DNA of 37,414 bases, taken from contig WFTQ01000030.1 in NCBI GenBank assembly GCA_015485355.1, forward strand, positions 1 through 37,414, in the 5' to 3' direction. This stretch comes from a bacterium (GTDB taxonomy: Bacteria; Calditrichota; Calditrichia; RBG-13-44-9; J042). The position numbers were made by a program, and so were the translations under genes. Shown here in pieces: positions 1 to 37,414 of this stretch. A model generated the notes under the pieces. That model saw nothing but the letters and a program-made list of their open reading frames with translations, had not been told where the DNA came from and ran no database searches. Each line of letters starts with the position of its first letter. Within the stretch, counting starts at the first letter, position 1.

Positions 1-2546
1 GGCGTTACCTGTTTGAACGATTCCAGAGAACGGAAGAAATAGTCTTTGGGATATCCCAGGTAATCGAAAAGGCCCAGGAAATACGCCTGATTTTCCCGGG
101 TGGCTCGCCGTCGAATTTTTCCGGCGAGCAGTGCGTTTCGAGAGCGCTCAATTTCATTCTCCGGAATCCTTTCTTCCCGGAAACGTTGCATATCCTCCAG
201 TATTGCGCGAACGGCGGGTTTCAGGTTTTGCGGCTGGGTACCCATACGCACGTAAAACATCGACGTTTCGCCAAAGGATTGTACACTGGAGCCCATTCGA
301 TAAGCCCATCCTTTCTCTTCCCGAAGATGAAACGCCAACCGATTACTCAGCACATGATTGGCCACTTCCAAGGCTGTGCCGGAAGCCCTGGAGGGAAAAA
401 CGTATCCCAGGTACAGCTGGGCCTGTTGTTTGTTCAAGATCAGGGAATCTTGAACCACCCCCGTGGTCACCGATATCGGCGGCCACGCCGGCGCCTCTCC
501 TCCACCCGGCATATCTCCAAAATACTTTTCCACCAATAGCCTAAGCGTTTCGGGCTCGATGCCCGAAACCACCGATAAAATCAAATTATTGGCCCGAAAG
601 TATCGATCTTTGAGTTGTTGCACATCTTCCAGGGTAATATTTTTAAGACTTTCCACGGTGCCGCTTACCGGACGGGCCAGAGGATGGGTCTCTCCGAAAA
701 GCAGGCGTAAAAATCCGTAGCGGGCCTGGAAACTGCCTTTCTTCTCGTTTCTCTGCGCGTTGGCCAACATCCGCTTTTTTACCTGTTGAAAATCTTCCGC
801 GGTAACGGCCGCGTTCAGCAGCGCTTCCGCCAATAACGCAAAGGCCTGCTCGCCAAATTGATCCAGTGTTTTAAATCGCACATAGGAGTATTGGGGCACG
901 TTGTAATAATCATCAAAGGGAATAAAATCCCAGTCGTGGGTTTTCACTTCCGCCCCGATATACTTCAATTGGTTGTTGATTTCTTCGGCGGTGTAGTGAC
1001 GGCTCCGTTTCAATAACAAGCGGTGCAGCAGTTCGACCATCCCCGCCTTGTCCGGGCTTTCCCAGACACTCCGATTCTTAAACAGCAGGTGGATTCCCAG
1101 AATGGGGCTGTCGGTGTTATACAGGTGCAGCAAGGTCAATCCATTGGGGAACTCCCAGCGGTAAATCTCTCCGCTTCCTTTGTACGGCTGGCTCGCTTTC
1201 CCCTGATAGGCGGCAATCGAAAGCTTTTCGGTCCAGGGATAGGCACGATATAAAACCTCCGGATCGTGCCACATCCCCGGATAATCCCGCATAAAACGGT
1301 TCACCTCTTCCCCATCCAATTGCAGGAGGGCGGGGATTACGGTCTCGAAGGCCGTTTTACCCGTCAAAGCGAATTCATGCGATTTAAAGAAACCGTAATA
1401 CATCACCTGGTCCCGCTGTAAGATGTCGGAAATGGCTAAATTTCTGACGACGAGCTGCAAGTCCGTTTCGTCAATGCCTTCTTGCTGTAAGCGCCGGAAT
1501 TCGTCGCTCACGCCCCGTTGTAACATGGCGATCGGCACATCGGTGGATACATCAAATTTGAGAATAAGATGGGCGAAATCAGGATGATACTCATAGCTGG
1601 AGGTGATCCGCCGAATGCCCAGGGAATCCTTTTCCAGAAGCCTCGCTATCATGCGGGATTTTTCGGACTCCAGGGCATAATTAAAAAAAACGGTAAAGGG
1701 AATCAAATAGCGATTCTGAAACGTGGGGGCCGGGAAAACCATATAAACCAGTTTGCGATTTCCATTCGCTTCCTGGTAAACATAAGGATAATCCCGACTC
1801 AGCTGGAATCGCAATCGGGGTACCTCTCGGGGCACCAACTTGCCGAAATGCGTTCCAAACAGTCGGTTGACCGCTTCCGGCTCCACATCACCAAACACCA
1901 CGGCCATCATGTTGTTGGGTTGATAGTGGGTCCGGTAATAATCGATCACCTGCTCCCGCTGCATGTTGCGGATGCTTTCTACACGACCAATAACGGGCAT
2001 GGCATAGGGCGTTCCCTTCAGAAATTCCCGACGAAAACGAATATTCTTCTGATAATCCGGATTGTCCGAATCTTTACCCACTTCCTCGACAATGATGCCC
2101 TTTTCCTTTTCGAATTTCTCCGGAGGGAACGTGGAATTCAACAACATATCCGCCATAATCTCGATGCTTTGTTCCAGAAAATCTCGATGGGTCAGGGCCA
2201 GATAATTGGTGTAGTCCATATCCGTATGCGCATTTAAATAGATGCCCAGGCTGTCCAGTTCATCGTACAGCTGTTTCTGGGATCGCCGGGTGGTTCCGTT
2301 GAAGGTCATGTGTTCCAGCATATGGGAAACGCCGTTATTTTCCAGAGTTTCGTGACGCAATCCCGCCCGAACGATCACCACCACCGATACCAGCGGATTG
2401 GTATGATTTTCCATAACCAGCAACTGGAAACCGTTCTCATATTGAAAATATTTATAGGGTGGGAATTCCCACTGAACCGCCGGTTGTGCCCAAAGGGAGA
2501 GGTGTACCCCCACCCACAGCAGCCAACTAAACAGACATTTTCTCAT
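1..2546 (-). CDS. M16 family zinc peptidase, secreted (3' end beyond window)
   Basis: Insulinase-type (M16) metallopeptidase of the two-domain pitrilysin/processing-peptidase kind. At least 848 residues are visible and the C-terminus lies beyond position 1. Residues 1-20 form a signal peptide (MRKC, hydrophobic core, LWA before QPA), so it probably acts in the periplasm or at the envelope. The inverted zinc motif HxxEH is present as H75-M-L-E78-H79, and a downstream EKGIIVEEV segment supplies the expected distal glutamate. The second half repeats the M16 fold without HxxEH, as in the inactive partner domain of this family. The start has a good AGGAG ribosome site and its ATG overlaps the stop of the upstream small membrane gene (ATGA), implying coupling. 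Substrate unknown. The family call is firm; the role in peptide turnover is inferred. Confidence 0.93.
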   Translation of the reverse strand, partial: MRKCLFSWLLWVGVHLSLWAQPAVQWEFPPYKYFQYENGFQLLVMENHTNPLVSVVVIVRAGLRHETLENNGVSHMLEHMTFNGTTRRSQKQLYDELDSLGIYLNAHTDMDYTNYLALTHRDFLEQSIEIMADMLLNSTFPPEKFEKEKGIIVEEVGKDSDNPDYQKNIRFRREFLKGTPYAMPVIGRVESIRNMQREQVIDYYRTHYQPNNMMAVVFGDVEPEAVNRLFGTHFGKLVPREVPRLRFQLSRDYPYVYQEANGNRKLVYMVFPAPTFQNRYLIPFTVFFNYALESEKSRMIARLLEKDSLGIRRITSSYEYHPDFAHLILKFDVSTDVPIAMLQRGVSDEFRRLQQEGIDETDLQLVVRNLAISDILQRDQVMYYGFFKSHEFALTGKTAFETVIPALLQLDGEEVNRFMRDYPGMWHDPEVLYRAYPWTEKLSIAAYQGKASQPYKGSGEIYRWEFPNGLTLLHLYNTDSPILGIHLLFKNRSVWESPDKAGMVELLHRLLLKRSRHYTAEEINNQLKYIGAEVKTHDWDFIPFDDYYNVPQYSYVRFKTLDQFGEQAFALLAEALLNAAVTAEDFQQVKKRMLANAQRNEKKGSFQARYGFLRLLFGETHPLARPVSGTVESLKNITLEDVQQLKDRYFRANNLILSVVSGIEPETLRLLVEKYFGDMPGGGEAPAWPPISVTTGVVQDSLILNKQQAQLYLGYVFPSRASGTALEVANHVLSNRLAFHLREEKGWAYRMGSSVQSFGETSMFYVRMGTQPQNLKPAVRAILEDMQRFREERIPENEIERSRNALLAGKIRRRATRENQAYFLGLFDYLGYPKDYFFRSLESFKQVT

Positions 2547-2806
2547 TGGATTTCTCCTTTTGGATGGTTTGAATCGCCGGAATAAAAACCCAGGGGAACA
2601 CTGTAAAGGAACCGGATCATTCCCATGAGGATGATAAACAACAGAAATCGGCCATAGGGGTGCGGGGTCCAGGAACGCACCCGATCGGCCGGAGGGCTTG
2701 CTGGCCCTCCCAAACTCAAAACCCCCAGGAAGATCAGGGTCAGGGCCCATTCCAGCAAGGAAACGAGTAATTTGATACGATTATACTCCTTACCCGGATT
2801 GCTCAT
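2543..2806 (-). CDS. Small membrane protein resembling the N-terminus of M48 (Ste24-type) proteases
   Basis: An 87-residue protein with two hydrophobic segments (about 13-33 and 51-71). I chose the ATG at 2806 over the GTG at 2812 because AAGGTG lies just upstream. The pattern, two helices followed by VPLGFYSG, resembles the amino-terminal membrane region of CAAX-protease-like M48 peptidases, where a proline-aromatic-Tyr motif precedes the rest of the enzyme. Here the frame ends a few residues later and no HExxH catalytic part follows; the M16 peptidase begins instead, sharing ATGA with this stop. It could be a truncated remnant kept as a small membrane partner, or an unrelated protein. It overlaps the end of the upstream cysteine-cluster gene by 17 bases. 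Confidence 0.6.
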   Translation of the reverse strand: MSNPGKEYNRIKLLVSLLEWALTLIFLGVLSLGGPASPPADRVRSWTPHPYGRFLLFIILMGMIRFLYSVPLGFYSGDSNHPKGEIQ

Positions 2807-3188
2807 CGCCACCTTTGACTGGTAAATACGGTTGCAGTAACTGCACTAACTCGCTCAGCTGCCCTTTCATTTTTTTAGAAAAACAAATGGGGTTAGAGGT
2901 CAGGCAGGTCTCGTTATAACAGGAGTCCAGAGGCTCCCGGCAATCCTGCCGATAATAATAATTGGGAATGGGCTCAAAGCGTTCCTTCACATCTGCAATC
3001 GTTAGAGGACTATCATCTTTCAAACCCGACAGATAGACCACCTCTTCTTGAAGAAAATCCCGTAACTCCTGGAGTTGATAGACCGTTAAACGCGGGTAGA
3101 CGGCTTCCAGGGACTGTCCTTCAAGCAATGTCTTTAAAATATTCGCCCGGATGATCAGGTTTAACGAATCGCGCGGTGACTTGAGCAT
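2790..3188 (-). CDS. Hypothetical protein with a C-terminal cysteine cluster
   Basis: A 132-residue soluble protein whose family I do not recognise. The ATG at 3188 is preceded by GAGGGG three bases away, a strong though close ribosome site. The first 60 residues look helical and charged. Residues around 80-105 contain four cysteines spaced C-x6-C-x4-C-x6-C next to aromatic residues (PNYYYRQDC), which could bind zinc or an Fe-S cluster or form disulfides. There is no signal peptide. It is first of three overlapping genes leading to the small membrane protein and the M16 peptidase, so the three probably share one transcript. Coding status is supported by context and start signals; function is unknown. 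Confidence 0.65.
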   Translation of the reverse strand: MLKSPRDSLNLIIRANILKTLLEGQSLEAVYPRLTVYQLQELRDFLQEEVVYLSGLKDDSPLTIADVKERFEPIPNYYYRQDCREPLDSCYNETCLTSNPICFSKKMKGQLSELVQLLQPYLPVKGGDEQSG

Positions 3189-3268
3189 GGACCCCTCTAT
3201 GTTATTCGTTTTTCAGACTTTCGGTCAAGCGATCGGTCTTCTTCCACCAGGGTGTCGTGTTCCCATAT

Positions 3269-3946
3269 TTATTTCAAAGCGGTGACCTTATTGATGGCCT
3301 CTTTCGTGCCCACCACCACCAGCAAATCGCCCGCCTGGATAACGGTTTCGGCCGTGGGCATAATGACTTTTTCCCGCACCGGTTCGGCTTCCTTGTCCAG
3401 AACCGGCGATCGTATAACGATCAAATTGATCCCGTACTTGGCCCGTAACGCCAATTCCTGCAAGCTTTTACCCACAAACAGGTGGGGGGTTTCCAGTTCG
3501 GCCACGGAAATGTCTCCGGCCAGATAAAATATTTCTTTCAAGGTCGGATGCATTAACGAATAGGCCAGGCGCTCGCCCACTTCCTCCTCGGGATTCACCA
3601 CCCGTTCAATTCCCACCGCTTTTAAAATTTTCGACTCGATGGGACGAGTGGCCCGGGTAATGACCTCTTTGACCCCGATCTGTTTCAATAATACAGATGT
3701 CAGCAGATTGGACTCAAAATCTTCTCCAATGCACACCACGGCCACATCCACCTCGTGAATGCCCTGAGCCAGTAAGGCATTTTCGTCGGTGCTATCCAGC
3801 TGAACGGCGACGGAGACATAATCCTGAATATCCTCCACGCGTTCCATATCCCGATCGATAGCAATGACTTCGGCCCCTTTTTCGGTAAGGGACTTGGCCA
3901 CGCTTTCTCCAAAGGTTCCTAATCCAATGACGGCGAACTTTTTCAT
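3269..3946 (-). CDS. ktrA: KtrA/TrkA-type RCK regulatory subunit of potassium uptake
   Basis: A 225-residue RCK protein with the usual KtrA length. Residues 1-120 form the RCK_N Rossmann domain, with the nucleotide motif GLGTFG at 8-13 and an acidic end of strand 2 (AIDRD near 28-32) that contacts the adenosine ribose. Residues about 135-225 form the RCK_C (TrkA_C) ligand domain. Proteins of this type form cytoplasmic rings that gate a KtrB/TrkH membrane channel in response to ATP/ADP, NAD(H) or c-di-AMP. No KtrB/TrkH gene lies in the window, so the membrane partner must be elsewhere. It stands alone, 80 bases before the cysteine-cluster gene and on the same strand, so read-through is possible. 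The family call is firm; KtrA rather than another RCK protein is likely from length. Confidence 0.9.
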   Translation of the reverse strand: MKKFAVIGLGTFGESVAKSLTEKGAEVIAIDRDMERVEDIQDYVSVAVQLDSTDENALLAQGIHEVDVAVVCIGEDFESNLLTSVLLKQIGVKEVITRATRPIESKILKAVGIERVVNPEEEVGERLAYSLMHPTLKEIFYLAGDISVAELETPHLFVGKSLQELALRAKYGINLIVIRSPVLDKEAEPVREKVIMPTAETVIQAGDLLVVVGTKEAINKVTALK

Positions 3947-3995
3947 CGCTGCAGATTTCTAACGTATTAGAAGAATTGAAATTAATGGCTAAAGG

Positions 3996-4011
3996 GCCGT
4001 TTTGCAACGGC
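3996..4011 (-). terminator. Hairpin in the 4207-3947 intergenic gap
   Basis: GCCGTT and AACGGC form a perfect 6-bp stem with a TTGC loop, extended by G-T pairs. On the minus strand it is followed by CCCTTTAGCC, on the plus strand by TTTATC. It lies about 200 bases after the stop of the large kinase and could end that transcript, but there is no long U tract. Confidence 0.35.
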
Positions 4012-4144
4012 TTTATCAGATTCCCTGGAAGGTTCTCTTCATGACCCCTGCGGACGGCCGGATGCGCTTAAGCAACCCCGGTCGGTGGAAGGCAATCCCC
4101 TGCCTTTACCTTGCTGACTTTACGATGCCGATGGACTTGCCTTG

Positions 4145-4173
4145 CCCCGAGCACCCCGGGCGATGCTTCGGGG
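4145..4173. repeat. Inverted repeat downstream of the hybrid kinase
   Basis: CCCCGAGCA and TGCTTCGGGG pair over nine bases with one bulged base and a loop of about ten bases. It lies in the GC-rich stretch 40-70 bases after the kinase stop. It may slow or end transcription or protect the 3' end. The rest of 3947-4212 shows no gene. Confidence 0.35.
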
Positions 4174-4212
4174 CCGGGGAAGAACAATCGGGGCGGCATT
4201 CCCGTCCCGCCG

Positions 4213-7200
4213 TCAACAGGATTCGGCGCGGTTTTTCCGGCTGGCGAAGGTTCGAACAAGGGCTTCTTTTAACTCTTTTAACCCAAAGGGCTTGGTGACA
4301 CACCCCTGAAATCCATATTGCTGATAATTCCCGAAGACGGGATCGTTGGAATATCCGCTGGAGACTATGGCCAGCACATGGGGATCAATCTTTTTCAGCT
4401 CCTGAATGGCTTCTTTTCCCCCCATGCCTGCGGGAATGGTCAAATCCATAATCACCAGGTCAAAGGGACATCCCCGCTTCATGGCCGTCCGATAGAGCCG
4501 GATGGCTTCCTGGCCGTCCGCGGCGGTTTCCACTTCGTAACCCATGTACTCCAACATCTGCCGTGCCACATCACAAATGGTCGGTTCATCATCCATAACC
4601 AGAACCCGACCTCCACCGCCTTCCGGTAAGTAATTGGGAAACATATCTTCCGCCTGCTTTTTCTTCACTTCTTCCGGTTTTGCCGGTAAATAGATGGTAA
4701 ATACGGTTCCCTTTCCCACCTCCGAGGCCACCAGGATATAACCGCCATGTTTTCGGATGATGGAATAACAGATGGCCAGACCCAGACCGCTTCCGTCCTG
4801 CTTGGTGGTAAAGTAAGGATCGAATATTTTATCTAAATATTTTTGAGGGATGCCAATCCCTTCGTCCTCAATCTCTATGCGGATATAATTACCCGGGGGG
4901 ATACGGACCCCCTGAATTTCCGCCGTCTGATGGATGGCCTCATTTTCCGCCCGAATGGACAGGGTGCCCCCGTCGGGCATGGCCTGCACGGAGTTGATGA
5001 CCAGGTTTTGAATCACCTGACTGATCTGCCCTTTGTCCACTTCCGCAGGCCATAAGTCGCTTGCCATATGGGATCGATACTGGACCCGGCTTCCTCGTAA
5101 CACAAATTCGACGGTTTCGGTCAGGATGTTTTGCAGGGAAGCGGTTTCTTTGATGGGAACCCCTCCTTTGGCAAAGGTCAACAGTTGTTGGGTTAAATCC
5201 TTGGCTCGCAAACAGGCTTTTTCGGCTTCTTCCAGACGGGCGGCCAGGGCGTGATTTCCCCCGGAACCCATGCGTGCCAGGGATATATTGCCCAGAATAC
5301 CCGTTAGAATGTTATTGAAATCGTGGGCAATGCCGCCGGCCAGAATGCCCAGCGACTCCAGTTTCTGGGCCTTATGGAGTTCCTCCTCCATGCGTTTCTG
5401 CTCGGTGATATCCTGAAACACCACCACCACGCCAAAGACTTCCCCACGGGAGTTATGCATCAGGGCGGCATTTAAATTAACCAGTAACCGCCGTCCCCGG
5501 CGATGCTGCAGCACCCGCGAATAAGCCGAAACCAAGCTTTTACGCGATTTTAAGACGCGTTCCACAGGATGCACCGGCTTTTTCCCATTGCTTTCCAAAC
5601 GCAACACCTCGTCCACGGGGCGCCCATAGACCTCTTCCAATCGCCACCCGGTAAGCTTTTCGGCCACCCGGTTCATCAAAATGATACACCCGCATTTATC
5701 CGTAGCGATCACCCCTTCACCAATGCTTTTCAGGGTCACCGCGAGGCGCTCTTTCTCGGCCGCCAAGGCCTGTTCCGCTTTATAGTGCTCGGTAATATCC
5801 CTCGCCAGCACCCGAACAAGGGGCGGTTCGGCGCCACTCTGTTTCAGGGAATTGTGATATTCCAGGATTCGTACCCGACCATCCCGGGTTAAAATACGCA
5901 TAATCCCCCGCACAACGCCCTTTTCTTCAATTTCCTTAAGGTAACGGGGAAACAATCGGCGAAATTGGGGTTCGACCAGCTCGGTCAGGTGCCGGCCCAG
6001 AAGTTCGGACTTGTCTTTATACCCCAGAATTTCCAGAGTGGCCTTATTCACACTCAACATGTACCCCTTTAGATCGTGTGTGCCAATAATATCCCGGCTG
6101 TTTTCCACCAGGTCGCGGTAGCGTTCTTCACTGGATTTTAAGGCTTCTTCGGTTTCTTTGTGCTGGGTTATCTCTTCGATACTGCCTTCGTAAAACAGGA
6201 TGTTACCGGCCGCATCTCTCACCGCCCGAATATTTTCCCGCACCCAGATGGATTGCCCATCTTTACGAATCAGTTGATGTTCGATGCTCTGGGCGGTGCC
6301 CTGCCGGTCCACCTTTTCCATCCACCGCCGGCGGATTTCGGGATTCTGATACAATTCCGCGGCACGAATCCGGCTTAACTCCTCGACATCCTCAAAACCC
6401 AGCATGGAGAGCAAGGCCCGATTTGCTGCCAGTATTTTACCCTCCGGTGTGGAACGGAACAGGCCAATGGGGACACCCTCAAAGAGGCTGCGATAGCGTT
6501 CTTCGCTGCTGCGTAAAGCCTCTTCCACTTTCTTGCGTTCGTGGAATTCGAACATGAGCGAAAGCAGATCGGCGATGGAAGAGGCGAAATTTTTTTCCTC
6601 CAGGGTCCATTCCCGAAACGTTCGGAGGTGCTCGAAACAGATCACGCCCTTGAGCTGCTGTCCCAGTCGGATGGGGGCATCCAGCATGGATTTAATCTCC
6701 AGCGGCAAAAGATAATTTTCCCGATATTCACGGGTGCGTGGATCCGTCAGGGCATCGCTGGCGTCGATCAGGCGGTCTCTTTCCAGTGCTCTGAAATAAC
6801 GGGGATAATCCAGCGCCCGCAGCACCATCCCCTGGCTATGGTTATCCCGGGATTTTTGGTACAGGTCCAGGCAGATCAACTCTTCGGAATGTTTTTCATA
6901 CCTCCAGATGCTGGTACGCTCCAGATTCATTGCCTTTCCGGCCATTTCGGTCACCGCCTTCAGGGCGGCGTAAAAGTCCGCCTCTATAAACACCTTTTTC
7001 AGGGTCAGATCCAGCAACACCCGATTGAACGTTTCTATGCGTTCCTCGCGGAGGCGTTTTTCTTCTTCCTCCCGAAGGCGTTCGGTTACATCGCGGGAGA
7101 CCACACAAATGGCCTTTTTGTTGCCGAAATCCACCACACTGGCGTACACGTCCACATATACAATGCCTCCCTGACGGGTACGGTAGCGTCGAATTCCCAT

Positions 7201-8208
7201 TGACAATCGTCCGGCACGCAATATTTCTTTCACCTTGTCGTCAATATCTCTGCGATCATGATCGATGAAATCGTAAGGGGTCATTTGCAACAGTTCTTCC
7301 CGGGTATACCCCAACAATCGCTGTAGTGCGGGATTGGCATCCAGTATCCGGTGGGTGTCGGCATCGGCAAAAAAGATATTATCCGGGCTTTGCTCGATCA
7401 CGGCCCGATATTTGATTTCGCTTTCAAACAGACTGCGTTCGATCTGCTTTTTTTCGGAAACATCGCGCAACGTCCATACCGTGCCCAGAATCCGCTCCTC
7501 CAGGTCTTTTAACGGACTGACCAGCACCTCCAGCTCAAACAGGTTCTCCGGGTGCAGGGAAGTACAAAATACCTGTTGCCGATGAATCTTCCCATTCATC
7601 AACACCTGGCTGAAAACGGGCTTCACCACCGAGCATCCCCGATCATCCAGCAGTTCAAAAACATCCCAGATTTTCTTTCCCTTCCGGAGGGCCGAGGCTT
7701 TCCGCCGGAACAGTGCGGCCGACTGGCTGTTGAAAAATCGGATATTCCCCTTCAGATCGGTGGTAATAATAGCCTCTCCCAAACTCTTGAGTATCCCGGA
7801 CAACCATTCCGGGTTTTTACCGGCCTGCATCGACAACGTTTCCCCGGAAGAAAAGGCGGTGATCAGCTTTTTCAGTGCCGTCCATTGCAGGGGATAGGTC
7901 AGATAAGCACTCGGGGTGGATCGGCTCAACCGGCGGAATCGGGGCAGCAGCTCCTTCTCCAACAGGAAAATCACCGGAAGGCCAAACGTTTTCCGTATCT
8001 TTTTCCCGATCTCGACACAGTCCTGCAAATGGGCCCCCACCCCGGCATCGATGAGGACAGCCACGGGCTGGTTGCGAGAAACCTCCCCGGGGGAAAGCTG
8101 TTTCCAGCACTCGTAAATGGACAAATCATAATCGGCGCCCTGGAATAGATTTTCCAGGACCCGACGTTTATCCGGATGACAAACGATGGCAAACACCGTG
8201 GTGGACAT
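4213..8208 (-). CDS. Hybrid sensor histidine kinase with pseudo-receiver, five PAS, GAF, kinase and receiver
   Basis: A 1331-residue soluble signalling kinase. The ATG at 8208 follows AGGGGA by a good distance; an in-frame TTG at 8223 lacks such a site. Domains in order: receiver-like fold 1-119 lacking the acidic pair and the conserved lysine; PAS 133-253 and 263-379; GAF 395-555; PAS 565-685, 695-810 and 817-940; HisKA with H962 in GGIAHDFNN; HATPase with EDEGIGIP (1114-1121) and GSGLGLA (1139-1145); receiver 1201-1320 with D1206/D1207, phospho-acceptor D1255 and K1306. The receiver has the longer loop LTIPAGMGGKE seen in similar hybrid kinases. No membrane segment is present, so it senses cytoplasmic cues. 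No DNA-binding response regulator is adjacent, and the phosphorelay partner is unknown. It diverges from the carbonic anhydrase operon. Confidence 0.93.
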   Translation of the reverse strand: MSTTVFAIVCHPDKRRVLENLFQGADYDLSIYECWKQLSPGEVSRNQPVAVLIDAGVGAHLQDCVEIGKKIRKTFGLPVIFLLEKELLPRFRRLSRSTPSAYLTYPLQWTALKKLITAFSSGETLSMQAGKNPEWLSGILKSLGEAIITTDLKGNIRFFNSQSAALFRRKASALRKGKKIWDVFELLDDRGCSVVKPVFSQVLMNGKIHRQQVFCTSLHPENLFELEVLVSPLKDLEERILGTVWTLRDVSEKKQIERSLFESEIKYRAVIEQSPDNIFFADADTHRILDANPALQRLLGYTREELLQMTPYDFIDHDRRDIDDKVKEILRAGRLSMGIRRYRTRQGGIVYVDVYASVVDFGNKKAICVVSRDVTERLREEEEKRLREERIETFNRVLLDLTLKKVFIEADFYAALKAVTEMAGKAMNLERTSIWRYEKHSEELICLDLYQKSRDNHSQGMVLRALDYPRYFRALERDRLIDASDALTDPRTREYRENYLLPLEIKSMLDAPIRLGQQLKGVICFEHLRTFREWTLEEKNFASSIADLLSLMFEFHERKKVEEALRSSEERYRSLFEGVPIGLFRSTPEGKILAANRALLSMLGFEDVEELSRIRAAELYQNPEIRRRWMEKVDRQGTAQSIEHQLIRKDGQSIWVRENIRAVRDAAGNILFYEGSIEEITQHKETEEALKSSEERYRDLVENSRDIIGTHDLKGYMLSVNKATLEILGYKDKSELLGRHLTELVEPQFRRLFPRYLKEIEEKGVVRGIMRILTRDGRVRILEYHNSLKQSGAEPPLVRVLARDITEHYKAEQALAAEKERLAVTLKSIGEGVIATDKCGCIILMNRVAEKLTGWRLEEVYGRPVDEVLRLESNGKKPVHPVERVLKSRKSLVSAYSRVLQHRRGRRLLVNLNAALMHNSRGEVFGVVVVFQDITEQKRMEEELHKAQKLESLGILAGGIAHDFNNILTGILGNISLARMGSGGNHALAARLEEAEKACLRAKDLTQQLLTFAKGGVPIKETASLQNILTETVEFVLRGSRVQYRSHMASDLWPAEVDKGQISQVIQNLVINSVQAMPDGGTLSIRAENEAIHQTAEIQGVRIPPGNYIRIEIEDEGIGIPQKYLDKIFDPYFTTKQDGSGLGLAICYSIIRKHGGYILVASEVGKGTVFTIYLPAKPEEVKKKQAEDMFPNYLPEGGGGRVLVMDDEPTICDVARQMLEYMGYEVETAADGQEAIRLYRTAMKRGCPFDLVIMDLTIPAGMGGKEAIQELKKIDPHVLAIVSSGYSNDPVFGNYQQYGFQGCVTKPFGLKELKEALVRTFASRKNRAESC

Positions 8209-8567
8209 AGGAATTCCCCTCAAACGATTTTCAACCCTGACAACCCGCCGGGATCAACATTCTCCATCCTGGAAACAGAATCGCCGGGAGTGATCCTCTT
8301 GATGATGCCTGCCGTATGCGCGCCTTGTTACTCAATGCGCACCATGATGATTGTATTTTCTGTTTCCTTTTATTTTATTTGGCTACATTATCGCCCGTTT
8401 TCTGAATTTTCTTAACGCTAATACCGATTCCCCCGAAGGGTGTTTGATTGAAAACACAAATTGGAATATCGGAAATTTTTAGACCTCTATTCCGTATTCC
8501 CATTCTTTTGGAGCGCACCGTGCAGTTCCATTGGCCTGCGGAGCAAACGATTTTCACGTATTTCTTC

Positions 8568-8596
8568 TTGATTTTTCTAAATTTAAAGATTATTAT
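8568..8596 (+). promoter_or_regulatory. Sigma-70-like promoter of the carbonic anhydrase-kinase operon
   Basis: TTGATT (8568-8573) and TATTAT (8591-8596) are separated by exactly 17 bases in an AT-rich stretch, 25 bases before the ATG at 8622. Start of transcription is predicted near 8603. The remaining 8209-8567 divergent gap shows no gene; it must also carry the promoter for the kinase on the minus strand, which I could not place. Confidence 0.55.
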
Positions 8597-8621
8597 TCGG
8601 AACCAATGGGTGAGGGTGTAT

Positions 8622-9140
8622 ATGAAAGATCTGTTAAATCAACGGCCGGACATCGATGCTTCCGTCTACGTGGCGCCCCTGGCGCGGGTATATGGGGCGG
8701 TGACGATCGGAGCATATTCCAGCTTATGGGACGGGGCCATCATCCGGGCCGATCTGGAGCCCATCTGGATCGGCGAAGCCACCAGCATTCAGGAAAACGC
8801 CGTGATCCATGTGGACGCCGGCTTTCCGGTGCACATCGGTGACAATGTCACCATTGGGCACGGGGCGATTGTGCACGGGGCCACCATCGGGAATAACTGC
8901 ATCATCGGCATCAAAGCAACCGTATTGAATGGCGCCAGAATCGGTAATCATTGCATTATTGGCGCCGGTGCCGTGGTGACCGAAGGCAAGACCATTCCGG
9001 ATCACTCTCTGGTGCTGGGAATCCCCGGAAAAGTGGTGGGAACCATCAATGAAGAGGTGGTAGAAAAAATCCGGGAAAACGCCCGCATCTACGTGGAACT
9101 GTCGCGTCGTTACCGGGAAAAATTTGCAAAACAATGGTAA
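8622..9140 (+). CDS. Gamma-class carbonic anhydrase family protein
   Basis: A 172-residue left-handed beta-helix (hexapeptide repeat) protein, the normal length for the CamH/YrdA-type gamma-carbonic anhydrases. The open frame extends back to 8448, but the ATG at 8622 gives the family N-terminus and follows a promoter. Metal ligands are visible as H63 (VIHVD), H80 and H85 (GHGAIVHG, five apart as in Cam), with R42 and D44 in IIRAD. The acidic proton-shuttle loop of archaeal Cam is absent, as in most bacterial members, so carbonic anhydrase activity is plausible but not certain. It would interconvert CO2 and bicarbonate or serve as a metal-binding scaffold. The stop is only six bases before the hybrid kinase start, so the two are probably co-transcribed. 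Confidence 0.9.
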   Translation: MKDLLNQRPDIDASVYVAPLARVYGAVTIGAYSSLWDGAIIRADLEPIWIGEATSIQENAVIHVDAGFPVHIGDNVTIGHGAIVHGATIGNNCIIGIKATVLNGARIGNHCIIGAGAVVTEGKTIPDHSLVLGIPGKVVGTINEEVVEKIRENARIYVELSRRYREKFAKQW

Positions 9141-9146
9141 CGGGCA

Positions 9147-11381
9147 ATGCCGAATAAATCCTATTCATCACTCAATTTACTACTGGACAGCGTTGAAGGC
9201 ACCAACCTCTTGCTGGAGTACTACGCGGCCTTCAGCCGCCGGCTCTTTTCCGCCAAAGACTTCAAATCCATCATGAACATCCTCTACGAAGAGCTCAAAA
9301 AGATTTACATTCACCAGCATATCGAAATCATCTTCACCCACACAAACCATCGTCTGGTAAAGTTTGTGTACGATAGTTCTTCACACCAGGTAGTCCCCGC
9401 AGACGAACTTTACGACCATACCACGCTGTACAGCCATGTACTGGAAAAACAACAAATCCTTTTGACCAACAATTATGCGGCCTTTTGCGAGAACTTGAAT
9501 CTGAACACCGCCGATGTAACGGCCAGCTCCTGGTTGGGTATCCCTCTGGTAGTAAGGGGCAAGGTACTGGGGGCTCTGGTGATCTGGGACGACAACCCCG
9601 AACGCTTTTTGCGGGTGCAGGACAAACAATTCCTGTCCACCATTTGCAACATGGTCAGTTTTGCCATCGAAAACATTTATCTATACGACTACATCACCGA
9701 GAAAAACGGATCTTATAAACTGTTTGAAACCATTTTGCCCAAAGGGGCCGCCCGCAATTCGACGAAAAGCGTTATTGCGCATTTAATGAAAAACGTCCTG
9801 GAAGCCGAGACAGCCCGATATACCGGTTTGTTTTTGACCAACCGGTTTTATACCCGCTGGCGTACCGTGGAGGAGTGTTATCATTCTCCGGAATTTGCCA
9901 ATTTAGCACTTGAACTATTAAAAGATCTGCCCAAAGTGCCCCAATCGGTTTTCGAGGGGAATGAGTACTTCTTCTGGCATGATCAGTTCGTTTCCCATCC
10001 TTTTTCTCCGGCTTTGAAAGACGCCCTGTCGGCGGTTCCGGTGAACTCCGCCGTGGTATTTCCCTTTCAAATGAATTATTCTTACCAGGGCCTTTGGATC
10101 ATTGCATTTCAGCGGCGGATGGAACAATTGAAACAGGAAGAATTGCAATTCTATCGGTTCATTTTTTATATCATCACCCAGCTATTGGAGAAGAAGACAT
10201 TGCTGGAAAAGAAGGCCCGTTACGAGACCTACATGAAACATCTGGAACGCATGAAGATTATGGGAGAATTGGCCAGCGGCGCGGCCCATCATTTGAATAA
10301 TATCCTGAGCGTTATCATCGGTAAAACTCACATGCTGAAAAAGAAGCTTCAGAACAGCCCTTTTGCCCGCGATCTGGAGCTCGTTTACCAGGCGGCCAAT
10401 GATGGGGCGGCCGGCATTCGTCGTATACAGAGCGCCGTGGCGCAAAATCCCCAAAAACTTCAAAAAAAGGCGGTCAATATCAATCACCTGATTCAGGAAG
10501 TGGTGGAGATCGCCCGTCCCCGCTTCGAACGGGAGGCGCAGTCCCTGGGCATTCGTTATGATCTGAAGCTGAACTTTGGACGCATCAAGCCGGTATTGGG
10601 AGACGCTGGAGCCCTGAGGGAGGTTTTTCTCAATTTATTGAATAACGCATTGGATGCCATGCCCCGGGGCGGCAAAGTGGTGATCCAGACCTCTCTGAAA
10701 AAGAACCAGGTGTTGGTTTTCATTAGCGACACCGGCGTCGGAATTCCCGAAGACCTCCGGGAGAAAATATTTGAACCTTTCTTTACCACGAAAGGCGAAA
10801 AAGGCAACGGTCTGGGATTGAGCATCGCCGCCGATATCATTCAACGGCACCAGGGGAAGATTTATGTGGACTCCATCCCCAAAAGGGGTTCCATCTTCAT
10901 GATAGAATTGCCGGTGGTGTCCGGGCGATTGGAAATTATCCGCAGCAACGACTCCCTGGAAGCCATGACCCACTGCCGTATTCTGCTGGTGGATGATGAA
11001 GGCATTGTGCGGGAAACCCTGGCCGAAATGCTGGAAGAAGAAGGCTTCGAAGTGGTAACCGCTTCGAATGCCGACGAAGCCCTTTTGAAATTTCGTAAAT
11101 ATCAATGCGATGTGATTTTCACCGATTTAAGCATGCCCGGAATGAACGGCATTCAATTGGCGCGACAACTGAAAAAAAGTGTTCCCAACATTCCGGTATT
11201 CATCATTACCGGATGGAATCAACTGGATAAACAATTGATCGAATCGAACCGATTCGTCGATGGCATCATCCAAAAGCCATTCAATATCGCCAAAATCCGG
11301 CGGGAACTGCATCGGGTACTAAACAGTACCGGTGCTTCCAACCAGAACCATCCCGGTGAATTTCTTCCCCGGAGCCAATAG
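9147..11381 (+). CDS. GAF-domain hybrid sensor histidine kinase
   Basis: A 744-residue cytoplasmic hybrid kinase. Residues about 20-180 form a GAF domain and 190-350 a weaker GAF-like second sensor, joined by a helical linker to HisKA. H381 in GAAHHLNN is the likely phosphorylated histidine. The HATPase part has NALDAMP, DTGVGIP and the NGLGLS lid motif. A C-terminal receiver (610-725) has D616/D617, D660 as phospho-acceptor and K710. No output domain or separate regulator is nearby. It starts six bases after the carbonic anhydrase stop, so a small-molecule or CO2/bicarbonate-linked signal is conceivable, but that is only inferred from position. The ligand cannot be read from the sequence. 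Confidence 0.92.
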   Translation: MPNKSYSSLNLLLDSVEGTNLLLEYYAAFSRRLFSAKDFKSIMNILYEELKKIYIHQHIEIIFTHTNHRLVKFVYDSSSHQVVPADELYDHTTLYSHVLEKQQILLTNNYAAFCENLNLNTADVTASSWLGIPLVVRGKVLGALVIWDDNPERFLRVQDKQFLSTICNMVSFAIENIYLYDYITEKNGSYKLFETILPKGAARNSTKSVIAHLMKNVLEAETARYTGLFLTNRFYTRWRTVEECYHSPEFANLALELLKDLPKVPQSVFEGNEYFFWHDQFVSHPFSPALKDALSAVPVNSAVVFPFQMNYSYQGLWIIAFQRRMEQLKQEELQFYRFIFYIITQLLEKKTLLEKKARYETYMKHLERMKIMGELASGAAHHLNNILSVIIGKTHMLKKKLQNSPFARDLELVYQAANDGAAGIRRIQSAVAQNPQKLQKKAVNINHLIQEVVEIARPRFEREAQSLGIRYDLKLNFGRIKPVLGDAGALREVFLNLLNNALDAMPRGGKVVIQTSLKKNQVLVFISDTGVGIPEDLREKIFEPFFTTKGEKGNGLGLSIAADIIQRHQGKIYVDSIPKRGSIFMIELPVVSGRLEIIRSNDSLEAMTHCRILLVDDEGIVRETLAEMLEEEGFEVVTASNADEALLKFRKYQCDVIFTDLSMPGMNGIQLARQLKKSVPNIPVFIITGWNQLDKQLIESNRFVDGIIQKPFNIAKIRRELHRVLNSTGASNQNHPGEFLPRSQ

Positions 11382-11444
11382 CCCTGCTACCCGGCCCTTT
11401 GAGGATTTCCAGACCATTTTTTCTTTTATTGCGTCCTTCCGCCC

Positions 11445-11474
11445 CCTCGTGTAATTTTGGGAAAAATTGCGAGG
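11445..11474 (+). promoter_or_regulatory. Hairpin covering the ribosome site of the phosphoglycerate mutase
   Basis: CCTCG (11445-11449) can pair with CGAGG (11470-11474) and AATTTT (11453-11458) with AAAATT (11463-11468), with a T-G pair between, a two-base bulge and a short GGGA loop. The 3' arm contains most of the Shine-Dalgarno GAGGAG (11471-11476). Folding would limit translation of the downstream gene. This is a structural prediction only. Confidence 0.35.
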
Positions 11475-11484
11475 AGTGCCCGTC

Positions 11485-12693
11485 ATGAAAGAGGAATTGT
11501 TACGCGAACTCGTCATTCGAAACGATCACAAGATTATTTACCTGATTCTGGATGGGCTGGGAGGCCATCCGAAACCCGGCGGGGATCGCACCGAGCTGGA
11601 GACGGCCCGCACACCCAACTTCGATCGTTTGGCCACCGAGGGTATTTGTGGTCTGCTGGACCCCATCTCTCCGGGCATCACTCCGGGCAGCGGCCCGGGT
11701 CACCTGGCCCTTTTTGGCTACGATCCCCAGGAATATATCATCGGCAGAGGGGTGCTGTCCGCCCTGGGGGTGGAGTTCCATCTCACGGAAAAGGATGTCG
11801 CGGCCAGGTTGAATTTTTGCACGATCGACGGGAACGGCGTGGTGGTCGATCGCCGGGCCGGACGGATTCCCACCGAATGGAATCAAAAATTGTGTCAAAA
11901 GATCCGCCGACAGGTAGACCTGGGACCGGAGGTGGAGGTTTTCCTCGAAACCGAGTCGGAACATCGGGCGGTACTGATTCTCCGTGGAGAAGACCTGGGC
12001 GGCAATATCAACGACACCGATCCCCAGGTGGTAGGGGAAAAACCGTTGGCACCCCGCGGAGAAGACCCCGCCTCCGAAAGGACCGCCGCCTTCGTGCGAC
12101 AATTTTTAGATCAGGTCCGGGACATCCTAAAAGACGAATCCCCGGCCAATTTTATTCTGGCCCGCGGCTTTGCCAAATATGACCCCCTCCCTACCCTGGA
12201 AGAGCGGTATGGACTAAAAGCCGTGGCCATCGCCCAGTACCCCATGTACCGTGGATTAGCCCGCCTGGTGGGCATGGACGTCCCCCCCAAACCCGAGACG
12301 TATGACGATATGTGGCGCCAGCTCCAAGAACACTACCCGGATTACGATTTCTTTTTCATCCACTTCAAGAAAACCGACAGTACGGGCGAGGACGGCGATT
12401 TTGAGAAAAAAGTGCGAGTGATCGAAGAAATTGATCGTTGGGCCGGTCGTTTGACCGAATTAAACCCGGCGGTCATAGTGGTAACCGGGGACCACTCCAC
12501 ACCATCGGTGCTGAAATCCCACAGCTGGCATCCGGTACCCGCCCTTTTGTGGTCTCCCTATACCCGTCCGGATGCGGTCACCGCTTTTGGGGAGAGGGAT
12601 TGTGCAGGCGGTTATATGGGACGAATGGAAACCCGACATTTGATCATCCTGGCCTTGGCCAACGCGCTGCGTCTTAAAAAATTCGGCGCCTGA
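11485..12693 (+). CDS. apgM: 2,3-bisphosphoglycerate-independent phosphoglycerate mutase, archaeal type
   Basis: A 402-residue alkaline-phosphatase-superfamily enzyme that interconverts 3- and 2-phosphoglycerate in glycolysis and gluconeogenesis. The ATG at 11485 is preceded by GAGGAG with eight bases between; an upstream TTG at 11467 would sit on that site and is rejected. LILDGLGG (D23) begins the metal site, and S69 in PGSGPGHLALFGYDP is the probable phosphoryl-accepting serine. The C-terminal GDHSTPSV and SHSWHP segments complete the two-metal centre. The family's usual AGHDGD reads TGEDGD here, so one predicted metal-binding histidine is a glutamate. It lies 103 bases after the kinase and may be on the same transcript. 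The related phosphonopyruvate decarboxylase-like subgroup is an alternative label. Confidence 0.9.
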   Translation: MKEELLRELVIRNDHKIIYLILDGLGGHPKPGGDRTELETARTPNFDRLATEGICGLLDPISPGITPGSGPGHLALFGYDPQEYIIGRGVLSALGVEFHLTEKDVAARLNFCTIDGNGVVVDRRAGRIPTEWNQKLCQKIRRQVDLGPEVEVFLETESEHRAVLILRGEDLGGNINDTDPQVVGEKPLAPRGEDPASERTAAFVRQFLDQVRDILKDESPANFILARGFAKYDPLPTLEERYGLKAVAIAQYPMYRGLARLVGMDVPPKPETYDDMWRQLQEHYPDYDFFFIHFKKTDSTGEDGDFEKKVRVIEEIDRWAGRLTELNPAVIVVTGDHSTPSVLKSHSWHPVPALLWSPYTRPDAVTAFGERDCAGGYMGRMETRHLIILALANALRLKKFGA

Positions 12694-12761
12694 ACCCCCT
12701 TGGTGTTGCGCCCCGGCCCGGAAGCTCCGATCGATCGTCCCCAAGACCGGCCATCCGCTCC

Positions 12762-12785
12762 GGCCTCCGGCTTCCCGAGGAGGCC
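12762..12785. terminator. Hairpin between convergent genes
   Basis: GGCCTCC and GGAGGCC form a perfect 7-bp stem with a 10-base loop in the 105-base gap between the converging mutase and cyclase genes. It could end transcription from both sides, but no U tract follows on either strand. Confidence 0.35.
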
Positions 12786-12798
12786 CGTCCGGTTCCAC

Positions 12799-14970
12799 CT
12801 ATTTGGTTCGCAAGGTATATACGCCGTCCCAATCTTTTCCGGGGGGATGCTTGATAAATTCCTGACAACGCCGCAGGTATACTTGAGAAGGCACATCGTC
12901 CGGAACAATCTCCAGGGCCTGCTTGAAATAACGCATGGCCCATTCCCAGTTTTGTGCCAGGTAATGTTGATAGCCCTTTTGAAACACCTCTAACAACCGC
13001 TTGATGCGGGAATCCAGGGAGTCCTTTTTCAGGGCAATCAGTTCAAACACCTTTACGGGCTCTGTTTTTCCTTTCACCCGCAACAAATCCAGTTGCCGCA
13101 CAACGATGTGATCCCTGGCCATTTTGTAAGTTTCTTCACCAATCATAATCTGGGTGCCATACATTTTATTGGCCCCTTCCAGCCGGGAGCCCAGATTGAC
13201 CGAATCCCCCATCACTGTGTAGTCGAAGCGGGTTTCCGAGCCCATATTCCCCACCACCATCGATCCCGTATTGATGCCGATCCGCTGATGGAGGCTGGGA
13301 TATCCCTGTTTGTTCCACTCCTCGCGAATTTGCTCCAGGCGAGCCTGCATGCGCAGGGCGGCCCGGCAAGCTTTTAAGGCATGATTCCCGATATCCACCG
13401 GGGCCCCGAATACGGCCATGATGGCATCCCCTTCGTATTTGTCCAGCATGCCCTCGTTTTCAAAAATGATATTGGTCATCTCGGTCAAATAACTGTTCAG
13501 CACCTTAACCAGGTCTTCGGGATCCATTTTTTCCGACAGGCTGGTAAACCCGGCCAGATCGGAAAACATGACCGTACACACCTTCTTTTCCCCACCCAGT
13601 TTGATCTTGTCCGGGTCTTTCAACAGCTCTTCCACCACACTGGAGGACAGGTAATGGGAAAATATCCTCTTGATCTGCCGTTTGTCCTTTTCTTCCACCA
13701 CATACCGGTAGGCATAATTGAGCATGTAGGTAAACAAAACGACCAGGACCGGCCCGATGAAAGGCACCCAGAGACTATAGCTGGACAAGGCGTAAAAGGA
13801 GCCGAAGAAGATCAGCAATACCGTCAGGGCGGAAGCCAGAATGCCACCCAGGGGACGCAAAACGAGGATGAGGAAGCCCACCCCGATTCCCACGATCATG
13901 TAAAACAGAAATTTAGAGGAGGCGCGCCATTCTCGAATAAACCGGCCCTGAAGCACCTGGTACAACACATTGGCATTGACTTCCACTCCGGGAAAGCGGC
14001 TTTGCAAAGGCGTGGCCCGAAGATCAAACAATCCCGGCGCCGACGACCCCACCAGCACGATCTTTCCCTTCAAATAGTTGGGATCCACATACCCCATCAA
14101 TAGATCGTAAAACGGGATATAGCGAAAGGACTGAAACGGCCCCTGATAATAAATCAACAATTTTCCCTGGTCATCGACGGGAACGGGAACGGTTTTCCCA
14201 TCGGCGGCGACAAGCACGACCTGCTGCTCATCCTCCCGGTATTGCACGTCCTCTATGTTGAGTATTTTCATGGCCATGGCCAGGGAAAAGGCGGGATACA
14301 CATGCTCGTTGAATCGCATGAACATGGGAATCCGTCGGAAAATGCCGTCCTCATCCGGAAAAATATTGACGAACCCCAGTGCCGCGGCCGAGTTCAGCAG
14401 GTGTACGAATTGGGGATCCATGCGATCGCCCGAAAGGAGCCGATATTTGAGTTCGGCGGGCACCTCGACCATAAATTTCTCGGCGGAGAGCCCGGCAGGC
14501 TCGCTGGACATGGCATAAAGGAAATGTTCGCTATCGGCCTCGGCCATGAAAAATGCCAGCACCACGCGTTGCAGTTCTTGCAAGGATTCGATGAACAGCT
14601 GGTCCTCATCGGGATGGCGGATGTCTTCATCAAACAGAAAATCCAGGCCCACCAAACGCACCCCGCTATCTTGCATTATTTTCAGGGCCTTGGCCCAGTA
14701 GGTACGCGGCCATAAATGAAATTTCCCTAATTTTTGTATGCTGCGTTCGTCGACATCCACGATGATGATGTCTTCGATCGGCTTAACCGCCGCGGGATCG
14801 TCCGGCATGCGCAACTTCCAGTCGTAGCGCAAACGCAAATCGTAACTGGCCGCCTCAAAACGGTAGAAAAAAGAGGCGAAAAGCCACTGGGTCAACACCC
14901 AGACTAACACGGCACTCACGACACCGGCGCCGATACCAATCACCAGTCTTCGTCCAAATTCCTTCTTCAT
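12799..14970 (-). CDS. CHASE2-domain class III adenylate cyclase with C-terminal TPR-like tail
   Basis: A 723-residue membrane cyclase. One helix (8-30) leads into an extracytoplasmic CHASE2 sensor (about 31-345), followed by three helices (353-371, 375-395, 402-422) and a cytoplasmic class III catalytic domain (461-640). Metal-binding aspartates are D471 (FSDLAGF) and D515 (YEGDAIMA). The ATP-selecting pair is K511 and D583 (RFDYTVMG), and transition-state residues N592 and R596 are present, so an active adenylate cyclase making cAMP is expected. Residues 652-723 form a helical TPR-like tail common in this class. GAGGGGG lies three bases before the ATG. It is last in a long minus-strand cluster, eight bases after the aminotransferase. 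The CHASE2 ligand is unknown. Confidence 0.93.
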   Translation of the reverse strand: MKKEFGRRLVIGIGAGVVSAVLVWVLTQWLFASFFYRFEAASYDLRLRYDWKLRMPDDPAAVKPIEDIIIVDVDERSIQKLGKFHLWPRTYWAKALKIMQDSGVRLVGLDFLFDEDIRHPDEDQLFIESLQELQRVVLAFFMAEADSEHFLYAMSSEPAGLSAEKFMVEVPAELKYRLLSGDRMDPQFVHLLNSAAALGFVNIFPDEDGIFRRIPMFMRFNEHVYPAFSLAMAMKILNIEDVQYREDEQQVVLVAADGKTVPVPVDDQGKLLIYYQGPFQSFRYIPFYDLLMGYVDPNYLKGKIVLVGSSAPGLFDLRATPLQSRFPGVEVNANVLYQVLQGRFIREWRASSKFLFYMIVGIGVGFLILVLRPLGGILASALTVLLIFFGSFYALSSYSLWVPFIGPVLVVLFTYMLNYAYRYVVEEKDKRQIKRIFSHYLSSSVVEELLKDPDKIKLGGEKKVCTVMFSDLAGFTSLSEKMDPEDLVKVLNSYLTEMTNIIFENEGMLDKYEGDAIMAVFGAPVDIGNHALKACRAALRMQARLEQIREEWNKQGYPSLHQRIGINTGSMVVGNMGSETRFDYTVMGDSVNLGSRLEGANKMYGTQIMIGEETYKMARDHIVVRQLDLLRVKGKTEPVKVFELIALKKDSLDSRIKRLLEVFQKGYQHYLAQNWEWAMRYFKQALEIVPDDVPSQVYLRRCQEFIKHPPGKDWDGVYTLRTK

Positions 14971-14978
14971 TTACCCCC

Positions 14979-16118
14979 TCACATGTTTTGATCGAAATAC
15001 GTCAAGGCTTCCAGAAACGCCTGGATTTCGTCCATGGTATTGTAAAAATGTGGAGACACCCGGATCATTCCCTGACGAAGCGATACGTGAATTTTCTGGG
15101 TTTTCAAGAATTCCCATAAAGATTCGGCACGTTGATGAAAAAAAGTAACGATTCCCGAACGAAATCTGGATTCGGTCACCGTAAACAGCCGATACCCCTG
15201 CTGTTGAAGCCCCTGAATCAACGTATCGGTCAGGTGCAAGATCCGTTGTTCGATCCGGGGAATCCCAATTTGTAGAAACCATTCCATCGATGCCAGGGCC
15301 CCAATCATGCCCGGCACATTCAGGGTACCGGGTTCAAAACGGGCGGCGTCAGGCAGAAAGTTCAACCGATAATCCAGGAAATCCCAGGCATCTTCCACGG
15401 AAAGCCACCCGGCAAAAACGGGATACAGTTGTTCGAAAATCCGCGGAGCAACGGAAATGAACGCCAGCCCCTGGGGCCACATCAACCATTTTTGTCCTCC
15501 ATTGGCCAGAAAATCGATCCCCAGTTGCTCCACATCCAGCTCCAGCGCCCCCACTCCCTGGATGCCGTCCACGCAAAAAATTATTCCCCGGCGACGGCAC
15601 AGTTCCCCTACGGCCTGAAGATCATTGCGAAATCCATTCAGAAATTCCACAAAACTGATGCTGAGCAATCGGGTACGAGAGGTGATGCGGCGACTCAAGG
15701 CTTCCAGGGGTATCCGCCCCTCGTGATGGGGAACGAAGTCGATCTCCACCCCCCGGCGACGCAAATTCAAAAAGGGGTAAACATTCGCCGGAAATTCAAA
15801 ATTGTTTAGTAATATACGATCTCCGGGGCGCCAATCCAGTCCGTTGGCCAGGATGTTCAACCCAATTGAGGTGTTGCCGACCAAGGCAATCTGTTCCGGG
15901 CGCGCATGGATCAGACGGGCAATGCTCTGCTTCAGGCGGTCTTTCACCGTTAAAACGCCGGGCCAAAATTCAATATCGCCTTCGGCCCGCTCCCGGTGGT
16001 AAGCCTCCAGAGCCTGGAGCGATCGCCGATGCATGGGCGACACCGCCGCATGATTGAAATAAATCACCCCTTTCTCAATATGGGGAAATAAGCGGCGATA
16101 GGTGGCTACCTCTTTCAT
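14979..16118 (-). CDS. Class V aminotransferase / cysteine desulfurase-like PLP enzyme
   Basis: A 379-residue fold-type I PLP enzyme. I start it at the ATG at 16118 because AAAGG lies five bases upstream; the ATG at 16142, eight codons earlier, has GGAAG directly abutting it. The N-terminal YFNHAAVSP, the cofactor aspartate in CVDGIQG (D184) and the Schiff-base lysine in ANGGQKWLMWPQG (K210) are the class V hallmarks. A late RFRSGIVTFF segment is also typical. The catalytic cysteine loop of IscS/SufS is not evident, so it is better viewed as an aminotransferase, lyase or epimerase-like member of unknown substrate. It sits between the TPR protein and the adenylate cyclase in the same direction, eight bases before the latter. 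Confidence 0.88.
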   Translation of the reverse strand: MKEVATYRRLFPHIEKGVIYFNHAAVSPMHRRSLQALEAYHRERAEGDIEFWPGVLTVKDRLKQSIARLIHARPEQIALVGNTSIGLNILANGLDWRPGDRILLNNFEFPANVYPFLNLRRRGVEIDFVPHHEGRIPLEALSRRITSRTRLLSISFVEFLNGFRNDLQAVGELCRRRGIIFCVDGIQGVGALELDVEQLGIDFLANGGQKWLMWPQGLAFISVAPRIFEQLYPVFAGWLSVEDAWDFLDYRLNFLPDAARFEPGTLNVPGMIGALASMEWFLQIGIPRIEQRILHLTDTLIQGLQQQGYRLFTVTESRFRSGIVTFFHQRAESLWEFLKTQKIHVSLRQGMIRVSPHFYNTMDEIQAFLEALTYFDQNM

Positions 16119-16184
16119 GGTCGCCTTTCGCCTCCCTGACATCTTCCGGCATCGAACCCCCGATTCATGAAAAACCCTCTCCGT

Positions 16185-17912
16185 TTACAATGCCAGCATT
16201 GATCCCCCGGTTAAAACCGACATCATGTCCTGCAACACCTGCCGCGCCTGTTCCACCCGATAAAAGGGAATATGCCGAATTCGAGTGGTGACCGGCAACG
16301 CTCCCGGCCAGCGGTACACGTAGTCACGACCCTTCTTTATCCAGGGTTTCCGCTTGCGCCGTTTGGAATCGATCAAATGGCCGATATCCAGCTGTATCCG
16401 ATGCGCCCCTTTCTCCAGAACAACCGCGATCTGATGTCGTTGAAAGATAGAAGGTACAAATATCGGTCGACATTCGCCAACCTCTTTAAACAAATAGTAG
16501 AATTGAATGCCAAACAGCCATACCGGATAAGCCACTTCCAGGTCTTCCAATTGAAAAGGGGGAACATGGCCTTTTTTCTCTTTTTCTTTTTGGATGATTT
16601 GCCAGAGGGCCCGGGGTGTGGGAATCCGATCGTGAAGGGCTATTTGATGAACCAGGGTTTCCAGAGCATAAAACGGTAGTCTGGCGTAAGTGGGATCGGC
16701 CAGCACCGGAAAGGCGATGGGCAGTTTTTGGACCTCTTTTTGATATTCGGCAAAGGTTAATTGGGAATGAGCCAGCCAATCGGTGAATAAACGGCTGCGT
16801 TTCAGATAGCCGAATACCTCACCGCGGCCGGGCGCCACCAGCAAGGTTTCTTTTAAAATGGACTTCCAGCGGCTCAGCTGACGGGTCTCTACAAAATAAT
16901 GCTCCAGTTTACTCCGAACGAACACGTCCTCGGGGTGTCTTCGGAACAGACGAACCAGTTCCTCAACGGCTTCTTTTTCCCGGTCCATATCCAGAAGCAG
17001 AAACGCCCGACGCTTGCGATGATAATACGAATCCGGTTGCCGAGTGAGCAACGCTTCCAGTTTTTTCAGGGCCGTTTCTTTCTCGCCTTTGTGGATGAGG
17101 TATTCGATTTCCAACTCGGCGAGTTCCCGGTCGCTCAGTTTCGCCAGATCGGGGAAAAAACTTTGAAGAGACTGATAGGCCGGTAGAGGATCGCGAAGAC
17201 CCGCTTGAATCAACAGTTGCAGATATCGTTTCAACAGAAAACGATCACCCGGATCCTGGATCACCGCCTCTCGCATTTTCTCCACCGCTTCTTGCAAGCG
17301 CCCTTTTTCTTTCAACAGGCCGGCTTCCCATTCCAGCAAACGGGCCGGGGTGTGTAAAACGGAACGATACTGTTGAATCAGACGCTGCACTTCTTCGAAT
17401 CGCTTCCGTTCCAGCAACAGCGGAATGAGCCGATTCAGCACGGGCAGGTCGCGCATGCTTCCGGTCAGGGCCCGCCGAAAATCCAGAATAGCCTTACCAA
17501 TCTGATGGCGTCGCTGATAGAGTTTGCCGCGCAGGAACAGGGCGCTTTTCCACCGAGGATGTGCCCGAAGTAACCGATTCAATATCCGGAGGGCCTGGTC
17601 GGGAATATTCATCTTCAGATAAAGATTGGCCAGAGCGGTTAAAACGGTGGGATTGTGAGGGGATTTCTCCAACGCCATCTTCAGGGTGGCTTCGGCCTTT
17701 TGAAATAGATGCTGACTCCGAAATTCCCTGGCTAACGCCAGATAATGCAGCAGCAGGTCTCTTTTCCCCGGTTTTGTTGCACCGGTTGCCTTCTGGGTAC
17801 CACTCAATTCAGCCACCTCGTTTCTGACAATTACCCCGGTCAAAGACCCCTTGTACTTCCGGCCCAACGACAGCCACGCACGGGACGTGCGGGTTTCCCG
17901 GTAAACGGTCAA
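16185..17912 (-). CDS. Tetratricopeptide repeat protein
   Basis: A protein of up to 575 residues. Several TPR units are visible from about residue 50 to 350, for example LLLHYLALAREFRSQHLF, followed by PTVLTALANLYLKMNIPDQA and SALFLRGKLYQRRHQIGKA. The last 220 residues are not TPR and I do not recognise them. There is no signal peptide or membrane helix, so it is probably a cytoplasmic scaffold. The start is unsure: the TTG at 17912 overlaps the CdsA stop (TTGA), suggesting coupling, but no clear Shine-Dalgarno is seen; a GTG at 17816 is another option. The C-terminal part ends 66 bases before the aminotransferase. The TPR assignment is firm; the function is unknown. Confidence 0.85.
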   Translation of the reverse strand: MTVYRETRTSRAWLSLGRKYKGSLTGVIVRNEVAELSGTQKATGATKPGKRDLLLHYLALAREFRSQHLFQKAEATLKMALEKSPHNPTVLTALANLYLKMNIPDQALRILNRLLRAHPRWKSALFLRGKLYQRRHQIGKAILDFRRALTGSMRDLPVLNRLIPLLLERKRFEEVQRLIQQYRSVLHTPARLLEWEAGLLKEKGRLQEAVEKMREAVIQDPGDRFLLKRYLQLLIQAGLRDPLPAYQSLQSFFPDLAKLSDRELAELEIEYLIHKGEKETALKKLEALLTRQPDSYYHRKRRAFLLLDMDREKEAVEELVRLFRRHPEDVFVRSKLEHYFVETRQLSRWKSILKETLLVAPGRGEVFGYLKRSRLFTDWLAHSQLTFAEYQKEVQKLPIAFPVLADPTYARLPFYALETLVHQIALHDRIPTPRALWQIIQKEKEKKGHVPPFQLEDLEVAYPVWLFGIQFYYLFKEVGECRPIFVPSIFQRHQIAVVLEKGAHRIQLDIGHLIDSKRRKRKPWIKKGRDYVYRWPGALPVTTRIRHIPFYRVEQARQVLQDMMSVLTGGSMLAL

Positions 17913-18754
17913 CTCAATACATGCCGATAATAATATAACAGCGCAAAGATAAAAGGAGACACAAAAATAAAAGAGTCGAAACGGTCCAGGAATCCTCCAT
18001 GCCCCGGTAGAATGGTAGAGGTGTCTTTCACCCCGGCGTCTCGTTTGAACCGGGATTCCACCAGATCACCAATCTGACCCATCAGCCCCACAATCAATCC
18101 GCTCATCCAGAAAAAGCCCGCGGGGAATCCGGGCAGAAAAATCGGTCCCAGTAATAAAAAAGTCACCAGCCCGGCCAGGAATCCCAGGCTTGCCCCTTCC
18201 CAGGTTTTGTTGGGACTAATCCGGGGAGCCAACTTGTGTTTTCCAAAGGCGGTTCCACCAAAATAGGCGGCCGTGTCACAAATCCAGATGGAGGCCCACA
18301 GGAGGACAAAATATTTTCCCCCGGCATCCGCAATAGTTGCCGCATATCCGGAAAACCAGTGATCAAACACCAGGCGCGCCTGCAAAGCCATGGACAGGAG
18401 AAACGAAATATATAAGATTCCTATCAGGGTGATCGCACTATTGAGACTGGTAATCCCTCGTTGTGGGGAAATATTCATAAACAGGATGGAAGTAATAGCA
18501 ATGGCCAGAACGAATAGGGTGATCGGCCAGCCTTGCTGGAAATTGAGGATGACCAGCACAGAGCCTAAAAACAGCCCCAACCAGCGGTTGGCATAAATTT
18601 CCTTATTTTCGAACATGTCGTAAAATTCCCACAGGGCCAGGCCCTGAACAACAATAATAAAAAGGAAGAAATAAATCCCCCCTAGATAGGTGAGAACGAG
18701 AATGGCGGGAATGCCAAACAGGGCCACCAGTATCCGTTTGCCTAAAGCGCTCAC
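17909..18754 (-). CDS. cdsA: Phosphatidate cytidylyltransferase
   Basis: A 281-residue polytopic membrane enzyme that makes CDP-diacylglycerol from CTP and phosphatidic acid, the branch point for bacterial phospholipids. I start it at the GTG at 18754 because AGGAGGG lies just upstream. The longer frame to 18820 would add 22 unlikely residues and run almost into the neighbouring gene. The C-terminal CDS signature is clear: SRFKRDAGVKDTSTILPGHG, then GFLDRFDS, preceded by SPNKTWEGASLG. About seven to eight hydrophobic segments fit the family. It is in the middle of the envelope cluster, after the lamin-tail gene, and its stop overlaps the TPR gene's start. Confidence in the family is very high. 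Confidence 0.96.
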   Translation of the reverse strand: MSALGKRILVALFGIPAILVLTYLGGIYFFLFIIVVQGLALWEFYDMFENKEIYANRWLGLFLGSVLVILNFQQGWPITLFVLAIAITSILFMNISPQRGITSLNSAITLIGILYISFLLSMALQARLVFDHWFSGYAATIADAGGKYFVLLWASIWICDTAAYFGGTAFGKHKLAPRISPNKTWEGASLGFLAGLVTFLLLGPIFLPGFPAGFFWMSGLIVGLMGQIGDLVESRFKRDAGVKDTSTILPGHGGFLDRFDSFIFVSPFIFALLYYYRHVLS

Positions 18755-18823
18755 ACACCCTCCTGCCGGTATTGGTTCGTGAAGAAAATACGAGGCGGGG
18801 AAGAAAAATTCAATGGACATAAA

Positions 18824-20533
18824 TTATTTTTTTACAAGCACAACCGTGGTCTTTACTTCCCGATAAAGTTTCCGTTGGATATTCCGCACCTGAATGAGAC
18901 AGAGGTAGATGCCGGTTCGAGCCATGCGCCCCTGATCGTCCCGCCCATCCCAGACGAAACGGGCATGATGGGCAACGGCCTCCTCGCGCGCCAGTACCCG
19001 AATCAATCGCCCGTTCATATCATAAATAACCACCCGGGCCAAGGCCGTTTCCACCGGCACTTCAAATTGAATAATGGTAAAATCTTCGAAACCATCGTTA
19101 TTGGGAGAGAAGGGATTGGGATGCACCTCGACCGTCAAGGTGGGGGGCAGCAGTTCGACAAAAACAGAATTGCGCTCTCCCGGGGTCGCCCCCCGAGGAT
19201 CGACGCTGGCCGCCCAATTCCTGGGGGACTGGGCCGTCAGCAAAGGATGGAGTTTTTCCAAAGACGTTCCTTTATCGACTTCGCGACCGTACCAGTCGTG
19301 AAAATAGCGTACCCGATCCAGTAAACGGCCGGCGGGCGATATCACACTCAGCTCGTCCACATCGTTGTTGAGGGTAGGAAAGCCGGGTACAACGATAACC
19401 TGCCCTTCCGGCAGGAGGTATTCCTCAAAAACGGCGGAATCTTCTGCCAGCACCAGATAATTTCCCGGGGGTAGATATCTTTCTTGTGAGGAAATGGCCA
19501 CAGTATCCCGCAGATCGGCCAGGCGAACCGCCATCAGGTTTACCGCATCGTTTCCCGGATTGTATATCTCCACCCACTCTGCACGGCCGCTGCGGGGTTG
19601 AAACATGATCTCGTTTACCACCAGCCGCGCCTGGATATCTTCAACAAAAATTTCCTCAATCCGCACATTATCCAGGGTATCCTCATCGGCTGGAAAATCG
19701 ATTCCGACTCCCAGCCGCCGGAACCCCACGACGGCGGGGGATACTTCCGAGGTCGCCTCAAGGGTATCTTCCGGAAGCAGGGTCGGCAATTTTTCAATGG
19801 AGGAAAAAACCTCATCCTCCGAGGGGCGGGCGTTCCCATCCTCGTCCCAGAATAAAACCACCCGGTAGCGAACGGCGGGATTCAGCCCCTGGTTTGTTAT
19901 CACCCAGCGAACAGGGATCGGTGTCCCCAGGGGCCATTGCTTTCGGGACAGCCCGACCTCCACCAGTGCCAGATCGAATTGCCGGGGGGTGAGGGAATTC
20001 ACCATACCCGGTGTCCCCCGGAACACCCGACTGTTTCCCCAATTGGATGGGGCGTTATCCGGTACCGGCCGTATTTTTTCTTCCGAATACCCCGGCCGAT
20101 TGTCCGCCCTGTACCGCATGATCTGCACAGTATCCCCCAGCGCATTGACCAGCAACAGAGATAAAGCCCTGTTGTTCGGCAGCCCATACCGACCCAAGCG
20201 GGCGTCTTCTATGGTAAGGACCAGCGCCCCGTCCGGTATCTTAGGGTCGTAAATCGTGGCGTTTGTAAAGTACCCGGGATCGAGAATGATCCCATATTGC
20301 CCGGGGGCCAGGATCAGCCCATTCTCCCTCGCCACCAGGGCATCCAGGTCCAGGCTATCTCCCACCCGCCAGCCCGATAAATCCACGGGGTAATTTCCGG
20401 CATTATGGATTTCCACATATTCCGTATAGGCCGCCAGGGTATCCGGGTAAAACATCACCTCCGTAAAAACGACCTGACTCATCAGTAACCCCGGGAAAAG
20501 GAGGTTCAGGGGTAAACAACGAACCAGACACAT
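18824..20533 (-). CDS. Secreted lamin-tail domain protein with C-terminal FlgD/gliding-type Ig domain
   Basis: A 569-residue exported protein. The ATG at 20533 follows GGAGG at a good distance and gives a signal peptide; the longer frame to 20620 is rejected. Two lamin-tail (LTD) domains are visible at about 18-160 (FTEVMFYP and EYVEIHNAGNYPVDLSGW) and 306-430 (VNEIMFQP and EWVEIYNPGNDAVNL), with a CARDB-like beta domain between them. The last 100 residues contain NPFSPNNDGFEDF followed by YDMNGRLIRVL and GIYLCLIQV, matching the FlgD-Ig/gliding-associated C-terminal module common in FCB-group secreted proteins. Such modules may direct sorting to the cell surface. No enzyme domain is visible. 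It is probably a cell-surface or matrix protein. Confidence 0.88.
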   Translation of the reverse strand: MCLVRCLPLNLLFPGLLMSQVVFTEVMFYPDTLAAYTEYVEIHNAGNYPVDLSGWRVGDSLDLDALVARENGLILAPGQYGIILDPGYFTNATIYDPKIPDGALVLTIEDARLGRYGLPNNRALSLLLVNALGDTVQIMRYRADNRPGYSEEKIRPVPDNAPSNWGNSRVFRGTPGMVNSLTPRQFDLALVEVGLSRKQWPLGTPIPVRWVITNQGLNPAVRYRVVLFWDEDGNARPSEDEVFSSIEKLPTLLPEDTLEATSEVSPAVVGFRRLGVGIDFPADEDTLDNVRIEEIFVEDIQARLVVNEIMFQPRSGRAEWVEIYNPGNDAVNLMAVRLADLRDTVAISSQERYLPPGNYLVLAEDSAVFEEYLLPEGQVIVVPGFPTLNNDVDELSVISPAGRLLDRVRYFHDWYGREVDKGTSLEKLHPLLTAQSPRNWAASVDPRGATPGERNSVFVELLPPTLTVEVHPNPFSPNNDGFEDFTIIQFEVPVETALARVVIYDMNGRLIRVLAREEAVAHHARFVWDGRDDQGRMARTGIYLCLIQVRNIQRKLYREVKTTVVLVKK

Positions 20534-20720
20534 CGTCTCCTCCGGACACATGATTGATCGTTGGTGGTGTTGAGGGGCTTTGCGTCCTTCTCGATCGAAA
20601 TGCATCGTCAGGACGTCCACCGGCGATGGATCAAGCCCCCTCGGACCAGGGTTCGTAAACCGGGTTCGATTCGACCCGGAATACCATAGGTGTTCAGACC
20701 GCTTCCTGGGAATGCGTTTA

Positions 20721-20749
20721 AATTTAGATTATGGAGAGAAATTATTCAA
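20721..20749 (-). promoter_or_regulatory. Putative promoter of the lamin-tail gene and downstream cluster
   Basis: On the minus strand TTGAAT (20749-20744) and TAAATT (20726-20721) are 17 bases apart in the AT-rich part of the 259-base gap. Transcription would start near 20714, leaving a leader of about 180 bases. That leader carries a small hairpin (CCGGGT 20660-20665, ACCCGG 20674-20679). Confidence 0.45.
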
Positions 20750-20792
20750 TAGCTTTGCATTGCTTTTCTCGTAAACCGAGGGCTCACCGGGT

Positions 20793-21668
20793 TCAATCGA
20801 GTTCCTGCCGAATGGCAGGAAACGACCCGCCCCAATTTTCGGGATTCTTAAATACCAGTCGGGCATTCCAGCGGTGCCACTGTTCCAGCTCTATGCGAAC
20901 GCTTCCGATAAAGGCTTTCATATAGGCCTTGATGGGCACGCTTTGATCATCCGGGGAAAACCAGCCCCGAAAACCCTCTTTAATTCCTGCTATGCCGACA
21001 AATTTCAGCCGGCCATCCAGGTAGTATCCTTCCACCTTTTCGCCCCGCGTTTTCACGGCCCGTTTCTCTCCTCGAATGTTTAAAAAGGCATCGGATATCT
21101 TATTATAGGCGATTACCGGCACAAAGATTTTAACGGGGTGCTTGGCCATGGCCCGGGCGAAGAAAAGTATGGACAACCCATCCAGAATCTTTTTATCCAG
21201 TGTGGCCAGGGAATCCAGTAACCGGGTGGTATCCTGCGGGGTATGCTTTTCAACGATAATGTGCAGTAAATTATTCCGGTAATCCATTTGATATTCCGTG
21301 TATATCACGTGTCCGGATTTTTTCTCCCAGGCAAAAAACGCCCGGCTGAACATGTCCTCGCCGATGTAACTCTCGTAAACATCGTGGATGTTCACAAAGG
21401 GTAACGAGGGATTGGAATCGATAAACAAGCGACAGCGATAAACGGTTTCGCCTCGATGTTTTCTTTTCTCCACCACCTGAATGCGCAAGGTTCCCAGCCG
21501 AAAAAACGACCATTTGACCTGATAGGTGAGATCCTCGCCGATTTGCCATTTAAAAAGGGGCCGTGGAGGGTGGTCTTGAGCGGTTACCGGCGTGGGATGA
21601 AATAGGGTGAACCCGTACAACCAGACCACAACACTGCCGACCAGCGACCCCGATATAACCGTACGCAC
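20793..21668 (-). CDS. DUF3108 family exported protein
   Basis: A 291-residue protein with an N-terminal signal or anchor (hydrophobic 8-24, then TPVTAQD). The GTG at 21668 follows AGGAGGAG three bases away. The DUF3108 pattern is visible: GEDLTYQVKWSFFRLGTLRI near the start of the mature part, a DVYESYIG segment, and GWFSPDDQSVPIKAYMKAFI near the end. The predicted fold is mostly beta. DUF3108 proteins are periplasmic or envelope-located and have no settled activity. Here it follows the dGTPase-like gene by 13 bases and precedes a gap with a promoter, so it may close the transcript that begins with the solute-binding protein. The family is clear; the function is not. Confidence 0.85.
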   Translation of the reverse strand: MRTVISGSLVGSVVVWLYGFTLFHPTPVTAQDHPPRPLFKWQIGEDLTYQVKWSFFRLGTLRIQVVEKRKHRGETVYRCRLFIDSNPSLPFVNIHDVYESYIGEDMFSRAFFAWEKKSGHVIYTEYQMDYRNNLLHIIVEKHTPQDTTRLLDSLATLDKKILDGLSILFFARAMAKHPVKIFVPVIAYNKISDAFLNIRGEKRAVKTRGEKVEGYYLDGRLKFVGIAGIKEGFRGWFSPDDQSVPIKAYMKAFIGSVRIELEQWHRWNARLVFKNPENWGGSFPAIRQELD

Positions 21669-21681
21669 TCGCTCCTCCTGA

Positions 21682-22857
21682 TTATCGTTCTCGTAATTTC
21701 ATGCGGGGAATGGTCAATTCCTGCAGCACTTCGACAAAATACCGATCCGTCATTCCACCAATAAAATCTCGTACTTTTTCCGCATTGTTCGTCATGTCCA
21801 GGTAACGTTGGTCTTTGGTTTCCAGAAAATCCCGAAAAATGCGCGATCGCTTGTTGCCGGTCTGCAGATCCCGATAAAATATTTCGAAAAGAAGGTGGAA
21901 TCCCCGTTCGATTTTCTCGTGGTCCTGTTTCAATTTTCGGTTTAAATAAATGCGATCGTAATTGAATTTTTTCAGAGCCAGCAGGGCTTCCGATATTTCG
22001 GGGCTGAAACAGACGTAGGGTTTTCCATAACTGTTGTAGATCACGTCTTTGATCAGGGTATCCATGATTTCACCGTTGGTGCGGCCCAGAACGGCTTGAA
22101 GGTCCCGGGGAATCTCGTCCCTTTGAATCAATCCAATTCGGATGGCATCTTCAATATCCTGACCAATATAGGCAATGGTATCGGAAAGGCGCATCACGCA
22201 CCCTTCCAGGGTCATGGGCATCATGTCCATATATTGCCCGCTTTTCCGGGCACGGATATACTCCTGAAGATCCTCTTCGGTTTTATGGGGCCGGGGCACC
22301 AATTTTTGATTGTGGACTTCCCCATCATGGGAGAGGATGCCGTCACGCACTTGAAAGGTCAAATTCAAACCCTTGCCTTTTTTGGCCACATTGTCGACGA
22401 TGTGAAGGCTCTGGATGTGATGATGGTACTGGCCGATTCCATGCGCTTCACAAATTTGGGACAGAAATTTTTCCCCATCGTGACCAAAGGGGGAATGTCC
22501 CAGATCATGGGAAAGCGCAATGGCATCGATCAGTTCCTGATTCAATCCCAAAAACTTTCCAATGGTTCGGGCGACCTGGGAGACGCTGAGGGTATGGAGA
22601 ATTCGGGAGGTTAACATTTCATCCAGGAGCGAGGCGAAATAGATGACCTGGGTTTTTCCGGCATACCGGCGGAAAGCACCGCTGTATAAAATGCGATCTC
22701 GATCCAGGGCGAAGGGGCTTCTGGGATCCGGCGGCTCGGGAAATCGGCGCACCGCATCCTCGCTTCGGGTCGCATAAGGAGACAACATGCGCTCGTTCTC
22801 CTCCACCACCCGATGAGTGATTTCGTCAAAAAACTGTTCAATTTCCTTGCGCTTCAT
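21682..22857 (-). CDS. dGTPase-like HD-domain deoxynucleotide triphosphohydrolase
   Basis: A 391-residue HD-superfamily hydrolase predicted to cleave deoxynucleoside triphosphates, dGTP in the classical case, to nucleoside and triphosphate. The N-terminal DRDRILYSGAFRRYAGKTQV is a dGTPase hallmark. The metal site is H88 (LHTLSVSQV), H117-D118 (ALSHDLGHSPFGHDG) and a later aspartate in MRLSDTIAYIGQDIEDA. The ATG at 22857 overlaps the upstream stop (ATGA) and is preceded by GGGAGAG; an in-frame start at 22902 is less good. The protein belongs to the group near 400 residues, often tetrameric and sometimes regulated by dNTPs. Coupling to a membrane-anchored solute-binding protein is unusual. The precise substrate is not assignable. 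Confidence 0.92.
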   Translation of the reverse strand: MKRKEIEQFFDEITHRVVEENERMLSPYATRSEDAVRRFPEPPDPRSPFALDRDRILYSGAFRRYAGKTQVIYFASLLDEMLTSRILHTLSVSQVARTIGKFLGLNQELIDAIALSHDLGHSPFGHDGEKFLSQICEAHGIGQYHHHIQSLHIVDNVAKKGKGLNLTFQVRDGILSHDGEVHNQKLVPRPHKTEEDLQEYIRARKSGQYMDMMPMTLEGCVMRLSDTIAYIGQDIEDAIRIGLIQRDEIPRDLQAVLGRTNGEIMDTLIKDVIYNSYGKPYVCFSPEISEALLALKKFNYDRIYLNRKLKQDHEKIERGFHLLFEIFYRDLQTGNKRSRIFRDFLETKDQRYLDMTNNAEKVRDFIGGMTDRYFVEVLQELTIPRMKLRER

Positions 22858-24497
22858 CTCTCCCGCCGCTCGATCTGTCGCTTCAAATTGACATCCATCC
22901 ATAATTGCGATAAATCCAAACTCGAAATCCCAATCTGATTCATCATGATATTGCGAATGTATTTTTTGTAAAAGATATTCTCATAATTTTCCTGAATGGG
23001 GATGATGGGCACGTCCCGCCGCAAAATGTCCTCAATTTGTACATAATACTTCAATCGTTTTTTAATCTGAAAGGTTTCGTTTGCCCGCTGCAAAAGCAAA
23101 TCCACCTCCGGATTGCGATACTGCATGATGTTGTTCACCTGCCGGCTATTGAAAAAAATATCGAAATAAAATTGAGGATCGGGCAGATCGAGCGTCCATC
23201 CCAGCAAAAAAATATGAAACTGCCGTAGAAATTCCACTTCTTCCTTCCATTCCAGCCCCCGGTAATAGGTAACCTGGTAAGGGATGGTCAATCGATCCAG
23301 GGTCTGGGTAATCACCTTCAGAAAATCGCTGGAATAAAGGGAAGTGTCCATGGCGATGCGAAGCCGAGGGAGGGGAACCAGCCCGTTTTTGCGGCGGAAA
23401 ACCTCCATCCATCTTCTGGCTTTGATCAGATCCATTTCCGGGAGATGGACGTCAGCGGTATCCCTCGGCAAATTGAGGGGACAAAAATAATCGGCCGGGG
23501 CCAGTTGCCCGGAGAATTTCTCTGTGATCTCCCGCCGCGGCAAGGCGTACAACAACGCCCTGCGAAAGGCCACCTGGTTGGTGGGAAATTTCTGACAATT
23601 CAATCCCATAAAAATCGTGGTTAAAGTGGATAATCGCAATTCGTCGAACAATTGGCGGGCTTCTTTGCTGACCAGATAAAAATAGTTGGTCATCTGAAAA
23701 CGGTACCCCGGCAACCGCTTCTGAGAGGCCGCCTTGCCGAACACGATCTTTATATACCGCACAAAGGGGGCGGATCGACTGCCCCCATCCCATTGCGCCG
23801 CCTCCAGAAACAAGGTGGAATCGGTCATCCGTTTTACCCGATAGGGACCCGAGCCGATGGGATTGGCCTTTAAATAATCCGGATTGCTGTTCAAGAGTCC
23901 CCCCGGTAGTACCTTGGCCTCGGCCACCGACAACAACTTTAAAAACGGTAAGAAAGGCCTTTCCAGCCGAAAGCGTATGATGTAAGGGGATACCTTTTCG
24001 ATTCCCGCTAACTCGTCCGTCTCCCCCCGAGAAAAAGCCCCCGCTCCCTGGATGACCAAAAAATAGGGGAACAGATAGTTTTTTTGATAATGGCGCAGGT
24101 AGAATCGCAAACTCTGCTCCACATCATCGCTGGTCAGGGGTTGCCCATTATGAAAGGTTCGCCCCCGGGGCAGATAAAAGGTGTAGGTTTGAAAGTCGGG
24201 ACTGATTTCCCAGTGCTGGGCCAGGTCCGGCACCTCGCGCATCCGATGATCCAGTTTCACCAATCCTTGATAAATTTGATTGATTAAAAAAATTTCATCA
24301 TCATAAGTAGCCTGATATGGAAAAAGATTCTTCTGATCCGGACCACTTAAGATAACGAGGGTATCCTGATCATTCTTTCGGGGAACATAGAACTCCGTCG
24401 GCTTTTTCACCCCCCAATATCGGGAAAGCTGATAAAGGCTCAGAATCAACAAACCACCCAGGAGGAGGTAAAAATATACCAATGCCCGTTTACTCAT
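22854..24497 (-). CDS. Membrane-anchored family-5 (oligopeptide-type) extracellular solute-binding protein
   Basis: A 547-residue SBP_bac_5 protein of the class that binds peptides, nickel or similar ligands for ABC importers. Residues 5-25 form a transmembrane anchor; no lipobox cysteine is seen, so it is probably tethered by this helix. FLINQIYQGLVKLD, TYTFYLPRGRTFHNGQPLTSDD and ANPIGSGPYRV are typical of the family. The ATG at 24497 is preferred over a TTG at 24506. No ABC permease or ATPase gene is in the window, so it is an orphan binding protein or works as a sensor. It is coupled to the dGTPase gene by ATGA. Ligand unknown. Confidence 0.9.
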   Translation of the reverse strand: MSKRALVYFYLLLGGLLILSLYQLSRYWGVKKPTEFYVPRKNDQDTLVILSGPDQKNLFPYQATYDDEIFLINQIYQGLVKLDHRMREVPDLAQHWEISPDFQTYTFYLPRGRTFHNGQPLTSDDVEQSLRFYLRHYQKNYLFPYFLVIQGAGAFSRGETDELAGIEKVSPYIIRFRLERPFLPFLKLLSVAEAKVLPGGLLNSNPDYLKANPIGSGPYRVKRMTDSTLFLEAAQWDGGSRSAPFVRYIKIVFGKAASQKRLPGYRFQMTNYFYLVSKEARQLFDELRLSTLTTIFMGLNCQKFPTNQVAFRRALLYALPRREITEKFSGQLAPADYFCPLNLPRDTADVHLPEMDLIKARRWMEVFRRKNGLVPLPRLRIAMDTSLYSSDFLKVITQTLDRLTIPYQVTYYRGLEWKEEVEFLRQFHIFLLGWTLDLPDPQFYFDIFFNSRQVNNIMQYRNPEVDLLLQRANETFQIKKRLKYYVQIEDILRRDVPIIPIQENYENIFYKKYIRNIMMNQIGISSLDLSQLWMDVNLKRQIERRER

Positions 24498-24524
24498 ACC
24501 CGTCAAGTTAATCCAATTCCCTTG

Positions 24525-24546
24525 CTAATGTAACCGACTAATGTAA
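24525..24546. repeat. Direct repeat upstream of the solute-binding protein gene
   Basis: CTAATGTAA occurs at 24525-24533 and again at 24538-24546, a 13-base spacing, 28 bases before the ATG of the solute-binding protein. It could be an operator or part of its promoter. Chance occurrence in an AT-rich stretch cannot be excluded. Confidence 0.3.
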
Positions 24547-24752
24547 TAATCATCGGCCGGGAAAGAAAAAGGATAATTCTTTCGATGAGCCCGATGAGGA
24601 TGCATTCCCGGCACATGCCGCCGATCGGGTGATGCACTCCACGGCTCCAACCGCCTTCGCTCCTGCCAGCGACGGCACCCATAAGGGCCCGGAGCAGCCA
24701 AGTTCACAAAAATCAAAAACATTAAAATGCCCACAATCCATTTAACCTTCAT
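24525..24752 (-). CDS. Possible small exported protein
   Basis: A 75-residue frame that begins MKVKWIVGILMFLIFVNLAA, a clean signal peptide or membrane anchor, followed by a basic and aromatic tail with two histidine-containing stretches (RRHVPGMHPHRAHRK). The ATG at 24752 has only a weak GGGGA upstream. It lies in the 600-base divergent gap before the solute-binding protein, in the same direction and ending 27 bases before it. I do not recognise a family. The frame stays open upstream to 25046, but that longer version has no credible start or similarity. It may be a real small gene or chance; the hydrophobic N-terminus is the only positive sign. Confidence 0.35.
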   Translation of the reverse strand: MKVKWIVGILMFLIFVNLAAPGPYGCRRWQERRRLEPWSASPDRRHVPGMHPHRAHRKNYPFSFPADDYYISRLH

Positions 24753-25050
24753 GGCATATCCCCAACATTCACCGTCGTTCGTTAACCGGGTTTCAATACT
24801 TTCCCGGGTGCGCCCGCCATCACCCAAAGTCACCGTCGATTGCCCCTGGGACAGGTACCAATATTCTTCCCATGCCGGGGGAACGGGAAACCCACCACAA
24901 TAGCCGGCAACACCGGCATGCTCCAGCCCAACCGGGGAATCCCCAGGTAAGGCTTCGGGTACCTCCTGGGAGGTGCCGCCTTCTTCCCCCCGGCATACCG
25001 ACAGCGACAGAACCCGGTGGGAAAAATCCCTGGAGCTTCTCAACAAAGAC
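24753..25050. other. Non-coding part of the divergent gap
   Basis: About 300 GC-rich bases without a credible gene. The clearest structure is an inverted repeat at 24958-24977 (GGTACCTCC and GGAGGTGCC, eight of nine positions pairing). No recognised RNA family was seen. Confidence 0.4.
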
Positions 25051-25080
25051 TTGTCTTTAACGATACTGGATAAACATATT
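25045..25080 (+). promoter_or_regulatory. Putative aspartase promoter overlapped by a palindrome
   Basis: TTGTCT (25051-25056) and CATATT (25075-25080) are 18 bases apart, 24 bases before the aspartase ATG. AAAGAC-TT-GTCTTT (25045-25058) is a perfect dyad that covers the -35 hexamer, as an operator would. The promoter match is modest. Confidence 0.35.
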
Positions 25081-25104
25081 TAGCAAAAACATGGAGATGA
25101 GATC

Positions 25105-26502
25105 ATGCCACGACAATTTCGGATAGAACGGGACAGTATAGGAGAGCGGAAAATTCCGGCAGAGGTGTATTACGGCATTCAGACCTTACGGGCGGTGGAG
25201 AATTTCCCGGTAAGTGGTTTACGGATGGATGACGCTTTTATCAGCGCGTATGCGATAATTAAGTTGGCCGCCGGGCGGGCGAACCAGGAATTGGGGGTTC
25301 TGGATGCGCAGCGCGGGGACGCCATCTGCCAGGCGGCTCGGGAAATTCTGGAGGGACAATTTCGGGATCAGTTTGTTGTCGATGTGTTCCAGGCCGGGGC
25401 GGGTACCAGCTTTCACATGAACGTCAATGAGGTAATCGCCAATCGGGCGCTGGAAATCCTGGGACGTCCCCGGGGCGATTATGCTTTTCTCAGTCCCAAC
25501 GATCATGTGAATTCCGGTCAGTCCACCAACGACACCTTTCCCACGGCGATCCATTTGTCCGCCCTGATGCTCTGGAAGGATCTTCAACCGATTCTAAAGG
25601 CATTGATTTCGGCCCTGCAACGCAAAGCCCGGGAATTTGATTCTGTCATCAAACCGGGACGGACCCATTTACAGGATGCCCTGCCCTTGCGGCTGGGCCA
25701 GGAATTTCAAGCCTATGCGAGGGCTCTGGAACGCTCCTTGCAACACCTCGAACACAGTCGTCAGGACTTGCTGGAACTGGCCATCGGCGGTTCGGCGGTG
25801 GGAACGGGTGTGAACACCCAACCCGGATACCGGTCCCGGGTCATTCGGCATTTGAGGGAACTGAGCGGTTTTCCGGTGTATTCAGCGACGGATTTGCGGG
25901 AGGCGATGGCCAGCCGACAAGCCGTGGGGAACGTTTCCGGAGCCCTGCGAAGTCTGGCCCTGGAACTGATTCGACTGGCGAATGACCTGCGATTGATGGC
26001 CTCGGGTCCGGCCACCGGACTGAACGAAATTCGCTTTCCGGCTGTCCAGCCCGGCTCCTCCATCATGCCCGGCAAAGTCAACCCGGTAATGGCCGAATGC
26101 CTGAACATGATCGCCTTCCAGATTCTGGGAAACGATACGGCCGTCGCTTTTGCCGTGCAGGCCGGCCAACTGGAACTCAACGTCATGATGCCCCTGATGG
26201 CCCATAACCTGTTGCACAGTTTCCGCCTTCTCATCAATTTTTTGCCGGTATTTACCCGCAAAGCCATAAACGGCATTCAAGCCAACCCGAAACATTGCCG
26301 GGAATTAGCCGAAAAAAGCGCCGCTCTGGGCACATTGCTAAATCCGCGGCTGGGATATTTACAGGCCGCAGCAATGGTGAAAACCTCGCTGACCACCGGC
26401 AAACCGATTCAACAAATCGTTCGGGAAAGAGGCCTCCTGAACGATAAGCAGATAAAAGCATTGTTTGACCTGGAACGATTGACCCGGGAACCGGAGGCTT
26501 GA
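25105..26502 (+). CDS. aspA: Aspartate ammonia-lyase (fumarase/aspartase superfamily)
   Basis: A 465-residue enzyme of normal aspartase length. It converts L-aspartate to fumarate and ammonia reversibly. YYGIQTLRAVENFPVSG at the start is the aspartase rather than fumarase form, and GAGTSFHMNVNEV, SPNDHVNSGQSTNDTFPT and GRTHLQDALP give three substrate-binding regions. The catalytic SS loop is intact as QPGSSIMPGKVNPV. The final region (LTTGKPIQQIVRERGLL) matches aspartase C-termini. The ATG at 25105 is preceded by GGAGATGAG. The gene is followed 103 bases later by a ferredoxin gene. Fumarase class II and related lyases are alternatives, but the TLRAVENF signature favours aspartase. Confidence 0.93.
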   Translation: MPRQFRIERDSIGERKIPAEVYYGIQTLRAVENFPVSGLRMDDAFISAYAIIKLAAGRANQELGVLDAQRGDAICQAAREILEGQFRDQFVVDVFQAGAGTSFHMNVNEVIANRALEILGRPRGDYAFLSPNDHVNSGQSTNDTFPTAIHLSALMLWKDLQPILKALISALQRKAREFDSVIKPGRTHLQDALPLRLGQEFQAYARALERSLQHLEHSRQDLLELAIGGSAVGTGVNTQPGYRSRVIRHLRELSGFPVYSATDLREAMASRQAVGNVSGALRSLALELIRLANDLRLMASGPATGLNEIRFPAVQPGSSIMPGKVNPVMAECLNMIAFQILGNDTAVAFAVQAGQLELNVMMPLMAHNLLHSFRLLINFLPVFTRKAINGIQANPKHCRELAEKSAALGTLLNPRLGYLQAAAMVKTSLTTGKPIQQIVRERGLLNDKQIKALFDLERLTREPEA

Positions 26503-26605
26503 CGATGATGCCCGCGCTCAAAAAGGAAATTTTCTATGGATAATTGTTTATTTATTATTTAAGTTAGGTTACCGTTAATTATCAAAATCCAAGGAGGAAC
26601 GAACT

Positions 26606-26896
26606 ATGGCTTACATCATAACCGAACCATGCCGCGGCGTGTGCGATACGGCCTGTGTGGAGGTTTGTCCAGTGGATTGCATTTATCCCGCTGAAGGGTA
26701 TACCTTGAGCGATGAAGACAAAGAAAAAATGCGTGCTGCAAACGAAATGCTGTATATTCATCCCGAGGAATGCATTGATTGCGGTGCCTGTGAACCGGAA
26801 TGCCCCGTGGAAGCCATCTTTCCGGAGGACGAAGTTCCGGAGAAGTGGAACGAGTACATTGCGATCAACTACAAACGCTTTGGCTTAGAACCTTAA
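26606..26896 (+). CDS. Seven-iron-type ferredoxin
   Basis: A 96-residue low-potential electron carrier. Cysteines C9, C13, C17, C21 and C25 lie in the first half ([17 protein letters not shown]), and C56, C59, C62 and C66 in the second ([16 protein letters not shown]), giving a [4Fe-4S] site and a second cluster that is probably [3Fe-4S] or [4Fe-4S]. The MAYIITEPC start, acidic insertion, and C-terminal [14 protein letters not shown] are typical of ferredoxins from FCB and related bacteria. A strong AAGGAGG precedes the ATG, and the 103-base gap upstream is AT-rich, suggesting its own promoter. Partner enzymes are not in the window. Confidence 0.96.
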
Positions 26897-26921
26897 ATCG
26901 ATAGAATGAAGACGATTGACC

Positions 26922-26946
26922 GGGTCTTCTGCCGGGCAGAAGGCCC
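26922..26946 (+). terminator. Hairpin after the ferredoxin gene
   Basis: GGGTCTTCTG (26922-26931) and CAGAAGGCCC (26937-26946) pair over ten bases with one G-T pair and a CCGGG loop, 26 bases after the ferredoxin stop. The following CTTATCCTTCC is only weakly U-rich, so it is a probable rather than certain terminator. Confidence 0.55.
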
Positions 26947-27019
26947 CTTATCCTTCCCTCCTCCTACCCGGAAACCCCATCCATTAAGAATCGATGGAAA
27001 AAGGAATTGCAATTGCGAG

Positions 27020-27047
27020 TTGCTTTAATTGTTCATCCACTTTAAAT
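27020..27047 (+). promoter_or_regulatory. Candidate tRNA promoter
   Basis: TTGCTT (27020-27025) and TTAAAT (27042-27047) are 16 bases apart, with the tRNA-Arg 5' end 22 bases beyond. The hexamers match the sigma-70 consensus only in part. Confidence 0.35.
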
Positions 27048-27069
27048 TGGCCGTTGTCGGTGAATGGAT

Positions 27070-27143
27070 GCGCCCGTAGCTCAATTGGATAGAGCATCGG
27101 ACTTCGGATCCGAGGGTTGGGGGTTCGACTCCCTCCGGGCGTA
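27070..27143 (+). tRNA. tRNA-Arg(TCG)
   Basis: A complete 74-nt cloverleaf. The acceptor stem is GCGCCCG with CGGGCGT (one G-T end pair), the D arm GCTC/GAGC, the anticodon stem TCGGA/TCCGA with loop CTTCGGA, so the anticodon is TCG, and the T arm GGGGG/CCCTC with loop TTCGACT. The 3' CCA is not encoded and must be added. It is eight bases before tRNA-Glu. Confidence 0.96.
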
Positions 27144-27151
27144 CGATATAG

Positions 27152-27224
27152 GGCGCGTTCGTCTAGGGGTTTAGGACGCCGGCCTCTCACGCCGGTAACA
27201 CGGGTTCGAATCCCGTACGCGCTA
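27152..27224 (+). tRNA. tRNA-Glu(CTC)
   Basis: A 73-nt cloverleaf. The acceptor stem GGCGCGT pairs with ACGCGCT, the anticodon stem is CCGGC/GCCGG with loop CTCTCAC giving anticodon CTC, and the T arm CGGG/CCCG carries TTCGAAT. CCA is not encoded. It shares a transcript with tRNA-Arg and is followed directly by a terminator. Confidence 0.96.
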
Positions 27225-27225
27225 C

Positions 27226-27261
27226 AAGAACCGCCAGTCAATATCGAAGCTGGCGGTTTTT
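27226..27261 (+). terminator. Rho-independent terminator of the tRNA pair
   Basis: AACCGCCAG (27229-27237) and CTGGCGGTT (27250-27258) form a perfect 9-bp stem with a 12-base loop, running into TTTTT (27257-27261). It begins two bases after the tRNA-Glu 3' end. Confidence 0.9.
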
Positions 27262-27317
27262 GCTTTTTCCCCGTCGCCGGGGACGGAACGCCCCGGTACG
27301 CAATCCCCTTCCCCTGT

Positions 27318-27968
27318 TTATTCCTCGAGGGAAGCCGATTGAGAGGCCGAAGAGGCTTTCAATTCATCCACTTCGGGGAGGGCAAATTGATGCGGTTTCT
27401 TGGGGACCACATGGCGATAAAATTCGCCGATGATTTGAAAATCTTTCTGGATATCTCCAGTGGGATGCAATAGAGGGCCGATCCCGATTTCTTTCTTCAA
27501 GTAATCGATGTAGCCCAGGAGGATGGGAATGTCGGCTTTTAAAGCGGTGTAATAAAATCCGGTTTTCCAGCGGGTTTTCAATCGCCGGGTGCCTTCCGGG
27601 GCCAGACCCAGAATCATGGTCTTCCGTTGCCGGAAAATTTCGACCAGTTGATTTACCACACCGCGGCGTTGGCTTCTATCAATAGGGATGCCACCCAACC
27701 AGAGCCATATCCGCTTAACGGGCCAGCGAAACAACGTATGTTTCCCCAACCAGTGCGCCTTAATTCCCAGGGTAAACTTGGCCGCCAGTCCAAAGTAAAA
27801 ATCCCAATTGGAAGTATGAGGGGCCACAATAACCACCAGCTTGGGAATGTCCGGGAACATTCCCCGGATTTTCCATCCGGGGATCGCCAGCATTAACCGC
27901 CCGATAAACCGTAAAACCGGATTGGGCGTTCGCAAAGTATTACTTTCCCCGGCATCCTTTCCCTTCAT
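27318..27968 (-). CDS. PlsC-like lysophospholipid acyltransferase
   Basis: A 216-residue member of the LPLAT/glycerolphosphate acyltransferase superfamily. The catalytic HX4D motif is H51-TSNW-D56, the third-block motif is E125-G-T-R128 in APEGTRR, and GGIPIDRS (92-99) supplies the second block. It is short and lacks a long N-terminal membrane domain, placing it near the 1-acyl-sn-glycerol-3-phosphate acyltransferase-like proteins that act at the inner face of the membrane. The ATG at 27968 has AAGGGG upstream and a promoter is visible at 28007-28035. The acyl acceptor could be lysophosphatidate or another lipid; context does not decide. Confidence 0.88.
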   Translation of the reverse strand: MKGKDAGESNTLRTPNPVLRFIGRLMLAIPGWKIRGMFPDIPKLVVIVAPHTSNWDFYFGLAAKFTLGIKAHWLGKHTLFRWPVKRIWLWLGGIPIDRSQRRGVVNQLVEIFRQRKTMILGLAPEGTRRLKTRWKTGFYYTALKADIPILLGYIDYLKKEIGIGPLLHPTGDIQKDFQIIGEFYRHVVPKKPHQFALPEVDELKASSASQSASLEE

Positions 27969-28006
27969 GCGTCACCCCTTACTGCTTGCACCAGCGTCCC
28001 AGAATA

Positions 28007-28035
28007 AAAATACAGAAGTATTATCGGATTGTCTA
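28007..28035 (-). promoter_or_regulatory. Putative promoter of the acyltransferase gene
   Basis: On the minus strand TAGACA (28035-28030) and TATTTT (28012-28007) are 17 bases apart, about 40 bases upstream of the ATG at 27968. The -35 hexamer differs from consensus at one position. Confidence 0.5.
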
Positions 28036-28369
28036 TCAGAAAATGAGGGAATTCCTGGCCAATGGCCCCAAGAGCCGAGGGATCAATGCTTTCGATTCAA
28101 GCCAGGGTGAACTTGCCGACGGGACGGACGCACCCGCACGATTACTACAGAATTGTTCGTCGAATCGTAAACGACGGAAGGATTTTGGGATGGATTTGTC
28201 CCAGTTGTTTTCTTCACGAGCCCCCGGAGCATTGGAGTCGGCCGTCACGGGCGGTGGTATTCGGCAGGGATCGATCCAATTCCCCCAGGCGGCCGATCTG
28301 CATAGAGATTACCGCATCCCCCGGAAAGGTGGCGGCGTCACTGTGTCCGGGCCTCCTCATTTCCGCTGA
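28036..28369. other. Gene-free stretch between symporter and acyltransferase
   Basis: About 330 bases in which no frame has a convincing start, composition or similarity. No strong terminator hairpin with a U tract was found after the symporter stop at 28370. I see nothing else in it. Confidence 0.4.
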
Positions 28370-29716
28370 CTACCTGAGGGGATTTTGAAAATATTTTTGC
28401 GTTTCCTGGACAACCACCGGGGTCAACGCCAAAAGGCCCACCAAATTGGGAAAGGCCATCAATCCATTAAAGATATCGGCGATGCTCCAGACCAATTCCA
28501 GCTCCGCCACCGCACCGATACCCACAAACAGGGTAAAGATATAGCGATAAGGAACGACCGCTCGTTCGCCGAGTAAGAACTCAATAGATTTTTCCCCATA
28601 ATAGCTCCAGCCCAGGATGGTCGAATATGCAAACAGAGCCAGCCCAATCGAAACAATATACTGACCGATTACACTTCCCAGGCCGGTGCTAAAAGCGATA
28701 GACGTCAGTTCGGCACCGGTTTGCCCACTGGACCAGGTATGGGTGGTTATCAATACCAGCCCCGTTAAGGTGCACACTACCAGGGTGTCGATAAATGTTT
28801 GCGTCATGGAAACCAGCGCCTGGGTCACCGGATTTCGGGTCCGGGCGGCGGCAGCCGCAATGGGAGAACTCCCCAGCCCGGACTCGTTGGAGAAGACCCC
28901 TCGCGCCACACCCATACGAATGGTCAGCATCACAGTGGCACCCAGGAACCCTCCCGTGGCGGCTGTGGAGGAAAAGGCCGAACGGAAAATGAAGTAGAAG
29001 GCCTCGGGGACGGCCCGGAAATTCAACAAAAGGATGATGAACGAGCTTCCCATATAAAAAACAATCATAAAGGGCACCAGGAATCCGGTGACTCGTCCAA
29101 TACTCCGAATGCCTCCAATAATGACCAACGCCGTGGCCAGCATCAAAACCATGCCGGTCAGCCAGAAGGGTAAACCGAAAGTACTCTCCAGGGCATCGGC
29201 AACGGAGTTCGACTGCACCATATTGCCAATTCCGAACGCCGAAACGGAGGCAAACAGGGCAAACAGCACCCCCAGCCATTTCCAGCCCAGTCCCCGGCTG
29301 ATATAATACATGGGACCGCCGCTCATGGTACCATAGCGGTCCTGAACCCGATATTTCACCGCCAACACCGCTTCGGCGTACTTGGTGGCCATGCCGAACA
29401 GACCGGTAATCCACATCCAGAAGAGGGCCCCGGGACCTCCCGCGGCTATGGCCGTGGCCACGCCGGCGATGTTTCCGGTCCCCACCGTGGCCGAAAGAGC
29501 CGTCATCAATGCCTGAAAGTGGGTGATGTCCCCGGGAAGATCGTCGTCTTCCTTGCGCCGAATCAACGCCAGATAGAGGGCATAAAGCAGGCGAGTAAAC
29601 TGCAACCCTTTTAAGCGAAAGGTCAACCAGATTCCAGTCCCCACCAACAACACAATCAGGGGTATGCCCCACACCAGGTTTCCGATAAGGGTGACCAGCT
29701 GCGCAACACTCTCCAT
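28370..29716 (-). CDS. AGCS-family sodium:alanine/glycine symporter
   Basis: A 448-residue polytopic inner-membrane transporter that couples Na+ or H+ entry to uptake of alanine, glycine or a related amino acid. [24 protein letters not shown] and [17 protein letters not shown] are the AGCS signatures, followed by GGPMYYI and a late [20 protein letters not shown] segment. About ten to eleven hydrophobic helices are present. AAGGGA lies just before the ATG at 29716. It starts 28 bases after the YqeB-like gene and is probably the last gene of that cluster, although no functional link between the families is known to me. Substrate among AGCS members is not resolved. Confidence 0.95.
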
Positions 29717-29744
29717 GGAAAGTCCCTTGCCTGTCGTTTCCCGT

Positions 29745-30590
29745 TCAGGACGGCATGAGCTTTAGGATGGCCACAAGAAACCCCCGGGCCACGACACGTT
29801 CCTGAAAACTAAAATCCCGATAATTTTCCGTGGGACGACCGGTATAAATCAGCGCCACTTCTTGTCCCGCCGCCACAAATTGACCGCTATGAGCCAGCCC
29901 CCACAATTGCCCATCGTAGGGAGAACGGATTTCGATGCCATCCACCTCGCCAATGGCCTCGTTGTAACGAACCGGTTCCCCGATCTGTTTGAGGGCCGTC
30001 CATAAGCCTTCCAGCGGGGTATGGCAACTTTGAAACGGAAAATGAAAAAAGTGAGGATCCCGCTTCAGTTTACTGGTATCCCCCACATCCGGGGGCACGA
30101 TCTTACCCAACTGGTAATTCCAGCGAACCTCGACCAGAAAGCGATATCGCCTCTCATCCCGATGCATCGGGAAACATCCCAGGTAAAGCAAATGTTCATA
30201 GCCATCGGGAAGCTGAATCGCATCGGCCGGCAGGGTGTTAATAACCACCGCCTCCTTCAAAGGGCTGAAAAGCTCGGACAAGGGGACATCGGCAACGATG
30301 GGAATCTGCCGATTCAGTTGCAGGAATTGGGCGGCCTGCCAGATTTTTTCGGCGAAAGTCATGGCCCGAAGATCGGCCAGTTTCTCTTCGGGAATGACCG
30401 AGGCCGTAACTTCCTGGATCCGTTTTTGGCCCGCCCGTAAGGCATCCCCAAAGCAAAGCGGGTAACGCAAATAGGTTTCCTCCGGGACAACATACATCAG
30501 CACCCGGAATCCGGCCGCCACCAAGTCTATGGCGGTCGCACTGGCCAGCTCGTTCCCTCCCAGAATGATCACCGGCGGCAGGTCTCTCAT
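29745..30590 (-). CDS. Diverged YqeB-family protein (molybdenum hydroxylase accessory type)
   Basis: A 281-residue protein related to the C-terminal half of E. coli YqeB, a family named for selenium-dependent molybdenum hydroxylase maturation. [25 protein letters not shown] matches the family's Rossmann-like start, [14 protein letters not shown] and IQEVTA follow at the expected places, and [24 protein letters not shown] corresponds to the biotinyl-lipoyl-like segment. The usual ETNRGH motif is replaced by [12 protein letters not shown], and the C-terminal DPRG-type segment differs. Start ATG overlaps the YqeC stop (ATGA). No molybdenum hydroxylase or SelD gene is present in the window. The function may differ from the family name. 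Confidence 0.75.
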
Positions 30591-31327
30591 GGCTTCAATT
30601 TCCGTATGCTGTTTTCTTTCACATTGGCCAGGGCCAGATGGGTGATACCCTTCTGATACAACTCTTTAGCCAGGGCCAAGGCCCGATTTTCCAGGGGAGT
30701 GGTTTCCACATCAGTAAACAGAAACAGGATCGGCCAGGAGGCTTTAAAAAGCTTTCCCAGACCTCGAGATTCATCCAGTAAATACTGCAGAAAGGTCTCC
30801 TGAGTAAACGTTTGATCGAAATCACGGGAAAAACGTTTAAAATCTTCCGCGGTCTGGACGGTCAATTGCGAATCTATGAGACGAATCTCCATGCAAAAGA
30901 TAAATTGATCCCAGATACGGGTTCGCGCCCATGTTTTCGCCAAGCGGGCGTCCACTATGGGTTTTTCCTGAGAACCACCCAGCTCTATCAGCAAATAATC
31001 GGCCGGACAGTGCCGTTGAATTTCCTGCAATTCTTTGAGATTAAAACCGACCAACATGGCATCCATCAACCCCTTGCCGGCATCGACAACGGATTCCTGT
31101 TCGAAGGTCCGGGTCACCTGGTTCAACAGCACAGGGATATCCTGCCCCACGACAATGGCACCGGCCACCGGCAGTTTGATGGAATCCAGTCCCGTGATCA
31201 ACACCTTTTTCCCCCGGCGAGAAAGTTCCTCGGCCAGCTTGCGGATCAGATATTTCCGACCCTTGCCGCCAGCAAAGGCGAACGTCCGAAATCGGGGATC
31301 AAGCACCAGCGCTTCTTGCCAGATCAT
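30587..31327 (-). CDS. Diverged YqeC-family protein with degenerate P-loop
   Basis: A 246-residue protein resembling YqeC, a P-loop accessory protein of selenium-dependent molybdenum hydroxylases. The first strand and loop read FAFAGGKGRKYLIRKLAEEL, where family members have GAGGKTS/T, so the Walker A threonine/serine is missing. The second signature reads LLIELGGSQEKPIVDAR in place of the usual LVEADG(S/A)xGxPLK. The ATG at 31327 overlaps the PIN gene stop (ATGA) and has GGGAGG upstream; a start at 31345 is less likely. Its stop overlaps the YqeB-like start. Nucleotide binding is doubtful. The family call rests on overall pattern and gene pairing with YqeB. Confidence 0.7.
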   Translation of the reverse strand: MIWQEALVLDPRFRTFAFAGGKGRKYLIRKLAEELSRRGKKVLITGLDSIKLPVAGAIVVGQDIPVLLNQVTRTFEQESVVDAGKGLMDAMLVGFNLKELQEIQRHCPADYLLIELGGSQEKPIVDARLAKTWARTRIWDQFIFCMEIRLIDSQLTVQTAEDFKRFSRDFDQTFTQETFLQYLLDESRGLGKLFKASWPILFLFTDVETTPLENRALALAKELYQKGITHLALANVKENSIRKLKP

Positions 31328-31758
31328 TCCGAAGTTCCCTCCCATTCTGGTATCGTGCGAAAACCAATTTGAGTAAATTCCACTTTCTGGGTTAAAATGG
31401 TATGGATCCGCCGACGGTCCATGAAAACGGCATGGGCAAAGTCATACAGTCCCAGGGACAACTCCTGATAGCGGCGCATCCAGCGCAAGGCCTCCTTTTG
31501 GGCCCGCCGCCCAACCCACAAGATGCGTATATGATTGACCAGATAAGCTTCTTCGATAATTTCATAAAATTTCAGACTTTTCTCCACCCCGACCCGCTCC
31601 TTCAATTCGCCGATAGCCAGACCCATCGCCACGTTGCTGGTAAACAATTTCGTACCGTTTTGCAATGCCTCACTGAAATGGCGGCGGAATGCCGCATGAT
31701 GTTCATGCCCTCGATCTAATATGGCGATCCAGGCACTCTCGTCGATAAATAATCGCAT
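31324..31758 (-). CDS. PIN-domain protein with incomplete active site
   Basis: A 144-residue VapC-like PIN protein. PIN domains are Mg-dependent RNases with four acidic residues. D6 (FIDESAW) and D106 (SLGLYDFAHAVFM) are present, but the second-position glutamate aligns with L47 (SNVAMGLAIGELKERVG) and the last aspartate with K125 (TQKVEFTQIGF). Nearby E51, E54 or E127 might stand in. It follows an AbrB-type protein by 18 bases, the usual order of an antitoxin-toxin pair, and its stop overlaps the YqeC-like start. It may be a weakened or non-catalytic PIN used for RNA binding or regulation. The fold is clear; loss of activity is inferred from a hand alignment. Confidence 0.82.
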   Translation of the reverse strand: MRLFIDESAWIAILDRGHEHHAAFRRHFSEALQNGTKLFTSNVAMGLAIGELKERVGVEKSLKFYEIIEEAYLVNHIRILWVGRRAQKEALRWMRRYQELSLGLYDFAHAVFMDRRRIHTILTQKVEFTQIGFRTIPEWEGTSE

Positions 31759-31776
31759 AGGCTCGATCCGTCCCGA

Positions 31777-31974
31777 TTATTGTTCGTCTATAAGTTTCCA
31801 CAGTTGATGCAACGGATTCTGAAGCAGTAGGGCCTCCAATCGGCTGGATTTGATTTTCTTGATGGAAACCTCGACCTTATCGCCCGGTTGGAGCTTCAAT
31901 TTTTCCCGCAACTCCACCGGTATGTGAATTTGATACTGTTCATTCAACTCGGCAATGTAGGTTCCTACTTTCAT
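31777..31974 (-). CDS. SpoVT/AbrB-family antitoxin-like DNA-binding protein
   Basis: A 65-residue swapped-hairpin AbrB protein. The core reads QIHIPVELREKLKLQPGDKVEVSI, the standard AbrB DNA-binding motif, and the C-terminal tail (ALLLQNPLHQLWKLIDEQ) is the kind that wraps a PIN partner. It would bind its own promoter and, with the adjacent PIN protein, form a toxin-antitoxin-like pair. GAGGTG lies a few bases before the ATG, with a promoter at 31997-32025. It is the first gene of the cluster running through PIN, YqeC-like, YqeB-like and symporter genes. Confidence 0.88.
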   Translation of the reverse strand: MKVGTYIAELNEQYQIHIPVELREKLKLQPGDKVEVSIKKIKSSRLEALLLQNPLHQLWKLIDEQ

Positions 31975-31996
31975 CTACACCTCGTTGTTTTTTGTA

Positions 31997-32025
31997 AAGA
32001 TAGCATCCTTTATTGGGGGATACAA
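31997..32025 (-). promoter_or_regulatory. Putative promoter of the AbrB-PIN-YqeCB cluster
   Basis: On the minus strand TTGTAT (32025-32020) and TATCTT (32002-31997) are 17 bases apart, 22 bases before the AbrB start. The match to sigma-70 consensus is moderate. Confidence 0.4.
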
Positions 32026-32158
32026 CCGAATTATTTTCCTGAAATCATCTTTTACCCGCCCCTCCCTTCGGAGCGAATTTACATTCTCCACCGGCCAAAA
32101 CAAAAGTCGGAAACGCTTTTATCAATTTAAAGACCGAAGCGAAACCGCCTTCATCGTT

Positions 32159-32220
32159 ATTTTCTCAACATCCCATCCTGCAATACCCTGCCTTTAAACG
32201 GGAAATCCGGTTGAGAAAAT
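32159..32220. repeat. 11-bp perfect inverted repeat with 40-base loop
   Basis: ATTTTCTCAAC (32159-32169) and GTTGAGAAAAT (32210-32220) are exact complements. The element is in the 486-base divergent gap between the AbrB and HDOD-GGDEF genes. It may be an RNA hairpin, an operator pair or a small repeat; no second copy was noticed in the window. Confidence 0.55.
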
Positions 32221-32361
32221 CGACAGGTGAGTGTCTGGAATCCCATCACCCCGGGACAAGGCAACACCCGTGAAGGCAAGTAATTTTCGTATTTTCAACA
32301 AATTCGGATCGCAAAACAGTCCAGGCACGATATTTGTTGATTTACGCTGCGGGACAAATTG

Positions 32362-32433
32362 GGGAACGTTGCTCCGGGGACGTGGGACATCCCTTTTAAT
32401 AAAAAGCCTCCTTTGGGTTAGAGCAACGTTCCC
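32362..32433 (+). repeat. 13-bp perfect inverted repeat with 46-base loop before the HDOD-GGDEF gene
   Basis: GGGAACGTTGCTC (32362-32374) and GAGCAACGTTCCC (32421-32433) are exact complements. The loop contains smaller complementary runs (GGGACATCCC and CCCTTTT with AAAAAG). The 3' arm is followed by TTGCTTTTTATT, so on the plus strand it resembles an attenuator placed 27 bases before the ATG at 32461. It could instead be a palindromic REP/MITE-like element. Only one copy was noticed here. Confidence 0.6.
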
Positions 32434-32460
32434 TTGCTTTTTATTCAGGAACATGAAAGC

Positions 32461-33999
32461 ATGAACAAAGAACGCATCCTGGAAATCTTTGACAAATCCC
32501 CCCGATTTCCAGCACCTCCGGAGATTTTACGGGAACTCATCCATCGATCTTACGAGAAAAAGAGCAACCGCACCGGTCGGGCCCATCGGGCCGTTCTGCC
32601 CCTGATCAGTGAATACAAAAATGTTCTCTACCCCATTGTCAACAGCCGTTACTTCAATTTTCGAAAAAAAATACAGGACGGCAAGACTTTAGTGGAGCTG
32701 GTTCCCGTTTCGATTCTCCGGAATATCATCTTCAGCCTATGGCTGGCCCATCTGGAACCCACCAATCGGTACGAACGGCTGGATTACCCCCTATTTCGGA
32801 AACAATATTTTCTGGCGGCCGTCTTCGCGGAACAACTGGCCCGTGAACTAACCCTGCCCCATCCTGAAGAGGTGTATTTACAGGCCCTGCTGCAGGATGT
32901 ATCCTATCTGGCCTTGTCCCGCTGCATTCCGGAACTTTTCGATCGCTTGATGAAAGTCAAAACTCACCGCCGGAAACCGGAGAGCACCGAGGCCCAGGAA
33001 TTGGGCTGGACCCATCCGGAACTGTCGGCCGATCTGGTATCAAAGTGGGGATTCCCTCCGGAATTTCAGCAACCCATTCGGTTCCATCATGCCGTGGAAG
33101 AACAAACCCTCGCCGACGCCGCCGTCCAAAAAACGGCCGGCATCTTATCGACGGCATTGGACCTGGCCCGCATCACTCTGGAAACACCGGATGCCCCCCG
33201 GTTTAACGACTTGGAAGCCCGTTACCACCGGCTGTTGCAGCGATCTCCGGAGTCGATTCCCCACACCATCCGAACCACCCTGGAAAAGATTTCCGGCTTC
33301 GCCCTGGGATTGGGATTGTCCGATCTGGAAGAGCAATCGATGACCCACATCCTTCTGCAAAATCGGGCATTCGTCAAAAAGCGGATCATCAGCTACGACG
33401 ATTTACTGAAAGAACTGAGCAAAAGCCGGGAACAAATTGAACAATTAAAATCGCAGCTGCAACGGGTTCAGGCCGAAATTTCCCTGAACAACTTTCTGGA
33501 TCCCATCACAGGATTGTACAATCATGCCTATTTCCACGAGTTTTTACACAAGGCCGTTTCTCAATCGGCCCGCTACGAGCATCCCATCTCTCTCCTGATG
33601 ATTGACATCGATCATTTTACTCTGTTCAATCAAACCTACGGGTTTAAAACGGGCAACGCCATTCTGGAGCAGACCGCCGAGATTCTGAAACGGAATTTGC
33701 GGCAGGCCGATCTGTTGGCTCGATACGGCGGGGATGAATTTGCCATTATCCTCCCCCATACGGGACAGGTCCCGGTGCATTTTGTGGCCGAAAAAATTCG
33801 CAAAAACGTGGATCGTCACCCTTTTCTGGACCCGGACCGGGAAATGAAACATCACATCACCGTTTCTGTGGGTTACGCCACCCTGGTTCCCAATTTCTCC
33901 CTGATGAAGAAAGACCACCTGCTGAATATGGTCAGGGAAGCCCTTCAGCAGGCTCAAAAGAACGGAGGCAATCAGTGCTTAGGCTTTCAAAACCTTTGA
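32461..33999 (+). CDS. HDOD-GGDEF diguanylate cyclase
   Basis: A 512-residue soluble protein. Residues about 5-240 resemble an HDOD signalling domain (PAPPEILRELIHRS start and a later HPELSADLVSKWGFPPEF). Residues about 313-341 form a coiled coil, and 345-512 a GGDEF domain with DPITGLYN, DIDHFTLFN and an intact GGDEF at 423-427. The inhibitory I-site RxxD is present as RQAD (414-417). It should make cyclic di-GMP from two GTP and be subject to product inhibition. The ATG at 32461 is chosen over a TTG at 32434 that lies in the repeat-flanking sequence; AGGA is about ten bases upstream. It is transcribed alone, convergent with the DUF35 gene. Confidence 0.9.
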   Translation: MNKERILEIFDKSPRFPAPPEILRELIHRSYEKKSNRTGRAHRAVLPLISEYKNVLYPIVNSRYFNFRKKIQDGKTLVELVPVSILRNIIFSLWLAHLEPTNRYERLDYPLFRKQYFLAAVFAEQLARELTLPHPEEVYLQALLQDVSYLALSRCIPELFDRLMKVKTHRRKPESTEAQELGWTHPELSADLVSKWGFPPEFQQPIRFHHAVEEQTLADAAVQKTAGILSTALDLARITLETPDAPRFNDLEARYHRLLQRSPESIPHTIRTTLEKISGFALGLGLSDLEEQSMTHILLQNRAFVKKRIISYDDLLKELSKSREQIEQLKSQLQRVQAEISLNNFLDPITGLYNHAYFHEFLHKAVSQSARYEHPISLLMIDIDHFTLFNQTYGFKTGNAILEQTAEILKRNLRQADLLARYGGDEFAIILPHTGQVPVHFVAEKIRKNVDRHPFLDPDREMKHHITVSVGYATLVPNFSLMKKDHLLNMVREALQQAQKNGGNQCLGFQNL

Positions 34000-34007
34000 T
34001 CCCCGGG

Positions 34008-34025
34008 CGATCGGTTTGCCGATCG
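34008..34025. terminator. Hairpin between convergent HDOD-GGDEF and DUF35 genes
   Basis: CGATCGG and CCGATCG form a perfect 7-bp stem with a TTTG loop, nine bases after the GGDEF gene stop. There is no U tract, so a terminator role is only possible. Confidence 0.35.
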
Positions 34026-34091
34026 AGGCGACCGGATCGGACATAGGGACCGTAACGGCACACAAAGCAAGGGCCGTGGCTTATGGCGAGA

Positions 34092-34490
34092 TCACCTCAA
34101 CCGGGGACGGAATTTGTATCCGTAATGAATCAGGCCGCGTTCACCCTGTTCGCTGATCTTCCGTAATACCATCTCTACGGGCATACCGATGGTCACCGCC
34201 TCCGGGTCCACATCGGTGAGTTGGGCGGTGATGCGGGGGCCTTCTTCCAGATCAATCAGGGCTACCACATACGGAACAAAGAATTGAAACTTGGGCGTGG
34301 TTTGGTAAATGGTGGTGTAGCTATAGACCGTGCCTTTGCCGGAGAGTTTAAAGTCGGATAAATGTCGGTTTTTGCACCGGGGGCACACCTGCCTTGGGGG
34401 AAAATGAATGGTTCCACAATCCCGGCAGCGTGTTCCCGCCAGCTGGTAGCGTTGTTTTCGTAAACGCCAGTTTCCTGGGATTCCCATCAT
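34092..34490 (-). CDS. DUF35 zinc-ribbon/OB-fold protein, thiolase-HMGS partner
   Basis: A 132-residue protein with a rubredoxin-like zinc ribbon (C22, C25, C36, C39) followed by an OB-fold (GKGTVYSYTTIYQTTP and VVALIDLEEGPRITAQL). In archaea the DUF35 protein bridges acetoacetyl-CoA thiolase and HMG-CoA synthase and channels acetoacetyl-CoA between them. The same three genes are adjacent here in the same order, so this role is likely. GAGGA lies seven bases before the ATG at 34490, ten bases after the thiolase stop. The ribbon may be structural. No other partner is visible. Confidence 0.92.
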   Translation of the reverse strand: MMGIPGNWRLRKQRYQLAGTRCRDCGTIHFPPRQVCPRCKNRHLSDFKLSGKGTVYSYTTIYQTTPKFQFFVPYVVALIDLEEGPRITAQLTDVDPEAVTIGMPVEMVLRKISEQGERGLIHYGYKFRPRLR

Positions 34491-34500
34491 AGCGTTGTCC

Positions 34501-35664
34501 TCACAAGCGCTCTTTCGTTAAAATCGTGGTGATGATGGTTGCCCCACTGCCCCCGATATTTTGGGCCATGGCTGTTCGGGCGTCGGGAATCTGAATGGAA
34601 TGGGGGGCCTCCCCGCGAAGCTGCAGAGTGGCTTCGACAATCTGATACAATCCTGTGGCCCCCACGGGATGACCCCGAGCCTTCAACCCTCCAAACGTGG
34701 AGATGGGCAATGTGCCGTCGATGGCAAAATACCCCTCGTCGGCCAGTTTCACGGCTTCTCCCTTTTCGGCGAAACCACTGCCTTCCAGGGATAGGGCGGA
34801 CATAATGCTGAAGGCATCGTGCAACTCAAACAGTTGAATATCCCTGTGAGTCAGTCCCGAGTTTTTCAGCGCCTTCCGAACGCTCTGCTCGGCGGCCTTT
34901 AACCAGAGGGGATTTTCCCGATTGTCCAGAGCAATGGTATCGGTGCTCACCTCACAGGCGGCCACCCAGACGGGAACGGTAGGGAATTCCTTCACCCGTT
35001 CCAGGCTGGTCAAAACCACCGCCGAGGCGCCATCGGCGATGGGACTGGAATCCAGCAGGTTGACCGGATCGGCCACGATTTTAGCGCGTTCGTATTGTTC
35101 CCGGGTAACCGGGTGTCGGAACATTGCGTTGGGGTTATGCACGGCATTGCGGTGGGCCACTTCGACGAAAGCGGCAAAATCGGCTTTTCGATAGCCGTAT
35201 TCATGCATATACCGGCGCATCAGCAGGGCGTTCAGGGCCACGAAACTGATTCCCATGGCCGTTTCGTAGTCCGCATCGGCGGCGGAGGCCAGCCCATCGG
35301 TGGTTTTATGGGTACTGGTTTCGGTCAGTTTTTCCACCCCTACGGCCAGGGCCACTTCGGCCGCACCGGAGGCCACCGCCAGCATGGCCTGACGAAAAGC
35401 GGCCGCCCCGGAACCACAGGCCGCCTCCGCTTTGACGGCCTCCACACCGGCCAAACCCGCATATTCGGCAATCAAAGTAGCCAGATGTTCCTGCCCCGTC
35501 AGGGTACCGCTAAGCATATTGCCAACGTAGAAGACATCCACAGAGGTGCGCCCGCTTTCATCCAAAGCCTGCCAGACCGCCTGTACCGCCAGTTCGCGCA
35601 GACCGGCATCCCAGTGTTCTCGAACCGGTGTTTGTCCCACTCCAACGATGGCCACAGGTCGCAT
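34501..35664 (-). CDS. Archaeal-type acetyl-CoA C-acetyltransferase (thiolase)
   Basis: A 387-residue thiolase-superfamily protein that would condense two acetyl-CoA to acetoacetyl-CoA for the HMG-CoA synthase next to it. The nucleophile is C83 in AEAACGSGAAAF, followed by HDAF in the position of the usual NEAF, and GHPVGATG carries the second catalytic histidine. The last cysteine motif of classical thiolases is replaced by NIGGSGATI, as in the SCP-x/archaeal group. The ATG at 35664 has AGGAG at a good distance; the longer frame to 35706 would overlap the HMGS stop. The gene is between HMGS and DUF35, the archaeal order. Confidence 0.93.
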   Translation of the reverse strand: MRPVAIVGVGQTPVREHWDAGLRELAVQAVWQALDESGRTSVDVFYVGNMLSGTLTGQEHLATLIAEYAGLAGVEAVKAEAACGSGAAAFRQAMLAVASGAAEVALAVGVEKLTETSTHKTTDGLASAADADYETAMGISFVALNALLMRRYMHEYGYRKADFAAFVEVAHRNAVHNPNAMFRHPVTREQYERAKIVADPVNLLDSSPIADGASAVVLTSLERVKEFPTVPVWVAACEVSTDTIALDNRENPLWLKAAEQSVRKALKNSGLTHRDIQLFELHDAFSIMSALSLEGSGFAEKGEAVKLADEGYFAIDGTLPISTFGGLKARGHPVGATGLYQIVEATLQLRGEAPHSIQIPDARTAMAQNIGGSGATIITTILTKERL

Positions 35665-35678
35665 CGTCCACTCCTGCG

Positions 35679-36743
35679 TTAATGCATCACAATTTTGTTG
35701 CGCCATTTTGCATAGGTCGCGTAATCGATACTTTTGGCGCGCTGGATATAGGTCTGGGTCAACGGGGCCCGTGTTCGGCGCTCCTCAATCCGTTCGGTCA
35801 CCTGAAAACTCAGGGCGTCGCTTCCCGCACCGGAACCGAAACTGACCACCAGAATGCGATCGCCCGGACGGGCGAGGTCCAGCACCGCCGTTAATCCCAG
35901 GGGCGAAGCCCCGGCATAGGTATTCCCGATAAAGGGCGCCAGCAGCCCTGTGCGCACTTGTTCTTCCCGAAATCCCAACATTTTGGCCACTTTGAAAGGG
36001 AATTTGGTGTTGGGCTGATGAAAAACCACGGCGGCATAATCGGGTGGCCGGCGCTGCAATCCTTCCATTAGTTTTTGAGCGGCATGGACAATATGATGGA
36101 AATAGGCCGGTTCTCCGGTAAAGCGATGCCCATGTTCCGGATACAGCTGATGAGCCCGGCGGAAAAAGTCCGGGGTATCGGTTACATAACTGAAAGCACC
36201 TTCCAGAAGGGCCAAGGAATGTTCCGCCGGTCCGATCACAAAGGCGGCCCCGCCGGCTGCCGCGGTGTATTCTAAGGCATCGCCGGGACGCCCCTGGGCC
36301 GTATCCATGGCAATGGTCAGCACATAATCGGCCATCCTGCCGCCCACAAATCCAAAACCGGCTTGCATGGCTTCGGTTCCCGCCTTACAGGCAAACTCGA
36401 AATCCGCGGTGCTGACATTGGGGGTGATCCCCAGCGCCTGGGCCACAATCGTGCCCGAGGGCTTCACGGCATACGGATGCGATTCCGAACCGATCCAGAC
36501 CGCACGGATGACTTCCGGGGCAATACCGGCCCGCATCAGGGCATTCTCCGCCGCTTCAATCGCCATGGTAATGGTATCCTCATCCGGACCGGGTACACTT
36601 TTCTGATCCACGGGCAACACCTCGGCCTCCTGCGTGCCCCGCCAGATCCGGGCGATCTCCCGGGCGGGCAGCCGATAGCGAGGAATGTAGGCACCATAAC
36701 CGACAATTCCCACCGGACGCTCGGGTTTTAATACATCTGCCAA
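35679..36743 (-). CDS. Archaeal-type hydroxymethylglutaryl-CoA synthase
   Basis: A 354-residue enzyme joining acetyl-CoA and acetoacetyl-CoA to HMG-CoA, the first committed step toward mevalonate and isoprenoids. VGIVGYGAYIPRYRL opens the protein; E87 (GSESHPYAVKP), C119 (DFEFACKAGTEAMQ) and the histidine in FHQPNTKFP form the catalytic set; GNTYAGASPLGL and SFGSGAGSDA complete the family. The best start is TTG at 36743, eight bases after AAGGAG, since the longer TTG at 36785 lies upstream of the -10 box. This is the short archaeal-type HMGS, distinct from the eukaryote/Gram-positive type. HMG-CoA reductase and later mevalonate enzymes are not in the window. Confidence 0.93.
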   Translation of the reverse strand: MADVLKPERPVGIVGYGAYIPRYRLPAREIARIWRGTQEAEVLPVDQKSVPGPDEDTITMAIEAAENALMRAGIAPEVIRAVWIGSESHPYAVKPSGTIVAQALGITPNVSTADFEFACKAGTEAMQAGFGFVGGRMADYVLTIAMDTAQGRPGDALEYTAAAGGAAFVIGPAEHSLALLEGAFSYVTDTPDFFRRAHQLYPEHGHRFTGEPAYFHHIVHAAQKLMEGLQRRPPDYAAVVFHQPNTKFPFKVAKMLGFREEQVRTGLLAPFIGNTYAGASPLGLTAVLDLARPGDRILVVSFGSGAGSDALSFQVTERIEERRTRAPLTQTYIQRAKSIDYATYAKWRNKIVMH

Positions 36744-36751
36744 GGATGTTT

Positions 36752-36774
36752 CTCCTTTACCTACCCTGTTTATA
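36752..36774 (-). promoter_or_regulatory. -10 box and ribosome site fixing the HMGS start
   Basis: On the minus strand TATAAA (36774-36769) precedes AAGGAG (36757-36752), with the TTG start at 36743. The leader would be about 20 bases. A clear -35 box is not seen. The order excludes the longer frame beginning at 36785. Confidence 0.5.
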
Positions 36775-36949
36775 CTTCGTCTCAAATGAACCGAAAATTT
36801 AATGAGAAATCACCTATTTTGAAAAAAAGATTTTCTGGAAAATTTACGCTTTGCGGCAGGGGCGGGAATCAATGTCCCGAAAGAGGCACTGATTTCGGAA
36901 GCATCGCCCGCTCTCATCTACGGGGGGCACCCGGGAACACTCGCGCTGG

Positions 36950-36965
36950 AAAGGGATAACCCTTT
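36950..36965 (-). terminator. Hairpin downstream of the methyltransferase gene
   Basis: AAAGGG and CCCTTT pair perfectly with an ATAA loop, about 57 bases beyond the methyltransferase stop. A shorter one, TCCCC-TAA-GGGGA, overlaps that stop. Neither has a U tract. The rest of 36786-37021 shows no gene. Confidence 0.35.
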
Positions 36966-37021
36966 ACAAGGCCTCCCGTCGGTTCACCCCGGATGGCTCC
37001 CACGGGCTTCCCCTAAGGGGA

Positions 37022-37414
37022 TCAATGGCTCCGGACACGGCGGATTTTATAAACGGAAATGGAAAGCGACCGGCCCCGGAAGACGACTCGTTCTGTAAAA
37101 CGCCGGCAGGAAAATCCAGACGCGTTCAGCAGGAGGAAAAATTCCTCTGCAATGGGTCGGTTGGGTTCGCTCAAATAAATCGTTCCGCCGGGGGTCAACA
37201 GTTTGTCCAGTGTATTCCGCAACGGGTGGAAGTGTCGTTTTTCATAGGCGACGTCCGAGGCCAGAATGACCGGAAAGCGGCGGTTCAAGTCGGGGGATCG
37301 CCAGTCCAACCGCTGGGTCTGCGCCGGGGTTTGCAGATTCATCAACCAATTCATTTCCGATAGTCGTAAAGCATCGTCCTTCATATCGGTAAATAACACC
37401 TCGGCGCCTTTTAA
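37022..37414 (-). CDS. Class I SAM methyltransferase, family 16-like (5' end beyond window)
   Basis: The C-terminal 130 residues of a Rossmann-fold methyltransferase; the frame is open to the window edge, so the GTG at 37399 is not the real start. GAEVLFTDMKDDAL is the motif II region, LDWRSPDLNRRFPVILASDVAYE the motif IV region with ASDV in place of DxxY, and LTPGGTIYLSEPNRP the later strand. This pattern fits the METTL/lysine methyltransferase-16 family, which modifies protein lysines or related targets. The SAM-binding glycine loop would be beyond the right edge. Substrate unknown. Confidence 0.8.
   Translation of the reverse strand, partial: LKGAEVLFTDMKDDALRLSEMNWLMNLQTPAQTQRLDWRSPDLNRRFPVILASDVAYEKRHFHPLRNTLDKLLTPGGTIYLSEPNRPIAEEFFLLLNASGFSCRRFTERVVFRGRSLSISVYKIRRVRSH

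Follow-up and report, generated by a model that had tools for sequence, protein, structure and literature searches.

In bacterial leader attenuators, a promoter is followed by a hairpin with a U-tract and then by the gene, and GEMM-I and GEMM-II are c-di-GMP riboswitches. Small RNAs that depend on sigma54 are represented by Qrr and CrcZ, as described in the available parts of PMC10162802 and PMC4063720, respectively. For CsrA, the accessible text of PMC7652899 gives the consensus RUACARGGAUGU with an ANGGAN hexaloop and usually paired sites. CsrA-decoy RNAs outside Gammaproteobacteria were predictions only, as far as the accessible portion of PMC4333381 (2014) goes, and the riboswitches named for Caldithrix in the available excerpt of PMC5317091 are B12, TPP and Moco. 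In the open-licence literature, we found no small RNA from Calditrichota and no report matching the element described below (topics such as CsrA sponges and 3' UTRs, or small RNAs, cyclases and termination, included). Searches there for HDOD and GGDEF together with sigma54, and for sigma54 leader attenuation or terminators, returned only unrelated titles.

The window, that is, the whole stretch of 37,414 nucleotides that was analysed, carries an inverted repeat just upstream of a gene whose product contains an HDOD domain (E = 1.4e-25) and a GGDEF domain (E = 2.6e-38). The initial annotation had described a 13-bp exact stem with a 46-base loop, a T-rich run behind it and the start of a diguanylate cyclase 27 bases further on, and each of these was confirmed at the positions given in Table 1. 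The two arms of 13 nt are 100% complementary (13/13 bp) with 46 nt between them, and a G-U pair (32361/32434) extends the stem to 14 pairs. A pair of genes for a MazE-like antitoxin and a PIN-domain protein (31324-31974, - strand) is divergent from the cyclase gene.

Table 1. Features of the promoter-hairpin unit and the gene downstream, in window coordinates
Feature	Position	Strand	Remark
Sigma54-type -24/-12 motif, GGCAC-N5-TTGT	32324..32337	+	24 bp upstream of the hairpin
P1 stem (outer RNA hairpin)	arms 32362-32374 / 32421-32433	+	encloses two small hairpins
P2 inner hairpin, GGGGACGUGGGACAUCCCU, loop GGG	32376..32394	+	predicted fold in own genome
P3 inner hairpin, AGCCU-CCUUU-GGGUU	32405..32419	+	predicted fold
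U-rich tract, terminator-like, TTGCTTTTTATT	32434..32445	+	abuts the stem
Likely Shine-Dalgarno AGGA	32447..32450	+	10 nt before the ATG; inferred from sequence
HDOD-GGDEF gene, 512 aa	32461..33999	+	domain matches

By itself, the repeat is weak evidence. It was the single instance in the window of an exact pair with arms of at least 13 and a loop of at most 100, and it is only mildly unusual, because such a pair turned up in 4 of 60 first-order Markov sequences as well. Its folding energy on the + strand was modest as well (z -1.93 and -2.30 in two runs). When the 86 bases around the repeat were used as a query, the window copy was the sole match at E<=0.001 in the own genome (3.44 Mb), the remaining eight matches at E<=10 being scraps of 14-22 nt. 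Among 60 genomes, matches at E<=0.001 were confined to three: the own genome, G001 from the same genus (E = 5.4e-25) and G003 from another genus of the same family (5.7e-16). Its location is shared as well: in both relatives the orthologous HDOD-GGDEF gene follows the element, and because of this conservation we regard the hairpin as certain. The element is identical to that of G001 at 68 of 72 aligned bases and to that of G003 at 64 of 70 (91%), whereas the flanks (100-300 bases) of the own genome and G003 agreed at 69-74%, which is the level of shuffled sequence (controls: mean 71%, maximum 88%), and the two HDOD-GGDEF proteins are only 32% identical. Therefore, the element is under strong selection of its own. 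It had no match in plasmids or phages. A viral origin was considered and rejected: a 17-base core pattern matched seven viral stretches, all without the stem, which we took as chance.

Upstream of the hairpin stands a sigma54-type -24/-12 motif. The GG and the G(C/T) of its two halves are 10 bp apart, and its -12 element is GT, not GC. If the usual sigma54 spacing, about 12 nt beyond the -12 element, is assumed, transcription would start near 32349, about 12 nt before the hairpin, so that the RNA would be almost wholly hairpin. RpoN (PF04552) is encoded in all seven genomes queried. Matches to the HDOD-GGDEF protein at E<=1e-40 were obtained in eight of 60 genomes, own included, and six of these eight orthologues (own, G001, G003, G005, G009 and G011) are preceded by GGCAY-N5-TTGT, a hairpin and a T-rich tail; in the other two (G012 and G014), the 250 bases searched contained no such motif and no stem of at least 8 pairs. 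The neighbours further upstream differ among these loci: divergent mazE/PIN genes in the own genome and G001, an amine oxidase gene in G003, and cysS in a second family formed by G005, G009 and G011. The promoter-hairpin unit is therefore not the tail of one particular upstream gene.

A seventh copy, in G007, stands between cysS, again upstream as in the second family, and an ECF sigma factor gene, with the first possible start about 180 nt on. Its sigma54-type site is GGCACAATTTTTGT; downstream comes the hairpin GAGAGCGUUGC...GCAACGCUCUC with UUUUUUU, the stem ending in CTCTCTTTTTTT, a perfect T7 tail. No HDOD-GGDEF orthologue was detected at E<=1e-40 in this genome, a draft of about 540 contigs that is 95% complete. 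The occurrence of motif and hairpin without a detected cyclase gene thus argues for a terminated transcript of their own.

Across the own genome, a stricter form of the motif, GGCAYNNNNTTTGT, occurred 38 times against 12 times for its backwards control, and one of these sites precedes an ORF that resembles Hsp20 by eye. A stem of at least 8 pairs with a T-rich tail followed at four of the 30 sites examined out of the 38, namely the window site, L153 (inside a 553-codon frame), L157 and L165. At L157 (C70:37409), a 14-pair hairpin with CCTTTTATG lies 38 nt beyond the sigma54-type site and no ORF of 100 aa starts within 400 nt, which makes this locus a possible second sigma54-driven small RNA. 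A pattern that combined a sigma54 site with an AGNGTTG stem yielded four matches in 40 genomes and none in the backwards control; the match at L107 was judged on reading to be chance. Since this pattern misses both the AACGTTG stem of the window and the longer loop of G007, it says little about how frequent the arrangement is.

The hairpin has the form of an intrinsic terminator, a G+C-rich stem (13 pairs) and then a U-tract, with an imperfect tail in the own genome. T-rich tails follow the stem in all six leaders (TGCTTTTTATTC in the own genome, CTTTTTTATTCG in G001, ATTTTTAATTTT in G003, TTTTTTAGGGAT in G009, TTTTTTATAACC in G005 and CTATTTTATAAC in G011), and G007 has T7. A consensus terminator scan accepts loops of 3-8 only and is blind to the window hairpin. 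A terminator is expected directly after tRNA genes. Short AGGGAA../..UUCCCUUUUUU hairpins, which resemble the outer stem and make up most of the weak covariance-model matches across the phylum, were found directly 3' of tRNA-Leu (L130) and tRNA-Asp (L134) in relatives; as they were chosen by likeness to the model, they show occurrence at terminator sites, not frequency. Against the terminator reading count the interruption of the own tail, the loop, which is long for a terminator, and the conservation of this loop in the own genome, G001 and G003, which goes far beyond what termination needs.

The locus had initially been proposed to be an attenuator, an RNA switch or a REP-like element. Of these, the attenuator best fits the succession of motif, hairpin, U-tract and gene, while the REP-like option had to be given up. 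With moderate confidence, we read the element from its sequence as encoding, within the HDOD-GGDEF leader, a putative short RNA that would be driven by sigma54, end in an intrinsic terminator and act as an attenuator, a small RNA or both. RNA polymerase with sigma54, switched on by an activator, would start about 12 nt ahead of the hairpin and make a leader of about 95 nt; the P1 hairpin and the U-tract would then serve as intrinsic terminator, and most of the leader would be released as a small RNA. The HDOD-GGDEF mRNA would be made by read-through, making the hairpin a brake on cyclase production and presumably on c-di-GMP. A further role in trans is possible for the released RNA, and the P2/P3 payload, which occurs within one family, presumably binds a factor that either sets read-through or is captured by the RNA.

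The same hairpin could instead be a plain structural leader, which shields the 5' end of the mRNA or frees the ribosome site without real termination. Such a role would suit the onset of the hairpin about 1-16 nt past the inferred start in seven genomes, as well as the imperfect U-tracts of the own genome and G003. Nevertheless, the G007 copy combines a perfect T7 tail with no detected cyclase gene to protect, and we consider this alternative unlikely.

P1, P2 and P3 form a predicted three-way junction that is conserved in the own genome, G001 and G003. In these sequences 91.7% of the cells of P2 (A4) and 100% of those of P3 are paired, and GGGACGUGGGACA (loop, P2) and CCUCCUUUGGGUU (loop, P3) are invariant in all three. 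The CCUCCUUU of P3 probably matches the anti-Shine-Dalgarno end of 16S rRNA. In the own genome and in G001, the loop segment GGGGACGT (32376-32383) could pair with the P1 3' arm ACGTTCCC (32426-32433) instead of the 5' arm. No antiterminator conserved in all three genomes was found; one candidate, in which AATAAAAAGC of the loop would pair with GCTTTTTATT of the tail, does not extend to G003. In a ligand-sensing riboswitch, P1 with a P2/P3 aptamer for c-di-GMP or another metabolite would alter how the cyclase mRNA is terminated or translated. The predicted junction, the segments that stay invariant despite the divergence of the own and G003 proteins, and the position within a leader whose stem resembles a terminator are all consistent with this. 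On the other hand, the Rfam covariance models matched nothing at E<=5 within an 801-base stretch holding the element, nor the elements of G001 and G003, strong model matches were limited to 3 of 40 phylum genomes, none of 26 pairs changed on both sides among the own genome, G001 and G003, and the second family has plain hairpins. A riboswitch thus seems quite unlikely.

The second family helps to judge whether the stem acts as RNA. In G005, G009 and G011, a hairpin with the stem GAGAGCGUU or GGGAGCGUU and a T-rich tail occupies the same position; the stem and the promoter motif are kept, and plain hairpins without the P2/P3 loop fold strongly (z -5.1 to -7.1). When P1 was compared over seven genomes (own, G001, G003, G005, G009, G011 and G007), standard pairing held at pairs 1-8 in all seven, at pairs 9 and 10 in six and at pair 11 in five. 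Pair 2 is G-C, A-U or G-U and pair 5 is A-U or G-C, and both are compensated between the families, probably by one event each. Thus the paired base changes by which the initial annotation had proposed to recognise a regulatory RNA exist in the outer stem between families, but not among the three closest genomes. The compensated pairs support an RNA stem, though each may be a single event. The structure of the second family was no better than shuffles (258/500). As for the strand, 76 of 78 cells pair on the + strand versus 69 of 78 on the - strand in the own genome, G001 and G003, and G-U cells number 8 versus 1. These counts make the + strand the more likely functional RNA, although they come from three sequences and the energy z-score favours the - strand (-3.65 versus -1.93).

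Model R1 also led to hairpins of the form GGGAAUGUUGC...GCAACAUUCCC with a U-tract directly 3' of a hybrid histidine kinase gene. These were present at all six close orthologous loci (own C65, G001, G002 in shortened form, G003, G005 and G009), and a seventh, more distant kinase homologue (L082 in G007, 40% identical over the tail) had no hairpin by eye. The own kinase hairpin lies at L075:1377-1465 on the - strand (C65, about 10855-10940), and its two CACAGGGAUGU sites match the CsrA consensus. With R2, a covariance model of the six kinase-locus hairpins, the family could be extended to G012, G014 and G011 (E 2e-12 to 4e-9) and, less strongly, to G006 (9e-4); the G012 member follows an M64 peptidase gene and the G014 member an acyl-CoA dehydrogenase gene. 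Two or more ANGGA sites, typically CACAGGGAUGUG, are found on the gene strand in nine of the ten elements, of which only the first six are independent evidence for ANGGA, because the motif is built into the model that brought up the other four. Sites of the CACAGGGAUGUG type fit both RUACARGGAUGU and the ANGGAN hexaloop, and CsrA is encoded in 36 of 40 phylum genomes, with two copies in the own genome. We regard the kinase 3'-end hairpins as a candidate CsrA-decoy family. At L121:541-630 in G013, a + strand ORF and a - strand ORF, the latter resembling thiI by eye, flank a GAGGGAUGUUGC hairpin whose loop contains CCUCCUCUUU.

R2 recovered the window element on either strand, with per-genome E values of 6.3e-5 (+) and 3.7e-5 (-); in the alignment for G001, the + strand match involves the stem alone. 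Because a near-palindromic stem can be matched in either direction, R1 picked up R2 elements and vice versa, on both strands. On the + strand, ANGGA is absent from the elements of the window, G001, G005, G009 and G011 and occurs once each in G003 and G007; hence the window element was not filed as a CsrA RNA. A pairing of the leader segment ACAUCCCUGU with the CsrA-type sites, exact in G001, was not kept in G003 and was rejected. In a CsrA-binding + strand leader, CsrA would grip GGA motifs in P2 and repress the cyclase. Such control of cyclases by CsrA/Rsm proteins has been published for other systems, according to the available parts of PMC6849547 and PMC8406273. The presence of CsrA in the own genome and the phylum and the stem GGGAAYGUUGC, which the window element shares with the CsrA-type-site hairpins, point in the same direction, but with + strand ANGGA in only 2 of 7 elements and an R2 match by stem only, we find this explanation distinctly improbable.

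The antisense strand of 32353-32434 resembles CsrA-site RNA more than the sense strand does. A functional - strand, acting as an antisense CsrA decoy, would fit the slightly higher R2 bits on - than on + in all three genomes (38.5/37.6, 36.1/30.7 and 33.5/32.7) and the presence of CCAAAGGAGG on the - strand in all three (complement of 32353-32434), with a perfect ACAGGGAUGU in G001. However, a - strand U-tract exists in G003 and in neither the own genome nor G001, the G-U cells favour the + strand, and the GGA of the second site is lost in G003, which leaves this possibility very improbable. A mobile palindrome of the REP/MITE kind, expected to show dispersed copies with variable neighbours, has its palindromic form and nothing else in its favour and can be dismissed as having next to no probability, given one copy in the own genome and relatives that carry the element at the same orthologous site.

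If the preferred reading, a sigma54-driven short RNA with its own terminator, is true, it would add a regulatory RNA from a phylum where the literature searched showed no such RNA, and would give a c-di-GMP enzyme both a sigma54 switch and a transcription brake upstream. Trans action could be tested directly on the G007 copy, which has no detected cyclase gene. The hairpins with CsrA sites would provide a candidate family of CsrA decoys outside Gammaproteobacteria. Only tentatively do we suggest that both sets are "loaded terminators" of Calditrichota. One set, at the 3' ends of kinase and other genes, may titrate CsrA with paired sites; the window set may be fired by sigma54 and carry another conserved payload; both might thereby tie CsrA and c-di-GMP signalling together by one RNA architecture that is not in Rfam.

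Compared with the described systems, the window element shares a sigma54-type promoter motif and a putative short transcript with Qrr and CrcZ, whereas its predicted RNA would form part of the leader region of a cyclase gene. With intrinsic-terminator attenuators it shares the order of promoter motif, hairpin with U-tract and gene, but it has a long payload loop and no conserved antiterminator was found. The c-di-GMP riboswitches GEMM-I and GEMM-II are likewise linked to a c-di-GMP gene; unlike them, the element has no Rfam match at E<=5. As for the CsrA decoys (CsrB/RsmY and the proposed TwoAYGGAY, RF01731, and Bacillaceae-1, RF01690), the related Calditrichota hairpins, which share P1, carry paired ANGGA as well; by contrast, the window element is without ANGGA on the + strand, and Rfam matches neither hairpin set.
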